Below are positions 1 to 64,000 of a stretch of DNA of 64,000 nucleotides, piece after piece. Position numbers and translations under genes: made by a program. How positions within the stretch are numbered: position 1 is the stretch's first letter; every line of letters begins with the position of its first letter. The notes under the pieces were generated by a model. That model made no database searches. It had not been told where the DNA came from and saw only the letters and a list, made by a program, of their open reading frames with translations. The stretch is from Psychrobacillus soli (lineage in GTDB: Bacteria > Bacillota > Bacilli > Bacillales_A > Planococcaceae), in assembly GCF_006861775.1 (NCBI RefSeq), contig NZ_VDGG01000007.1:1-64000 (forward strand), read 5' to 3'.

Positions 1-143
1 AGTAATAATGTGTCTTAAAGCTCGCTTAACTCGCCAGTCTAGTATTTGTTAGACCGGTTTGTCGCGTTCAAAGGGAATATTGTCTCGTTCAACCATTTAT
101 TTTTAATGTAATGTTAGATTCTGATAAGTTAGTCTTTACCATA

Positions 144-267
144 GATTTTCGCTGCAGTCGGCGACTCCTGCCGGATGAGTGAGCAAATGAGCCATCCCTA
201 CGACGCCTAAGCGGCGGGGGTGGCTCATCGCTCACCCGGCGGAAAGCGTCCGACTGAAGCGAAAATC
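144..267. repeat. REP-like long imperfect palindrome, copy 1
   Basis: The outer arms GATTTTCGCTGCAGTCGG (144-161) and its near-complement (250-267) enclose a second dyad near 171-198 and 218-239, so most of the 124 nt can fold into one long hairpin. Related sequence lies at 13180-13240 (same GATTTTCGCTGCAG arm and a downstream GACGCATTA flank), and a decayed trace lies near 59165. This looks like a dispersed extragenic palindrome. It has no ORF and no transposase nearby. Confidence 0.7.
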
Positions 268-314
268 ATAGCGGTCACTAGTCGACGCATTACCACGCAG
301 TATCTCTAAACGTT

Positions 315-347
315 GCGAGTAACGAATGGAACGTTACGCATTTTTTT
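315..347 (+). terminator. candidate terminator hairpin entering from the left edge
   Basis: GCGAGTAACG pairs imperfectly with CGTTACGC and is followed by seven T residues on the plus strand. It could end a rightward transcript that starts before the window. The rest of 1-400 holds only the palindrome at 144-267. Confidence 0.35.
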
Positions 348-397
348 ATTTATTAATATTTTGCAGGGAAATAATTCAATATCCCACTCCCGAAAAG

Positions 398-438
398 AAA
401 AACCACTAAACTGCCTATTATAGAGGCTTATTTAGTGG
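398..438 (-). terminator. terminator of yjbO, overlapping its 3' end
   Basis: CCACTAAA (403-410) pairs with TTTAGTGG (431-438), with an inner GCC/GGC pairing. On the minus strand a T-rich tract follows. The right arm contains the last sense codons of yjbO, so the stop codon lies inside the hairpin. Confidence 0.8.
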
Positions 439-1342
439 CTTCTGATGGAATAATATCCTCCATATCTGTTGGAAAAGGAGATGTTATTTTTAATGTTTCC
501 CCTGAAAATGGGTGTTTGAATTTTAACTCCCTTGCATGTAATGCTTGTCTAGCTATAAACTTTAAACTACCACCGTATAAATCGTCACCGATTAAAGGAT
601 GACCGATTGACATCATATGTACGCGGATTTGATGCGTTCGTCCGGTATGCAGCTTTAGCCGGACATGTGTAAGTTCTTCTCCTTGCAAGTGAAACCTATT
701 TAAAACTTGTACAGAAGTTTTAGCATATTTTCCTTCGGGAGATATAAACCGTTCAATAATACTGCCATCTTTACGACCGATAGGGGCATCGATTACAAAC
801 GTATCTTCTTTTACAAATCCATGTACAATTGCTTCATAGTTCCTTGAAATCGTACCTGCTTTTTGCATTTCGCTTAATAAGTGATGGGCATGTCGATGTT
901 TCGCTACACAAATTACACCAGATGTGTCTTTATCTAGCCTTGTTACAATATGAACGGTCGCAGAAAGTCCACTTTCTTCTAAATAGCCAGCAACGAAATT
1001 TGCAATAGTTCCACTTGGATGCTCACGTGAAGGTATCGTACTTAATCCCGCTTCTTTCGTAAATATTAATACATGTTCATCTTCGAAAAGAATGGTGAAT
1101 TCACCTGTTTCGGCGATTAATCCTTCACTCTTCTTCTCCTGTGGAAAAATAATCGTCACTTTGTCGCCAACTGTCAATATATGCCTAACCGTTTTTTCTT
1201 CCCCATTGACAAGTATGGTGCCACCTTCATATTTAATACTAGTTAATGCTTTCTTAGAGATGCCGTATTGTTTAATAGCATCTCTAAGTAACAAGTGCGG
1301 TTCATTTATGTCAAAAGATAACGTGATGGAATGCTTGTTCAT
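428..1342 (-). CDS. yjbO: RluA-family pseudouridine synthase (YjbO-like)
   Basis: This is a 304-residue RNA pseudouridine synthase of the RluA/RluD family, which converts specific uridines in rRNA or tRNA to pseudouridine. An N-terminal S4-like region (about 15-70) is followed by the catalytic domain. The signature RLDKDTSG places the catalytic aspartate at residue 137, and [10 protein letters not shown] is also intact. The start ATG overlaps the nadK stop as ATGA, so the two genes are translationally coupled. It is the last gene of the leftward relQ-nadK-yjbO run, as in B. subtilis, and ends in its own terminator. The exact RNA target cannot be read from the sequence. Confidence 0.9.
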
Positions 1343-2145
1343 TTTTCCAGATCACTATCAATGAACGAATCATGTACTCGTTGCCAAAAAGGGAATGATC
1401 TAAACCGTGCAAAACGGATTTTTTCATCGGCTACTCGGTACTTAATCGATTGCACATCTTTATGCAATAATTGTAAATGATCGATCGTCACCATAAAATC
1501 TGGACCTTTTACTGGTTTCAGTAAACATGAATGATGTTTGGGTAATACAAGTGAGGAGCCTACTGTACGGAAAACCCGATTATTAATAGAAGCTATTTCT
1601 GCGAGTTGCATAGCTTCTAAAGACGGATGCACGATTGCTCCACCAAGTGCTTTATTGTACGCCGTACTTCCTGAAGGTGTCGACATACAAAGCCCGTCTC
1701 CTCTAAATCGTTCAAAATGTTTGCCATTTAGCTCCACGTCCATTACTAATGTCACATCCGGAGACTTTACAGTTGATTCATTAACAGCAAGATACACAGA
1801 ACTATCCTCTTCATGCTGATAGTTAATCGTCACTTCTAGCAGCGGATATTCAATGACCTCGAACTCTTTTTGTGCAATGCTAATGACAAGCTTTTCGATT
1901 TCTATCGGTTTCCAATCTGCATAAAAACCTAGATGCCCGGTGTGAATACCAACGAAAGCAACAGAACTTGTTAAATGCTTGTACTTATGGAAAGCATGTA
2001 ATAACGTTCCATCTCCCCCGATTGACAACACAATATCAGGGTTTTCTTCATCAAATATTAGTCCAAAATCAACTAAATACGTTTTAGCAGTTTCCCTTAA
2101 ACGATTGGATAAATCATCATTTCGTGATTGAATATAAAATTTCAT
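1339..2145 (-). CDS. nadK: NAD kinase
   Basis: This protein phosphorylates NAD to NADP with ATP in the cytoplasm. At 268 residues it has the usual length for the Firmicute NadK/PpnK family. The nucleotide-binding GGDGT motif is at residues 43-47 with its invariant aspartate at 45. The NE motif (VNEST, around 122) and the SGSTAYN segment follow. It overlaps relQ by four bases upstream and yjbO by four bases downstream. This tight coupling places the NADP supply in one transcript with an alarmone synthetase and an RNA modification enzyme, the same order as B. subtilis yjbM-nadF-yjbO. Confidence 0.95.
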
Positions 2146-2822
2146 CGCGCGCGCCCCCTTTCTTCTTTATGGCCTTCATGAATTCTTGGCGTAGATAGTT
2201 CTTTATTTTCACTAAAATATTTTTGGGCTTCTTGGATTTCTCCTCGTATCAAAGACATCTCCTCGTCTAAACGAAAAGCTGCTTCCGCTGCATACTGCAG
2301 GCGCTTTTTTATCTCTTCTGGGAAAATCCCTTTATATTTATAATTCAGCGAATGTTCAATGGACGCCCAAAAGTTCATTGCAAGCGTCCGAATTTGTATT
2401 TCCGCTAAAATATTGATTTCCCCGTGTATTGTTTGAACCGGATACTCAATAATTACATGATACGATCTATAGCCGCTTTGCTTTTTATGGGAAATATAAT
2501 CCCGTTCTTCCACGATTTTTATATCTTTTCTTGCACGCAATAATTCCACAACATGTTCGATATCATCTACAAATTGACACATCATTCGAAGTCCTGCAAT
2601 ATCGGGTATTTCCTTTGCTAACGTCTCGGAAGGTTCAAATACTATCCCCTTTATCAGAGACTTGTCATAGATACTTGCAAGTGGCTTGACACGTCCCGTC
2701 ACAAATTCAATGGGCGAGTTTGTGTTTTCAATTTCATATTGTGTACGCATTCCTTTTAACTTCACTTTTAACTCGGAAACTGCTTGCTTGTAAGGCTCTA
2801 AAAAACGTTCCCATTGCCCCAT
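2142..2822 (-). CDS. relQ: small alarmone synthetase (GTP pyrophosphokinase RelQ)
   Basis: This is a short RelA/SpoT-type synthetase that transfers pyrophosphate from ATP to GDP or GTP to make (p)ppGpp; no hydrolase domain is present. The ATG at 2822 is chosen as start, giving 226 residues beginning [12 protein letters not shown]. An in-frame ATG five codons earlier overlaps the GGAGGTG ribosome site that serves 2822. The synthetase core SGYRSYH and [22 protein letters not shown] is intact, and the acidic or charged tail resembles B. subtilis YjbM. The 3' end overlaps nadK by four bases. The UPF0738 gene lies just upstream on the same strand. Confidence 0.93.
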
Positions 2823-2853
2823 AAGCTTCACCTCCATTTCACTTACACTTTGC

Positions 2854-3261
2854 TTATGCTTTTAATATTGCATCAAATGCTTCCTCTACTGCTTTTGAAA
2901 ACGTAACACCGTAGTTATCATTTCCTTCAATATTAAAAATAAGCATTTCCAATTCTTCTTTAAACTTATGTAAAGTTAGCTCCATATCCCCAAATTGTAA
3001 TGTAGGATCATTTTCCGCTTTTAAAGTATGTACTAATAATGGCCATACATCTTGTCCGAACTTTACATAGTGATACCCTGTTTCATCTTCCAATAGGTAG
3101 ACAAAAGACAAAGAATCAGAATCGGTAATCATTCGTTCCCCTGCTTTAATATTTGGATGGTTCGGCATTTCCTCTAATGTAAAACGAATATCATTTTCTA
3201 GTTGCACACCACTGTGCACGTTATAAGTAATAGGCAAAATAATTCTTTCCTTTCTGTCCAT
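2854..3261 (-). CDS. yjbL: UPF0738 family protein YjbL
   Basis: This 135-residue soluble, acidic protein matches the UPF0738 family by position and size; B. subtilis YjbL sits at the same place next to yjbM. It has no signal peptide, membrane segment or recognisable catalytic motif, and its function is unknown. It is divergent from yjbK and lies 31 bases upstream of the relQ start, so it probably leads the relQ-nadK-yjbO transcript. The start is uncertain. The ATG at 3261 has a poorly spaced ribosome site, and an internal AAAGGA precedes a TTG near 3237. Confidence 0.75.
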   Translation of the reverse strand: MDRKERIILPITYNVHSGVQLENDIRFTLEEMPNHPNIKAGERMITDSDSLSFVYLLEDETGYHYVKFGQDVWPLLVHTLKAENDPTLQFGDMELTLHKFKEELEMLIFNIEGNDNYGVTFSKAVEEAFDAILKA

Positions 3262-3281
3262 TCTTCCACTATTTTATCATA

Positions 3282-3309
3282 TTGAAACTCATTGCAAACC
3301 GTCTATAAT
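3282..3309 (+). promoter_or_regulatory. sigma-A promoter of yjbK
   Basis: TTGAAA (3282-3287), a 16-nt spacer and TATAAT (3304-3309). Transcription would begin near 3316. This excludes the upstream TTG at 3292 as the yjbK start and supports the GTG at 3337. Confidence 0.7.
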
Positions 3310-3336
3310 AGAAATAATAGGAAAGGTCGTGAAATT

Positions 3337-3912
3337 GTGCAATCTGAACGAGAAATTGAGTTTAAAAACCTACTGACACAAGAAGAATTTGACACATTAG
3401 TTACTGTTTTTCGCTTAACATCTGCTGACTTCCAAACACAAACAAATTACTATTTCGATACACCAGATAACTATTTTAAAGAAAAGAAAATGGGTTTTAG
3501 ATTACGCGTTTTACCAAACCGCAATGAATTAACTTTAAAAACACCAGTCCAACAACATGTGATGGAAGAAAAAACGGTAATATTATCAAATGATGAACGA
3601 GATGCTATCATTCACGAAAATCGCTTCCCCACCGTCTCATTTTTGGAGCAAATAAAAGATAAAGACCCATTAATATGTATTGGCAGTATGCAAACAAATC
3701 GAGCACAAATTGCGTATAACAAGGGCGTACTTTTTTTTGATCACTCCCTTTATAGTCGTAAAGAAGATTTTGAGGTAGAATATGAATGTGGAGATGTCGA
3801 AAATGGGCAAAAAGTTTTCCTTCAATTATTACAAGAACATCATATTCCTATCCGACCTACGGATAAAAAAATTGCTCGTCTTTTAAAATATAACAACTCG
3901 TTGGAAGGTTGA
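3337..3912 (+). CDS. yjbK: CYTH domain protein (YjbK)
   Basis: This member of the CYTH/triphosphate tunnel metalloenzyme family is about 191 residues from a GTG start. The family hydrolyses inorganic triphosphate or related triphosphates in a metal-dependent beta tunnel. The family signature ExExK (EIEFK) is at residues 6-10, followed by YFDTPD and a basic stretch, FRLRVLPN, LTLKTP. The longer frame begins at 3292 inside the promoter, so GTG with upstream AGGAAAGG is preferred. The lytic transglycosylase starts six bases after its stop, suggesting one transcript. The substrate in the cell is not evident. Confidence 0.85.
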   Translation: MQSEREIEFKNLLTQEEFDTLVTVFRLTSADFQTQTNYYFDTPDNYFKEKKMGFRLRVLPNRNELTLKTPVQQHVMEEKTVILSNDERDAIIHENRFPTVSFLEQIKDKDPLICIGSMQTNRAQIAYNKGVLFFDHSLYSRKEDFEVEYECGDVENGQKVFLQLLQEHHIPIRPTDKKIARLLKYNNSLEG

Positions 3913-3918
3913 TACCTA

Positions 3919-4569
3919 ATGGATATTCAATCCCTTAAAACACTAATGGAAATAAATGCAATGCAATCATTAGGAAGTGTGCAAAGCTCTCAAAATAGCT
4001 CCTCCGCTTCTTTTTTCTCTGAAATGTTAGGACAAGTATTACAAACAGGCGAAAATAATACTGCTTCAGATAATAGAAGTTCTTTGTATTATAATGGAGA
4101 TTCCCCTGTTTTTATGCCATCAAACTTTGCATATCAAAATGAAAATTTGGTGGATGCTATTGCCACTTATACACCGTCAAATTCGTTGGGAACATCTGAC
4201 TTGGATGACATTATTAAACGTGCAGCGAACAAATATCATGTACCCGAAAAACTAATTTCATCTGTCATTAAACAAGAATCTAATTTTAATCCCTCCGCGC
4301 TAAGTTCTGCAGGTGCCTCTGGATTAATGCAATTGATGCCTGGAACCGCCAAATATTTAGGCGTTTCGGATATTTTAGACCCCGAACAAAATGTGATGGG
4401 CGGCGCAAAATACTTACGCCAAATGCTCGATCAATTTAATGGAGACATGGAAACAGCACTCGCTGCTTATAATGCAGGACCTGGAGCAGTAAAAAAATAT
4501 GGTGGAATCCCTCCATATAAAGAAACACAAAATTATGTTCAAAAAGTATTAAACTATTACCAAGCATAA
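3919..4569 (+). CDS. cwlQ: SLT-type lytic transglycosylase (YjbJ/CwlQ-like)
   Basis: This is a 216-residue peptidoglycan lytic enzyme. The N-terminal 100 residues are low-complexity and Ser/Asn-rich with no clear family. The C-terminal half is a goose-lysozyme-like SLT domain. The catalytic glutamate is in SVIKQESNFNP, followed by SSAGASGLMQLMPGTA and ALAAYNAGPGAVKKYGG, which are the classic motifs. No cleavable signal peptide is obvious, as in B. subtilis CwlQ, so the export route is unclear. It follows yjbK by six bases and is closed by a strong terminator. Confidence 0.9.
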   Translation: MDIQSLKTLMEINAMQSLGSVQSSQNSSSASFFSEMLGQVLQTGENNTASDNRSSLYYNGDSPVFMPSNFAYQNENLVDAIATYTPSNSLGTSDLDDIIKRAANKYHVPEKLISSVIKQESNFNPSALSSAGASGLMQLMPGTAKYLGVSDILDPEQNVMGGAKYLRQMLDQFNGDMETALAAYNAGPGAVKKYGGIPPYKETQNYVQKVLNYYQA

Positions 4570-4575
4570 TCCCGA

Positions 4576-4605
4576 AACGGCCTTTTGTAAGGTCGTTTTT
4601 TAGTG
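4576..4605 (+). terminator. terminator after cwlQ
   Basis: AACGGCCTT, a short loop, AAGGTCGTT, then a T tract on the plus strand. Confidence 0.85.
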
Positions 4606-4618
4606 ACAGTCTAAATAT

Positions 4619-4647
4619 TTGAGATAATTCTTTAGGATTGATAGAAT
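4619..4647 (+). promoter_or_regulatory. sigma-A promoter of yjbI-spxH
   Basis: TTGAGA (4619-4624), a 17-nt spacer and TAGAAT (4642-4647); each hexamer is one base off consensus. The AAAGGAG ribosome site and the yjbI ATG at 4681 follow. Confidence 0.65.
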
Positions 4648-4680
4648 GATATTAGAGCTAAAACAAAGGAGTAACGAATA

Positions 4681-5079
4681 ATGACACAAAAACCAATACT
4701 TCCTTACGATGAGATTGGAGCAGAGAAATTATCCCAGCTTGTCGATACGTTTTACAGTAATGTTGCAAAACATCCAATGCTGAAGCCAATTTTTCCAAAT
4801 GATTTAACAGAAACCGCAAGAAAACAAAAACAATTTTTAACACAATATCTTGGCGGTCCCAATTTATATACAGAAGAGCATGGACATCCGATGATGAAAA
4901 TGCGTCATAATCCGTTTCCAATTACACCTGAAAGAGCAGCAGCTTGGCTTTCTTGCATGAGAGCTGCAATGGATTCTGTTGGTCTAGAAGGTAAAATGCG
5001 TGAAACTTTCTATCGAAGACTTGAGCTTACTGCCAACCACATGGTCAATCAAATGAGTCATGAGGAGGAACGAGAGTGA
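4681..5079 (+). CDS. yjbI: truncated haemoglobin (group II, YjbI)
   Basis: This 132-residue haem protein of the truncated globin family binds oxygen or other diatomic ligands. Tyr25 (B10 position in DTFYSNV) and the proximal His76 in MRHNPFPI are present. The YLGGP segment is typical of group II. The stop overlaps the spxH start as GTGA, so the pair is co-translated. The arrangement yjbH-yjbI is conserved in Bacillales and suggests a role in thiol or nitrosative/oxidative stress linked to the Spx pathway, but that role is inference. Confidence 0.93.
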   Translation: MTQKPILPYDEIGAEKLSQLVDTFYSNVAKHPMLKPIFPNDLTETARKQKQFLTQYLGGPNLYTEEHGHPMMKMRHNPFPITPERAAAWLSCMRAAMDSVGLEGKMRETFYRRLELTANHMVNQMSHEEERE

Positions 5080-5897
5080 CAAGAATACTAATTCCGACTG
5101 AACCGATTACATCTCCTTTACTAAACAAGCCTCTTGAAATGTACGTATTTCTAGACCCACTTTGCTCCGCTTGTTGGGAAATGCAACCGATTGTTCGGAA
5201 ATTGCAAGTTCAATATGGACAGTATTTTACGATTCGAACAGTATTGAGTACACAGCTGAGTAATTTAAATACTGTTTGTAAAACGTCAATTGAAGAAAAA
5301 ACAAAGATTCAATGTGAGTTTCCGGATATAGAGCATACCGTATTCCCTTCCATTGCAGTAAAAGCTGCAGAGTTTCAGGGAAGAAGAGCCGCCCTTCGTT
5401 TTTTCAATAAAATACAAGAGTATCTTTTCATTAAAACGAAAAATGTTACTTCCTTTTCTGTATTGCAAGAAATAGCAAGTAAAGTCAACATTGATGTGGA
5501 TGAATTCACACAAGACTTCAAGTCAAAAGAGTGTGCACGTTCTTTCCAAAGCGATTTATCCATCACTTCAGAAATGGATGTTACTACATTTCCAAGTATC
5601 GTATTTTTTAATGAAAATATTGAAGATGAAGGTATTAAAGTATCGGGTGTTTATCCATATGAAATTTATGTACAAATATTACAAGAAATGCTATATGAAA
5701 AACCAGAAGTACAAGAACCACCTGCTCTCGAGAAGCTTTTTGATCGATTCCATTCCCTAACAACCAATGAAATTGCTAGCTATTATTATATTTCCGAACA
5801 ACAAGCTGAACGAGAACTAAAAAAACTCCTTTTACTTCAAAAGGTAGAACGATTGGTATTACCTGACGTTGTCATATGGCGATTGAAAAATAACTAA
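5076..5897 (+). CDS. spxH: Spx-degradation adaptor SpxH (YjbH), DsbA-like
   Basis: This 273-residue thioredoxin-fold protein delivers the regulator Spx to ClpXP for degradation in B. subtilis and S. aureus. The CxxC motif is Cys30-Ser-Ala-Cys33 in FLDPLCSACWEMQP, and KAAEFQGRRAALRF is family-typical. The GTG start overlaps the yjbI stop and has a GAGGAGG site seven bases upstream. The His-rich N-terminus described for B. subtilis YjbH is absent: there is no histidine in the first 40 residues. Its client Spx and the ClpC adaptor MecA are encoded about 5 kb away in this window. A strong terminator follows. Confidence 0.92.
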   Translation: MTRILIPTEPITSPLLNKPLEMYVFLDPLCSACWEMQPIVRKLQVQYGQYFTIRTVLSTQLSNLNTVCKTSIEEKTKIQCEFPDIEHTVFPSIAVKAAEFQGRRAALRFFNKIQEYLFIKTKNVTSFSVLQEIASKVNIDVDEFTQDFKSKECARSFQSDLSITSEMDVTTFPSIVFFNENIEDEGIKVSGVYPYEIYVQILQEMLYEKPEVQEPPALEKLFDRFHSLTTNEIASYYYISEQQAERELKKLLLLQKVERLVLPDVVIWRLKNN

Positions 5898-5900
5898 CAT

Positions 5901-5938
5901 AAAGCTCCTCATCAACAATCGATGAGGAGCTTTATTTT
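5901..5938 (+). terminator. terminator after spxH
   Basis: AAAGCTCCTCATC, a 7-nt loop and GATGAGGAGCTTT, then a T-rich tail. Confidence 0.9.
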
Positions 5939-5985
5939 GCTCTATATAAGGATAAATATGTCTATGCTTTTTTACAATCCAAATT

Positions 5986-6025
5986 GAAAACACCCTTTCC
6001 TCAGTTAGGAAAGGGTGTTTTCGTT
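5986..6025. terminator. second strong hairpin in the spxH-pepF gap
   Basis: GAAAACACCCTTTCCT and AGGAAAGGGTGTTTTC form a 16-bp stem around a 5-nt loop, followed by GTTTT on the plus strand. No gene lies between this hairpin and the spxH terminator, so it is either a backup terminator or the end of a small RNA. Confidence 0.6.
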
Positions 6026-6080
6026 TTACAAAGGGGATGGGAGAAATGTTCACGTTCAAACAAAGGGGTGTATGTTATCT

Positions 6081-6096
6081 TGTGATTTATTTCACA
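6081..6096. promoter_or_regulatory. Fnr/Crp- or Rex-like palindromic site
   Basis: TGTGATTTATTTCACA is an exact TGTGA-N6-TCACA palindrome, the half-site pattern of Crp/Fnr-family regulators, and is also close to Rex sites (TTGTGA-N6-TCACAA). It lies in the gap between two terminators, and the nearest genes point toward it. The rest of 6026-6264 holds nothing I can call. Confidence 0.45.
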
Positions 6097-6261
6097 CTCT
6101 TACTTTATCATGTCATCTAAAAAAATACAATATATTAGCACTCACTTTCACAAATTCGTCATACATTAGACGTCATACATCTGTAATTCTTGGCACAATT
6201 AAATATTTTGTGCACATAGGTGCGGATATCACTGTTTTAAGAGCTCTCTATGTCTTTATCA

Positions 6262-6302
6262 TACAAAAAAGGCCAAACTGTGCAATCTCCAGTTTAGCCT
6301 TC
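6262..6302 (-). terminator. terminator of pepF
   Basis: AAGGCCAAACTG and CAGTTTAGCCTT pair across a 9-nt loop. A run of T follows on the minus strand, just beyond the pepF stop. Confidence 0.85.
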
Positions 6303-6313
6303 TTCTTATTATT

Positions 6314-8134
6314 TTATTCCGCTAATAGTAATTGTTCTAATTCATTTAGTTTTTCTTCAAATACACGACATGCTTCTTCGATTGGAGCTGCTGTGTTCAT
6401 ATCTACGCCAGCTTTCTTTAATACTTCAATCGGATAATCTGAGCAACCTGCTTTTAAGAATTCATTAATATAACGGTCAACGGCTGGTTTACCTTCCGTC
6501 AAAATTTGATTGCTTAATGCGGTAGCGGCACTTAAACCTGTTGCATATTGATATACATAGTAGTTGTAGTAGAAATGAGGAATTCTAGCCCACTCAAGTC
6601 CAATTTGCTCATCGATGACGATATCATCACCAAAGTACTTTTGATTTAGTTTATAATATTCTTCTGTTAATTTATCCGCCGTTAATGCTTCTCCATCTTG
6701 GTCTAGCTGATGGATAATATGCTCAAACTCTGCGAACATAGTTTGACGGAATACTGTTCCACGGAATCCTTCTAACCAGTGATTCAGTAAGTAAATGCGT
6801 TTTTTAGGATCATCGATCGTTTTCAATAAATAATCATTCAATAATGCCTCATTACAAGTAGAAGCTACTTCTGCAACAAAAATAGAATAATCCCCATATA
6901 CATACGGCTGATTTGCGCGTGTGTAATAACTATGAATACTATGACCAAATTCATGTGCTAATGTGAATAAATTATTAACGTTATTTTGCCAGTTCATCAA
7001 AATGTATGGGTTCGTACCGTACGTACCAGAAGAGTATGCACCTGAGCGCTTTCCTTTTGTTTCTACAACATCTACCCAACGACTTTCTAATCCTTGCTTT
7101 ACGATCGATACATATTCCTCTCCAAGTGGAGCAAAACTTTTTAGCATTGTATCACATGCTTCTTCATACGTATATTCCATTTTCAATTCTTTTACGAGTG
7201 GTGTGTATAAATCCCACATATGCAACTCATCTAATCCAAGTACTTTTTTTCGTAAGCTTACATATTTATGGAGCAGATGAACGTTTTTATTAATCGTTCC
7301 AACTAAATTGTCGTACACGCTTTCCGGAATATGATTTCCCGACATTGCCGCCTCTCGAGCGGAAGCGTATTTTCTAATTTTAGCGTTTACATTATCTCCT
7401 TTTACATTCCCAGCTAATGTAGATGCAAATGTATTGCGGAACTGGCCATACGTGTCATACATCGCTTTAAATGCGTCTTCTCGCACACGACCATCTTCGC
7501 TTTCTAGGAAGCGGGAATATCGTCCATGTGTTAGTTGTACTTCGTTGCCATCTTCATCTTTGATCGACGGAAATTCTAAATCCGCGTTATTTAACTTACC
7601 AAAAGTATCCGACGGTGATCCTGCAACTTCTGAAAACTGTGCAAGTAATGCTTCTTGTTCTTTTGGCAGTACATGGGGGCGCTCTAGATTAACTTCCTCT
7701 AATAGTTGACGGTACAATTGCAAATCATTATTTTCAGATAAGTAGGTAGAAAGAGTTGACTCATCCAATGATAAAATTTCCGGCACTAAAAATGATAGTT
7801 CCGTAGAAACTTTTACATACAGCGATTTTATGCGGCTATCCATCGCTTGATAAGTACTATTGGCAGTATCTTGGTCCGAACGCATATGTGCAAACGTATA
7901 CAACTTACGTAAACGTCCCGTAAGTTCATCTCGATAAGTTAGTACTTCTAACAAAGCATTTGAACCATTTGCAATCGTCCCTTGAAATGTGGATGCTTTT
8001 TCAGCTAATTTTGCTACATCTTGAAATTCTTTTTCCCAAGCGTCATTAGAAGGAAAAATGTCTTCTAATCTCCAAGTTAGATGCTCTTCTACTTCCTCAC
8101 GCGTTAATACTTTGTTATTTGTTTCTTTTGTCAA
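6314..8134 (-). CDS. pepF: oligoendopeptidase F (M3 family)
   Basis: This cytoplasmic zinc metallopeptidase cleaves short peptides of roughly 7-17 residues. It has about 606 residues from the chosen TTG start at 8134, which follows AAGGGGAG by six bases. The longer frame adds 13 residues with no ribosome site. The zinc motif HEFGHSIH is present (His394, Glu395, His398 in the TTG numbering), and the third ligand region lies in EVASTCNEALL. Length and position (between coiA and yjbH) match B. subtilis PepF/YjbG. Two peptide importers elsewhere in the window would supply substrates. Confidence 0.93.
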   Translation of the reverse strand: MTKETNNKVLTREEVEEHLTWRLEDIFPSNDAWEKEFQDVAKLAEKASTFQGTIANGSNALLEVLTYRDELTGRLRKLYTFAHMRSDQDTANSTYQAMDSRIKSLYVKVSTELSFLVPEILSLDESTLSTYLSENNDLQLYRQLLEEVNLERPHVLPKEQEALLAQFSEVAGSPSDTFGKLNNADLEFPSIKDEDGNEVQLTHGRYSRFLESEDGRVREDAFKAMYDTYGQFRNTFASTLAGNVKGDNVNAKIRKYASAREAAMSGNHIPESVYDNLVGTINKNVHLLHKYVSLRKKVLGLDELHMWDLYTPLVKELKMEYTYEEACDTMLKSFAPLGEEYVSIVKQGLESRWVDVVETKGKRSGAYSSGTYGTNPYILMNWQNNVNNLFTLAHEFGHSIHSYYTRANQPYVYGDYSIFVAEVASTCNEALLNDYLLKTIDDPKKRIYLLNHWLEGFRGTVFRQTMFAEFEHIIHQLDQDGEALTADKLTEEYYKLNQKYFGDDIVIDEQIGLEWARIPHFYYNYYVYQYATGLSAATALSNQILTEGKPAVDRYINEFLKAGCSDYPIEVLKKAGVDMNTAAPIEEACRVFEEKLNELEQLLLAE

Positions 8135-8196
8135 GATGAACTCCCCTTCCAGTTGTTTCGAAATTCGTATCACTATTTATTTTCTCAATTTTCAGG

Positions 8197-9351
8197 TCAC
8201 TTTGCAAGAAAATCACTATATAGCAACTCAACCATTTTGGAATTATTAAACTTGCTTCTATAAATCGATGTATCTGACTTTATGAGACATTGCTGAAGTA
8301 TAGACAAGTAGGATTGGACAGCTTCTAATTTGAATAGGGTCTGTGTAGAACCAATTGGACGATTAAGTAGGAATGATTTACAATGCGAACAATCGGCTTC
8401 CTCAAGAGGGATTTTTATCCGATTTAAATAGTCGATCCATTGTATTTGCCATTCAACGGCATGTACATGAAAAGATTCTGCATTGGGAGTAGGAATTCCT
8501 ATAAAAAAAGGAATTTCTTTTGGGGACAGACTCCATCTATAGCAAACTTGTAAAAACTGATTCTGGACTCCTTTTCTATTATAGAAATATAAGTTGCTTA
8601 TATGCTTAAAACGCTGCTTCCTATATATTCGTAAATACATTTCGTACTCTTTTTGGGATATTCGTTTGACGACTGCAAATGGCCATGATTGCTTTTCCAT
8701 CGGGAGCTTCTTTATTTTGACGATGTATTTATTCGATTGTATGTGAACTGGGTTGGAAATATAGTGAAAGAGCTTTGTTTGTGGACAGTAGGTGATGATC
8801 ATTTTCCCGTTTGTGGGGGTTTCCAGGAAAAATTGCTGACGAAATGCGGATAATTGCATGGTTCCTATTTCTTGTGGTGGGAACTCTGAAATAGATGGTG
8901 TCCTTAATATCCAAAGTGGGTCTATTTGTTGCTGTTTATAACCTATGTTACGACTTTCTATAGTAGTAGGTAAAATTTGGCTGCATTGATATTCGATAGC
9001 TACTTGGGAATATTTGTTGTTAACTAAAATATCCGGTCTTTGTTTTATCGTCCCGATGAATGGCTCTAGTTGAGGTATGCTATTATGTTGTAGGAAAAAT
9101 GCGTGCAATTGGAGTTTGCCATTTAGGTGATCTTCACTTTCACCTTCCGAAAAAGAATGAATGCATGCAGATTTTTGCCTATGAGCAAAATGTGGAATTT
9201 TAATTGGTCCGCTTCTCAATATTACTTCTTCGTTGCACTGAAGGCACTGAAACGTACTTTTTTGCTTTAAATTGTTTAAAAATTCTCGTGAATAGTTGGC
9301 AGATACGATAATTTCTCCTTGCTTTGTTATTGCTGTTAATATGATCATCAC
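8197..9351 (-). CDS. coiA: competence protein CoiA
   Basis: This 384-residue protein of the CoiA family is needed for efficient recombination of incoming DNA during transformation in Bacillus and Streptococcus. The N-terminus carries CLQCNEEV and IPHFAH, a small zinc-ribbon-like module. The middle holds a nuclease-like core, RPDILV followed by AIEYQCS, resembling restriction-endonuclease D...ExQ motifs. The start is GTG at 9351 or ATG at 9348, both close to the GAGG ribosome site. Its place between mecA and pepF is conserved. Whether the host is naturally competent cannot be judged here. Confidence 0.88.
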   Translation of the reverse strand: MMIILTAITKQGEIIVSANYSREFLNNLKQKSTFQCLQCNEEVILRSGPIKIPHFAHRQKSACIHSFSEGESEDHLNGKLQLHAFFLQHNSIPQLEPFIGTIKQRPDILVNNKYSQVAIEYQCSQILPTTIESRNIGYKQQQIDPLWILRTPSISEFPPQEIGTMQLSAFRQQFFLETPTNGKMIITYCPQTKLFHYISNPVHIQSNKYIVKIKKLPMEKQSWPFAVVKRISQKEYEMYLRIYRKQRFKHISNLYFYNRKGVQNQFLQVCYRWSLSPKEIPFFIGIPTPNAESFHVHAVEWQIQWIDYLNRIKIPLEEADCSHCKSFLLNRPIGSTQTLFKLEAVQSYLSILQQCLIKSDTSIYRSKFNNSKMVELLYSDFLAK

Positions 9352-9465
9352 CTCTACTCATAAATGTACGAATTTTCAGTGAAAAAATCAAGCAAAAAAA
9401 AACACGTGTTGATTAACCAAAAGTATCCAGTAAATTGATTATTAAGATTTTGATAAGCACTCTAT

Positions 9466-10071
9466 GTATAGGTGCTTTTGGAGTGCTTTGAACGGAACGA
9501 GATCTACACCATTACCGAGACTTCTTGATGCGTAGAGATGCGACAAAGTCGCATCCCTACGCATTTTTTCGCTAATCGTATGAGAGTCGTTCGTCCGTCG
9601 CTCTACAAAAACAAGGGTAATCAAAGTGCCAAAGCTTTTGGGAACGACAGAATAGCCACTTTCCTACTTAAATAAAAGCAGCCAAAGATGCAATTTTGGC
9701 TGCTCAGTCCTTCTCTATAGTATATCCACCTTTTCGATTGGAAGGAAGTGTCCCATTTCTACTTAGCATCACTATATTACCAGCATGAACTTTGCAAAAA
9801 ATAAGCAAGAAACACATGATAGAAAGCGATAAAGTGCCCGAAATTGCATCTTCTGGCACTTCCACTATGAATAGTAAGCTAGCTATTCTTTCATTTTCCA
9901 AAGCAATTGCCTTTTTCTTTTGAATGTTGTAGGTACGTGGCGGACAAATATCCACAACAAGATTATCGAAAATAGTGTAGCAGGAAGTGACGCAGTCACT
10001 TCCTGCTACACTTAGCCCTCGGTAATGATGTAGTGATCATTTCGTCCAAAACGATCCGAAAACGTACAAGT
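9466..10071. repeat. composite two-armed structured repeat, copy 1 (arms A and B)
   Basis: Arm A (about 9480-9721, minus) and arm B (about 9824-10071, plus) are diverged inverted copies around a centre of about 100 nt. Each arm has hairpin 1 with loop ATTGCATC (A 9678-9703, stem GCAGCCAAA; B 9834-9859, stem GTGCCCGAA/TTCTGGCAC). Each also has a long hairpin 2 (A 9528-9564; B 9974-10012, perfect 18-bp stem, loop GCA), and a conserved CTCGGTAATG flank. The reverse complement of the whole element, including its centre, aligns with 27588-28046. It fills most of the coiA-mecA gap. No protein-coding signal was seen. Confidence 0.7.
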
Positions 10072-10135
10072 GCAAAATGGGATCCTTACGCATTTCTTGT
10101 GAAATATTAATGGTGGGAATTGGTGAATCAACAAG

Positions 10136-10165
10136 CAAAAAAAAACCTTCTTTTTACAGAAGGTT
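10136..10165 (-). terminator. terminator of mecA, overlapping its stop
   Basis: AACCTTC (10144-10150) and GAAGGTT (10159-10165) pair, and nine or more T residues follow on the minus strand. The mecA stop codon begins inside the right arm. Confidence 0.85.
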
Positions 10166-10829
10166 AAAAGTGTTTGTTTAGTTCTAGGAATACATCATTT
10201 ACAATAATTTCTTTTCCATATTCTTGAATCATATGAATGGTAGTTTTTGTACTATTTGCAAATTCTGAAATAACACTGAGTGTATTTAATACATCTTCAA
10301 ATTCCGTTAAATCCGAATTAAAAATTACATGTAAATAATATTTTTCCTCATAATGATACAATGATGTTTGGAAATTTACTTTATCCCATTTCTTTGCTAG
10401 AACAAGTAAATCATCAAAATTCTCAAACATGAATGTGTATTCAGAAGGTATTTCCTCTCCATCATCCATGTAATGCGAAAAATCATCAAATTCGTGAGGT
10501 CCTATAGAACTGGAGACACCATTTTTAAAAATCTTGTTAGAAAGGTCATCCATTTCAAAATCATCTGATCGTTCTTCATGTTTCCCTATTTCCGTTCGAG
10601 TGACAATCACTTCCAAACCTTTTTCCATCGCATGAACTTGTATCCATAATGGACCATCTAATTCTTCAAAATGGTCATCATCGTGAACTTCATCCATCAT
10701 CTCCCAAAAAAGCTGCTCGCTCTTATCTTTGTTAAACCATATTTCATCTCGGCTGAAGCCTCTTTCTTCAATGTCGATGTATGAAATGTATACTTTGAAA
10801 GTGTTATCATTGATACGCTCGATATCCAT
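10164..10829 (-). CDS. mecA: ClpC adaptor protein MecA
   Basis: This 221-residue adaptor recruits substrates such as ComK to ClpCP and helps assemble the ClpC hexamer. The N-terminal substrate domain begins MDIERINDNTFKVYISYIDIEERGF, a near-universal MecA opening. It is followed by an acidic variable linker (about 85-130) and the C-terminal ClpC-binding domain (YTFMFENFDDLLVLAKKW onward). Length matches the family. It lies between spx and coiA as in B. subtilis, though the yjbE gene found there in B. subtilis is absent here. Its terminator overlaps the stop. Confidence 0.95.
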   Translation of the reverse strand: MDIERINDNTFKVYISYIDIEERGFSRDEIWFNKDKSEQLFWEMMDEVHDDDHFEELDGPLWIQVHAMEKGLEVIVTRTEIGKHEERSDDFEMDDLSNKIFKNGVSSSIGPHEFDDFSHYMDDGEEIPSEYTFMFENFDDLLVLAKKWDKVNFQTSLYHYEEKYYLHVIFNSDLTEFEDVLNTLSVISEFANSTKTTIHMIQEYGKEIIVNDVFLELNKHF

Positions 10830-10992
10830 TTAACACATCTCCTTTCGCTTCCTACCGCCTCATTAATGTAGTGTCTATTACTATTGTATGTTGTTTGTGA
10901 AAAAAAGAAAAGGATTCCAACTTTTCTTTTCAAATTATTAATTACAAGTGAATTGTGTGAAAATTTTCTCTTGAATGCAAGCATTCCAAAAG

Positions 10993-11032
10993 AAAAACTG
11001 GCTGTTTTCAAAGGTTCTTTGAAAACAGCCAG
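10993..11032 (-). terminator. terminator of spx
   Basis: CTGGCTGTTTTCAAAG and its complement form a long stem with a 4-nt loop; on the minus strand TTTTT follows. Confidence 0.9.
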
Positions 11033-11043
11033 CCGATTAACTT

Positions 11044-11442
11044 TTAGTTCACAAGCCTTTGTGCTTCGAGTAACTGATATGCACGAACTTTTCTTGGTAG
11101 GAACCTACGTATTTCATCTTCGTTATAACCAACTTGTAGACGTTTTTCATCTAAAATAATTGGTCTGCGAAGAAGTCCAGGATATTCTTGAATTAGCTCA
11201 TATAAACGTTGTAAAGGAAGACTTTCCACATCTACATTTAGCTTTTGGAATATTTTAGATCTAGTGGATATAATTTCATCCGTCCCGTCTTCTGTCATTC
11301 TTAAAATTTCTTTTATTTCACCTATCGACAGTGGTTCAGAAAAAATATTTCGTTCAGTATATGGAATATCATGTTCTTCTAACCATGCTTTTGCTTTTCT
11401 ACATGAAGTACAACTTGGTGATGTGAATAATGTAACCATCAT
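11044..11442 (-). CDS. spx: global thiol-stress regulator Spx
   Basis: Spx binds the alpha subunit of RNA polymerase and redirects transcription under disulfide stress. It is 131-132 residues, ArsC-like fold, with the redox switch Cys-Thr-Ser-Cys in [11 protein letters not shown] at the N-terminus (Cys10/Cys13 from the second ATG). The [28 protein letters not shown] core is nearly identical to B. subtilis Spx. Two adjacent ATG codons (11442, 11439) are possible; AAGGA lies ten bases before the first. Levels of Spx should be set by ClpXP with SpxH, encoded at 5076-5897. Confidence 0.96.
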
Positions 11443-11786
11443 TTAAAACACTTCCTTTCAATTGGTAATTGTGTTATATGAAGTAGTTTATAATTAATTT
11501 AATGTAATTCTTTACTTTTTTAGTATACACCAAATTTTAGTCATTTAAAATACGTTTACAAGAAAATTTTTCCCTCTAAAAGAACCTGTCACAATTTCGT
11601 TGAAAATATAAGCTCTACTTACATTTTTAAAATAAATATTAAATACATTTAAATTATACCCATCTTTTTTTCATTCTAAACATAAAAATGAAATTCTTTG
11701 TTATTCTCATTTAGAAGAATGCTATTGAAAATAACTGTTATACTAATATATACGTATTCGATGAAATAAAGTTTCATAAAATATCA
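11443..11786. other. AT-rich upstream region of spx
   Basis: These 344 bases contain no credible ORF. On the minus strand a TATACT -10-like hexamer sits in GGTGTATACT about 90 bases before spx, without a convincing -35 box. Several promoters are expected for spx by analogy with B. subtilis, but I cannot define them here. Confidence 0.4.
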
Positions 11787-11820
11787 AAAAAGATAGGATT
11801 TTTTATAAATCCTATCTTTT
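11787..11820 (-). terminator. terminator of the DUF4015 gene
   Basis: AAAAGATAGGATTT and AAATCCTATCTTTT form a stem with a 5-6 nt loop, ending in a T run on the minus strand. Confidence 0.85.
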
Positions 11821-11825
11821 CTTAC

Positions 11826-13034
11826 TTAAGGTGTATAGTCTACGCCAGGTGAATATTTATTTCCGGCATTCCAAAGTAAATATTCCATTATCCCTGCTTC
11901 ATTTAATGCTTTAATTTGAGCTTCTACTTCCTCTTTAGCATACGTTTGATAATTGCCAGCACCTAGGTATGAAGCAGTGAAGTCTTGAAGCCATGGTCTT
12001 GATACAGGCGGGTTTTCTAATTCTGCTAATTTTGCATTTTCTACTTTTGCATATTCTTGCACTAAGCGGTAAGGCTCTAAATCTGGCTTTGCAATACCAA
12101 AATAAGGAGTCCAATGACTTGGGTAAATCATGGAAGAAATAACATCCACATTTTCGGATATTTTAGAGAAGTTTTGTCCAATGCCAGGTGCTTCAGGTAA
12201 TGTGGCAGAGTATCCAAAAATATCTACAGACACTTGTGCCCCATATGGTTTCAATTTTTCTTTTGCGTATGCGACGAAATCAGTAACTGCTGTCACTCTT
12301 CGTTGAACGGTATCTTCTTCTGATGCTTCGTATTTGCCCATCGAATATTTCAATATATCTTCTCTATTTTCAAATCCTTCAGGAAAACGAACATAGTCAA
12401 ATTGAATTTCCTTGAAACCCATTTTGGCCGCTTCTATAGCAATCTCCACATTATAATCCCATACTTCTTGGAGAAAGGGATTAACAAAAGCTTCCCCTCT
12501 TCCGTTTTTCCATACAGATGATCCTTCTACAAATGACCATTCTGGTTTTCTTTCTGCTAGTTCTGTATCTTTAAAAACAACAACACGTGCAATTGGGTAT
12601 ATTTCTTTTTCTTCCATCGTTTCTAGCATTGCAAGTGGATTTTTTATGTATGGTTTACCAATATCGTATTTCGTTAGCAGTGATTCTTCGTTTGGGATAT
12701 ATGTTAAGTTACCAAAATCGTCTTTTATATCTATTACCATTGCATTTAGCTCTGTTGATTCTAGTAAATCTACTAAATTAGCAAATCTAGCTCCTCCTGC
12801 CGAATGTCCTGTTACATATACTCCCCTCACAGCGTCTGGATACTCAAATGTTAGCCCAGAGTCGTATACGAATAGTTTGGATGTAGAAACGATTGTTTCG
12901 TCAATGGCTTTTAAATTATATTCTTTTGTTGTAAAGTCTTCTGCAAATAAATCAGATGCAGCGAATACTGTACTAGGTAAAAGTACTGCCGCTGCCACAC
13001 TTAATTGGGCTAGCATTTTCATAGGTTTCTTCAT
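11826..13034 (-). CDS. secreted putative glycoside hydrolase (DUF4015)
   Basis: This 402-residue exported protein has an N-terminal signal peptide (MKKPMKMLAQLSVAAAVLLPSTVFA, cleavage likely after A25-A26). The rest resembles the DUF4015 family of TIM-barrel putative glycoside hydrolases: RGVYVTGHSAGG, AMVIDIKDDFGNL, IQFDYVRFPEGF and VDIFGYSA. The acidic residues in FDYVRFP and VSVDIFG are candidate active-site positions. Substrate and enzymatic activity are unknown. It stands alone between spx and oppF, has its own terminator, and takes the position of yjbB/yjbC in B. subtilis. A role in cell-wall polysaccharide turnover is only a guess. Confidence 0.8.
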   Translation of the reverse strand: MKKPMKMLAQLSVAAAVLLPSTVFAASDLFAEDFTTKEYNLKAIDETIVSTSKLFVYDSGLTFEYPDAVRGVYVTGHSAGGARFANLVDLLESTELNAMVIDIKDDFGNLTYIPNEESLLTKYDIGKPYIKNPLAMLETMEEKEIYPIARVVVFKDTELAERKPEWSFVEGSSVWKNGRGEAFVNPFLQEVWDYNVEIAIEAAKMGFKEIQFDYVRFPEGFENREDILKYSMGKYEASEEDTVQRRVTAVTDFVAYAKEKLKPYGAQVSVDIFGYSATLPEAPGIGQNFSKISENVDVISSMIYPSHWTPYFGIAKPDLEPYRLVQEYAKVENAKLAELENPPVSRPWLQDFTASYLGAGNYQTYAKEEVEAQIKALNEAGIMEYLLWNAGNKYSPGVDYTP

Positions 13035-13179
13035 AAAATACCCCTTCCTTTCTTTTGATGTTTCTTTATTCTAACAATACTAAACAATGAATGAAAGAGA
13101 TATGAGGCCTAAAATGTTGTAAGTGCGCCTTCCTATGTTGGGCTTAATAGGGATCCTGAGCGGTAAGGAATGACCGCTA

Positions 13180-13240
13180 GGATTTTCGCTGCAGGGTGGA
13201 CGCTTTCCGTGGGGTAAGCGTACGACTGCAGCGAAAATCC
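13180..13240. repeat. REP-like palindrome, copy 2
   Basis: GGATTTTCGCTGCAG (13180-13194) pairs with CTGCAGCGAAAATCC near 13226-13240, and GGACGCTTTCC lies within. It shares arm sequence and the downstream GACGCATTA flank with the element at 144-267 but has a shorter insert. Confidence 0.7.
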
Positions 13241-13332
13241 CGGCGAACACTTCATTCATCTCACTACGACGCATTATCCCTAAAAAGTGACATACCTATC
13301 AACCAAGTATCACCAAATAAACACTTTCCCCA

Positions 13333-13368
13333 TAAAAAAATCGGTCATTCGCATAGGAATGACCGATG
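13333..13368 (-). terminator. terminator of the opp operon
   Basis: ATCGGTCATTC and GAATGACCGAT pair around GCATAG. A run of T follows on the minus strand directly after the oppF stop. Confidence 0.9.
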
Positions 13369-13374
13369 ATTTTA

Positions 13375-14313
13375 TTATTTCGAGCTTGAAATAGCCTTTA
13401 ATGATTTCATTTCTTTTTCAGAACAATAAACAAAATGTCCAGGCGTTACTTCTCGCATCGCAACTTCTTCCCCATCTTGATAATTATGATTTGCTGGATC
13501 GTACGATTTACGTACACGTGTGCGCTCATAATTTGGATCTGGAAGTGGAATAGCCGATAAAAGAGACTGTGTATAAGGATGCATTGGATTCGCATATAAT
13601 TCTTCTGCAGTTGCAAGCTCCACTAGCTTACCAAAATACATAACACCAATACGGTCAGAAATGTATTTTACCATTGATAGGTCATGCGCAATGAATAAAT
13701 AAGTTAATCCCTTTTCTTCTTGTAGCTCTTTTAATAAGTTTACAACCTGTGCCTGAATAGAAACGTCTAATGCAGAGATTGGCTCATCCGCAATGATGAA
13801 TTCTGGATTAACAGCTAGCGCTCTTGCAATACCGAGACGTTGACGCTGACCACCTGAAAACTCATGTGCATACCGATCCGCATGTTCACGATTCAAACCA
13901 ACTGTTTCTAAAAGTTCTACTACGCGCTCTTTACGTTCTTTTGGATTTTTCACAAGCCCATGAATATCTAATCCTTCTGCAATAATATCCAATACTTTCA
14001 TACGTGGATTTAGAGATGCATAAGGATCTTGGAAAATCATTTGCATTTTACGGTTGAATTCTTTTAAATCTTTTTTCGATTTTTTGTCATGTACGTTTAC
14101 ACCATCGTAAATTACTTGACCATCCGTCGCATCATACAGGCGGATAATTGTACGCCCAGTTGTCGATTTCCCACAACCAGACTCCCCAACTAGTCCTAGT
14201 GTTTCGCCTTTATAAATATCAAAACTGATATCATCGACAGCGCGAACTTCATTTGGTTTACCTTGATTGAAATATTGCTTTAAATTTTTGATTTCTAGTA
14301 ATTTTTCAGCCAT
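13375..14313 (-). CDS. oppF: oligopeptide ABC transporter ATP-binding protein OppF
   Basis: This is the second ATPase subunit of the Opp importer, 312 residues. Walker A is GESGCGKST, the signature is FSGGQRQR, and Walker B ends IIADEPISALD; the C-terminal oligopeptide-transporter extension is present. The ATG overlaps the oppD stop by one base (TAATG) and has a GGAGG ribosome site. The gene is terminal in oppB-C-D-F. With OppD it powers peptide uptake through OppBC at the membrane. Confidence 0.93.
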   Translation of the reverse strand: MAEKLLEIKNLKQYFNQGKPNEVRAVDDISFDIYKGETLGLVGESGCGKSTTGRTIIRLYDATDGQVIYDGVNVHDKKSKKDLKEFNRKMQMIFQDPYASLNPRMKVLDIIAEGLDIHGLVKNPKERKERVVELLETVGLNREHADRYAHEFSGGQRQRLGIARALAVNPEFIIADEPISALDVSIQAQVVNLLKELQEEKGLTYLFIAHDLSMVKYISDRIGVMYFGKLVELATAEELYANPMHPYTQSLLSAIPLPDPNYERTRVRKSYDPANHNYQDGEEVAMREVTPGHFVYCSEKEMKSLKAISSSK

Positions 14314-15377
14314 TAGTAAGTACCTCCTTCCGTTCCTTCATAATAACGACTACCCGGATATTTTTTCATACGCTCCATAATTGCTAAAGGTGGATCTACT
14401 TGCGGAGCATCAGGGTGTAATAACCAAGTTGCAGCATAGTGAGTATCACTTACTTTAAAAAATGGAGGTGTTTCCTCTAGGTCGATTTTCAAAGCATAAT
14501 CACTACGAAGAGCAAAAGCATCACCTTTAGGAGGTGACAATAAATCTGGCGGTGTTCCTGGAATTGCATAAAGTTTCTCATCCGCTGTATCAAGGGACGG
14601 CATGGAACTTAGTAATCCCCAAGTATACGGGTGTTGTGGATTATAGAAAATTTCATCTACTGTTCCGATTTCTACAATTTTCCCACCATACATAACAGCA
14701 ACTCTATCTGCCACATTCGCTACAACTCCAAGGTCATGTGTAATAAAGATGATTGATGTATTAATCTTTTTCTGCAAATCTTTCATTAGTTCTAAAATTT
14801 GCGCTTGAATCGTTACGTCAAGTGCAGTAGTCGGTTCATCCGCAATCAGAATTTGTGGATTACATGCTAGTGCAATCGCAATTACAATACGTTGACGTTG
14901 TCCGCCAGAAAACTGATGTGGATATTGCTTCATACGAGCTTCTGGTTTAGGCATCCCTACTAGACGAAGTAAATCTACTGCTTCTTTATGAGCTACTGAT
15001 TTACTTACATTACGGTGCTTTAAAATTGGCTCCATAATTTGTTTTCCGATCGTCATCGTAGGATTCAAAGATGTCATTGGATCTTGGAAAATCATTGAAA
15101 TGTCTTTCCCTCGAATTTTTTGCATCTCTTTATCTGTTAGTTTCGTTAAATCTTTTCCGTTAAACAAAATATGACCATTTTTAAACTCAGAGCTATGTTC
15201 AGGCAATAAACGCATAATGGACTTAGTCGTTACTGATTTACCAGAACCAGACTCTCCAACTATTGCAAGCGTTTCTCCTTTTATTAAATCAAAGTTAACA
15301 CCGCGAATTGCTTTAACTTCCCCTGCAAAAGTGTGGAAGGAAAGCTCCAGGTCTTTTACTTCTAATATTTTTTCCAT
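14313..15377 (-). CDS. oppD: oligopeptide ABC transporter ATP-binding protein OppD
   Basis: This is the first ATPase of the Opp importer, 354 residues. Walker A GESGSGKSV, signature FSGGQRQR and Walker B LIADEPTTALD are intact. The C-terminal region carries the family extension (AIPGTPPDLLSPPKGDAFALR), but the cysteines often seen there are missing. It starts 14 bases after oppC with an AAGGAGG ribosome site and overlaps oppF by one base. Confidence 0.93.
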   Translation of the reverse strand: MEKILEVKDLELSFHTFAGEVKAIRGVNFDLIKGETLAIVGESGSGKSVTTKSIMRLLPEHSSEFKNGHILFNGKDLTKLTDKEMQKIRGKDISMIFQDPMTSLNPTMTIGKQIMEPILKHRNVSKSVAHKEAVDLLRLVGMPKPEARMKQYPHQFSGGQRQRIVIAIALACNPQILIADEPTTALDVTIQAQILELMKDLQKKINTSIIFITHDLGVVANVADRVAVMYGGKIVEIGTVDEIFYNPQHPYTWGLLSSMPSLDTADEKLYAIPGTPPDLLSPPKGDAFALRSDYALKIDLEETPPFFKVSDTHYAATWLLHPDAPQVDPPLAIMERMKKYPGSRYYEGTEGGTY

Positions 15378-15391
15378 TTTCGCTTTCCTCC

Positions 15392-16411
15392 TTAGTCTTT
15401 CATCTTCGGATCAAATGCATCACGTAACCCGTCACCAAGTAAGTTAAATGCAATCATTAATAAACTTAAAACAATCGATGGGTACAATAAAATATGCGGT
15501 TGGAATCGAATTAGTTTATAACCATCGTTAATAAGTGTACCTAAAGACGCATCAGGCGCCTGTAGTCCTAATCCGATAAAGCTTAGAAAGGCTTCAAAGA
15601 AAATCGCCGTTGGTATTGTAAACATTGTATTAATAATGATAACACCTAAAATATTAGGTAAAATATGCTTGGATATAATACGCCCATTACTTGCGCCTAA
15701 AGTTCGAGAGGCAAGTACAAATTCTTGGTTCTTAAATTTCAAAACCTGCCCACGAACAATACGAGACATACCAATCCAACCCGTAAGCGTAATCGCAATA
15801 ATTATTGCAGTTACACCTGGTTCCATTACTAATAGCATCAGAATAACGATAACTAATGTAGGAATACCATACAGAATTTCCACAACACGTTGCATAATAT
15901 CATCGACACGACCACCGTAGTAACCAGAAATACCACCGTATGCAACACCAATAACCATATCAATTATTGCTGCGACAAAAGCGATTAATAAGGATATTTG
16001 GGTACCTTCCCAAACTCTTGAGAACATGTCACGCCCTAAACCATCCGTACCAAACCAATAATACGTATCGACTTTTTTCATTTCATATAAATCTACTTCT
16101 TTACCCGCAAGTGTTCCAACACCATCGAATATTCCTAACTTTTCAAGTCCTTGAACTTTAGGAGGTAGGTTGGCATGTGTAATCGTTTGGGTTTCCGCAT
16201 CATGTGGACTAACCATCGGTCCAACAAATGCCATGATTATGATAAATACTAATATAAAAATACTAGCAATAGCACCCTTATTTTTACGAATTCGTAGCCA
16301 AGCATCTTGCCAAAAACTTAAAGACGGCTTCGTAATTCTTTCCGCTTGACTACTATCAATATGAACTCTTTCAAAAGATTCAGCAGGTATTTTTTTTATA
16401 TCTAAACTCAT
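15392..16411 (-). CDS. oppC: oligopeptide ABC transporter permease OppC
   Basis: This 339-residue inner permease has an N-terminal OppC-type segment with one membrane helix near 41-65. It is followed by the BPD-transport domain with the EAA loop (ASRTLGASNGRIISKHILPNI) that contacts the ATPases. The start overlaps the oppB stop by one base. The helix pattern and length match B. subtilis OppC with a longer extracellular segment after helix 1. It pairs with OppB to form the channel. Confidence 0.93.
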   Translation of the reverse strand: MSLDIKKIPAESFERVHIDSSQAERITKPSLSFWQDAWLRIRKNKGAIASIFILVFIIIMAFVGPMVSPHDAETQTITHANLPPKVQGLEKLGIFDGVGTLAGKEVDLYEMKKVDTYYWFGTDGLGRDMFSRVWEGTQISLLIAFVAAIIDMVIGVAYGGISGYYGGRVDDIMQRVVEILYGIPTLVIVILMLLVMEPGVTAIIIAITLTGWIGMSRIVRGQVLKFKNQEFVLASRTLGASNGRIISKHILPNILGVIIINTMFTIPTAIFFEAFLSFIGLGLQAPDASLGTLINDGYKLIRFQPHILLYPSIVLSLLMIAFNLLGDGLRDAFDPKMKD

Positions 16412-17343
16412 TATTTACTACCTCCTGATAAACGAATCCGAGGATCAACTATTCCATAAAGTACGTCAACTACGAATATTATAACAATTAGGAATACAGA
16501 GTAGAATATTGTAGTTCCCATAATAATTGAGAAGTCATTCGAAACAATCGCTTTAACAAATTGCTCGCCTATACCCGGTATTGCAAAGATTTGTTCAATT
16601 ACAAGCGAACCAGTAAGTAGACCAGCTGCAAGTGGTCCTAAAACTGTAATAAGAGGGATTAACGCATTACGGAAAGCATGCTTGAATGCAATTTCAAATC
16701 CGCTCGCCCCTTTAGATTTTGCTAGAGTAATATAATCCGAACTTATCACTTCAATCATTTCTGTGCGGATAAATCGAGATGCCGTTGCAAGAGGTCCCAT
16801 CGCTAAAGCAATAGAAGGTAATATACTCGACATCCATCCGTCTTTCCATAAAGCAACTGGGAGTAGTCCCCATTTTACACCTAACCAATATTGAAGCAAT
16901 GTTGCAAAAACGAAAGATGGGATAGAAATACCGATGATAGCGATTAACGTACTACCATAATCCCATATAGTATTCTGCCTCAGCGCTGCAATCATACCTA
17001 ACAAAATACCAATAGCTACACCAAGTATTAATCCTTGTGAACCAATTAAAACAGATGGTCCTAATCGATTCATGATTAAATCTGTTACACTGGCATTTTT
17101 AAATTGGAATGAGTTACCTAAATCACCTTTCGCTAAGTTGAGCATATATTTTGCATACTGCACGGGAACTGGTTGATCTAATCCATATTTCGCTTCTACC
17201 ACCGCGAGTTGTGAGGGGGGTAGTTTGGATGCAGAGCTAATCGGGGATCCTGGAAGCGCCTTCATTAAGAAAAATGTTGCTGACGCAATCAGGAAAAGGG
17301 TAATAAACATATAAACGATACGTCGAATAATATATTTTGTCAT
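16411..17343 (-). CDS. oppB: oligopeptide ABC transporter permease OppB
   Basis: This 310-residue permease is read from the ATG at 17343, which follows TAGGAGGTG. The open frame extends 57 codons further upstream without any family similarity, so that extension is rejected. About six membrane helices are predicted by eye, and the EAA loop is LAKSKGASGFEIAFKHAFRNALIP. It is the first gene after an intergenic terminator, so expression of oppBCDF probably depends on read-through from oppA. Confidence 0.92.
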   Translation of the reverse strand: MTKYIIRRIVYMFITLFLIASATFFLMKALPGSPISSASKLPPSQLAVVEAKYGLDQPVPVQYAKYMLNLAKGDLGNSFQFKNASVTDLIMNRLGPSVLIGSQGLILGVAIGILLGMIAALRQNTIWDYGSTLIAIIGISIPSFVFATLLQYWLGVKWGLLPVALWKDGWMSSILPSIALAMGPLATASRFIRTEMIEVISSDYITLAKSKGASGFEIAFKHAFRNALIPLITVLGPLAAGLLTGSLVIEQIFAIPGIGEQFVKAIVSNDFSIIMGTTIFYSVFLIVIIFVVDVLYGIVDPRIRLSGGSK

Positions 17344-17470
17344 CTTTGCACCTCCTAAATAATATATTTCTATAATTTTAAAAACTATACTAGTATATAT
17401 AAACAGATAAACTCTATAATTGTCAAAAGTAATTATAAAAAATAAATATTTGGTGAATTCTGATTCATTT

Positions 17471-17512
17471 AAAAAGAGAGTATATGGTCCCGAACGGATA
17501 CCATATACTCTC
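17471..17512 (-). terminator. attenuating terminator between oppA and oppB
   Basis: GAGAGTATATGG and CCATATACTCTC pair, and TTTTT follows on the minus strand. Its place inside the operon suggests that it lowers transcription of oppBCDF relative to oppA. Confidence 0.85.
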
Positions 17513-17541
17513 AAACTATGTGATTTTAAAAATTCACTAAA

Positions 17542-19248
17542 TTAGTTTTTACCTTCAATATAAGCCCATTTGTAGCTATAGTCTCCACCGAATGGGTGAG
17601 CAACGATACCTTTAACATATGGTTTTTGAAGGTGCATCAATCCACGTTGGTAAATTGGTCCGATTCCGAAATCTTCATCAATAAGAATTTTTTCAGCATC
17701 AGCAAGTGCTTGCCAACGAGCTTCTGGGTCAAGAGCTAATTCATTAACAGATGAAGATACTAACTTGTCATATTCTGGGTTAGAGTAAGACATTTGGTTA
17801 TTTCCGCCACCAGTTAACCATAAGTTCATGAATGTGTAAGGATCTTGATAGTCAGGTCCCCATCCAGCAATTTGCATTTCATAATCTTGGTTTGTATCAA
17901 GATCTAAACGAACGTTAAATGGAACTTCTTTTAGTTTAACTGTTAAACCTGGTAAATTTGTTTCTAATTGATTTTTTAGGTATTCGCCCGTTTTCTTAGC
18001 TGATTCAGTATCTCCATTTAGAAGTTCAATAGTTAATTCAGAAACTCCTAGTTCAGATAAACCTGTTTCGAATGCAGCTTTTGCTTCGTCAGCATTGAAT
18101 TCAGCCATGTCCCCGTTTACATCACGGAAGTCATTTGCATCAGCGTCGAAAGTAAAATCTTTTGGAATTAAGTAGTTAGCTGGTACAGAACCATTAGCTA
18201 AAACTACATCAACTAAATCTTGTTTATTGAAAGCTTTTGAAATTGCTTCACGAATATTTACGTTAGCAAGTGGTGTTTTTTCTCCAAGACGTTCTTGGTT
18301 ATATTTGAAATAAAATACAGATGTTTCAGATTCATGAATTAATTCTGGGTCAGCAGCATATTGCATTGCGAATTCACCAGTAAGTGGTGCTTTGTCTTTT
18401 TGACCTTCCGAATACAAGTTAACACCTGTACCTGGTTCTTTAACAACATCATAGTTAATTTCAGTTAATTTTACAGTATCTTTATCCCAGTACTCTTCGT
18501 TTTTAAGTAGTTGCCAAGATAATCCTGTTCCGTCCCAGTTAGCAAGTGTAAATGGTCCGTTATATAATACTGCTTCAGAATTTTTCGCATAGTTTTCACC
18601 TTGCGCTGTAACGAATTCTTCTTTTTGTGGTAAGAATGTTCCGAATGACATAAGTGATAAGAAGTAAGGTGTTGGTTTTTCAAGAGTTACTTCTAAAGTT
18701 TTTTCATCAAGCGCTTTAACGCCTAGTTCAGTGTACTCCATAGAACCTTCCATAATTGCAGTAGCGTTTTTAATAACGCCATCCATCATATATGGACCAT
18801 ATTCAGATGCAGTATCTGGGTTCATCGCACGTTTCCATGCAAATTCAAAGTCATTTGCAGTTACTGGAGATCCATCAGACCAGTTAGCATCGCGTAATGT
18901 GAATGTGTAAACTAAACCATCTTCAGAAACTGTTGGTTCACCTTCAGAGATCGCAGGTTCAGCAACGTTATCTTGATTTAAGCGATATAAACCTTCGTTT
19001 ACGTTATTTAGAAGGTCAAAACCAACCGCGTCTGTTACAAGAGCAGAGTCCATAGTTGGAATTTCAGCATTCATGATTAAGTTTAGAACTTGTTCCTCGT
19101 CAGTTGCTACTTCTTCTGTTGTTGCGTCTGTATCTTCTGTGTCTTTAGTTGTTTCAGTGCCTTCTTCTTTATCGCCGCCACATGCAGCCAAGAAAAGAGC
19201 AACAACTAACAATAGGCTTAAAAGCCAAGCAAACTTGCTATTCTTCAA
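17542..19248 (-). CDS. oppA: oligopeptide-binding lipoprotein OppA
   Basis: This family 5 solute-binding lipoprotein, about 568 residues, captures extracellular peptides for OppBCDF. The start chosen is TTG at 19248, eight bases after GGGGG; the longer frame from 19296 adds 16 residues. The signal peptide ends in a lipobox LFLAAC, and the lipidated cysteine is followed by an acidic Thr/Glu linker. Family motifs include WSDGSPVTANDFEFAWKRAM. It is preceded by a promoter and a CodY-like box and followed by a terminator, which is consistent with high expression of the receptor. Confidence 0.93.
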   Translation of the reverse strand: MKNSKFAWLLSLLLVVALFLAACGGDKEEGTETTKDTEDTDATTEEVATDEEQVLNLIMNAEIPTMDSALVTDAVGFDLLNNVNEGLYRLNQDNVAEPAISEGEPTVSEDGLVYTFTLRDANWSDGSPVTANDFEFAWKRAMNPDTASEYGPYMMDGVIKNATAIMEGSMEYTELGVKALDEKTLEVTLEKPTPYFLSLMSFGTFLPQKEEFVTAQGENYAKNSEAVLYNGPFTLANWDGTGLSWQLLKNEEYWDKDTVKLTEINYDVVKEPGTGVNLYSEGQKDKAPLTGEFAMQYAADPELIHESETSVFYFKYNQERLGEKTPLANVNIREAISKAFNKQDLVDVVLANGSVPANYLIPKDFTFDADANDFRDVNGDMAEFNADEAKAAFETGLSELGVSELTIELLNGDTESAKKTGEYLKNQLETNLPGLTVKLKEVPFNVRLDLDTNQDYEMQIAGWGPDYQDPYTFMNLWLTGGGNNQMSYSNPEYDKLVSSSVNELALDPEARWQALADAEKILIDEDFGIGPIYQRGLMHLQKPYVKGIVAHPFGGDYSYKWAYIEGKN

Positions 19249-19265
19249 AAGAATAACCCCCTTTA

Positions 19266-19280
19266 AATATTCAGAAAAAT
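19266..19280 (-). promoter_or_regulatory. CodY-like box upstream of oppA
   Basis: The minus strand reads ATTTTTCTGAATATT, two mismatches from AATTTTCWGAAAATT. It lies just downstream of the proposed oppA promoter, where bound CodY could block transcription. Peptide permeases are known CodY targets in Bacillus; binding here is inferred. Confidence 0.5.
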
Positions 19281-19294
19281 TCATTACAATAATC

Positions 19295-19322
19295 ATTATA
19301 CATTCCCAGAGAAACTTGTACA
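19295..19322 (-). promoter_or_regulatory. candidate oppA promoter
   Basis: On the minus strand TGTACA (19322-19317), 16 nt and TATAAT (19300-19295). The -10 box is perfect and the -35 box weak. Confidence 0.5.
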
Positions 19323-19484
19323 GGTTTTTCGATTATTTTTTTACAAATAAGTAACAAAATCATTACAATGTCCTAACACTTGAGAAATATTGGTAATTAT
19401 TTTGTTCATTTCTGACATTTCGAATTGTCTAATTTTTGATTATTTTAAGTAAATCTTCTATAATTTATTTCGTCGAGGTGAATT

Positions 19485-19829
19485 ATGAAGAAAAAAATTG
19501 TTAGTTTTTTAGTCATACAGCTATTTATTTTTATCATTATGTTTATTACATATGGATCTCTAACGCTTACTTCTTATATAAATATTTCCTTTTACGTTGG
19601 AGGTTCTATTACATTTATTGGGCTAATGACATATGTAGTTTCCGGTGGGTTTTTTGATATTTTTGTAACAAGTACACGCAGAGTGTTCACACCTAAGCAT
19701 ATGAAAAAAACAGCGAATGAAATGCGGTTACCATCCGAGGTTTTCTCGTTTCCGGTTAAGCCAATTGTCATATTAGGCTTATCTTGTTTAGTTAGTATGG
19801 CCATCGCTCTAGTTGTTTATTATGCTTGA
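19485..19829 (+). CDS. small membrane protein, DUF3899-like
   Basis: This 114-residue protein has three hydrophobic segments (about 5-27, 33-57 and 92-113) around a short basic cytoplasmic stretch (STRRVFTPKHMKKT). It resembles the DUF3899 family of uncharacterised Firmicute membrane proteins by size and layout. ATG follows GAGGTG with good spacing. It is divergent from oppA and lies just ahead of the trpS T-box. It may be an independent transcript because a promoter follows it. Function is unknown. Confidence 0.65.
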   Translation: MKKKIVSFLVIQLFIFIIMFITYGSLTLTSYINISFYVGGSITFIGLMTYVVSGGFFDIFVTSTRRVFTPKHMKKTANEMRLPSEVFSFPVKPIVILGLSCLVSMAIALVVYYA

Positions 19830-19855
19830 TTTTTGAGTTTCTTCTATAATATAAT
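19826..19855 (+). promoter_or_regulatory. promoter of the trpS leader
   Basis: TTGATT (19826-19831), 18 nt and TATAAT (19850-19855). The expected start near 19862 is just before the T-box structure. Confidence 0.55.
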
Positions 19856-19861
19856 TATCAA

Positions 19862-21298
<1,437 letters not shown>

Positions 21299-21326
21299 AT
21301 GTATCACATCCTTCTTAAACCATATG

Positions 21327-21368
21327 AAAAACCGTTCCTAAACTTTCGTCTAGGAACGGTTTTTTTTA
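21327..21368. terminator. bidirectional terminator between trpS and appA
   Basis: AAAACCGTTCCTA and TAGGAACGGTTTT form a stem with a 10-nt loop and T runs on both sides. It can end trpS rightward and appA leftward. Confidence 0.88.
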
Positions 21369-21371
21369 TTA

Positions 21372-23243
21372 TTATTTTGAAGATTTAACTCCAGTGTCTG
21401 AAACTAATTCTACGTCTTGTAGATTAGAGTGTGATTCATTCGTATAGTCAATACTCCAGTTTTTCACACGTTTGTTTACTGGTACTAACTCATAACGATA
21501 CATAGTTGGAATGATTGGCGCTTGCTCAACCATATATTCTTGCCATGCACGGAATTCTTTCGCACGGTAATCAGCGTCAAATGCTTTTGGTGAGTCAATA
21601 TTTGTTAGTGTCTCTTCTAAGAAATCAGAAGAGTAACGGCTGAAATTATATTCTGCTGTTTTCGAATATAAACCTGCTGGAGATGGGTTTGTTCCAGTAC
21701 CCCATGCAGCCATGAAAATATCGATTTCCGGATCATCCGCTTGTACTTTATCATAGAAGCTGTTGAACTCGATTGTGCGTCCAGTTGTTAACGTTACATT
21801 TAAGCCAACATCTTTCCAGTTTTGTAAATAGAATTGTGTGATATCTTCTGCGATATCATCGCCTGCCATTGTTGCAAATTTGATCTCTAGAGGTTTACCT
21901 GCTTTATCTTCACGGATTCCATCGCCATCCACATCTTTGAAACCAGCTTCATCTAATAATGCAGCTGCTTTATCTGGATCATACGTATATCCTTCTAATG
22001 AAGCATCATAGAAAGATGCAAATACTGGCGGGATTAGTGAATTCGCACGTTCACGTAAGTTATTATAGAAAACTTCTGCAACTTGCTCTACATCAAGTGC
22101 ATATCCCATTGCTTGACGTAACTTCACATCTCCTGTTTTCGAACCTTCTATATCTGTCACAACTACATTATTTTCATAATCATATTTCCCTAATTTGAAG
22201 CCAAGGTAAGAATAATAAAGTTCTTGACGACCTAATACATCCATATTATCTGCATCTTTAATTTCTTCCATTTTAGAAGCATTAAATGAGATAGCTACAT
22301 CGTACTCGCCTTGTTTCAATGCAACTGAAATAGAGCTTGTTGGTACAACTTTCACTAAAACGCCGTCTAGTTTCGGTTTGCCTTTCCAGAAGTGTTCATT
22401 TGCTACTAATTGAACAGATTCACCTGGTACGATTTTATCAATTTTGAATGCACCTAATGTTACTGGATTTTTACGAACTGCATCAGATTCTACTAACTCC
22501 GCAATCGGAATATCCTTAATCATATGACTTGGTTCTGCGTAAGTCCAGAGTCCATCTCCACCGCTAAAGATTGCCGGAGATAATTTATTAAATGACATCT
22601 CTAAAGTTGTTTCGTCAATTTTCTTTAGTCCTGAGATTGTGTCTGCTTTACCATCATGGTATTCAACAGCACCGATAATGTTTTGGAAATCTACATCATA
22701 ACGAACACCTGTGTAATCTTTGTGTCCAATAATTAAATAAGGTTGGATTAAGTCTTCGATTTTTAGTGGTTCACCGTCAGACCATTTTACACCTTCGCGA
22801 ATTTTTACTAATACTTTATTGTTATCTTGATCTACTTCAATACTTGCAATACCTTCATCTGTTAACAAGAAATCTCCATCTGTTTCGAAAAGTGAATTAG
22901 ATGCGTATTTCATAATTTCATCATCATAAGCATCTTCATACAATACATACGAGAATATCCCTTGGAATGGTTCATCTTTTGACAGGGCAACTTTTAAAGT
23001 ACCACCAGAAATAGCTTCCCCATCATTTTCAATAGCTAATGGGAATAACGCATCCGAATCTTCTGCTACTGGTTCTTCTGCTTCCCCTTCTGTACCTTCT
23101 TCAGTACCCTCTTCAGGAGTAGCCTCTTCTGTTTTTGTTCCATCATCTGTACCTGTAGTTTCTTCACCATCACTACTACAAGCAGCAAGCACAAGCATAA
23201 ATGCTAGTAATAATGCTAGTAATCCCCAAAGCTTTTTATTCAT
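21372..23243 (-). CDS. appA: oligopeptide-binding lipoprotein AppA
   Basis: This 623-residue family 5 solute-binding lipoprotein of the App permease has a signal peptide with lipobox LVLAAC, then an acidic Thr/Glu-rich linker (about 25-65). WSDGEPLKIEDLIQP corresponds to the family motif, and the length suits binding of longer peptides. A strong GGAGG site precedes the ATG. It is the last gene of the app cluster here, after appC, whereas B. subtilis has the order appD-F-A-B-C. Confidence 0.9.
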   Translation of the reverse strand: MNKKLWGLLALLLAFMLVLAACSSDGEETTGTDDGTKTEEATPEEGTEEGTEGEAEEPVAEDSDALFPLAIENDGEAISGGTLKVALSKDEPFQGIFSYVLYEDAYDDEIMKYASNSLFETDGDFLLTDEGIASIEVDQDNNKVLVKIREGVKWSDGEPLKIEDLIQPYLIIGHKDYTGVRYDVDFQNIIGAVEYHDGKADTISGLKKIDETTLEMSFNKLSPAIFSGGDGLWTYAEPSHMIKDIPIAELVESDAVRKNPVTLGAFKIDKIVPGESVQLVANEHFWKGKPKLDGVLVKVVPTSSISVALKQGEYDVAISFNASKMEEIKDADNMDVLGRQELYYSYLGFKLGKYDYENNVVVTDIEGSKTGDVKLRQAMGYALDVEQVAEVFYNNLRERANSLIPPVFASFYDASLEGYTYDPDKAAALLDEAGFKDVDGDGIREDKAGKPLEIKFATMAGDDIAEDITQFYLQNWKDVGLNVTLTTGRTIEFNSFYDKVQADDPEIDIFMAAWGTGTNPSPAGLYSKTAEYNFSRYSSDFLEETLTNIDSPKAFDADYRAKEFRAWQEYMVEQAPIIPTMYRYELVPVNKRVKNWSIDYTNESHSNLQDVELVSDTGVKSSK

Positions 23244-23311
23244 TTCCTTTTCCTCCTTTTTACTCTCTACTCATATATATCAAACGACTATGCGTTTAAT
23301 ACCAAAAATAG

Positions 23312-24217
23312 TTAACCTAACCGTTGTTTCGCATCTGCCGAACGGCGTAATGCTTGCCCTACGTAGTTTATTCCTAACATCATTAACAAGATGAAAATTG
23401 CTGCAGGTATCCAAACCCACCATTTTTCCTGTAAAACTAGTGGGTTATTAGCATAACTTACGAGTGTTCCTAAACTCGGTGTCTGTGGTGGTAAACCGAA
23501 TCCAAGATACGATAATCCTGTTTCGATTCCAACATTCCCTGCAAAGCTTAGTGTCAGCTCGACGATTAATATCGAACTTAAATTGGGCATAATTTCTTTA
23601 AATATAATTAAAATACCAGGTGTCCCCATCGTTTTAGATGCATTAACATAATCTCGTCTGCTCTCTGACAATGCTTTACTCCGGACAAGACGCGCAGTAC
23701 TAGTCCAAAGGAATAAACTCATGATCAAAATAAATTCCTTAACCGTATATTTAGGAATAATCGTTACAAAAACGATAATTACCATTAAAGAAGGGATGGT
23801 AATAAAGAAGTCGATAATTCGCATGAACATATTATCAATCCATCCTCCAAAGTAACCACAAACTAAACCTACGATTATTCCGAAAGTGACTGTTATTATA
23901 GTGATCGCTATTGCAATAGCGATGGAATTTCGTGCTCCAATTACTAATTGACCTAAAATATCTTTTCCACCTAGGTCGGCTCCTAAAAAAAACTTTTCTC
24001 CAGGTTCTGCATATTTGTCACGTAAACTAACACGCATTAAAGCCTCTTGGTCAATTAACCATGCCCATATAAAGACTCCTACAATTACTAATACTAATGA
24101 AATCAGTGAAAACATTGCTAATCTATCTTTTCTAAACTCTCTAAAAACAACTTGCATACCTGTAGGAGGAGAGTTTATTTCTACTTTATTACTATCAACT
24201 GTCGCTTCTTTAACCAT
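23312..24217 (-). CDS. appC: oligopeptide ABC transporter permease AppC
   Basis: This 301-residue permease of the OppC type has an N-terminal helix near 35-55 and a BPD-transport domain. The EAA loop is ASKTMGTPGILIIFKEIMPNL, in which the usual glycine context is slightly altered. It lies between appB and appA on the same strand with short gaps, consistent with one operon. It forms the membrane channel with AppB. Confidence 0.9.
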   Translation of the reverse strand: MVKEATVDSNKVEINSPPTGMQVVFREFRKDRLAMFSLISLVLVIVGVFIWAWLIDQEALMRVSLRDKYAEPGEKFFLGADLGGKDILGQLVIGARNSIAIAIAITIITVTFGIIVGLVCGYFGGWIDNMFMRIIDFFITIPSLMVIIVFVTIIPKYTVKEFILIMSLFLWTSTARLVRSKALSESRRDYVNASKTMGTPGILIIFKEIMPNLSSILIVELTLSFAGNVGIETGLSYLGFGLPPQTPSLGTLVSYANNPLVLQEKWWVWIPAAIFILLMMLGINYVGQALRRSADAKQRLG

Positions 24218-24249
24218 GTTATTTTTCCTCTCCTTAACATTTAGTTGTA

Positions 24250-25212
24250 CTATTCTATCCTAATTCTCGGGTCAACAATACTCATGATGATATCGGACAG
24301 TAGACTACCTAGTAATGCTAATAAGCCAAATAACATAACAAGTGCAGTAATTACACTATAGTCACGTGATAATAGCGAGGAAATAAATAACTGTCCCATT
24401 CCTGGATAACCAAAAATCGTTTCGATGAAAATCGATCCTACAAGTAATCCAGTAATCGTAAATCCTAAGAAGGCAGCAATTGGAAGTAAGGAATTTCTAA
24501 AAATATGTCTTGAATACACTTTGTTTACTGGAATCCCTTTACTTCGAGCAGTTCGTACATAGTCAAGTGATTTTGCGTCAATAATCTCGGATCGTAAATA
24601 TTGGATAACAGAAGTTGTACCTAAAATTGCGGTAGTAATAGCTGGTAGCAGCATGTGATATAGCTTACTCCAGAAGTAACCAGCAGTTCCTGGGTCATAT
24701 TTAACATCTACACTACCTACTGTCGGGAACCAGTGAAGCTGATAACCAAATATAAATAAGAAAATTAGTGCTAAAACAAACGTCGGAATGGCATAAGTGA
24801 CGAAGCTATAAAAGACGATGATCTTATCAAAAATTGTATCTTGGTAGCGTCCAGCCAAAACCCCGAGCGGAATAGCAATTAGGTATAATATAATAGCACT
24901 TACAAGAGATAACCAAAATGTATTTAAAGCCTTCTCTCCGATAAGTGTAGACACTTTTATCTTATAGGTGTAACTTTTCCCAAAATCCCCTTGCGCCGCA
25001 TTTCCAATCCAGTTTACGTATTGTACATACCAAGGATCATTTAAACCTGCAAGTTCCCGAAGTTCTTCTATACGGTTAGGATCTGTATCAGGCGTAAGCA
25101 ATCCTGTAAACGGATCTCCAGGTAACTGTTTAGCCAGGATAAAGATTAATAGACTTAGAACAAATAATTGCGGAATCATAATTAATACTCGTCTAACTAT
25201 TATTTTCCACAT
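24250..25212 (-). CDS. appB: oligopeptide ABC transporter permease AppB
   Basis: This 320-residue permease of the OppB type starts at ATG 25212, eight bases after GAAAGGGGG. A start at 25239 would overlap appF and lacks a ribosome site. The N-terminus MWKIIVRRVLIMIPQLF and the EAA loop TARSKGIPVNKVYSRHIFRNSLLP are typical. The stop of appF lies immediately upstream, giving tight coupling. Confidence 0.9.
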   Translation of the reverse strand: MWKIIVRRVLIMIPQLFVLSLLIFILAKQLPGDPFTGLLTPDTDPNRIEELRELAGLNDPWYVQYVNWIGNAAQGDFGKSYTYKIKVSTLIGEKALNTFWLSLVSAIILYLIAIPLGVLAGRYQDTIFDKIIVFYSFVTYAIPTFVLALIFLFIFGYQLHWFPTVGSVDVKYDPGTAGYFWSKLYHMLLPAITTAILGTTSVIQYLRSEIIDAKSLDYVRTARSKGIPVNKVYSRHIFRNSLLPIAAFLGFTITGLLVGSIFIETIFGYPGMGQLFISSLLSRDYSVITALVMLFGLLALLGSLLSDIIMSIVDPRIRIE

Positions 25213-25213
25213 A

Positions 25214-26161
25214 TTAAATGCCCCCTTTCTCGTGAGCACTCATTGCCACAAAATGTGTAGTGGATAATTTTTTTAGATCAAATACTTTTCCGTTTTCATC
25301 ATAGTAATTTTTATGATTTGCCGTATAGTTTGCTTCTACTTCGATTCGTTCCTTTTTCCGCTCTTCTCGCCCTACTGGATTCACATCGGGAATTGCTGAT
25401 AATAATCTTTTCGTGTAAATATGTTGTGGATTCGTATAAATATCTTGACGATTGCCCGATTCAACGAAGCGTCCTTTGTACATGATCGAAATATGATCAC
25501 ACATATGCTTCACTACTCCTAAATCATGCGAGATAAATAAATAACTAAGACCAAATTCTTGCTGAATATCTTTCATGAAATTTAGTACTTGTGCTTGTAC
25601 AGAAAGGTCAAGTGCAGAAACCGGTTCATCTGCAATAATGAGCTTTGGATTACAAGCGATTGCTCGTGCAATTCCAATACGTTGCTTCTGCCCACCAGAG
25701 AATTCATGCGGATATTTCAATTTTGCATCTTCATTCATCCCAACAATTGCGAGTAATTCATTTATTCTTCGTTTTTCTTCATCCGGTGAAAGATTCAAAA
25801 AGTTTCGAATCGGCTCGGCAATAATGTCTTGTACTCTTTTACGAGGATTTAAACTAGAATGGGCATCTTGGAAAATCATTTGTATATCTCGATTGTAAGA
25901 AGACCCACGTCCTCTGCGATTATGTGTAACATTTTGCCCTTCGTATACAATACTTCCAGAAGTGATTTTTTCTAACCCAATAATTGATTTACCAGTCGTC
26001 GATTTTCCACAACCGGACTCACCAACTAAGCCATATGCTTTTCCTTTTTCAAATTCTAGCGAGATACCATCTACCGCTGTCACTTGGTCTACTACTGTAT
26101 TGAAAAAGCCCCCACGAATTGGATAATATACTTTTAAGTCATTTATTTGCATAAAGCTCAT
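25214..26161 (-). CDS. appF: oligopeptide ABC transporter ATP-binding protein AppF
   Basis: This 315-residue ATPase subunit of App has Walker A GESGCGKST, signature FSGGQKQR and Walker B LIIADEPVSALD. A C-terminal oligopeptide-type extension follows. The start overlaps the appD stop by four bases, and a GGAGG site lies nine bases upstream. Confidence 0.92.
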   Translation of the reverse strand: MSFMQINDLKVYYPIRGGFFNTVVDQVTAVDGISLEFEKGKAYGLVGESGCGKSTTGKSIIGLEKITSGSIVYEGQNVTHNRRGRGSSYNRDIQMIFQDAHSSLNPRKRVQDIIAEPIRNFLNLSPDEEKRRINELLAIVGMNEDAKLKYPHEFSGGQKQRIGIARAIACNPKLIIADEPVSALDLSVQAQVLNFMKDIQQEFGLSYLFISHDLGVVKHMCDHISIMYKGRFVESGNRQDIYTNPQHIYTKRLLSAIPDVNPVGREERKKERIEVEANYTANHKNYYDENGKVFDLKKLSTTHFVAMSAHEKGGI

Positions 26162-27171
26162 CGTGTAATTCCTCCTTCTTCACTTTCGAAATGAAAGTGC
26201 TGCCAACAAGTACATCGAACTAGATGACCCGGAGAAACTTCGTGCATCGTTGGATTTTCTTCATGCATTCCTTCTGAAATCCATGGAATACGCGCGGAAA
26301 ATCTGCAACCTGTTCTTGGTAAATTTGTTAAAGATGGAACGATCCCTTGAATTACTTGTAACTTTTCATTTTCACTATTCATTTGTGGAATAGAATTGAA
26401 TAGAGAACGTGTATATGGATGCAATGGATTTGCGAATAATTCTTCTACCGATGCTTCTTCAATAATTTGACCAGCATACATAACAGCAACTCGGTCTGCT
26501 ACTTCTGCTACAACTCCTAAGTCATGCGTTATTAAAACAATTCCTGCTCCGGTTTCAGCTTGCAAATCTTTTAATAAATCTAAAATCTGTGCTTGTATTG
26601 TTACATCAAGAGCCGTTGTCGGTTCATCTGCAATGATTATATTTGGCTTACATGAAATGGCAATTGCGATAATCACACGTTGTCGCATCCCACCTGATAA
26701 TTGGTGTGGAAATTGTTTTGCAATTCGTTTAGGATTGGAAATTCCAACTTGATCTAATAGCTCAAAAACACGCTTTTCTCTTTGTTCCTTAGACATCTTA
26801 GTATGAAAAGCTAATCCTTCTTCAATCTGATCACCAATTCGCATTAATGGATTTAATGCGGATAATGGATCTTGGAAAATCATTCCGATTTCTTCTCCAC
26901 GGATTTTGTTAAACTTTTCTTCATCTAGCTTTGCAAGATTAATACCTTTATAAATAATTTCTCCTTCTACTCTCGTCTTGTTATGATCATGAAGTCCAAT
27001 GATAGATGTGGCCAGTGTTGATTTTCCACACCCAGACTCACCAACAACGGCTAGTATTTCGTTTCTCTTGAGAGAAATTGAAACGCCATCGACTGCATCA
27101 AAATATGTATCCTTTATCCGAAAACCAGTATGTAAATTATTAATCGATAAAAGTTGCTCTGTGCTGTTCAA
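26158..27171 (-). CDS. appD: oligopeptide ABC transporter ATP-binding protein AppD
   Basis: This 337-residue ATPase subunit is the first gene of the app operon. It starts with TTG seven bases after AAAGGAG. Walker A GESGCGKST, signature LSGGMRQR and Walker B IIADEPTTALD are present. The C-terminus keeps cysteines (TGCRFSARIPW, RCTCWQ) that OppD of this window lacks; in related proteins such cysteines bind an iron-sulfur cluster, which is possible here. About 400 bases of upstream leader precede it. Confidence 0.92.
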   Translation of the reverse strand: MNSTEQLLSINNLHTGFRIKDTYFDAVDGVSISLKRNEILAVVGESGCGKSTLATSIIGLHDHNKTRVEGEIIYKGINLAKLDEEKFNKIRGEEIGMIFQDPLSALNPLMRIGDQIEEGLAFHTKMSKEQREKRVFELLDQVGISNPKRIAKQFPHQLSGGMRQRVIIAIAISCKPNIIIADEPTTALDVTIQAQILDLLKDLQAETGAGIVLITHDLGVVAEVADRVAVMYAGQIIEEASVEELFANPLHPYTRSLFNSIPQMNSENEKLQVIQGIVPSLTNLPRTGCRFSARIPWISEGMHEENPTMHEVSPGHLVRCTCWQHFHFESEEGGITR

Positions 27172-27190
27172 AGTATTTCTCCTTTCATGA

Positions 27191-27587
27191 TATCGATCTT
27201 TTTTACCACAAATTAGAAACTACGAATTAATTAAATTATTACATTTTTCAGTTTTGTTACCTTAATTACAAAGTCTATTACAATCTCTTTACAATCGCAA
27301 TATTATTTTTTGTAAATTCCCTTTATTTACTCTTTTTAGAAAATTAATAATAAGGTGAAAACACAGTGTTTTCAACAGTTTTAGGCTGTTGTAAATTATT
27401 TTATATTTTTTATGAAAAATGAATGAAACATCATTTTTCGACATATTATTTTAATAAAATTTTCACCAACACGCTACAGCTCTATCAAACTAGCACTTCA
27501 ACTCAATAAAACGTAATGTATATAAAAAAACATTCCCAAATTTTAACTTGGAAATGCTTTTAATGTGTTTTTAAAGAATATAGCTTT
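27191..27587. other. upstream region of the app operon
   Basis: This stretch has no credible gene. A small hairpin CAACAG/CTGTTG lies near 27373-27392. A terminator-like hairpin CATTCCCAA/TTGGAAATG lies at 27531-27556 with a T run on its minus-strand side. No clear sigma-A promoter for appD could be chosen with confidence. Confidence 0.4.
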
Positions 27588-28046
27588 TACTTGTATTTTT
27601 CGGTTCTCTTTGGACGAAATGATTGCTACACCATTATCTCCTAATATTAAGAGAGCTCGCGAAGATGCAATTTCGCTTGCACATTTTCTATCTTAAAGGG
27701 AGTTCCTTGCTTATTATTTTGCTAAGAAAACCTTGGATTAGTGATACTAACTAAAAAAGTGACATTTTTAAAAATAGGAAGGTGAAAAAGCAATAGAGAG
27801 GTGCTGCGCAGCCAAAATTGTATCTTTGGCTGCCTTTTAATGAAAAGGAAAGTGGCTATTCTCTCATTAACCTAAAGCTTTTGAATTTTGTTTAATTACG
27901 TGGTAGGAGTACGACGGACGAATGACAGTAACAAGATTATCGAAAAAAATAGAGGGGGAATGCAGCTTTGCCGCATCCCCCCTCTATTTTAAGTCTCGAT
28001 AAAGGTGTTACTAGACATTCAAGTCCAAAGTACTCCGAAGACGTGT
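27588..28046. repeat. composite two-armed structured repeat, copy 2 (arms D and C)
   Basis: Arm D (about 27588-27700, minus, shortened) and arm C (about 27792-28046, plus) flank a 90-nt centre. Hairpin 1 keeps the 8-nt loop: C 27808-27833 (stem GCAGCCAAA, loop ATTGTATC), D 27659-27676 (stem GCGAA, loop ATTGCATC). Hairpin 2 of arm C is 27946-27990, an 18-bp stem with one mismatch; T residues follow on the minus strand, where it could end fabF transcription. The copy is opposite in orientation to 9466-10071, and the centres also align (CTTGCTTATT and TAGTGAT..TAA). Confidence 0.7.
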
Positions 28047-28068
28047 TTAAACATCTATCATTGGTTTT

Positions 28069-29304
28069 CTATATTTTTTTAAATAATATACTAGCATTAT
28101 GACCGCCAAATCCTAGTGAGTTACTCATGGCATACTCAAGATTTGCTGTTCTCGCAACATTTGGTACATAATCTAAATCACATTCTGGATCCGGCGTTTC
28201 TAAATTGATTGTTGGTGGTAATATGCCTTCTTTTAATGCTAGCACTGTGAAGATCGCTTCAATTCCACCAGCCGCTCCTAATAAGTGACCTGTCATCGAT
28301 TTAGTAGAACTCATCGCAAGATTATATGCATGTTCTGCAAAAACAGATTTTACTGCCATCGTTTCAAACTGGTCATTGTATGGAGTACTTGTTCCGTGGG
28401 CATTAATATAATCGACTTGCTCTGGGCTTATTCCTGCATCGTCAATTGCTTGTTGCATCGCACGAGCAGCACCTTCTCCACCTGGTGCTGGAGCTGTAAT
28501 ATGATGAGCATCCCCAGTAGAGCCGTATCCAATAATTTCCCCATAAATTTTAGCACCACGAGCGATCGCATGCTCGTATTCTTCTAAAATAATAATTCCT
28601 GCTCCTTCTCCAATAACAAATCCATCACGGTTCGCATCAAATGGCTTAGATGCTGTTTGTGGATCTGTATTCAATGAAAGTGCCGTATTCGAACAAAATC
28701 CTGCAACTGACATATGCGTAATAGGTGATTCCGCTCCACCTGTAATCATAACATCCGCATCTCCGCGTTCGATGACTTTAAACGCATCGCCAATTGAATT
28801 TGTTCCTGAAGCACAAGCAGTAACCGTACATGAATTGATCGCTTTCGCACCAAAATGAATAGATACTTGACCAGCGGCCATATCTGGAATCATCATTGGT
28901 ACAAAAAACGGACTTACACGACGAGCCCCTTTTTCCAAAAATACGCGGAACTGATTTTCATATGTTTCCATTCCGCCAATACCGGAACCAATCCAGACAC
29001 CTGTTCGAAGACCCAATTCCTCCGTTATTGTTAAATTAGCGTCTTCCACAGCCATGATAGAAGCAGCAAGTGCATATTGAGTGAAACGATCCATTTTACG
29101 TGCTTCTTTTCTTTCCACATACTTTTCTATATCAAAGTCTTTTACTTCTGCTGCAACTTTTGCTGAAAACTGACTTGCATCAAGTCTTGTCAGCATACCT
29201 ACGCCCGACTTACCTTCTTTTATACCAGACCAAGTTGTCTCTATATCGTTGCCAAGTGGTGTAATGGCTCCTAATCCTGTTACTACAACTCTACGTTTCG
29301 TCAT
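28069..29304 (-). CDS. fabF: beta-ketoacyl-ACP synthase II (FabF)
   Basis: This elongation enzyme of type II fatty acid synthesis condenses malonyl-ACP with acyl-ACP. At 411 residues it has the usual length. The active-site cysteine is Cys164 in [10 protein letters not shown]; the two catalytic histidines are in [11 protein letters not shown] and [11 protein letters not shown]. It follows fabHA by 28 bases with an AAAGGATG ribosome site and shares its FapR-controlled promoter. The structured repeat immediately downstream may serve as terminator. Confidence 0.96.
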
Positions 29305-29332
29305 GCATATTCATCCTTTCTAAGTTCATTAA

Positions 29333-30268
29333 TTATCTTCCCCATTTTAACGTAATGGCACCCCAAGTTAAGCCGCCACCAAAACCTACCATCACAAGGA
29401 TGTCATCATCTTTTACTTTTCCATTTACTACTTCTTCTTTTAAGGAAAGTGGGATAGATGCAGATGATGTATTCCCATATTTGTGTATCGTTTTAGACAT
29501 TTTTTCTTCTGGTAATCCTAATCTTTCTCGTGATGCATCCATTATACGAATATTGGCTTGGTGTGGGATTAACATATCGATATCTTCTTTTGAAAGTCCC
29601 GCTTTTTCTATTACATTCACTGCTGATTCACCCATTTGTCTCACAGCAAATTTGAATACTTCACGGCCATTCATCTCTAAATATGGTCCGTTTTGTAATA
29701 AGTGTTTACCGCCGCTTCCAGCAGCACCTAGCTCAAATGATAATATGCCGCGGCCTTCTGAAACTTTACTTACAACAGCAGCTCCCGCACCGTCGCCGAA
29801 TAATACTGCAGTATTACGATCTTCCCAATTTGTAATTTTAGAAAGCTTTTCTACACCTACTACAAGTACATGAGAATAAGTGTCAGACTCTACAAATTGT
29901 TTTGCAGTCACTAATCCATACATAAATCCAGCACAAGCTGCTGAAACATCCATTGCAGCTGCGTTTGTCGCGCCAAGCTGATCTTGCAGCATAGTGGAAA
30001 CGCTTGGAAACGTATAATCCGGTGTGACAGTAGCTACTAAAATAAGTCCGATTTGGTCAGCAGTAATCCCTGCATCTTTAATCGCTTCTTTAGCCGCTTC
30101 AAACGCTAAATGTGATGTATTTTGGTCATCTCCTGCAATTCTTCTTTCTTCTATACCAGTTCTTGTACGAATCCATTCATCAGATGTATCTACCATTTTT
30201 TCAAGGTCTTCATTTGTTAATACTTTTTCAGGTGAGTATGTGCCTAACCCAATAATTCCTGCATTCAT
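29333..30268 (-). CDS. fabHA: beta-ketoacyl-ACP synthase III (FabHA)
   Basis: This initiating condensing enzyme joins an acyl-CoA primer, often branched in Bacillales, to malonyl-ACP. It is 311 residues with the complete triad Cys112 (SAACAGF), His236 (IPHQANIRI) and Asn266 (GNTSSAS). It leads the fabHA-fabF operon as in B. subtilis. A FapR operator overlaps the predicted transcription start, so expression should respond to malonyl-CoA. Confidence 0.95.
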
Positions 30269-30294
30269 GAAAGTTCCTCTTTTCTTATAATCTA

Positions 30295-30314
30295 TTATTA
30301 GTACCTGGTAATAA
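30295..30314 (-). promoter_or_regulatory. FapR operator of fabHA-fabF
   Basis: TTATTAGTACCTGGTAATAA is an inverted repeat close to the known FapR consensus (TTAGTACC-type half sites). It covers the predicted start point, just downstream of the -10 box. Confidence 0.8.
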
Positions 30315-30342
30315 TAATAACGAATTTATGAACATTTTTCAA
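30314..30342 (-). promoter_or_regulatory. sigma-A promoter of fabHA-fabF
   Basis: On the minus strand TTGAAA (30342-30337), 17 nt and TATTAT (30319-30314). Confidence 0.75.
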
Positions 30343-30434
30343 CAACAGAGTTTCCTTCTTTAATTATTCTTTTGTAAAGTCTTTTGTTATGGTATGATAC
30401 AAATAGTAAAAATTAGTTCCTGAGGTGAAATTAT

Positions 30435-30623
30435 ATGAAATATATTATGACATTAGTATGGTCGGTTATTTTAGTTTCCATGTTAAATTACGTAGTAAGT
30501 TCTGTACAAGCTGTACCTTTTATATTTAAAAACGGACTAATTATGTCGATACCAGTTGCAATTATGATTTTTATCATTGTTGCAATTATTCCAAACGATC
30601 CACTTCCAAAAGAACAACACTAA
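30435..30623 (+). CDS. small membrane protein, DUF2929-like
   Basis: This 62-residue protein has two hydrophobic segments (about 4-24 and 33-53) and a short polar tail. The MLNYVVSS motif after helix 1 and the IIPNDP end fit the DUF2929 family of uncharacterised Bacillales membrane proteins. The ATG follows TGAGGTGA at good distance, and a TATGAT -10-like box lies upstream. It is a single-gene unit, divergent from fabHA, with its own terminator. Function is unknown. Confidence 0.7.
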   Translation: MKYIMTLVWSVILVSMLNYVVSSVQAVPFIFKNGLIMSIPVAIMIFIIVAIIPNDPLPKEQH

Positions 30624-30624
30624 A

Positions 30625-30658
30625 AAACAGCTCCCGATATTGGGAGCTGTTTTATTTT
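30625..30658 (+). terminator. terminator after the DUF2929 gene
   Basis: AAAACAGCTCCC and GGGAGCTGTTTT with a 5-nt loop and a T-rich tail. Confidence 0.9.
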
Positions 30659-30712
30659 TGCTTTTGGAATAAAAAAGGAAATTTTTTATAAAGAACCGCT
30701 GGTGAACAGGGA

Positions 30713-30743
30713 TTTTGCGATTTGCAGTCCCTATCTTGCGATT
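30713..30743. repeat. short copy of the 21-nt TTGCGATT repeat
   Basis: TTTTGCGATT and TCTTGCGATT are spaced exactly 21 nt apart, matching the unit of the array at 51551-51910. The second copy runs into the clpB stop codon. Confidence 0.7.
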
Positions 30744-32868
30744 ATTTAATGATTAGTTCCCCATCTTCAATGGAAGCAACTACTGTTCCACCCGGAAGTA
30801 CGGTACCGCCGATTAACAGTTTTGCTACCGCTGTTTCTACATGACGTTGAATGAATCGTTTCAATGGTCTTGCACCAAATGCAGCGTCTGTACCTTCTTC
30901 TACAATCCACTTAAAAACGGAATCTTCCACTTGCAATGTGATTTCTTGCTCCTTTAATCGATTTTGGAGCTGCTTCACATACTTCTCCGCTATTTTTTCA
31001 AAATGATGCATAGTAAGTGAATGGAACATAATAATATCGTCCAAACGATTTAATAATTCGGGTTTGAAGTGTTCACGTAAAGCGGCCATTACTAATGCCT
31101 CTTCTTCTTCACCAACAACACCTGTAGTATTTGCTAAATATTGTGAGCCAATGTTGGAAGTTAAAATAACAATGGTATTTGTAAAGTTTACGATTCGACC
31201 TTGGCTATCTGTAATTCTACCATCATCCATTATTTGCAATAAAATATTCGCCACATCTGGATGCGCTTTTTCAATCTCATCTAATAGTACGACTGAATAT
31301 GGATTTCTACGTACAGCTTCGGTTAGTTGACCGCCTTCTTCATAGCCAATATATCCAGGAGGAGCTCCTACAAGTCGAGAAACACTATGCTTTTCCATAT
31401 ACTCGGACATATCGATGCGGATAAAATGCTCTTCGGAATCAAATAAATTAGCAGCAAGGGATTTCGCAAGCTCCGTTTTCCCTACACCAGTTGGACCTAA
31501 AAATAAGAAGGAACCAATCGGTTTGTGCGGGTCTTTAATGCCTGCTCTTGCACGCCAAACAGCTTCTGTTACTAATTGCACTGCTTTGTCTTGACCAACC
31601 ACTCTTTCACCAAGCGTCTCATTTAATCGGAGTAGTTTTTCACGTTCCCCTTCCACAAGTTTCGTCACTGGAATTCCTGTCCATCTGGAAACGATGGATG
31701 CAATTTCTTCTGCTGTTACTTCTTCGCGTAACAATCTAGTGCCCGAGTCTTCATTCACTTGTTCTTCGTAAGCATGTAATTCTTTTTCTAATGTCGGAAT
31801 TTTACCGTGGCGCAGTTCAGCTGCTTTGTTTAAATCATATTTATTTTCCGCTTCCTCTAATTCTCTTCGATAACGATCCAATACTTCTCGTTTTTGTTGA
31901 ATGACTTGAATAGACTCTTTTTCTTCTGTCCATTTGTTGCGCATTTCACTGGAAGAATGCTCTAGTTCTTTTAAATCTTCACGTAATATTTCTAGACGTT
32001 TTTGACTTGCAGCATCTTTTTCTTTCATGAGAGCTTGTTCTTCGATTTGCAATTGCATCATTTTTCTCGTTACTTCATCGAGCTCTTGTGGCATCGAATC
32101 GATTTCTGTTCGAATCATTGCACATGCTTCATCAACTAAGTCGATTGCTTTGTCTGGTAGAAAGCGTTCGGTAATATAACGATTCGAAAGTTCCGCTGCT
32201 GCAACAATTGCGCGGTCGTGAATGCGAACACCATGATGCAATTCAAAACGTTCTTTCAATCCTCGCAAAATAGAAACAGTATCTTCCACGGAAGGTTCAC
32301 GAACTAATACTTGTTGGAATCGTCTTTCGAGTGCAGGATCTTTTTCAATATACATGCGATATTCATCTAATGTGGTAGCCCCTATACAATGTAGTTCCCC
32401 ACGAGCAAGCATCGGTTTTAACATATTACCAGCATCCATCGCACCGTCCGTTTTACCAGCACCGACGATTGTATGAATTTCATCGATAAATAATATAATT
32501 TGCCCTTCGCTATCTTTCACTTGCTTCAAAACAGCTTGTAAACGCTCTTCAAATTCTCCGCGATATTTCGCACCCGCGATTAACGAACTCATATCTAGTT
32601 CAAAAATTTCTTTTTCTTTTAATCCTTCTGGTACGTCTTTTCGGACAATACGTTGTGCTAGTCCTTCTACAATCGCTGTTTTCCCAACACCTGGTTCCCC
32701 TATTAACACCGGATTATTTTTTGTTTTTCTTGATAATATTCGTATAACATCTCTGATTTCTTGGTCTCGTCCAATAACCGGATCCATTTTTCCTTCTTTC
32801 ACTGCAGTAACTAGGTTACGTCCGTACGTTTCTAAAGGGCTTTTTTTATCTTGTTGTTTCATTTGCAT
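30742..32868 (-). CDS. clpB: ClpB-type disaggregase lacking the N-domain
   Basis: This AAA+ chaperone resolubilises protein aggregates together with DnaK. About 708 residues remain: AAA1 with Walker [10 protein letters not shown] and Walker B ILFIDEIH, the coiled-coil M domain (about 260-380), and AAA2 with GPTGVGKTE and [13 protein letters not shown]. The usual N-terminal substrate domain of about 150 residues is missing. The start ATG at 32868 (TTG 32874 is possible) follows AGGAAGGAG, and a promoter with a CtsR operator stands immediately upstream. The short form is therefore an intact gene and not a broken one. Confidence 0.92.
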
Positions 32869-32894
32869 AACCAAACATCTCCTTCCTGAAATTG

Positions 32895-32911
32895 TTTGAC
32901 CTTATTTGACT
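32895..32911 (-). promoter_or_regulatory. CtsR operator of clpB
   Basis: The minus strand reads AGTCAAATAAGGTCAAA, an exact fit to the CtsR direct repeat RGTCAAA-NAN-RGTCAAA. It lies just downstream of the -10 box, indicating heat-shock control by CtsR. Confidence 0.9.
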
Positions 32912-32917
32912 AATATA

Positions 32918-32947
32918 ATTATAATCTCCCCTTATGAAATTTGTAAA
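32918..32947 (-). promoter_or_regulatory. promoter of clpB
   Basis: TTTACA (32947-32942), 18 nt and TATAAT (32923-32918) on the minus strand. Confidence 0.65.
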
Positions 32948-33022
32948 GAAAAGTGAATTTAACTCTATACGTATAGTGAATATGCTATTATTATCTTATC
33001 GATGGAAAGGTTGTGATTTTAT

Positions 33023-33718
33023 ATGAACGATAATACTTCATCGCCACAAGGTATTTATTCATTATTTGAGCAATTTGGTTCCATTCATAAAATAGAAAAA
33101 AACCGTCCTGTTTTCCAAGAAGGAGAACGTTCGGAAGATGTCTATCTTATCCAGTCAGGTTCTGTCCGAATAACAAAGGATACAGAAAGTGGCCAAGTGT
33201 TAACTATTCGTATTGCTGGTCCAAATTCGTTTATCGGGGAAACTTCAGTTTTCTGCGAAGTTATTTATCATTCCGTTTCGGCACACACAAATGAACCTAC
33301 TCATGTACTAGTAATACCCCGTAATCTGCTCGAAAAACTTCTATCCGCCTCTTCCTTATTAATAATGGAATGGATGAAAGTTATTCAAACCCATAACTTA
33401 AAAAATGAAACTCGTTTTAGAGACTTATTGTTACATGGCAAAAAAGGCGCGCTTTATTCTACATTAATCCGCCTTTCTAACACATATGGCGTCGAACAAA
33501 TGGATGGTAGCATAATCATTGACTATACTTTAACAAATCAAGCATTAGCAAACTTTTGTGCAACGAGCAGAGAAGTCGTCAATCGTATGCTAAATGATTT
33601 AAAAAAGCTTTGTATCATTTCTTTCGATAAAGGGATTATTACGATTCATGATCTGCAATTTTTACGTACCGAAGTCGAATGCGACAATTGTCCATTACAT
33701 ATTTGCCGCATCGATTAA
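33023..33718 (+). CDS. fnr: Fnr-type anaerobic regulator (Crp/Fnr family)
   Basis: This 231-residue transcription factor has an N-terminal cNMP-binding-like beta barrel (about 15-125), a dimer helix and a Crp-type helix-turn-helix (NQALANFCATSREVVNRMLNDLKK, about 172-195). The C-terminus carries Cys220-X2-Cys223-X4-Cys228. This is the same spacing as the three C-terminal cysteines that hold the 4Fe-4S cluster of B. subtilis Fnr, so oxygen sensing is likely. It is a monocistronic unit divergent from clpB. Targets cannot be listed, but a matching palindrome lies at 6081-6096. Confidence 0.8.
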   Translation: MNDNTSSPQGIYSLFEQFGSIHKIEKNRPVFQEGERSEDVYLIQSGSVRITKDTESGQVLTIRIAGPNSFIGETSVFCEVIYHSVSAHTNEPTHVLVIPRNLLEKLLSASSLLIMEWMKVIQTHNLKNETRFRDLLLHGKKGALYSTLIRLSNTYGVEQMDGSIIIDYTLTNQALANFCATSREVVNRMLNDLKKLCIISFDKGIITIHDLQFLRTEVECDNCPLHICRID

Positions 33719-33719
33719 T

Positions 33720-33760
33720 GAAGGCACTCTTCATGCTTTTGCATAGGGAGGTGCTTTTTA
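33720..33760 (+). terminator. terminator after fnr
   Basis: GCACTC and GAGGTGC arms with an inner ATGC/GCAT pairing, then TTTTTATTTT. Confidence 0.6.
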
Positions 33761-33767
33761 TTTTGGG

Positions 33768-34519
33768 GTTGATTGCTCTTGTGGAGGATTTGGTTGCTTT
33801 CGTTTAGGAATTGGTTGCTCTCACTGGTCAATTGGTGGCTTTCAACGTTATCTGGTTGCCCTTTGACAGTTTTTCCCTTCTAATATGCGCTTCGCACGCT
33901 ATCTCATATGAACAATGCTTGTTATTTTGGAGTTGGTTGCTCTCACCGATCAATTGGTGGCTTCCACTTCCGAATTGGTTGCTTTCGGCGGATGATTGAT
34001 TGCTTTCAATGCAAGCTGGTTGCCCTTTTACACTTTTTTCCTTCTAATATGCACTTCGCACGCTATCTCATATGTACAATGCTTGTTGTTTTGGAGTTGG
34101 TTGCTCTCACCGGTTAATTGGTGGCTTCCACTTCCGAACTGGTTGCTTTCGACGGTTGATTGGTGGCTTTCAACGTTATCTGGTTGCCCTTTGACAGTTT
34201 TTCCCTTCTAATATGCGCTTCGCACGCTATCTCATATGAACAATGCTTGTTATTTTGGAGTTGGTTGCTCTCGCCGGTTAATTGGTGGCTTTCACTTCTG
34301 AACTGGTTGCTTTCGGAGGTTGATTGGTGGCTTTCAACGTTAGCTGGTTGCCCTTTGACACTTTTTTCCTCTCAATATACACTTCGCACGCTATCTCATA
34401 GGAACAATGCTTGTTATTTTAAAGTTGGTTGCTCTCACCGGTTAATTGGTGGCTTCCACTTCCGAACTGGTTGCTTTCGGCGGTTGATTTGGTTGCTTTC
34501 AACACAATTCGGTTTCCCT
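33768..34519. repeat. degenerate tandem array of ~21-nt TGGTTGCTTTC units
   Basis: Units of 20-22 nt with core TTGGTTGCTTTC or TTGGTGGCTTTC are grouped four or five at a time. Groups are separated by a spacer (TTCTAATATGC..CTTCGCACGC..ATCTCATATG..AACAATGCTTGTT), giving a higher-order period of about 162-172 nt; starts of GGTTGCTCTC are near 33813, 33926, 34098, 34264 and 34426. Open frames across it (Trp/Leu-rich) have no ribosome sites and reflect the period being a multiple of three. The array fills the convergent gap between fnr and yitW. Confidence 0.8.
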
Positions 34520-34556
34520 TCACCATTTAATTCCACAGCCAGCTTGATATTTGACA

Positions 34557-34598
34557 TAAAAAAGCGCAAGGCCATCTACACGAGATGCCTTGCGCTTT
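34557..34598 (-). terminator. terminator of yitW
   Basis: AAAGCGCAAGGC (34561-34572) and GCCTTGCGCTTT (34587-34598) pair, and a T run follows on the minus strand. Confidence 0.88.
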
Positions 34599-34604
34599 GT
34601 TTCA

Positions 34605-34913
34605 TTATCTAATACCAAGAGCAATTTTTGCGTATCTTGACATATTATCTCTTGACCATGGTGGGTTGAAGACGATGTTTACTTCTGTTTCACTCACTTC
34701 CGGTAATTCACCGAGTGCCGTTTTAACTTGATCTACAATCATTGGTCCCATCGGGCATCCGATTGAAGTTAGCGTCATTGTAACGTTTGCCGTACCTTCT
34801 TCTGTCAAATCTACATCATATACTAAACCTAAATTGACAATATCAACGCCTAACTCAGGGTCAATAACATTTTCAAGTGCAGCCATCATGCTGTCTTTCA
34901 TATCTTGATCCAT
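34605..34913 (-). CDS. yitW: MIP18/DUF59-family iron-sulfur assembly factor (YitW)
   Basis: This 102-residue small protein of the MIP18/SufT-like family helps mature iron-sulfur proteins. The family hallmark segments VIDPELGVDIVNLGLVYDV and TLTSIGCPMGPMI are present, with the conserved reactive cysteine in GCPMG. GGAGG precedes the ATG. It is followed by a strong terminator and lies downstream of yitV on the same strand, the arrangement known from B. subtilis. Confidence 0.9.
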   Translation of the reverse strand: MDQDMKDSMMAALENVIDPELGVDIVNLGLVYDVDLTEEGTANVTMTLTSIGCPMGPMIVDQVKTALGELPEVSETEVNIVFNPPWSRDNMSRYAKIALGIR

Positions 34914-34962
34914 TTAAAATCCTCCTTTATCGCTTTCATTCATCATAACAAACAAGTAGTAC

Positions 34963-35721
34963 TTATGCCAAACTGTTTGCAAACCATTTCGTTGCTGCTA
35001 ACATTCCTTTGCGCGATACGGCATGTCCTGCTGATTTTTCTTTCATGAATTCAATCGTCTGATCTCCATATACTTCTTCAAATGTTTTAATAAAGTGAGC
35101 GGTAGGTGAAAAAGGGACAACTGGATCCTTTTCCCCGTGCCAGAAAAACAGCGGCTTGTCCTTTAATTTTTCCATTTGGTTTGTTGCGTCGAACGTAGCT
35201 AACGTTTCGAGCATATTTTCTCTTTCTTCCGCATTTAATGGTATTTGAAAGCCCTTCTGCTCCACTTGTTCCATCTGTGCTTTCGCAAGCTCCACATAGC
35301 CTGGAGTTCCCATTAAAATGACCGCAGCATCTATCCAAGGATAAGCAGTTAAGCAACCAAGCGTTGTAATACCACCCATTGACGTTCCAGCAATCCCGAT
35401 TTTCTGATTGGTTAAGTAACCACGTTTTACAAGTTCTTCTTTTAAAATGCCTACTTCTTCGATTGAAGTTAATACCGTTTCCCAAAAACGCAGGCTTATT
35501 TCTACTTGGTCTAATTGTTCATCTCGTTCCCCGTGTAAATGTGCGTCAGGTAAAATAACACGACACCCCTCGTGTACTAGTTGATAGGCATAATGGAGAT
35601 TATGTTCTTTTGCGCTTTCAAAACCGTGTAGAAAAAGAACGATTGGTGCATTATTTTGCGTTTCTTCATGATAAATATGTAATAAAGGAATATTCCGCCA
35701 TGATTCTTGTTGGACAATCAT
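34963..35721 (-). CDS. yitV: alpha/beta hydrolase YitV
   Basis: This 252-residue serine hydrolase-fold protein of the YitV/dienelactone hydrolase group has the nucleophile elbow GTSMGG near 114-119. PVVPFSPTAHF and the late SAGHAVS supply the likely acid and histidine. FLHGFESAKE is the oxyanion region. There is no signal peptide, so it is cytoplasmic. The natural substrate is unknown. It is divergent from yitU and upstream of yitW. Confidence 0.88.
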   Translation of the reverse strand: MIVQQESWRNIPLLHIYHEETQNNAPIVLFLHGFESAKEHNLHYAYQLVHEGCRVILPDAHLHGERDEQLDQVEISLRFWETVLTSIEEVGILKEELVKRGYLTNQKIGIAGTSMGGITTLGCLTAYPWIDAAVILMGTPGYVELAKAQMEQVEQKGFQIPLNAEERENMLETLATFDATNQMEKLKDKPLFFWHGEKDPVVPFSPTAHFIKTFEEVYGDQTIEFMKEKSAGHAVSRKGMLAATKWFANSLA

Positions 35722-35800
35722 TTACTTTCCCCACCTTCCTGTATATATTATTATATTAACAAAGCAATTCAATATTTACAAAAAGCTTAAACTATACATT

Positions 35801-35829
35801 TTGACCTTCTTATGTGAACACGATACACT
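35801..35829 (+). promoter_or_regulatory. sigma-A promoter of yitU-yitS
   Basis: TTGACC (35801-35806), 17 nt and TACACT (35824-35829). The first gene starts 30 bases further on. Confidence 0.6.
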
Positions 35830-35858
35830 TTATATAAGAATAGAAGGGAGTTTTTCAA

Positions 35859-36689
35859 TTGCAACGTCATTTAATAGTATTAGATTTAGATGGAACTTTA
35901 TTAACAGATGAAAAAGTTATATCGAAAAAAACGAAAAATACACTTCTTCAAGCAAAAGAACAGGGCCATGAAGTAATGATTGCTACTGGAAGACCGTATA
36001 GATCGAGTGAAATGTATTACAAAGAGCTTGGTTTAACTACACCGATTGTCAATTTTAACGGAGCGTTTGTACATCACCCTATGAATACATCGTGGCAAAC
36101 TGTACACAAACCAATCGAATTGAAAGTCGTTAAAGAAGTAGTGGAAGCTGTGGAAGAATACTCGATTAAAAACATGCTTGCAGAAGTGCTAGATGACGTC
36201 TTTTTACATTATCATGATGAACAAATGATGTCCGCATTTGCACTCGGCAATCCTAACATAACAACAGGTGATTTACGTACTTTCTTAAAAAAAGACCCTA
36301 CGAGTTTACTTATTCATGCAGAAGATGATTCGGTCGATTTAGTGCGCAAACATTTACGAGATGTCCATGCTGAAGTGATCGATCACCGTAGATGGGGTGC
36401 GCCGTGGGACGTCATTGAAATTGTTCGCCACGGTTTAAACAAAGCAGTCGGCCTAGCTCATGTTTCCTCTTATTTGGACATCCCGCAAGAACGAATTATT
36501 GCTTTCGGTGATGAAGACAATGATTTAGAAATGATTGAGTACGCAGGAGTTGGAGTTGCGATGGGAAATGCAATCAAACCATTGCAAAACATTGCAAATG
36601 AAATAACGAAAACAAATAATGAAGATGGTATCGCTGACTTCTTAATAGAGAGATTAAAGTTAAAACAAAGTAGCGTTTTAGGGGGATAA
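35859..36689 (+). CDS. yitU: Cof-type HAD phosphatase YitU
   Basis: This 276-residue HAD hydrolase has motif I DLDGTLLTDE, motif II ATGRP, and motif III/IV with FGDEDNDLEMI. The Cof-type (C2B) cap sits in the middle. B. subtilis YitU dephosphorylates the riboflavin precursor ARPP among other sugar phosphates; that activity is plausible but not proven here. The TTG start has GAAGGGAG eight bases upstream. The DegV gene begins after a two-base gap, so the pair is one operon. Confidence 0.9.
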   Translation: MQRHLIVLDLDGTLLTDEKVISKKTKNTLLQAKEQGHEVMIATGRPYRSSEMYYKELGLTTPIVNFNGAFVHHPMNTSWQTVHKPIELKVVKEVVEAVEEYSIKNMLAEVLDDVFLHYHDEQMMSAFALGNPNITTGDLRTFLKKDPTSLLIHAEDDSVDLVRKHLRDVHAEVIDHRRWGAPWDVIEIVRHGLNKAVGLAHVSSYLDIPQERIIAFGDEDNDLEMIEYAGVGVAMGNAIKPLQNIANEITKTNNEDGIADFLIERLKLKQSSVLGG

Positions 36690-36691
36690 AA

Positions 36692-37543
36692 ATGAAATTA
36701 TTTGCAGATAGTGCTAGTGATTTACCTAAATCTTTTTATGAATCACATCAAGTAGAGTTATTCCCACTTCGAGTGCATATCGGCGAGCAAGAATACGAAG
36801 ACATTATTGGAATTGATTCGAAACAGGTGTATGAAGAAATTAGGAATGGAGCCCACCCAAAAACTTCACAAGCTTCTCCAGAAAACTTTTTACGTGTGTT
36901 TGAGGAATTAGCAAAATCGGAAGAAGAAGGTTTGTATATTGCCTTTTCTTCCGCACTTTCCGGAACTTATAGTACGGCAGTTATGATGCGAGAACAGGTA
37001 ATGGAAACATATCCCGATTTAAAATTAACGATCATTGATTCTAAATGCGCATCTCTAGGTTATGGGCTGCTAGTAAAAGAGGCAGTTCGTTTAAAAGAAC
37101 AAGCTTTGGATTTACAAACGATCGAAGAAAAAATTAGATTTCAAGCCGAGCATATGGAGCACCTCTTCACAGTAGAAGATTTAGATTATTTAGCACAAGG
37201 CGGAAGAGTTTCTAAAGCAAGTGCTTTTATCGGAGGTTTGCTTAATATAAAGCCTCTTCTTCATGTGGAGGATGGTAAACTAGTACCTATTGAAAAAATC
37301 CGCGGGCGTAAAAAAGTGATCAAACGCATGATTGAAGTGATGGAAGAACGCGGCGAACGTTTTGACGAGCAAATAGTTGCGATTAGTCATGGAGATGATG
37401 AAGAAACAGCGCTTACCTTAAAACAAATGATTGAAGAAAAGTTTCAACCAAAAGGTATTGAAATTTATATGATTGGGTCTACGATTGCAGCGCATACAGG
37501 ACCCGGAACTTTGGCATTATTCTTTTTAAATAAATTAGATTAA
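36692..37543 (+). CDS. yitS: DegV-family fatty acid-binding protein (YitS)
   Basis: This 283-residue DegV/FakB-like protein binds a fatty acid in the pocket between its two domains and in some Firmicutes presents it to a fatty acid kinase. Typical elements are ADSASDLP at the N-terminus, SQASPENF, AFSSALSGTYSTA, and the second domain HLFTVEDLDYLAQGGRVSKASAFIGG. Length is normal. A separate kinase partner is not in this window. It is co-transcribed with yitU and ended by a shared bidirectional terminator. Confidence 0.9.
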   Translation: MKLFADSASDLPKSFYESHQVELFPLRVHIGEQEYEDIIGIDSKQVYEEIRNGAHPKTSQASPENFLRVFEELAKSEEEGLYIAFSSALSGTYSTAVMMREQVMETYPDLKLTIIDSKCASLGYGLLVKEAVRLKEQALDLQTIEEKIRFQAEHMEHLFTVEDLDYLAQGGRVSKASAFIGGLLNIKPLLHVEDGKLVPIEKIRGRKKVIKRMIEVMEERGERFDEQIVAISHGDDEETALTLKQMIEEKFQPKGIEIYMIGSTIAAHTGPGTLALFFLNKLD

Positions 37544-37555
37544 GAGATAAATAAT

Positions 37556-37606
37556 AAAAAAACTGCTGCCAATGTCCAGAGCAATGGACTTAGGCAGCAG
37601 TTTTCA
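37556..37606. terminator. bidirectional terminator between yitS and the GH13-like gene
   Basis: AAAACTGCTGCC and GGCAGCAGTTTT pair around a loop that contains its own GTCCA..TGGAC dyad, with A and T tracts on both sides. Confidence 0.88.
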
Positions 37607-37609
37607 ATT

Positions 37610-39043
37610 TTATTTGCTATTTTGTTCGTTTCTTCGTTGCTTTCCTTTTTTCCACACGATTACTAAAAAAGAAAGGAACAATACATACGATAATCCCATA
37701 GCAAAAATATACGATTTATTTAACCCTTTACGGTCCGCTATTTGATAAACTTCTACAATTTCCCGATCAAGTACTAATCTATACTCCCCGTTATCGTCTG
37801 CTCGAACAATATCCGATTCGAATAATCCTCGTAGCTCTTTATTTTCACCAACTACATCACTCGATAAATCAATTCGCTTTGTGTGGCTTGTGTTATTAAT
37901 AACGACGATAAATTGTTCCTCTTCTGAATAGCGTTTGAAAACAATATAACCATTTTCATTTTCTAGTATTTCTGTTTTACCAGATCGCATTGTTTCCGAT
38001 TTATTGCGAACGGAATTAATGTCTTTAATATAGTCGATTAGCTCTTCATCTACCCGAAAATTCATTACTTGGTGACTTTCCCCGGCATTTTGTCCATTCA
38101 TCGCAATTTCTGTACCATATGTCATGTATGGCACGCCAGGCATTGTAAACATTGCGCCGAGTGCCGTTTTAATACGGGTAGGCGGGAACATATTCTCTAG
38201 TGCACTATAGTAAGTAAATCTTTCCGTATATAGATGATCAACTAGTAGTAAATCATTGTAATCGGTTGAAACAATACCTTCTGTTGATAAATCCGTATTT
38301 TTGAAAGCATCTCTAAAATGTACAAGTAATTCATCGGAAAACTGAACGTCAAAATTTGCATCCGATTCTTCTAGTGCAATGACATACATTGGATCCCGCA
38401 CTTCTTTTACACTTGCAATCATATCGTTGATAAATGATGTCGGAGCTCCGTTTAATGCAGATAATTTTACACCATCGATCTCATATGTATTTGCAAATTC
38501 GACCAATGTATTGGTAAGTGCTTGTTGGACTTCTACGTTTGTTAAATCGACTGTTAATACATTATTTTCGGTGCTTTGTATCCAGTCTGTTTCCGCATTC
38601 CATACATGATTTACACTGTAATTGTTTAGCGGAAATTCGATCATAATTTTTAAATGTTGTTTATGCGCTTCGTTTATAAGCTGTTGAAATTCTTCCGGTG
38701 TACCAAAGCGTTTTTCTAGTGTATTAAAATCTAAAATTCGCTTACCATCATAGGTTTCTGTTGCGAATACAGGTCCGATGGAGATCGTTGTGAATCCCAT
38801 CTCTTTAATATGGTCCATTTTTTCGATAATCCCTAAAAAGTCACCGCCAGCAAACGCATTTGGATCTTTTGCATTTACATCGTAGTCATTCGTAATTACT
38901 TTATTGAAATAACGATCCACATATAAATCGTAAATACTTTCATTATGTATAGAAGCGTCTGCTTCGGCATTAATTGGTTGTGTCGATGTGATCCATAGTC
39001 CACTGACGAGTAACCCGGTCATTAGCCACTTGTTAAATTTCAA
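37610..39043 (-). CDS. membrane-anchored alpha-amylase-like protein with degenerate active site
   Basis: This 477-residue exported protein has a signal peptide (1-26), a GH13-like barrel and a C-terminal membrane helix (about 450-468) with a basic cytoplasmic tail. The fold is recognisable from GTPEEFQQLINEAHKQHLKIM and MPGVPYMTYGTEIAMNG. The catalytic regions are altered. Region I DxVxNH reads EFPLNN. Region II GxRxD reads GVKLS, with Ser195 at the nucleophile position. Region IV NHD reads HLY (270-272). Glu225 or Glu226 may keep the acid position. It is likely inactive as a glycosidase and may bind surface glycans; this is inference. Confidence 0.85.
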   Translation of the reverse strand: MKFNKWLMTGLLVSGLWITSTQPINAEADASIHNESIYDLYVDRYFNKVITNDYDVNAKDPNAFAGGDFLGIIEKMDHIKEMGFTTISIGPVFATETYDGKRILDFNTLEKRFGTPEEFQQLINEAHKQHLKIMIEFPLNNYSVNHVWNAETDWIQSTENNVLTVDLTNVEVQQALTNTLVEFANTYEIDGVKLSALNGAPTSFINDMIASVKEVRDPMYVIALEESDANFDVQFSDELLVHFRDAFKNTDLSTEGIVSTDYNDLLLVDHLYTERFTYYSALENMFPPTRIKTALGAMFTMPGVPYMTYGTEIAMNGQNAGESHQVMNFRVDEELIDYIKDINSVRNKSETMRSGKTEILENENGYIVFKRYSEEEQFIVVINNTSHTKRIDLSSDVVGENKELRGLFESDIVRADDNGEYRLVLDREIVEVYQIADRKGLNKSYIFAMGLSYVLFLSFLVIVWKKGKQRRNEQNSK

Positions 39044-39195
39044 GGTAAATCCTCCTCTATCTTGGAAAGAGCATATGCTAGATAATTAATCAAAACATAT
39101 CATAGTTATTTTATCAAAGCTCTTTCGTAATCGCCATCGTTTCGGCACGAAAGCCCTAAAAATAGCCGATAATTCGTCCAAACTGTGACATAACA

Positions 39196-39223
39196 AAAAC
39201 CACCAATTATTTTGGTGGTTTTG
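39196..39223 (-). terminator. terminator of the yisL transcript, overlapping the small ORF
   Basis: AAAACCACCAA and TTTGGTGGTTTT form a short-loop hairpin with T residues on the minus-strand side. The stop codon of the 48-residue ORF lies within it. Confidence 0.8.
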
Positions 39224-39353
39224 TGTGATGAAGAATATGATGATGTAACGCATCTTCGTCTGATGATTCCGCTTGTGTACGCGAGATCATCAAAGAAGTA
39301 ACAACAAAAATAATCATCAATACAACGACAAAAATTAATAATGATATTCCCAT
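39207..39353 (-). CDS. 48-residue membrane microprotein downstream of yisL
   Basis: The ORF reads MGISLLIFVVVLMIIFVVTS and continues to a polar tail with two His-rich clusters (LHHHILHH) and ends KPPK. One N-terminal membrane helix (3-22) is clear. It starts seven bases after the yisL stop and runs into the terminator, which suggests translation as the last cistron of yisL. No strong ribosome site is seen, so re-initiation after yisL would be needed. I recognise no family. Confidence 0.5.
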   Translation of the reverse strand: MGISLLIFVVVLMIIFVVTSLMISRTQAESSDEDALHHHILHHTKPPK

Positions 39354-39360
39354 CGTTTGC

Positions 39361-39732
39361 TTACGCTAAGAAGTTGATGCCCATTGGTAATTTGAAGCCT
39401 AGGAAAAGTGTGATGAAGAAGAAAACGAAAAATAATACGACAAAAGTTGTAAAAGGTTTTCCTTTTTTCTTTTTCACTAAAGACATTTCCATCATCCCAA
39501 TGACTAAAATACCTGCTAAAAATTTCAATCCGTACAGCATTCCTTGACCGTAGTCCATACCTTTCATAAATAACGCGATTCCAGTAATAATGATTAAAAT
39601 GTAAAATAAGCGTAAAATCATATGCACTACTTTTGGATTAGTAATTGCTAATGCTACTAAAAACAAGATGATTGCAATTACCCAAGTTGTAATGTGTAAA
39701 TGTGGCGATGCTAAAAAGTTCATTTGTTTCAC
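39361..39732 (-). CDS. yisL: UPF0344 membrane protein YisL
   Basis: This 123-residue integral membrane protein of the UPF0344 family has four hydrophobic segments (about 11-30, 38-58, 67-84 and 92-115). HLHITTWVIAIILF, VVHMILRLFYILIIITG and MMEMSLVKKKKGK match B. subtilis YisL closely. Function is unknown. It lies 46 bases after the yisK stop on the same strand, as in B. subtilis. Confidence 0.9.
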   Translation of the reverse strand: MKQMNFLASPHLHITTWVIAIILFLVALAITNPKVVHMILRLFYILIIITGIALFMKGMDYGQGMLYGLKFLAGILVIGMMEMSLVKKKKGKPFTTFVVLFFVFFFITLFLGFKLPMGINFLA

Positions 39733-39778
39733 CTCGAGAGTATATTATCATTTATATTCTACCATTAAATGAAATATA

Positions 39779-40675
39779 TTACTCGAATTTGTTCACCAAA
39801 GTACCGATTCCTTCGATGGAAACTTTCACAATATCGCCTGATTTTATAAATTTCGGCGGATTGAATCCTTTTCCAACACCTGCTGGAGTTCCAGTTAGGA
39901 TAACATCTCCAGGTTCTAAAATAACGGACTTAGAAATTTCTGCAATAATTTGTTCGACGGAAAAAACCATGTCAGAAGTTTGACCATTTTGGCGAATTTC
40001 ATCGTTTACTTTTGTTACGACTGTAAGTTCTTGCGGATGTGGGAGTTCATCTTTTGTCACAATATAAGGACCCATAGGACAAGAGCCTTCTAAACTTTTT
40101 CCTAAGAAATATTGTTGATGTTTTGTTTGCAAATCACGTGCAGTTAAATCATTTGCAATCGTATATCCGAACACGTAATCAAACGCAAGTTTAGAAGGAA
40201 TGTCTTTTCCTTTTTTACCAATGACAATTGCTAGCTCCCCTTCATAATCATAGGCATCTGTTTTATCCGCATGGATCGAAAGTGTTTGTTCATCTGCTGC
40301 TATAGAAGTTGGTGATTTTGTGAAAACAACAAAATCTTGTGCTACGCCACCCATTTCTTTTGCGTGATCCGCATAGTTTTTTCCAACTGCCATGATATTT
40401 TTCGGTGTGCGAGGTATTGGAGATAACCATTCAATTTCTGTGAATTGTCTTTTGAATGTATTTACATTTTCATCTTTCAATGCAGCTTCCACCAGTTTAC
40501 GAATTTGTTCGACAAAATCCATTCCTAATCCAATACCTTCTACGATAGTAGTTGGAAAATCAGGTAACACTTGTAGCGTCTCTTGAATGCTTAATACATC
40601 CCATACTGCCTCTTCTTTTTTCACTTTTGGTCCAAAGTAAATTTTATCATTTAAACGATATGATAATAGTTTCAT
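39779..40675 (-). CDS. yisK: fumarylacetoacetate hydrolase-family protein YisK
   Basis: This 298-residue FAH-fold enzyme has an N-terminal YisK-specific domain (1-90) and the FAH domain with metal ligands in YEGELAIVIGK and the NDLTARDLQ helix. EPGDVILTGTPAGVGKGFNPP is the family C-terminal motif. B. subtilis YisK has oxaloacetate decarboxylase activity and associates with the elongation protein Mbl; either could hold here. It lies between the DUF418 gene and yisL. Confidence 0.9.
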   Translation of the reverse strand: MKLLSYRLNDKIYFGPKVKKEEAVWDVLSIQETLQVLPDFPTTIVEGIGLGMDFVEQIRKLVEAALKDENVNTFKRQFTEIEWLSPIPRTPKNIMAVGKNYADHAKEMGGVAQDFVVFTKSPTSIAADEQTLSIHADKTDAYDYEGELAIVIGKKGKDIPSKLAFDYVFGYTIANDLTARDLQTKHQQYFLGKSLEGSCPMGPYIVTKDELPHPQELTVVTKVNDEIRQNGQTSDMVFSVEQIIAEISKSVILEPGDVILTGTPAGVGKGFNPPKFIKSGDIVKVSIEGIGTLVNKFE

Positions 40676-40721
40676 CGTTTCTCCGCCCCTTCAAGTAGTT
40701 TAATAGCTTATCCCTAGTCTA

Positions 40722-41918
40722 TTACAAGTTGACTTCATTTTCATCTTTTTCTGACAAATTATTTCGATAAGTCAGTTTTCTCCACAATGCTTCCACAGGT
40801 CCTTGTTTAAATTTCATAAACCAAATTTCCGCAAATACTAACTGAAGCACATAAATACCTACTGCCATCCATGTTCCAGTAGTGATATCGACTTTTCCAT
40901 ACAAGCCAAATCCATAAGCATAAAAAATGGTCGTCGCAATAATCGACTGCATTAAATAAATAGTCATCGACATACGTCCAGCTTTTGCCACTGGAGAAAG
41001 CAGTTTTTGCATGAACGGGATTGTACATACAAGTGCCAGTATACCTGCGTATGCGATGGCTTGAAGTGGTCCCCCGAATGTATCTTGTACTGTCATCGTA
41101 AGCGTGTTTGGCTCTGTGAGATAAGGCAACCACTTAATAGCCGTTCCCGCTCCAAGCCCCACTATAATGGCGATTATCCAAAATACCTTCAAACTTCGTG
41201 CTCGTTCGATTAGCTTTAGCTTTGCTGCTGCTGCTCCAAGCATTAAAAACGGAACAATCGTGAATAAAATCATAAGAACTATTAGTCCATAGCCACTCAT
41301 ATAGATCCAGTCATCTAATCGTTGCGAGAAAATATCCCCCCAAGAACCAAGTGAATACGCAACAATGGATTCCTCTATCTTTTGAATAGCAGTATAAATA
41401 ATCAAACTTTCTGGCTCCAATTTTCCAAGGAAATACAATAATCCATTTAATAGCCCGTTAGGCACTAAAAATAATAGCGCACTTATTAATACTAACCAAA
41501 CTGGCTTCAAACGAATCATTAATATCAAAACAAATCCCGCAATTGCATACGTGATTAAAATATCCCCTGACCATATGAGAAACGCATGAATGCACCCGAT
41601 TACTAGTAATATGGACAATCGACGAACGGCTAACTTATTAAAAGATGTCCCTTTTTCTTGTGACTTCATAAACTGCATCGCAAGTCCGTAACCAAAAAGC
41701 ATGGAAAATAGCGGATATACGCTACCTTGCACGAAAATATCAATCCACTTATGCGTTTCATAATCACCTGGAACTTGAAACCAAGTATATGGATTTATAT
41801 AAATATAAGGACTATGAAAAAACAGCATATTAACGACAAAAATGCCGAGTAACGCAAACCCTCTCATTACGTCAATTGAAATGACTCTTTCTTTCTCCCC
41901 TACTGGACGAATTAACAA
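40722..41918 (-). CDS. DUF418 multi-pass membrane protein
   Basis: This 398-residue membrane protein of the DUF418/YeiB-like family has about nine or ten helices. It opens with VISIDVMRGFALLGIFVVNMLFF, the family signature, and the C-terminal half contains the DUF418 domain (RMSMTIYLMQSII, LVFAEIWFMKFKQGPVEALWRKLTY). Members often resemble membrane acyltransferases, but the reaction is unknown. It begins 12 bases after the addA stop and probably shares that transcript. Confidence 0.85.
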   Translation of the reverse strand: MLIRPVGEKERVISIDVMRGFALLGIFVVNMLFFHSPYIYINPYTWFQVPGDYETHKWIDIFVQGSVYPLFSMLFGYGLAMQFMKSQEKGTSFNKLAVRRLSILLVIGCIHAFLIWSGDILITYAIAGFVLILMIRLKPVWLVLISALLFLVPNGLLNGLLYFLGKLEPESLIIYTAIQKIEESIVAYSLGSWGDIFSQRLDDWIYMSGYGLIVLMILFTIVPFLMLGAAAAKLKLIERARSLKVFWIIAIIVGLGAGTAIKWLPYLTEPNTLTMTVQDTFGGPLQAIAYAGILALVCTIPFMQKLLSPVAKAGRMSMTIYLMQSIIATTIFYAYGFGLYGKVDITTGTWMAVGIYVLQLVFAEIWFMKFKQGPVEALWRKLTYRNNLSEKDENEVNL

Positions 41919-41930
41919 CCTAATTTCCTC

Positions 41931-44900
41931 CTATATCGATACCGTTTTGTTTACATCAAATAAATAAAGTATCTTTTCTTTAATCTCCACTTGCATAATG
42001 GATTCAATTGCTTGCGCATAAATAGATAATTGGATAGCATACCGATTATTCATTTCTTGCTGTAACAATGTTTCATCGTTTACTAAATGTTGTACACGAT
42101 CCGTTTTATAATCTAGTAAAACCCAGCGTCCGTCTTCTTCTAAAATTAAACAATCGACAACCCCTTGAATAATTTGCTTATCTCCCTCTTCATCTTCCAT
42201 TGCATAAGTAAACGGGAATTCTCTCATCACTTCTTTTGCGACACGTAGTCTTTCGGCGATGTTCGAATGGAAGAATGCTACCATTTTCTCGGGATTAATC
42301 GCTGCTTGCTCTGCTTTTGTTAAAATTTCACGCTCGTAAAGCTCACTTGCGAATGCCAGTACTTGTTCGGTTGTTTTTACTTCCATCAAATCGACGTTTT
42401 GCATAAATGCATGGACGGCTGTTCCGACTTCCGCTCCTGTTAGTTTCGCTTCTTGTTGTAAAAAGAACGGACGCTTCGCAACTCTTGATAGGCCTTTTGC
42501 AGTTATTGTCTGCTCAAAATAGGCATCTTCTTCTCTTGCCATCAGTTGCTGTATTTTTTTCATTTCACTAACGCTTTGTTTCGATCGTTTCTGTGTGGAG
42601 AGTGCAAAAGGATACATTGTGTCAAAGCGTGTTTTCACTTGTGCCAAAACAGTCGCTTTTTTCTCGTCAATCAGTTGGTCGATGGAATGCTTTTCTTTCA
42701 CTTCTGTTTCTGTCGACAATTTCAGCTCATCGACACACTTTGCAACAATTCGCCATTTCGAATCACTTTCGACCATATTTGCTTCGATTACGTCTGCTAA
42801 CTGCTCATAATTTGCGTGTCTTGCAATTGCAGGTCCTATCCAATCTAAATAGCTTTTTGCTTTAGCACGAACGTATTCCGGAAGCATTTCGTTTGGTAAA
42901 AGTGCTTGGGCGTCTTCCCATTTAGCGAGCGTCTTAGCCAAATCTTTAATAGACGCTGTAAGGTATAAATACTCTTTTGCTCTCGTCATCGCTACGTATA
43001 AAACGCGCATTTCTTCCGCTTTTAATTCCATTTGCTTCTTCTCTTTCATGGATAAAAACGGCAATGAGGTAAACGATATTCGCTTTTCTGGATCAATGGC
43101 TTTTACCGCAAGTCCAAATGATTGGTCAAATAAGTATGGTTCATTAAAGTCCATTTGGTTAAATGGTCTTCCCATTCCAGCTAAAAATACAACCGGAAAT
43201 TCTAATCCTTTTGAAGCGTGAATCGTCATGAGTCGTACGACATTTTCTTTCTCACTCATCGCACGTGCAGCTCCTAAATCATCCCCCCGTCTTCGCATAC
43301 GCTCAATAAAGCGCAAAAAGCGGAATAACCCACGGAAAGACGTTTTTTCATATTCCACTGCACGGTCGTGTAAAATGCGTAAATTCGCCTGCTTTTGCAT
43401 TCCATTTGGCATGGACCCAACCATTTCGTAATAATGCGTATCCAAATAAATTCGCCAAATCAAATCCGCAAGAGAACCTCGTCTACTCATATTCCGCCAA
43501 TCCTCAAATTGCAGTAAAAATCGTTGTAACTTTTCTCCAGTTTCCGTTGAAATCCCGGCACCACCAGTCGCTACAAATACTTTCAAAGCTTCATAAAAAG
43601 GCTCTTTCGGTGCAGCAAGACGAATCGTTGCAAGTTCCGATTCAGTCAGTCCGACAAAAGGTGCACGAAGAACCGATGCGAGTGATATATCTTGGTACGG
43701 ATTATCAATTGTTCGGAGTGTATGGAGCATAATAAGCACTTCAATCGCTTCAAAATACCCTTTTGAAAGCTCCGCATATAACGGAATACCCGCTTCTTTA
43801 AATTGGTCCGTCACTTCTTGTGACCAAGTCATCGAGCGCATTAATATGACGATATCGCTATACGCGACAGGGCGACTTATTTTTTTCCAAGGATCATATA
43901 CAGTTGCTCCAGATTCCATCATTTCTTTAATTTTGGAAATAATATAACGAGCTTCCGCTTGTGATTTCTTTAACTCTTCCTCGGCATTTAACATGTCGTC
44001 TTCTTCTAACGATTCTATGCTTCCATCTTCTACTTCATATAAAAGTGCTAACTCGACTGGAGCGATCGCTTCATTGTACGGTGCTTGCGGCTTTAAAGAA
44101 GCATCATCGTCGTAATTTATTTCCCCTACTTTTTCCCCCATAATTTGCTGGAAAATATAGTTCGTCGCGTGTAGTACTTCTTTGCGGCTTCGGAAGTTTG
44201 CATTCAAATCGATTTTCACGCCAGAACCTTTCGGCATGTCGCTAAATGCAAGGTATTTTCCTAGAAATAGCATCGGCTCTGCTAAGCGGAATCGGTAGAT
44301 GGATTGTTTTACGTCCCCAACCATGAACATATTACCTGTACGTTCATCGCCACTTTTCACTAATTGTAAAATTGTTTCTTGTAGTAAATTGACATCTTGG
44401 TACTCATCTGTCAGTACTTCTTTGAATCGTACCTGATATTCCTTTGCGATTTCTGACGGTACGAGTTGCCCATTTTCATCGTGTTCGGTTAATATGTCTA
44501 GCGCATAATGCTCCAAGTCGGAAAAATCGACTAATCCTTTATCATTTTTGGCAGCGGTATATCTTTCCCCATATGTAATGGCAAGATCGACTAAAGTTTG
44601 TAATTGCGGTGCCATCAGTCTCATTTCTTCAAGTAAACGGACGGGTGTTCTCGTGAAATAATTGTCTTTTAAATCATTTATTATTTTCTTCACTTTCGTT
44701 CGTTTAGCTGTTGCTTGTTTTTTCAATGCTTCGTCACATGAATCTTTTTTGATAGATGCTGCTTTCACCCATGACATACTCCCAAAATAATGGAATACAT
44801 CTTGCCAAGAACTCATTTTCATGAGGCGGATGGCTTCTCCAATCATCTCCTGATCTTTTACAGCAGTATCCGCAAGTGGAGCGGGACCATTCGGCATATT

Positions 44901-45638
44901 CGCTAACATTCGAATTTCTTCCAATACGGCAATTGCTTCTTCCAAATGATAAATGATTGCGAGTTTCAAAGGTCCGATAAAAGAAAGTTCATCTATCGTT
45001 ATATCTTCCCGTAATGTATATGCTTCAGGTATCGCAAGTAACCATTTTTTGGGTTCCGGATGTACTCGTGCATATGTATATAACTTTTCAATCATCGTCT
45101 CAATGGACTGATCATCTCTATCCGATGTGAAACTGTCTGACAGTTTGTACATCGCTTCTGGGTTTTCTACTTCATATGCTTCTTCTAACACTTCGGCTAA
45201 TATATCGTCCCGTATAAGTGCTGCCTCTGCTTCATTTGCAATACGAAATCCGGGATCGATCGTGAGCATATACGAATATTGCTTTACTATATTTAAGCAA
45301 AATGAGTGCAGTGTGGATATTTGTGCCTTACTTAATAGACTTAGCTGCTTGCGTAAATGGGTAGACGTTGGGTCGAGTGCAATTGCTTTTTCAAGTGCTT
45401 CTCCCATTCGATGGCGCATTTCCGCAGCAGATGCATTAGTAAATGTTACGACTAATAACTCATCGACGTTAATCGGATTTTCTTTCGCAATGACTTTTTG
45501 GATGAGTCGGTCGATGAGGACAGCCGTTTTCCCCGAGCCCGCTGCTGCAGATACTAGGACGTCTGAACCGGTTGCCCATATTGCTTTCCACTGAGCAGGT
45601 GTCCATGTTAACTCGGCTGGCATTTCAGGTATGTTCAT
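41931..45638 (-). CDS. addA: ATP-dependent helicase/nuclease subunit AddA
   Basis: This is the helicase-nuclease subunit of AddAB, which resects double-strand breaks to a Chi-type site for RecA loading. It has 1235 residues. Walker A is AAGSGKT (32-38), motif II is DEYQDVN near 411, and helicase motifs ANFRSR, MTIHASKGLEFPVVFL and VAMTRAKEYLYL follow. The C-terminal RecB-type nuclease is shown by GTAVHAFMQ and VLLDYKTDR. The start overlaps addB by 14 bases with AAAGGAG upstream, ensuring equal supply of the two subunits. Confidence 0.96.
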   Translation of the reverse strand: MNIPEMPAELTWTPAQWKAIWATGSDVLVSAAAGSGKTAVLIDRLIQKVIAKENPINVDELLVVTFTNASAAEMRHRMGEALEKAIALDPTSTHLRKQLSLLSKAQISTLHSFCLNIVKQYSYMLTIDPGFRIANEAEAALIRDDILAEVLEEAYEVENPEAMYKLSDSFTSDRDDQSIETMIEKLYTYARVHPEPKKWLLAIPEAYTLREDITIDELSFIGPLKLAIIYHLEEAIAVLEEIRMLANMPNGPAPLADTAVKDQEMIGEAIRLMKMSSWQDVFHYFGSMSWVKAASIKKDSCDEALKKQATAKRTKVKKIINDLKDNYFTRTPVRLLEEMRLMAPQLQTLVDLAITYGERYTAAKNDKGLVDFSDLEHYALDILTEHDENGQLVPSEIAKEYQVRFKEVLTDEYQDVNLLQETILQLVKSGDERTGNMFMVGDVKQSIYRFRLAEPMLFLGKYLAFSDMPKGSGVKIDLNANFRSRKEVLHATNYIFQQIMGEKVGEINYDDDASLKPQAPYNEAIAPVELALLYEVEDGSIESLEEDDMLNAEEELKKSQAEARYIISKIKEMMESGATVYDPWKKISRPVAYSDIVILMRSMTWSQEVTDQFKEAGIPLYAELSKGYFEAIEVLIMLHTLRTIDNPYQDISLASVLRAPFVGLTESELATIRLAAPKEPFYEALKVFVATGGAGISTETGEKLQRFLLQFEDWRNMSRRGSLADLIWRIYLDTHYYEMVGSMPNGMQKQANLRILHDRAVEYEKTSFRGLFRFLRFIERMRRRGDDLGAARAMSEKENVVRLMTIHASKGLEFPVVFLAGMGRPFNQMDFNEPYLFDQSFGLAVKAIDPEKRISFTSLPFLSMKEKKQMELKAEEMRVLYVAMTRAKEYLYLTASIKDLAKTLAKWEDAQALLPNEMLPEYVRAKAKSYLDWIGPAIARHANYEQLADVIEANMVESDSKWRIVAKCVDELKLSTETEVKEKHSIDQLIDEKKATVLAQVKTRFDTMYPFALSTQKRSKQSVSEMKKIQQLMAREEDAYFEQTITAKGLSRVAKRPFFLQQEAKLTGAEVGTAVHAFMQNVDLMEVKTTEQVLAFASELYEREILTKAEQAAINPEKMVAFFHSNIAERLRVAKEVMREFPFTYAMEDEEGDKQIIQGVVDCLILEEDGRWVLLDYKTDRVQHLVNDETLLQQEMNNRYAIQLSIYAQAIESIMQVEIKEKILYLFDVNKTVSI

Positions 45639-48600
45639 CTGTACCCATCTCCTTTCGAATTTTGTCAGTCACCATATCTGGTTGTTCTATTTTTAAGTTG
45701 CGTACAGGTTGCGCCGGGTCTTGTGGGTCAAACTGGCAAACACTTCGATACGCACAGTACGTACAAGGCATTTTGTCTTTCAAGCGATACGGATAAACAC
45801 GTGTATCTCCTGCATTCATCCCATTACCAGCTTGTTCATGTCTTTTACGGACAAACGATTGAAGAAGTTTCATCTGCTCCGGCTCCACTACTTTTGAGGA
45901 TGATTTAGACAAGTTTCCATCTTTGTTCATACGTACCGGAATGATTTTGGAAAATCCTTCGATTTGTTCATCCATTTCCATAATTATATCTGGATCATCA
46001 AGCAGTAATCCGTTCATCTTATAGGATTTATAAATCTCTTCTTGTAACTCTGCGTCATTCATTTCCTTTTGCGTCTTAATAAAAGGATTATGCATATGCA
46101 CATATAAAACCCCTGCTGGCTCTGCCTTTTCATGCAACCAAATATCCGCATTTTCAATCGCTACATCTAAGTAAGTGAGCATTTGAAGCGATAGTCCGTA
46201 ATACACTTCGTTCAAATCAATCCCTTTACGAGAAGATTTATAATCGACAATCCGAACGAACAGATTACCATTTACATTGGATGCATCTACTCTGTCAATT
46301 CGCCCACGTAATTGCATTTTTCGTCCGCGCTTTAAAGGTATTTCAAGTGCAGGTAAATCTTCTCCTGGACCAAAACCAGCTTCAATTGCGATTGGTACGA
46401 AAGTCGATACTTTGGAATGTTTGCTCAGTGCGTAAAGGGTGGATGCCACTATTTGCTCTAGTTTTCGCTGAATATATCGATAACGATTTGTACTTAATAA
46501 CAATTGATGCACGAATACTGGCACAATCTGATCGACCGCTTGTTTAGAAAGCTTGCTACATTGTTCTCTTGAAAGATCTGCCCACGTTAAACCAAGTCTT
46601 GATGTTTCATCAGCAATCCATTTTAGGGCAGCATGGAATAGATCCCCTATCGCCGGGGCTTCTAGACGATATTCCGCTCGTTCTTCTAGCTTTAATCCAT
46701 ATGCCGCATAATGGGCAAATGGACAGCTATAATATCGTTCTACACGAGAAACACTGGAGATCATCGTTTCTCCATATAAAGCGGATGTAATTTCTTGCGG
46801 GAGTCTTTCTGTTTCATTGCCATGAATTAAAGGTTTCACAACGCGCTTTAAAATGGTAGACCAATATGGATCGTCCAAATAATAGTGATAAACCGACTGC
46901 CAAACTGCTGGTAATTGCCCCGTTTCTAGTGCTTTTCGAAGTTGCGTGACAACATATGGTAATGTCGTCCTTGGATGACTAATCGATTGGAGATCGAATG
47001 CTACATCCGTGTGATCAGTTGGATCCATTACAGCTAGCTCTATCTCTACATCCGTGACCATTTGTTGGAGTTTTTTAATATACATCGATGGGAGCAGTGC
47101 TTTTCCTTCGCTATCTGCAATTGAATACGAAACCGCTAAATAATCGGAAGCTGTGACAAATGCTTTATATACTAAATAATTTTCATCGAGTAATCGCATT
47201 TTCGATGTTGGCGCTAACTCAAATCCTACTTGCGAAAACCATTCACGTTCTGTATCGGACAATAAACCTTCATGATCCATTCGTTTCGGGAATACACCAT
47301 CGTTCATCCCAATAACAAACATGGCTTTTATATTCGTTAAACGTGCAATATCGACATTTGCAACGGTTACTTGATCAATTGTTGGTGGGATACGTGAAAA
47401 TGCTAGTTGATCGTAACCCTCGTCTAAAATTTTCGCCGCTTCTTCTACAGTCATCTCTTTTTCACCAAACATTAAGACGAATTGATCGAGTACATTCACC
47501 CATTCATTCCAAGCTTGTTCATGTTCTGTGGCAAGTAGTAATTGACCGCTTTCTTCTTCTGCCTGCTTTAATACTTGCAGTTTCTCATATACTTGGAGCG
47601 ACTCCATCAATGTAAATATTGCGGTTGCAATTTCCAAGCCTGTTTTACTTTGTGCAAGGGTGTCCTCAAAGTTTTTTAAAGGCCCGACGACTATATCACG
47701 GGCTGCATGCAAATCTGCTTGCATGCTCAATTCCTCGTCGGTTTGCACTTTCGAGTAAAATTCTAAACCACGATATTTTTTATATACCCATCGTCTGGTA
47801 TCAAACCATCTATCCCCGTATATACCGAATGACAGAACGAAATTTTCGAGTCGATCAGTCCGTTCTCTCCACTTACTTTTAGAAGCGTTTAATGGGAAAA
47901 ATAAATCGGTTTTAATCGCTCGGAACATCGGTTCATATTTCCAACCAGTTCGAATGACTTCTAAAACCGTTCTACTCAGCTCGATTAATGGATGATGCAA
48001 CATTGATTTTTTTTGACTAATAAACACAGGAATATCATATTGCGGGAAAATTGTTTCGATTAGTCCTTCATAGCTTCCGGCATCTCGATGCAAAATGGCC
48101 ATTTCGTTATAACGCACTTCTTTTTGTTGCATCATTTCCCTTATTTGTCTTGCAATCGCATGAATTTCTGCTCGTTTATTTGCCGCTTCCGTTATTCGCA
48201 ACTTACCTTCAATTTTCATCTCTGCCGGTGGTAACTGATCAAAATTTGCCTCGATATGGGCAAGCTCTTTCGATACAAATCTTTTTTGTTCTAATTGATG
48301 TACAATTTCTTCTATTTCCACCTGTTCCGCTTGGGCCATTTCTAGTAATCTGGCGCAAGTATTTGCAGGCTGATAAAATAACGATTGCTCGTCTTGCGCA
48401 TCAATAAGTGTCTCCATTGGAAGCGCGATTGTAATACGCTTTACTTGTTTCATTAATGCTTGGATAATTTCTAATTCTCTCGATGTAAATGTTGTAAATC
48501 CATCGATGTAAAGTTCTGTTTTTTCAAGCAAACTGGAGTCTTTTATTTTCAAGGCAAGCAGCGTTAAATACCCTTCCCCGTCGATATAGCTTGTCCCTAG

Positions 48601-49119
48601 TTTTTGCTCCATCAAATCGAGCATTAGCATAAGGTCAGCTGATTTATCGAGAAGTGTTTTAGGTGCTTGGACTGCTTCTAATTGATGTAATGCATTTGCC
48701 ATTGTTGCATGGTCTAAACAGTAGCGACTAAATTCTTTCATGAGTCCTTCTATTTGATCGGTAAAGCCTCGTTTTGTTGCTGTTCTATTAAATAATGTAA
48801 ACGATTCTTTATGGTCTTCTAGTAAACTTCGGATAAGCATGCGATACCCGAACCCACTTATTTCTTCTTTTGCTATGCCACCCGTTTCTTGTAGTACACG
48901 CCAAGCTAACCGTTTAAATGTCGTCACTTGTGCACGTATTAACCCTTTTAAACCTGCTCCAGCCGCGAGATCGTATTCACTGGAGAAGGACATTTGGTCG
49001 GGCACAATATAAAATAACGGATCCCCAATCGGGCTTTTTTCTAACTTATGTACAATTTCTTGTTGCATCAATGTGGTCTTCCCTGTTCCCGATCGTCCAC
49101 TGATGATTCGTAATGACAT
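45625..49119 (-). CDS. addB: ATP-dependent nuclease subunit AddB
   Basis: This is the second subunit of AddAB, 1164 residues from ATG 49119, which follows AAAGGAG by ten bases. The frame is open for 22 more codons, but these precede the ribosome site. The Walker A-like motif GRSGTGKT is at residues 8-15. The C-terminal nuclease has DYKSSRKG. An iron-sulfur cluster is predicted from the cysteine in YYSCPFAHYA and the triplet CTYCAYRSVC near the end, the pattern known for AddB. Confidence 0.95.
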   Translation of the reverse strand: MSLRIISGRSGTGKTTLMQQEIVHKLEKSPIGDPLFYIVPDQMSFSSEYDLAAGAGLKGLIRAQVTTFKRLAWRVLQETGGIAKEEISGFGYRMLIRSLLEDHKESFTLFNRTATKRGFTDQIEGLMKEFSRYCLDHATMANALHQLEAVQAPKTLLDKSADLMLMLDLMEQKLGTSYIDGEGYLTLLALKIKDSSLLEKTELYIDGFTTFTSRELEIIQALMKQVKRITIALPMETLIDAQDEQSLFYQPANTCARLLEMAQAEQVEIEEIVHQLEQKRFVSKELAHIEANFDQLPPAEMKIEGKLRITEAANKRAEIHAIARQIREMMQQKEVRYNEMAILHRDAGSYEGLIETIFPQYDIPVFISQKKSMLHHPLIELSRTVLEVIRTGWKYEPMFRAIKTDLFFPLNASKSKWRERTDRLENFVLSFGIYGDRWFDTRRWVYKKYRGLEFYSKVQTDEELSMQADLHAARDIVVGPLKNFEDTLAQSKTGLEIATAIFTLMESLQVYEKLQVLKQAEEESGQLLLATEHEQAWNEWVNVLDQFVLMFGEKEMTVEEAAKILDEGYDQLAFSRIPPTIDQVTVANVDIARLTNIKAMFVIGMNDGVFPKRMDHEGLLSDTEREWFSQVGFELAPTSKMRLLDENYLVYKAFVTASDYLAVSYSIADSEGKALLPSMYIKKLQQMVTDVEIELAVMDPTDHTDVAFDLQSISHPRTTLPYVVTQLRKALETGQLPAVWQSVYHYYLDDPYWSTILKRVVKPLIHGNETERLPQEITSALYGETMISSVSRVERYYSCPFAHYAAYGLKLEERAEYRLEAPAIGDLFHAALKWIADETSRLGLTWADLSREQCSKLSKQAVDQIVPVFVHQLLLSTNRYRYIQRKLEQIVASTLYALSKHSKVSTFVPIAIEAGFGPGEDLPALEIPLKRGRKMQLRGRIDRVDASNVNGNLFVRIVDYKSSRKGIDLNEVYYGLSLQMLTYLDVAIENADIWLHEKAEPAGVLYVHMHNPFIKTQKEMNDAELQEEIYKSYKMNGLLLDDPDIIMEMDEQIEGFSKIIPVRMNKDGNLSKSSSKVVEPEQMKLLQSFVRKRHEQAGNGMNAGDTRVYPYRLKDKMPCTYCAYRSVCQFDPQDPAQPVRNLKIEQPDMVTDKIRKEMGTDEHT

Positions 49120-49140
49120 ATGAACTAAACTCCTTTCAAG

Positions 49141-49206
49141 AAAAAATCCGAATAACCCCTTTACTCTATTGTACAAAACATCCAATAGGGAAGGAAATTA
49201 TTCGGA
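49141..49206 (-). terminator. terminator of the signal peptidase gene, overlapping its stop
   Basis: TCCGAATAA (49147-49155) pairs with TTATTCGGA (49198-49206), with an inner CTATTG/CAATAG stem and a T run on the minus strand. The stop codon is part of the right arm. AddB lies just downstream and has its own ribosome site, so the hairpin separates the two units. Confidence 0.65.
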
Positions 49207-49749
49207 ACGAAAATTCACCTTAAAATCAGAAATTGGCCAGTAAATTAGTTTTACTTCACCAATGACTTCTTTTTTATCAACAAAATGAAAATAGCGACTA
49301 TCTAAACTGGAAATTCGATTATCTCCTAAAACAAATAACTTGCCCGGTGGGACGGTTTTACTACCAGTTAGCTCTAGCAACTCAAAATCCTCCGTGAAAT
49401 TTGTTTCGGTATTCATATAAGGTTCATATGACCTCAAAAATGGCTCTTCCACTTTTTGATTGTTTATGAATAATTCATCATTTTCATAAGTAATGATATC
49501 GCCAGGCAATCCAATGACACGTTTCACATAATCCTCTTTTTCATCACTATGAAAAATAACAATATCCATTCGCTTAATCGTTGTTATTTTACTAATGATA
49601 ACATGATTATGATCATGAAGTGTTGGCATCATTGACTCTCCAACAACTTCATAATTTGTTGCTAAAAACGATCGAACGAACAAAACGACTACAAATCCAA
49701 TGGCTAAAGCTATAAGCCATTCTATTATTTCTTTTTTCGTTTTACTCAA
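49198..49749 (-). CDS. type I signal peptidase (SipV/SipS-like)
   Basis: This 183-residue membrane-anchored peptidase removes signal peptides from secreted proteins. A single N-terminal helix (about 10-30) precedes the catalytic Ser39 in GESMMPTL and Lys76 in DYVKRVIGLPGD; GDNRISSLDSR is the third conserved box. The TTG start has AAAGGAG six bases upstream. The gene before it encodes a TVP38 protein, matching the yhjE-sipV pair of B. subtilis, so SipV is the nearest named relative. Confidence 0.92.
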   Translation of the reverse strand: MSKTKKEIIEWLIALAIGFVVVLFVRSFLATNYEVVGESMMPTLHDHNHVIISKITTIKRMDIVIFHSDEKEDYVKRVIGLPGDIITYENDELFINNQKVEEPFLRSYEPYMNTETNFTEDFELLELTGSKTVPPGKLFVLGDNRISSLDSRYFHFVDKKEVIGEVKLIYWPISDFKVNFRSE

Positions 49750-49751
49750 AT

Positions 49752-50387
49752 TTATCTCCTTTCTTTCATTATCTTTCTGTCATTCGGAAAGTTATGTAAA
49801 TCTGCCTCAACCTTTTTTTCAATTCGCTTCTCTACTCTTTTTCCGACAAACCATAGAATGATAATAATGAGGACCACAATCGTTGTTCGAATCGGCTGGG
49901 TAATAAGTGCTTTAATATCCGAACCGATAAAACTAACGATGAAAATCATGATTAGCTTACCCAAAGTAACCGTCCACAAATACGTCTTCTTCTTCATATT
50001 GGAAAGACCAGCAACAATATTCACAAGTGCAGAGGGAGTAAATGGAAAACATATAAGTAAAAAAAGTGGACCAAATCCATTCCTCTCTACCCATAATATT
50101 AATTTTTGAATCTTTTCATGTCTTGTTACAAAGCCAAGTACACGTGCTCGTCCATATTTTCGAATAACTAAAAAGACTGTATATGCACCTAGAACGGAAC
50201 CCGCCCAAGAAAGTAAAAATCCAAAGAGTAACCCATAGGCCGTTACATTGGCTACGATAAACACAATTAACGGTAAAAACGGCAAAAAAGCTTCTAAAAA
50301 GGGTAAAAGGATACCGATTATCGGTCCTAGCGCACGATAATCCTGCGTTAAATTTGTAAACGTATCCATTGAAAACCAATCAAACAT
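49752..50387 (-). CDS. TVP38/TMEM64 (DedA-like) membrane protein, YhjE-like
   Basis: This 211-residue membrane protein is read from ATG 50387, which has GGAGGAG six bases upstream; the open frame extends 18 codons further but without support. About five hydrophobic segments and the core GSVLGAYTVFLVIRKYGRAR and FPFTPSALVNIVAGLSNMKKKTY identify the TVP38/VTT domain. Such proteins are linked to lipid scrambling or flippase activity; the role here is unknown. It ends two bases before the signal peptidase start. Confidence 0.85.
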   Translation of the reverse strand: MFDWFSMDTFTNLTQDYRALGPIIGILLPFLEAFLPFLPLIVFIVANVTAYGLLFGFLLSWAGSVLGAYTVFLVIRKYGRARVLGFVTRHEKIQKLILWVERNGFGPLFLLICFPFTPSALVNIVAGLSNMKKKTYLWTVTLGKLIMIFIVSFIGSDIKALITQPIRTTIVVLIIIILWFVGKRVEKRIEKKVEADLHNFPNDRKIMKERR

Positions 50388-50436
50388 GTTACTCTCCTCC
50401 AACATATGTATGTTTATACTATTCCCATATTTCTTA

Positions 50437-50465
50437 TTCATAAAACTATTCAGTTATAGTATAAT
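50437..50465 (+). promoter_or_regulatory. candidate promoter of azlCD
   Basis: TTCATA (50437-50442), 17 nt and TATAAT (50460-50465). The ribosome site AGGTGGTG lies 20 bases downstream. Confidence 0.5.
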
Positions 50466-50496
50466 TTGTCTATTATGATTTTTTAGGTGGTGACTA

Positions 50497-51222
50497 TTGT
50501 TGAATAATAATTCATTTGTTTTAGGTTTAAAAGCAGGGTTAAGTATTGCAATCGGATATTTCCCAGTCGCATTAACATTCGGCTTACTTGCCAAAACATC
50601 AGGTCTGTCCATTTGGGAAGCTACTGCGATGAGTATTTTCGTTTATGCGGGAGCATCACAATACATGTCTTTAACGCTAATTTCAAAAGGGGTTGACCCT
50701 ATTTTAATCGTTTTAAATACATTTGTCCTTAATATACGTCACTTCTTAATGACGGCTGCACTCAATGAAAAGATGCAGAGCGAAAAAAGATGGATTAAAG
50801 GAATTTACGCTTTCGGCATTACAGATGAATCTTTTTCTGTACTCGCGACGAGAAAAGAGGCAAAGATTGGAACAGCCTTTGCATTTGGTGTCGCCTTTAT
50901 TGCTTATAGCAGTTGGGTTGTATTCACTGCTGTTGGACATGTGATTGGCGCAAATCTACCGCAATTTTTACAAGCTGCGATGTCCATTGCATTATACGCG
51001 ATGTTTGTAGGTTTGCTCGTACCGTCCATGCGCGGAAATCGAAAAGTAGTCATGCTTGCACTGATTGCCGCTGCTATTAATGGATTTTTCTTTTGGACCG
51101 GGGTTTTATCAACAGGATGGTCCATTTTAGTTGCAACATTAGCATCCTCTATTTTTGTAGAAATTATTTATGCTAAGCATGAAAAGCGTAAGCGTATTGC
51201 TGGGCAGCTGAAAGGAGCTTAA
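50497..51222 (+). CDS. azlC: branched-chain amino acid exporter large subunit AzlC
   Basis: This 240-241 residue integral membrane protein, with AzlD, exports branched-chain amino acids and analogues such as 4-azaleucine. The start is one of two adjacent TTG codons (50497 or 50500); the second has better spacing from AGGTGGTG. Family segments include GYFPVALTFGLLAKTSGLS, SIFVYAGASQYMSLTLI and LNIRHFLMTAAL. It is followed after four bases by azlD. Confidence 0.92.
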   Translation: MLNNNSFVLGLKAGLSIAIGYFPVALTFGLLAKTSGLSIWEATAMSIFVYAGASQYMSLTLISKGVDPILIVLNTFVLNIRHFLMTAALNEKMQSEKRWIKGIYAFGITDESFSVLATRKEAKIGTAFAFGVAFIAYSSWVVFTAVGHVIGANLPQFLQAAMSIALYAMFVGLLVPSMRGNRKVVMLALIAAAINGFFFWTGVLSTGWSILVATLASSIFVEIIYAKHEKRKRIAGQLKGA

Positions 51223-51226
51223 ATAA

Positions 51227-51535
51227 ATGGGAGCATGGTATTGGTGGACATTACTGGGCATGGCACTAGTTACATATATTCCTCGGGCGATCCCGCTTAC
51301 TTTTTTAGAAGGAAAAGAATTACCACCAGTTGTTTCTGGTGTGTTACGCAATATCCCATTCGCAGTTTTAGGAGCATTAATATTCCCTGCTATTTTATAT
51401 GTCCAAGAAGGGAATCTTTTGTTCGGATTCATCGGAACGGTCGTCGCCTTTACTTTAGCTATTCTTTTTTCTAATGTGATGGTTGTTGTTTTAGGGACAA
51501 TTGGGGTATTAGCCGTATATAGTTTGATATTTTGA
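51227..51535 (+). CDS. azlD: branched-chain amino acid exporter small subunit AzlD
   Basis: This 102-residue membrane protein has three to four hydrophobic segments. YIPRAIPLTFLEGKELPPVVSGVLRNIPFAVLGALIFP is the AzlD family core. AAAGGAG within the azlC tail serves as its ribosome site. The stop is followed at once by the TTGCGATT tandem array, with no clear terminator of its own. Confidence 0.92.
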   Translation: MGAWYWWTLLGMALVTYIPRAIPLTFLEGKELPPVVSGVLRNIPFAVLGALIFPAILYVQEGNLLFGFIGTVVAFTLAILFSNVMVVVLGTIGVLAVYSLIF

Positions 51536-51550
51536 TTGTTGATTACATCA

Positions 51551-51910
51551 TTTTGTGATTTGGAGGGTGGATCTTGCGATTTGCAAGGTCTATTTTGCGA
51601 TTCTAGGTCTATATCTTGCGATTCACCTGGATCTTGTGATTTCGAGGGTGCATCTTGCGATTTGCCGAGTCTATCTTGCGATTCGGAGGGCTTATTTTGC
51701 GATTCTGGGACTCTATCTTGCGATTCACCTGGATCTTGTGATTTCGAGGGTGCATCTTGCGATTTGCCGGGTCTATCTTGCGATTCGGAGGGCTTATTTT
51801 GCGATTCTGGGACTCTATCTTGCGATTCACCTGGATCTTGCGATTCGGAGGGCTTATTTTGCGATTTGCCAAGTCTATCTTGCGATTCTGCCTCCTTATC
51901 TTGCGATTTG
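51551..51910. repeat. tandem array of 18/21-nt TCTTGCGATT units
   Basis: About 18 units, each starting T(C/T)TTG(C/T)GATT, are 21 nt long except for regular 18-nt units (TCTTGCGATTCACCTGGA). Five units form a 102-nt higher-order repeat seen twice from about 51649. All lengths are multiples of three, so both strands stay open (plus: CDSEGLF type; minus: SQNRPSES type), but no ribosome site or family supports a protein. The array lies in the convergent gap between azlD and csbA. Confidence 0.85.
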
Positions 51911-51942
51911 ATTAGCTGCACTCACTATTTCCACACATACAG

Positions 51943-51972
51943 AAAAAATCCGCCTCAAGAGACGGATTTTTT
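51943..51972 (-). terminator. terminator of csbA, overlapping its stop
   Basis: AAAAAATCCG and CGGATTTTTT pair around a 10-nt loop. The csbA stop at 51955 lies in the loop. Confidence 0.85.
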
Positions 51973-52206
51973 CTTTGGTTTCTTACTTTTAGTAGAATAC
52001 CAGAATCCTACAGTTAGTGATGCTGCATCTAATAGATAAATCCACCATCTGTGCGTATATCCAGCTTGTACGGAAGCTGCGAATAATGCGACTGTCAATA
52101 CTAGCGCCACATAATGATTAAACGTGATGCGTGTAAAAAGAATAACAAGTAGTGCAGGTGCAAAAATGGCTAGTATTATTTGTGTTGATAAAGATAATGT
52201 TTCCAT
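51955..52206 (-). CDS. csbA: small membrane protein CsbA
   Basis: This 83-residue membrane protein of the CsbA family is a sigma-B-dependent general stress protein in B. subtilis. Three hydrophobic segments are visible, and LVILFTRITFNHYVALVLTVALF closely resembles B. subtilis CsbA. The tail is lysine-rich. AGGAG precedes the ATG. In B. subtilis it lies with uvrBA; here the next gene on the left is separated by the tandem array. I saw no convincing sigma-B promoter. Confidence 0.88.
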   Translation of the reverse strand: METLSLSTQIILAIFAPALLVILFTRITFNHYVALVLTVALFAASVQAGYTHRWWIYLLDAASLTVGFWYSTKSKKPKKKSVS

Positions 52207-52214
52207 AAATTCTC

Positions 52215-53384
52215 CTACCTTACTAGGATCAGCCCTAGTCGATAATGATCATGTCTAAACAAAATATGTTGACGTAAACGAAGCTCACCGCTGAAATCCA
52301 ATATTTCTAAGCGACAATGCGCTGCATTTATTTGTACTGCTTCATATAATTCTTGCTCGTTCGTCACTTTTTGTCCATTCACTTTCACAATACGTTCTCC
52401 GATGAGAAGCCCCATTTTTTCTGCTGGGGAATCAGAAAGTACTGCTGCTATCATAACACCATTTGACTGTGGAGACACCGCAAACGATCCAGACGTCTCT
52501 TTCTTATATTCAATATAAGTAATGAGTAGTCTAGCTAATACAGCGAGTGCGATAGCAATTGCACTAATGAGGGGCATTACATAGCCAACCGCCCCAATGA
52601 TTGTCACGATAATTCCAAGCTGCCAAACCTTTTTCCCATATCTAGGAAAAAAGTGAGCCGGTAGAGTATGTCTACTTTTCTGTTGGAATCCTATTACGAA
52701 TGGAAATAACACAAGGGAAAAAGTAGATTCTCCTAACGTAAATTGAGGCCAATATGGAATATACGAACTAATCACATCACCTGGAATAACGAGTAAAACC
52801 GGTAATAACCATAATCGTTTCGTTATATATTCCATCGCTTCAATGCCACGAGCGGTATCTGCTAACCGCGGAGAAGCATGGCTTGCACCGTGCTTTTGAA
52901 TGAGCGCCCCTTCTGCAATTAGTAACAATCCTGCTAAAATCGCGATTGGGACAATTGCTTCATCCATTATATTAAGTCCAGTTAATTTCCATGAAAATAT
53001 ATTGAACGACCAGTTATATACATCAATTATATACAACGTAGCTACACTTAAAGCAATTGCGAAAATGGCAGAACCAACTTGATACATAAACAACAAAACA
53101 ATCAAAACCATCCACGCACTAAATATGTATAACCATGGAGTTGGCATTACAAGTCCAATTCCGACACTAATGACTGATAAAATGATTGCCCATATGTATC
53201 CATCAATCACAAGTCGCTTTGCTTCTGTCCATCCCCATAAAATTCGTGTTCGCAACTGTCTTCTTTCTCGTTTTACACGATAGTAACCGATTAAAATAGA
53301 GAAAAGGACCGTAATATATATTGCTGGATGAAGGAAAAACCGTCCGATTCCTTTAACCACTTCGATTAATAATTCCTCTACCAT
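52215..53384 (-). CDS. minJ: cell-division topology protein MinJ
   Basis: This 389-residue membrane protein bridges DivIVA and MinD at poles and septa. Seven or eight membrane helices fill the first 290 residues, and a C-terminal PDZ domain (about 300-380, AAVLSDSPAEKMGLLIGERIVKVNGQKV) follows. ATG 53384 is chosen because GAGGAGG lies six bases upstream; an ATG two codons earlier overlaps that site. It lies between ctpB and csbA, the conserved Bacillus order. Confidence 0.9.
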   Translation of the reverse strand: MVEELLIEVVKGIGRFFLHPAIYITVLFSILIGYYRVKRERRQLRTRILWGWTEAKRLVIDGYIWAIILSVISVGIGLVMPTPWLYIFSAWMVLIVLLFMYQVGSAIFAIALSVATLYIIDVYNWSFNIFSWKLTGLNIMDEAIVPIAILAGLLLIAEGALIQKHGASHASPRLADTARGIEAMEYITKRLWLLPVLLVIPGDVISSYIPYWPQFTLGESTFSLVLFPFVIGFQQKSRHTLPAHFFPRYGKKVWQLGIIVTIIGAVGYVMPLISAIAIALAVLARLLITYIEYKKETSGSFAVSPQSNGVMIAAVLSDSPAEKMGLLIGERIVKVNGQKVTNEQELYEAVQINAAHCRLEILDFSGELRLRQHILFRHDHYRLGLILVR

Positions 53385-53466
53385 ACGCATCCTCCTCGCT
53401 TGCACATATCCTTCCTATTATTGTAACAAACGAGGAGCCTTTTGCGTATAGGATTTTCGTATAGTC

Positions 53467-54891
53467 TTATTTTTTTATATCATGTATTAAATAGCCGATA
53501 CCCACTTGTAATTGCTTATCATTTTCTTTTTTAGCTTTATATTCCGAAACTGTTTCCGTTAAAGATTGAAATAAAGCGCCGTTTATTTCGCTCCCCTCAC
53601 CTAAACTTCTTTCTTGTCGATAATTTTCGATCGCATCTTCTGTGCCTTCGTCAAAATAGCCATCTTCTCTGCCGATATTATAGCCGAGCGCACTTAACAC
53701 TTGTTGGACATATTTAATCTCTTCCCCGTAATCGCCCATTCGGAATTCTCCGCTTAAGTATTTTTGGTCCATTGCAAATAATTCTTCTTGTTCTACTTTT
53801 AAATCTGCTTCAATCCCTTTATGATGAATCCATTCTTGTTTTGGTGTTAGCCATTTATGGGTGGATATTTTCAGCTTGCCACCATTTGATAATGGATGTG
53901 TCTCTTGTACCGTCCCTTTACCGAAACTAGTTTCTCCTACGATTAGCGCTCGATTATTATCTTTAAGTGCTCCTGCTAATACTTCACTCGCCGATGCACT
54001 TCCACCATTTTGCAATAGAACAGTAGGTACTTTATTTAAATAAGGGGCCTCATTACTTTCTGTGTTTAACATTTCTAAGACACCTTTGGCATTTTGCATA
54101 TATGCAAAAGTCGTTCCATTTTTCATTAACGTACCAATGACAGAAGAAACACTAAATAAGTAGCCACCAGGATTTCCCCTGACGTCAATGACTAGTCCGT
54201 CAATACCACGCTCTACTAAGGATTTTGTTTGCTTTCCCCACTCTTCCCCGGTTTTTTCGCCAAATAATGAAATAGTAACAATCCCGATGGAATGATCATC
54301 CACTTCATATATTTCACTTGAAACCGTGTGCATTGCAATTATATCCCTTTTCATATGTAACTCTACATGGCGATTTTCACTTGCGCGATAAATCGTCATT
54401 TTCAACGTCGTTCCCTTGTCTCCACTTAATAATTGAACAAGCTCAGCCATCGTTTTTCCGTCTACTCTTTCCTCATTCACCCTAACAATTTCATCTTGTG
54501 ACTTCAATCCTGCCTTATAAGCTGGGGAATCTTTTATCGGTGCAACGACGATAAATTTCCCTGCTGATTGCATAATTTCTACACCAATCCCAACACGTTC
54601 TTCTGCTAGTGATGCTTCTTGGTTCTCCGCTTCTTCCTTTGTCAAATACGTACTATGCGGATCTTCTAACGCTTCGGTCATTCCCCGAATAGCACCCTCG
54701 ACTAAAAGCTTCTCATTTTTTGAAAACACCGCCTCTTTTTTGATTAATTGAAATGCTTCGTCAATCACTTGACTATTACTAACCCCTGTTGAAACGGAGC
54801 TAGAAGATTTTCCAAACCAAAAATACACGAATCCGAGTAAAATAATAAATAACAACACATATAAAAAAATCCGACTTTTGCGCAAGTTCAA
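53467..54891 (-). CDS. ctpB: carboxy-terminal processing protease CtpB (S41)
   Basis: This 474-residue membrane-anchored serine protease is known in B. subtilis for cleaving SpoIVFA in the sigma-K checkpoint. It has one N-terminal helix (9-26), a PDZ domain (about 95-180) and the S41 core. The catalytic Ser300 (GGSASASE), Lys325 and Gln329 (GKGTVQ) have the same spacing as the B. subtilis triad. A peptidoglycan-binding-like domain (about 390-455) closes the protein. The nearby minJ and M23 genes suggest an envelope cluster. Confidence 0.92.
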   Translation of the reverse strand: MNLRKSRIFLYVLLFIILLGFVYFWFGKSSSSVSTGVSNSQVIDEAFQLIKKEAVFSKNEKLLVEGAIRGMTEALEDPHSTYLTKEEAENQEASLAEERVGIGVEIMQSAGKFIVVAPIKDSPAYKAGLKSQDEIVRVNEERVDGKTMAELVQLLSGDKGTTLKMTIYRASENRHVELHMKRDIIAMHTVSSEIYEVDDHSIGIVTISLFGEKTGEEWGKQTKSLVERGIDGLVIDVRGNPGGYLFSVSSVIGTLMKNGTTFAYMQNAKGVLEMLNTESNEAPYLNKVPTVLLQNGGSASASEVLAGALKDNNRALIVGETSFGKGTVQETHPLSNGGKLKISTHKWLTPKQEWIHHKGIEADLKVEQEELFAMDQKYLSGEFRMGDYGEEIKYVQQVLSALGYNIGREDGYFDEGTEDAIENYRQERSLGEGSEINGALFQSLTETVSEYKAKKENDKQLQVGIGYLIHDIKK

Positions 54892-54956
54892 CCTCCTACT
54901 TTTCCACTAATATATGTGTGAAAAGCGAAGTTTAATACTTGCCCAAAAATCGGTAC

Positions 54957-55535
54957 TTATTTTAAATTGCTTACATAGTCTGTAAGCATCTGTTCATCCA
55001 TAGGTCCAACTATTTTATTTTGAATCGTCCCGGTAGTATCAATCATGTAAGTTGTTGGAATCGTAATTGCTTGATACGTTTTTCCAACATCTCCTTCTTC
55101 ATCTAAAGGAATAGGAAAACTAAGTCCATAATCTTCTTTAAAGAGTTCTACTTTCTCGATGCCAACATCTGAGCTCGTTAAGTTAACAGCTAAAATTTCC
55201 ACATTTTCTTGTTCTGCCATATCTTCATAATAGTTTTGCATATGAGGCATTTCGGCTTTACAAGGAGGACACCAAGTTGCCCAAAAGTTTAGCACCACTT
55301 TTTTTCCTTGATAGTCGGAAAGTGTCACTTCTTCTCCATCAAGCGTTGTAAGCGTAAAGTTTGGAGCACGATCCCCGTGACCAATTCCTTCGTTTGCAGG
55401 GTTTGCTGCCATATCGGTTCCCATTTGTTCTCCTGCAAATGCTTCTGTTTCGTCTATATTGTTTCTTACAAAGGAAATTGTAGCAATTGCGACTAAGCAA
55501 CCTACAATTAATAAGCCTATTATTTTTTTCATCAC
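54957..55535 (-). CDS. membrane-anchored thiol-disulfide oxidoreductase (ResA/TlpA-like)
   Basis: This 192-residue extracytoplasmic thioredoxin-like protein has an N-terminal helix (about 4-22) and an acidic stalk. A TlpA/ResA domain follows with the redox motif WATWCPPCKAEMPH and a cis-proline TIPTTYMID. Such proteins reduce apocytochrome c cysteines or spore proteins (ResA, StoA). A c-type cytochrome, cccB, lies 4 kb away in this window, so ResA-like function is plausible but unproven. Confidence 0.88.
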   Translation of the reverse strand: MMKKIIGLLIVGCLVAIATISFVRNNIDETEAFAGEQMGTDMAANPANEGIGHGDRAPNFTLTTLDGEEVTLSDYQGKKVVLNFWATWCPPCKAEMPHMQNYYEDMAEQENVEILAVNLTSSDVGIEKVELFKEDYGLSFPIPLDEEGDVGKTYQAITIPTTYMIDTTGTIQNKIVGPMDEQMLTDYVSNLK

Positions 55536-55624
55536 AGCGTGCCTCCATCAACACATTTTTCAATACGTCATCGCTCTTATTATAAACTGAATGCACAGTT
55601 GTATACTAATTTATTGATTGCGAC

Positions 55625-55663
55625 AAAAGAAAGACGCCCTCCAAAGATTGGATAGGCGTCTTA
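55625..55663 (-). terminator. terminator after the M23 gene
   Basis: AAGACGCC and GGCGTCTT pair, with an inner CTCCAA..TTGGA dyad and a T-rich tail on the minus strand. Confidence 0.8.
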
Positions 55664-55671
55664 GTATGAAA

Positions 55672-56979
55672 TTATAAAGAAATATATCGTAATGGATTTA
55701 CCGAGTTATTCGACATACCACTCCATGTTCCAATATGAATCTCAAAGTGTAAATGTGGTCCAGTAGAATTCCCTGTATTCCCAACAGCACCAATTGTATC
55801 GCCTTTTGATACTGCTTGTCCTACACTTACTTTAATACTACTTAAATGTGCATATAAAGAAGTGAACGTTTGGCCATCGATTGAATGGGTTACCATAATC
55901 ACATTTCCATATGTACTAAGTGGAGAAGCATAAGAAACGACACCATCAGCCGCTGAAACTACTGGAGTTCCAGTCGGAGCTCCAAAGTCGATTCCGTAAT
56001 GCATTTTCCCTTTTCCATAAATAGGGTGCATTCGATATCCATAACCGGAAGTAAGTCTGCCTCCTGTAGGTCTTGTCCAATCTCCAGAAGATACTGCTGG
56101 AATTGCTGTAGAAGATCCACTTGCAGATTGTTGACGTTTTCTTTCTTCCGCTTGTTTACGTTTTTTCTCTTCTGCTAGTTTTCGTGCAATTTCTGCTTGG
56201 CGTTTTTGTTCTGCAACAATTTTACTTGTCACTTCTTCACTTAAATTTAATACTTCATCATACTCTGTTTCCATTACTTCTTTATCAGCTTGTAATTTTT
56301 GTTGCTCTGCTTCTAATTGATCAACTAAATTTCCTTTAGATGCTTTTTGATTGTCTAAAGAAGCTTTTAAATTTAATAGCTCAGTTTTACTTGCTTCTTG
56401 TTGTTGTAATTTTTCCTCTAAGCTTGCCTTTTGTTCTTCTAGTTGCTTTTTATCATCTGCTTGTTCTTTCAAAATCGTACGATCGGCTTCCATTAATGTA
56501 TTTACAGCGGAGAAGCGATCGATAAAATCGATGAAACTATTTGCCCCTAGTAAAACGTCTAAATAACTGACGGAACCTCCGCTAACTTGTACTGCACGGA
56601 TTCGTTCTTTTAATAGCTCATCACGTTCTTCAATTTTGCGTTCTAACTCTGCAATAGAGGCATGTAAATTTTCAATTTCTGTCGTTGTTAACTCTATTTC
56701 TTTTAACACTTTGGAGATTTTATCTTCTGTCGTAATGATTTCCGTGTCTAGCGCTTGAATTTGAGCCATTATCTGTTCGATTTTAGAGACGTTTTCGTTT
56801 ATCTTACCTTCTGTTTCTTTGATGCTTGAGTTTATCGAATTTTTCTTTTGTTCGAGTTCTTTTTGTTGATCTTTTAAATCGTTCAATGAATTAGCAAGGG
56901 CACTTGGTCCTGTGAATAAAAGCGCGCAAGTAGTAGCTAACGCAAAGACGCGTAGCACCCATTTAGACTGTTTTCTCAA
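55672..56979 (-). CDS. secreted coiled-coil M23 peptidoglycan hydrolase
   Basis: This 435-residue exported hydrolase has a signal peptide (1-29), two long coiled coils (about 30-110 and 155-280) and a C-terminal LytM/M23 domain (about 310-435). The zinc motifs MHYGIDFG and GPHLHFEIH are intact. The layout resembles EnvC and PcsB, whose coiled coils are bound by FtsX. The gene lies directly downstream of ftsEX on the same strand, so FtsEX-controlled activation is likely. In B. subtilis the FtsEX partner CwlO has a different catalytic domain. Confidence 0.9.
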   Translation of the reverse strand: MRKQSKWVLRVFALATTCALLFTGPSALANSLNDLKDQQKELEQKKNSINSSIKETEGKINENVSKIEQIMAQIQALDTEIITTEDKISKVLKEIELTTTEIENLHASIAELERKIEERDELLKERIRAVQVSGGSVSYLDVLLGANSFIDFIDRFSAVNTLMEADRTILKEQADDKKQLEEQKASLEEKLQQQEASKTELLNLKASLDNQKASKGNLVDQLEAEQQKLQADKEVMETEYDEVLNLSEEVTSKIVAEQKRQAEIARKLAEEKKRKQAEERKRQQSASGSSTAIPAVSSGDWTRPTGGRLTSGYGYRMHPIYGKGKMHYGIDFGAPTGTPVVSAADGVVSYASPLSTYGNVIMVTHSIDGQTFTSLYAHLSSIKVSVGQAVSKGDTIGAVGNTGNSTGPHLHFEIHIGTWSGMSNNSVNPLRYISL

Positions 56980-57018
56980 AACTTCTTGCTCCTTTCAAAT
57001 TACCTTCATCATTCTTTT

Positions 57019-57906
57019 TTATACACGCAAAAACTTTCTTACTGACATGAAACTTCCCCAGACACCTATCAGTACGCCCATCAATAAAATCAACGCATTC
57101 ACTTGATAGATGAATGGTGAAAAGTCGAGCAGTTCAAATAAGTTTCCTTGTGCAAGTTTCGGTGCTACTACTTTATGAATATTGTAGTAGAGTGTTGTTA
57201 CGAGCGTGATTGGAATAATTGCACCTAGAATTCCTAGCCACATTCCTTCTAGTATGAAAGGAATACGTATAAACCAATTTGTCGCTCCAACAAGTTTCAT
57301 AATTTCAATATCTCTTCGTCTTGCAACAATCGTAATGCGAATCGTATTAGATATTAAGAACATCGCTGTAAATAATAGCGCTAGTATGAGTACTAACCCT
57401 ACATTTCTACTAGTGTTCAAGAAAGAAAATAGTCTTTCAATTTTTCCTTCTCCATATTTCACTTCGAATGTGTTATCTAAACGATCGATTTTCTTAGCTA
57501 CCTGTTCTGTTTCTTGCGGATTTGCTGCTTTTGCATAAAATACATTATGTAAAGGGTTTTGTTGCTCAAATAAACGCAAATCTTCCCCGAAATCCATTAC
57601 TAATTTATTTAATTCATCTTCTTTTGGCGAATACTGTACTTCTGCTACACCTGGTGTATTTTTAATTTCTTCTTCTAATGCAGTAATAGAAGCTTCATCC
57701 GCTGTCAATTCGACAATTACTTTAATTTCTACATCTCTTTCCAAATCATCTGCAATTTTGTTTAAATTCATCATAATCATGACGAATACGCCGACTAATA
57801 GTAGCGTAACAGTTACTGCACTAACCGAAGCAAAGGTCATCCATCCATTTCGACTGATACTTTTTAAGCTATCTCTGAAGTGTCTATTTGCTGTTCTAGT
57901 TTTCAT
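57019..57906 (-). CDS. ftsX: cell division protein FtsX
   Basis: This 295-residue transmembrane partner of FtsE has an N-terminal helix (about 22-45), an extracellular loop (about 47-165), then three helices. The loop contacts coiled-coil hydrolases in related species. Motifs include ISRNGWMTFASVSAVTVTLL and RDIEIMKLVGATNWFIRIPFILEGM. The start overlaps ftsE by 11 bases. Confidence 0.94.
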   Translation of the reverse strand: MKTRTANRHFRDSLKSISRNGWMTFASVSAVTVTLLLVGVFVMIMMNLNKIADDLERDVEIKVIVELTADEASITALEEEIKNTPGVAEVQYSPKEDELNKLVMDFGEDLRLFEQQNPLHNVFYAKAANPQETEQVAKKIDRLDNTFEVKYGEGKIERLFSFLNTSRNVGLVLILALLFTAMFLISNTIRITIVARRRDIEIMKLVGATNWFIRIPFILEGMWLGILGAIIPITLVTTLYYNIHKVVAPKLAQGNLFELLDFSPFIYQVNALILLMGVLIGVWGSFMSVRKFLRV

Positions 57907-58582
57907 AACCGTATTCTCCTTTGTCTTCGTCTCGAGTGATTAATCCACCCTCAACAACGATCACACGGTGTCTAATGGTATTAACAATTTCTCTATTATG
58001 TGTTGCCATTATAATTGTAGTTCCTCGAGCATTAATTTCTTCGAATATATTCATAATCTCCCAAGATGTGTCTGGATCAAGATTTCCAGTTGGCTCATCT
58101 GCAATGACAAGCTTTGGTGTATTGACAATTGACCGAGCAATAGACACACGTTGTTGTTCTCCACCTGAAAGCTCCGTAGGAAACATTCTTGCTTTATGTT
58201 TTAGACCTACTAATTCTAATACTTCCATTACTCTATTTCGTATCACTTTAGGCGTTTCTTCAATTACTTCTAATGCAAATGCGACATTTTCATACACATT
58301 TAGACGTGGCAGTAATTTAAAGTCTTGAAAGACTACACCTATTTGTCTTCTTAAATAAGGAACTTTACTGTTCTTTAATGTCGATAAGTTAGTACCGTTG
58401 ATGAATATATCACCCGATGTTGGTCGTTCTTCTCGATACATCATTTTGATGAATGTCGATTTACCTGCACCACTTGGCCCGACTACGTATACGAATTCAC
58501 CTTGCTTAATTTCTACATCAATTCCATTTGCAGCAACGATACCGTTTGGATACTTTTTGTAGACATTTTTCATTTCAATCAT
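57896..58582 (-). CDS. ftsE: cell division ATP-binding protein FtsE
   Basis: This 228-residue ABC ATPase of the FtsEX complex transmits the cytoplasmic signal to peptidoglycan hydrolases outside. Walker A is GPSGAGKST, the signature LSGGEQQR and Walker B LVIADEPTGNLD. GGTGG precedes the ATG. It leads the ftsE-ftsX-M23 run. Confidence 0.95.
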   Translation of the reverse strand: MIEMKNVYKKYPNGIVAANGIDVEIKQGEFVYVVGPSGAGKSTFIKMMYREERPTSGDIFINGTNLSTLKNSKVPYLRRQIGVVFQDFKLLPRLNVYENVAFALEVIEETPKVIRNRVMEVLELVGLKHKARMFPTELSGGEQQRVSIARSIVNTPKLVIADEPTGNLDPDTSWEIMNIFEEINARGTTIIMATHNREIVNTIRHRVIVVEGGLITRDEDKGEYGYEN

Positions 58583-58623
58583 TTATAAACCACCTAATTA
58601 GTTTCGTTTAATTAAAAATGCGA

Positions 58624-58636
58624 CATGCCTATTATA
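58624..58636 (-). promoter_or_regulatory. extended -10 promoter element of ftsEX
   Basis: The minus strand reads TGTTATAAT, a TGN-extended -10 box, about 50 bases before ftsE. No good -35 box is visible. Confidence 0.5.
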
Positions 58637-58992
58637 ACATTAGACGCTTCTTTGTTTGTTACAATTAGATTTCATTTTATAGGTAATATTAGGGGAAAAT
58701 TCGATGGTTCGATTAATTTTTCACGAAAAATAAGAAAAAATACCTTCATACAAATGACCTACCTCTCTTCTTTTCTACATTGTTCGGTCGAAACCCTTCT
58801 TTTCTTTTAAAATTTTCTACTTTTCATTAAAAAATTGTAGAAAATCTATTAATCGATTTTTTTGGCGAAAGATATTGTTTTTTTACTTTTTTCGGAAGAA
58901 TATGCGGAAATTATTGGAAGCATAACAACTATTTTAAAAAGAAAACACTCGCTAAAAACCAACTATTATGCAGTTAATCCAGAAAATAGCTT
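58637..58992. other. non-coding stretch upstream of ftsEX
   Basis: This AT-rich stretch has no credible ORF and no clear hairpin. It separates the ftsEX promoter from repeat debris further right. Confidence 0.4.
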
Positions 58993-59083
58993 AGGGCAAC
59001 AGAATGGTCATTGAAAGCAATCAATTCTATGCGCAAAGCAACCAAATTACCGATGAAAGCAACCTATTCTTAAAATAACAAGT
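58993..59083. repeat. inverted solo copy of the TGGTTGCTTTC repeat
   Basis: The sequence carries GAAAGCAATC, AAAGCAACC and GAAAGCAACC at about 21-nt spacing, then TTAAAATAACAAG. In reverse complement it matches units and spacer of the 33768-34519 array. Confidence 0.7.
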
Positions 59084-59099
59084 TTACTTGGATTGAGAC

Positions 59100-59190
59100 G
59101 ACGACAACTAGGGGGAAGGAGGAGACTCTAGCCAGAATAGCCGATGTTTTTTGCACCAAAAAGCGAAGCAGCGGAAATCATAGCGGTGAT
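59100..59190. repeat. decayed REP-like palindrome trace
   Basis: GCGGAAATCATAGCGGTGA resembles the right flank of the element at 144-267 (GCGAAAATCATAGCGGTCA), but the left arm is no longer recognisable. Confidence 0.35.
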
Positions 59191-59216
59191 CTAACAAAGC
59201 TTTATATTGCGTTTAA

Positions 59217-59250
59217 TAAAAAAACAGTTGCCCGGTTTGAGCAACTGATT
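59217..59250 (-). terminator. terminator of cccB
   Basis: CAGTTGC and GCAACTG pair with a 9-nt loop; a T run follows on the minus strand. Confidence 0.88.
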
Positions 59251-59261
59251 TTTCTTACTTA

Positions 59262-59609
59262 TTATTTTTTAGCAGCTAACCATGCAGCTACTTCTTGAGC
59301 TTCCTCGCCAGTTACAAGTCCACCTGGCATAGCCCCTCTACCATTTTCAATAACATTTAAAATTTCATCTTCAGATAAACGAGATCCAACGTCATTAAGA
59401 GCTGGGAAGCTACCTTGTCCTTCTAAATTTCCACCGTGACAGCTAATACATTTTGCACTAACGATTTTCTCTGCATCCACTGAAGTTGTTTCAGTAGTTG
59501 TCCCTTTGTCAGTTGTTGTGTCCGTTTCAGTTGCTTTGTCATTGCCACCGCCACAAGCAGCTAACATTAATCCAGCTCCAAATATTACAGCTAATAGTTT
59601 TTTGTTCAT
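59262..59609 (-). CDS. cccB: cytochrome c-551 lipoprotein CccB
   Basis: This 115-residue membrane-attached c-type cytochrome shuttles electrons to terminal oxidases. ATG 59609 follows GGGAGGT; the open frame runs further into yvjA but has no support. A lipobox LMLAAC with Gly-rich start, a Thr/Asp/Glu linker, the haem motif CISCH and the distal methionine in GAMPGG identify it. Length matches B. subtilis CccB. It is co-directional with yvjA, 52 bases downstream. Confidence 0.93.
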
Positions 59610-59661
59610 TACTATTACCTCCCTCAACGTAATTTGAACTACATTCATTATTATACCAAAG

Positions 59662-60531
59662 TTAATACCTTTTAAAACCTTCGCCAAGCACTTCATACGC
59701 ATCAGAAACAATGACAAAAGCTGATGGATCAATCGTCTTAATGATATGTTTCAGTTTTGTGAACTCTGTCTGATAGGCCACCACCATTAAAATAGGTCTT
59801 TCTTTATTCGTATATCCACCAAAAGCAGGTAGTTTTGTCACCCCGCGATCTATCTCTTTATAGATAGCATCTCTTATTTCATCCTGTTTATTCGTAATAA
59901 TATAAATCATTTTCGATTGGCTAAAACCTAATTGTACAATGTCGATTGTTTTCGTCGTCACAAATAAAGCTATTAATGCATAAAGTGCTTTTTCAATATC
60001 AAAAACGAACGCAGCACTAATAACAATTAAACCATCAATCATTAACACACTTGTACCGAGTGAAAAGCCTGTATATTTCGTAATAATTTGGGCCGCCAAA
60101 TCCGTTCCTCCAGTAGAAGCACCACCACGAAATACTATTCCTAAGCCAAGTCCAACTGCGATACCTCCAAACAATGCTCCTAATAATGGATTACTTGTCC
60201 AAGGTTCCCAACTAGCAGTTATTAAAACGACTGCTGGCAAAGTCAATGTTCCAACAAATGACTTAATACCGAATTTTGCACCTAAAAAGATTAAACCCGC
60301 GATAAATAGGGGAATATTAAAAGCGTATTGCACAATTCCCGGTTCCCAACCAAAAACGCCTTTTAAAATAGTACTGATTCCGCTCACGCCACCAGAAGCA
60401 ATTTGGTTTGGCAATAAAAAAACATTAAAACCAATAGCAATAATAGCAGCACCAATAATTACGTACAAATAATCTTTCATATGCTCCACAATTGGAGGTA
60501 GTTCTTTATGTAGTCTGTGATTAGTTTCCAT
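59662..60531 (-). CDS. yvjA: YitT-family membrane protein YvjA
   Basis: This 289-residue protein of the YitT/DUF161 family has five or six membrane helices in the first 200 residues and a soluble DUF2179 domain (about 220-285). [15 protein letters not shown] and [17 protein letters not shown] are family hallmarks. Function is unknown; relatives are proposed transporters. It lies between prfB and cccB as in B. subtilis. Confidence 0.9.
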
Positions 60532-60623
60532 CGAATATCCTCTCTCGTCGTCATTGATTGCACTAGTATAACAACAGAAAGAAAATTTGTGAACTTCAAC
60601 ACAGCACCGTTTTAACCAACTAA

Positions 60624-60676
60624 AGTATTACAGATATGTTACTGGTGCCTGGCACCAGTAACATATCTGTAATACT
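60624..60676. repeat. perfect 53-nt palindrome
   Basis: A 26-bp stem with a single central T (60650) contains GGTGCC/GGCACC at the tip and AGTATTACAGATATG at the base. No mismatch was found. A cruciform with such a tight loop is typical of REP/RAYT-type palindromes rather than of a terminator. Confidence 0.75.
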
Positions 60677-60795
60677 CCGAAAAACTTCACAAAAAAAGTT
60701 CCAAGTTAAGTCTAAGCATTTTAATATTCTATACCTATAAGCTCTTTTTATTAAATTCTCGTATACTAGTGGACAATCAAAAATTCTTCAAAAAG

Positions 60796-60870
60796 CATTA
60801 TGGTAAATATAATGCTTAATTTAAATAAGTTAAGAGGCTCATAGAGGAACATTTCAATGAGTTTTTTTAT
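60796..60870 (+). other. two hairpins in the yvjA upstream gap
   Basis: AAGCATTAT/ATAATGCTT (about 60796-60818) is followed by CTCAT/ATGAG with a T run (about 60838-60870). The second could end a rightward transcript, but no gene feeds it. Confidence 0.35.
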
Positions 60871-60983
60871 TGTTTATAAAATTTTAACATACTGATAATA
60901 TTTTCCCCATCAAGACTCCAGTCCATTCATGAAATAAAACAAATAACTTTTGCCTATTTCTCCTTTAGTAGAGGTACTTAATA

Positions 60984-61361
60984 TTAATCTTCTTTGTTCC
61001 AGATCGTTTTATTTTGGCTGCTTTTACCTACAAAAATGATTTTATTAATATTTGAGAAATCATCATTAATCACAATATTTTCAGTTACAAATGATTCCAA
61101 TCTAAAAACTATTTTTGCCCTAGGTTTTACATATACTGTTTTATATTTTACATAATAGTCATATCCGCTGACCATTCTTTCGCTGTATGGATTAAAAGCA
61201 CTTATAACAATAGCATCTTCTGAAACTACTACATTACTTACTCTGAGCCAGTCTACATGTTGTCTCGTTCCATGAATAAAGAATACATAAATTCCCAATG
61301 TGAATGCAATTACAATAGCACCTATTATTGCTATTTTTAATTTCGACTTTTTTATGTTCAT
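60984..61361 (-). CDS. hypothetical membrane-anchored protein
   Basis: This 125-residue protein has one N-terminal helix (about 8-29, after basic KKSKLK) and an extracytoplasmic domain of about 95 residues rich in beta-prone segments. GGAGG lies five bases before the ATG, which supports it as a real gene. It resembles no family I know. It sits between yvjA and prfB, where B. subtilis has no gene, and is bounded by the prfB terminator, so it is probably a lineage-specific insertion. Confidence 0.6.
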   Translation of the reverse strand: MNIKKSKLKIAIIGAIVIAFTLGIYVFFIHGTRQHVDWLRVSNVVVSEDAIVISAFNPYSERMVSGYDYYVKYKTVYVKPRAKIVFRLESFVTENIVINDDFSNINKIIFVGKSSQNKTIWNKED

Positions 61362-61518
61362 ACCATCCTCCTTCTACACCTCTTTTATTTTCTTACTATA
61401 TGTTTCTAGAGTCTGAACCGTCATTCCTGCTAACTTTCAAGTTTTTCTATTCTATACGCTACAGCTGTTCCCTTTTCATTAATGCTTGAATCCCATCACA
61501 GTCCTATTTTTAGTCAAT

Positions 61519-61556
61519 AAAAACCCCTAATGTTAGTTTAAACATTAGGGGTTTTT
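61519..61556. terminator. bidirectional terminator after prfB
   Basis: AAAAACCCCTAATGTT and AACATTAGGGGTTTTT form a strong stem with A and T tracts on both sides. Confidence 0.92.
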
Positions 61557-61562
61557 GGCCTA

Positions 61563-62667
61563 TTAATTTATACGTGAACGTAAGAATGCATGGATGAATG
61601 GATCTAATTCGCCATCAACGACTGCATGCACATTTCCGCTTTCTTCATTCGTACGGTGATCTTTTACCATTGAGTATGGGTGGAACACATAAGAACGGAT
61701 TTGACTTCCCCATCCAATTTCTTTTTGCTCACCGCGGATTGCTGCAAGTTGTGCTTCTTGCTCCTCGATTTTCAATTGATACAATTTCGATTTCAATAAT
61801 TTCATCGCATGCTCACGGTTTTTAATCTGTGAACGTTCGGTCTGGCAAGTAACAATCGTATTCGTCGGTACATGCGTAATACGAACTGCTGAATCGGTCG
61901 TATTAATATGCTGACCACCGGCACCTGTTGCACGGTATGTGTCTATTTTTAAATCTTCCGTACGAATTTCAATCTCAATCTCATCAGTGAATTCCGGCAT
62001 GACATCGCAAGAAACGAAAGATGTATGACGGCGACCTGATGAATCGAAAGGTGATATACGCACAAGACGATGGACACCTTTTTCTGCTTTCAAATAACCG
62101 TACGCATTATGCCCTTTTATAAGCAAAGTGACCGATTTAATACCCGCTTCATCGCCAGGTAAATAATCGAGCGTTTCCACTTTAAACCCGCGTTTATCGG
62201 CCCAACGCTGATACATACGAAGTAAAATAGAACCCCAATCTTGAGACTCTGTACCACCAGCACCAGGGTGCAATTCTAAAATGGCATTATGTTTGTCGTA
62301 TTCTTCGCTTAATAATAATTGTAATTCGAAGTCACTAAGTGCTGAAGTGAACTCTTTTAGCTCCGTGCCAAGTTCTTCTTGTAATTCCTCATCTGGCTCT
62401 TCTTTAATAAGTTCAAGCGTCATTTCTAAGTTTTCTTGCGTAGATACTAAATCATTGTATTGTTCTACAATAGCTTTCAATGCATTTAGTTCATTAATTA
62501 TTTTTTGAGCAGCTTGTGCATCGTCCCAAAAGTCAGGAAATGTCATTAACTCTTCTAATTCTTGTATACGAACCTCTTTGTTTTCTAAGTCAAAGAGACC
62601 CCCTAAAGTCTTCTAGTTTCCCTGCTGTTCTATCCAATTCATTGCGTACTACTGCTACTTCTACCAT
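61563..62667 (-). CDS. prfB: peptide chain release factor 2 (programmed +1 frameshift)
   Basis: RF2 terminates translation at UGA and UAA. The gene starts at ATG 62667 (GGAGG ten bases upstream), reads 25 codons to an in-frame TGA at 62592-62590, and continues after a +1 shift for 342 codons, giving 367 residues. The GGQ motif is in [17 protein letters not shown], and the stop-recognition motif SPF is in [13 protein letters not shown]. It follows secA by 29 bases, the classic secA-prfB operon. Confidence 0.96.
62589..62604 (-). promoter_or_regulatory. prfB programmed frameshift site
   Basis: The minus strand reads AGGGGGTCTCTTTGAC: an internal Shine-Dalgarno-like AGGGGG, the slippery CTT, then TGA C. 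When RF2 is scarce, ribosomes shift +1 from CTT to TTT and continue, giving autoregulation. Confidence 0.95.
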
Positions 62668-62696
62668 ATTATTTATTCCTCCGACTTTCTAGATTA

Positions 62697-64000
62697 TCAC
62701 ACTGCTCCGTGACAATTTTTAAATTTCTTTCCGCTTCCGCATGGGCATAAGTCATTTCGACCTATTATTGCATCTTTACGGACTGGTTTTTTCTTAACAG
62801 CTGATCCTTCTTCTTTTGGATTTACCGCTTGCCCTTTTGCTACTTCTTCCCGTTCTAGGTTGTTTCGGATTTCTGCTTTCATTGCATATTTTGCAACGTC
62901 TTCTTGGATAGAATCCACCATTGCTTCGAACATAGCAAACCCTTCACTTTGATATTCGCGAAGTGGATCTGTTTGTCCGTATGCGCGTAGATGGATACCT
63001 TGACGAAGCTGATCCATTGCATCGATATGATCAATCCATTTAGAGTCAATCGAACGAAGTAATACAACTTTTTCGAATTCACGCATACGCTCTGGAGTCA
63101 TTTCTTCCTCTTTTGCATCATAGAAACGAATTACTTCTTCTTTTAATTTTTCAATTATTTCTTCTGGAGATAAGTTTTCTATGTCTTTTAGTGTAATAAT
63201 ACCTTCTGGCAATAAATTCGCTTGTACGTAGTCAACTATTCCTTTTAAACTCCACTCAGCTTTATTGTCTGAAGCAGTATTAGAACCTACTAAACGATCG
63301 ATTGCACCAAAAATCATCGATTCCACAAGTGCACGCATATTTTCTGTTTCTAACACTTCATTACGCTCTTTATAAATAATTTCACGTTGCTGACGCAAAA
63401 CATCGTCATATTGCAATAAACGTTTACGTGAGTCGAAGTTATTACCTTCTACACGTTTTTGCGCTGATTCTACTGCACGGGAAACCATTTTCGATTGAAT
63501 TGGTTGCGAATCATCCATGCCAAGTTTAGCCATCATATTACGCATATTGTCTGAACCGAAACGACGCATTAACTCATCTTCCATCGAAAGGTAGAACTGT
63601 GTCACCCCTGGATCTCCTTGACGACCAGCACGTCCACGTAGCTGATTATCAATTCGGCGTGACTCATGTCGCTCCGTACCAATTACTGCTAAACCGCCAG
63701 CATCTAGAACACCGTCTCCAAGTTTAATATCAGTACCACGACCAGCCATGTTTGTAGCAATTGTGACGGAACCTAAATGTCCTGCAGTTGCAATGATTTC
63801 CGCTTCATGCTCATGATTTTTCGCATTTAATACATTATGCTTAATCCCATGTTTTGTTAACAATTTGGAAATAATTTCAGACGTTTCAATTGCAACTGTA
63901 CCGATTAAAACAGGTTGGCCGTTTTTGTTTCGTTCTGCAATATCTGCAGCAGCTGCTTCAAATTTCCCTGACATCGAAGCATAGATTAAATCTGCACGGT
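62697..64000 (-). CDS. secA: preprotein translocase ATPase SecA (3' part, truncated by window edge)
   Basis: SecA drives preproteins through SecYEG. Only the C-terminal 434 or so residues are in the window; the frame stays open to base 64000 (DLIYASM precedes the first internal Met). Visible are the helicase C-terminal core [13 protein letters not shown] and [10 protein letters not shown], the scaffold and wing domains, and the zinc-binding C-terminus [14 protein letters not shown]. It precedes prfB in the same orientation. Confidence 0.95.

Follow-up and report, generated by a model that had tools for sequence, protein, structure and literature searches.

The window analysed here, a stretch of 64,000 nucleotides of the Psychrobacillus soli genome, carries coiA (8197-9351) and mecA (10164-10829), both on the minus strand, and the gap between them is the site of four hairpins. 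An initial annotation described this gap as a composite inverted repeat at 9466-10071, and all four hairpins were found at the places it gave, but its limits were too narrow: an alignment of copies places the ends of the family well beyond them (left CACACGTGTTGATTAACCAA, right TTGGTTAATCAACAGACGTG), with the element spanning approximately 9403-10136 (ca. 730 bp) and the hairpins lying internal to terminal inverted repeats and duplicated target DNA. The left terminal inverted repeat, CACGTGTTGATTAACCAA (9403-9420, plus strand), matches the family end, which also forms one end of an IS4-family insertion sequence at a locus described below (L190). The right one, TTGGTGAATCAACA (10120-10133, minus strand), has altered outermost bases in the window copy, and for this reason its own target duplication is read from an A-run. 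The two flanking target copies (A9) are located at 9394-9402, within a 15-bp direct repeat (CAAGCAAAAAAAAAC, 9389-9403), and at 10137-10145, within the T-tract of the mecA terminator; the 15-bp repeat recurs at 10132-10146, and the empty sites of close relatives have a single copy of it.

Each half of the element is a palindrome in itself. Arm A (9456-9632, limits approximate, from the RNAalifold consensus on both strands) is a long imperfect palindrome around tip hairpin A (9528-9564, plus strand; 17 positions with one mismatch, spacer AAA), after which a T-run follows on the plus strand. Arm B (9905-10080, limits again approximate, from the RNAalifold consensus) is organised likewise around tip hairpin B (9974-10012, minus strand; 18 bp, spacer GCA), followed by ATTTTC on the minus strand. 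These tips agree with the stems of 17-18 bp annotated before. The two short central hairpins with their common loop are likewise present as annotated, i.e., hairpin 1a (9676-9705, loop GATGCAAT) and hairpin 1b (ca. 9832-9861, loop ATTGCATC, one mismatch), the two loops being reverse complements and hence one loop in inverted orientation. Two pairs have decayed in the window copy and are intact in most relatives. The fold energy (DNA parameters) is -116.8 kcal/mol vs. -72.0 +/- 5.8 in shuffles (z = -7.8), and in consensus folds of 42 and 69 copies (RNAalifold) a pair of short hairpins in the centre is accompanied by two long palindromic arms whose tips are near-perfect. The same window contains one more copy of the core (27589-28008, minus strand), which is older, truncated and without recognisable ends; its tip stem is very different yet still paired (TAGAGGGGGGATGCGGC / GCTGCATTCCCCCTCTA). 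Elsewhere, the window also harbors a T-box leader (19870-20084, plus strand, 141.6 bits) and the RsaE/RoxS small RNA (5988-6095, minus strand, 79.9 bits).

The element is multi-copy, so the annotated repeat does not fall for want of further copies, either in its own genome or in relatives. A search of the own genome with the element stretch returned 57 matching pieces, ca. 20 substantial copies among them. DNA matches were obtained in 26 of 261 Planococcaceae genomes and 3 of 19 genera, the third genus through the short hairpin only, and the main hosts are Psychrobacillus (the genus of Psychrobacillus lasiicapitis) and some Sporosarcina, two genomes of the latter reaching 89 and 83 end-motif matches (reversed control, none). 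An exact pattern scan of the named genomes gave matches for hairpin 1 and none for the arm motif, and plasmids and phages gave no match to the element. In the four closest Psychrobacillus genomes checked, the mecA-coiA gap is 70-74 bp long and lacks the element, compared with 816 bp here, the insertion point being the T-tract of the mecA terminator. Across the insertion sites of 67 elements and insertion sequences, target duplications roughly follow ATAWWWTAT, and a terminator-like hairpin occurs within 15 nt of 8 of the 67 sites and of 8 of 315 control positions. The Rfam family RF01690 (Bacillaceae-1 RNA) is found inside some element copies (L003, 2053-2120; L007, 1686-1752; by alignment also L005 and L008) at positions that differ from copy to copy, and therefore this described 'RNA' also behaves like an inserted repeat.

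The ends of the element tie it to the IS4 family. Its terminal repeats, CACACG TGTTGATTAACCA and CACGTC TGTTGATTAACCA, begin with CA and have T at position 9, and its target duplication is 9 bp; the IS4Sa subgroup is defined by CA------T ends, a length of 1150-1750 bp and a duplication of 8-10 bp (PMC2266710, De Palmenaer et al.). Among 49 inverted end pairs lying 150-1000 bp apart in loci from the own genome and its relatives, 28 had a 9-bp target duplication (flanking 9-mers at least 8/9 identical at the exact ends), as did 23 of 35 in a second set (51 of 84 for both sets together) vs. 7 of 2352 mismatched end combinations used as a control (0.3%). The family has what characterises a MITE, i.e., no transposase gene, terminal inverted repeats, a target duplication, many copies and an insertion that contrasts with an empty site in four close relatives; no reading frame is open across copies and the interior is non-coding. 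End repeats persist in shortened copies from which a tip, an arm or the centre is missing, and several of these copies also have 8-9/9 duplications (L014, L095, L096, L098). A 3.2-kb stretch between inverted ends (L059, G127) was considered as an autonomous element and rejected, as it consists of two separate partial copies flanking acetyltransferase-like and cupin-like genes (named by eye from their translations).

A search for DDE_Tnp_1 genes recovered a likely partner. In Sporosarcina sp. E16_8 (L148, G202), an insertion sequence of 1258 bp has the ends of the element, is duplicated for CCTTGATAG on both sides and encodes a 375-aa IS4 transposase (NF033592, 200.9 bits at a cut-off of 115; PF01609) with a DDE domain and the YREK motif at 277 (YKSRWAIETFFRWIK). 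Related transposases in other Planococcaceae genera reside in insertion sequences with the same ends and mostly 9/9 duplications, and in one of these insertion sequences (L190) the two ends differ, CACACG vs. CACGTC, just as they do in the Psychrobacillus elements. About 45 bp are common to insertion sequence and element at the ends, and the interiors have no convincing match. The genome of the window yielded no intact insertion sequence with these ends; a related transposase survives there as a degraded relic (G000:C48:5904-6362; internal stops, 42% identity), so that the active partner may have been lost from it. One insertion sequence copy (L184) has two identical right ends 169 bp apart (2702-2721 and 2871-2890), the outer of which is flanked by a matching 9-bp duplication. 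Since a clade of IS4-family insertion sequences of 1.25 kb in Planococcaceae agrees with the element in both ends and 9-bp duplication, we predict the latter to be a non-autonomous derivative of IS4 (IS4Sa type), a MITE whose non-coding core is palindromic, and we infer that an IS4Sa-type transposase moves it in trans. The annotation had been right in proposing a MITE-like mobile element.

Covariation of the stems, the other main claim of the annotation, is real and strongest in the two tips with their 3-nt spacers. Across a tree of 69 copies, double Watson-Crick changes occurred 36 times in tip A and 31 times in tip B vs. 0-2 in slid controls, and compensated cells reached 61 (tip A) and 79 (tip B) vs. 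at most 18 and 25, respectively, in shuffles; arms and ends changed mostly without compensation on the same tree. Where pairs broke, they did so about equally towards G.T (261) and A.C (281), and departures from the majority pair over all helices amounted to 337 G.U and 355 A.C, a count restricted to pairs predicted on both strands, a restriction that might conceal an excess of G.U. Counting instead the pairs of each strand's own fold that have a Watson-Crick majority gave 481 G.U and 453 A.C in one case and 399 and 454 in the other. On the outward strand, arms A and B together show a weak G.U excess by cells (293 vs. 216) and by events (171 vs. 136), on which we do not rely. RNase P of the same genus, used as a control with its Rfam structure and fixed orientation, departed 10 times to G.U and once to A.C, figures that rest on few changes. 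A DNA palindrome is indifferent to strand and an RNA is not. Covarying pairs are thus present in the element, and the tolerance of G.U on a transcribed strand that a structured non-coding RNA should exhibit was not found.

The spacers of the tips point in the same direction. At tip A, 29 copies have TTT and nine have the inverse, AAA, with seven parsimony changes on the tree and A/T intermediates in only six copies in all (ATT in three, TTA, ATA and AAT in one each), and tip B shows both GGA and TCC. The copies behind these spacer inversions and the compensated changes are 12-23% diverged. Polymerase template switching between inverted repeats is known to homogenise their arms and to invert their spacers (PMC8604942, PMC8794818). 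The equal departures to G.U and A.C, together with the repeated TTT/AAA inversion, argue for template switching at the DNA level rather than selection on RNA, and we consider it the likely cause of the compensated tips, as far as this can be judged from the pattern of changes. Selection for a folded RNA or single-stranded DNA, which had been read from the compensated stems, does not follow from them.

One part of the selection idea does stand, that concerning the hairpin-1 loops. In 43 copies that were not fetched by the loop pattern, no 14-mer of the element is better conserved than the 1a loop window (identity to the consensus, 0.97), 1b follows closely (0.95), and the terminal repeats are less conserved (0.84). 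Template switching does not explain this high conservation, which is unmatched elsewhere in the element and makes some selection on the loops, at the DNA or RNA level, likely. The hairpin-1 pattern itself was matched in 29 of 261 genomes, all within three genera (reversed control, 0). Half-units, i.e., a palindromic arm plus a hairpin with loop GATGCAAT, also exist without IS4 ends in Psychrobacillus and in the third genus (g12), at loci L022, L023, L025, L026, L027, L049, L050, L054 and L237-L256.

Taken together, we regard as very probable that the element is an IS4Sa-ended MITE whose core consists of two inverted half-units, with tips kept paired by template switching. Its ends would derive from IS4Sa-type insertion sequences resident in Planococcaceae, and its interior would comprise two inverted half-units, each made up of one short hairpin and a long arm that is palindromic and ends in a perfect tip hairpin. 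An IS4Sa-type transposase may recognise the ends in trans and, through a cut-and-paste mechanism, insert the element at AT-rich sites, in this case the T-tract of the mecA terminator. During replication, one arm of a short-spaced palindrome would occasionally be copied from the other, an event that could restore pairing, alter several pairs at once and sometimes flip the spacer.

Regarding the origin of the core, a tentative proposal is that the half-unit, whether selfish or functional, exists in its own right in three Planococcaceae genera, with its loop recognised by a protein or RNA partner, and that the IS4-ended element arose when two inverted half-units acquired the IS4 ends. Somewhat less probable, and in our opinion unlikely, is that selection maintains the palindromes for their structure as DNA, either cruciforms or binding sites of host proteins or the transposase, without any RNA. 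Equal departures to G.U and A.C fit a constraint on double-stranded DNA and the fixed hairpin-1 loop fits a recognised site, but a constraint on pairing does not predict the repeated inversion of tip spacers, and the shortened copies that retain ends and duplications indicate that transposition can do without the full structure, unless the deletions came later.

We give even less credence to the view that the transposon carries, as its core, a gene for a structured non-coding RNA, with 1a and 1b as kissing loops and stems kept by RNA selection. The two loops are fully complementary on one strand and are the best-conserved 14-mers, T-tracts follow both tips on the inward-reading strands, and hairpin 1 recurs in half-units of three genera. 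Loop position 4 is suggestive of joint change as well, since A at 1a is almost only opposite T at 1b (1a/1b pairs: GC 40, GT 15, AT 7, AC 1), but this table is biased by loci L099-L146, which were fetched by a pattern fixing the 1a loop, and copying between the inverted loops would produce the same table. Half-units have a single hairpin 1, so an intramolecular kiss cannot be general. Moreover, the parity of G.U and A.C is unlike RNase P, a promoter search found none above chance, and Rfam contains no match to the core at gathering score, the only hits being the nested RF01690 inserts and sub-threshold ones up to E = 5. We found no point in favour of a simple inverted duplication that decayed by chance in a single gap, and dozens of copies with common ends, target duplications and an empty site already refute it.

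The element thus belongs to a new family of IS4-type MITEs, unusual for its palindromic core, and of the two readings offered by the annotation the mobile one is well supported and the RNA one is not. It adds a high-copy transposon family of Psychrobacillus and Sporosarcina, of which the literature searched contains no description, together with its likely transposase. It is also a natural example of a repeat family in which strong base-pair covariation can develop with no RNA involved. Covariation alone is widely taken as evidence of structured RNA, and such repeat families can therefore be mistaken for RNA genes. A loop more conserved than the transposon's own ends is a testable question that this family raises.

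Among known systems, the IS4Sa subgroup (PMC2266710) resembles the element most directly in its CA------T ends, the 9-bp duplication and the ca. 45 bp of end sequence common to the 1.25-kb Planococcaceae members, but the element lacks a transposase gene, and the palindromic non-coding core in its interior is unrelated to theirs. Bacterial MITEs and mobile insertion cassettes (MICs) are likewise non-autonomous, bounded by IS ends and moved in trans (e.g., MIC231 with IS231 ends; PMC6542083); unlike them, the element is longer than most MITEs, carries non-coding sequence in place of the passenger gene that MICs hold between their IS ends, and has a core whose half-units exist independently of such ends. 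The bcr1-bcr18 repeats of the Bacillus cereus group (PMC6542083) are also dispersed non-coding repeats (100-400 bp) of related Firmicutes with mobile features, and their mobility is linked in that description to TTTAT motifs and possible site-specific recombination, in contrast to the IS4 ends and 9-bp duplication found here. REP elements, as defined in PMC3733652, are GTAG- or CGTC-tagged palindromes of 20-40 bp, and on that description an element of ca. 730 bp with IS4 ends and 9-bp duplications falls outside them. Returning to the MICs, the IS231 ends of MIC231 are themselves of the IS4 family. Finally, template-switch hairpins (PMC8794818) and spacer inversions (PMC8604942) have arms kept identical and spacers inverted, as in the tips of the element; those cases come from rRNA, microRNA and yeast coding genes, whereas here the same pattern is seen in a bacterial mobile element.
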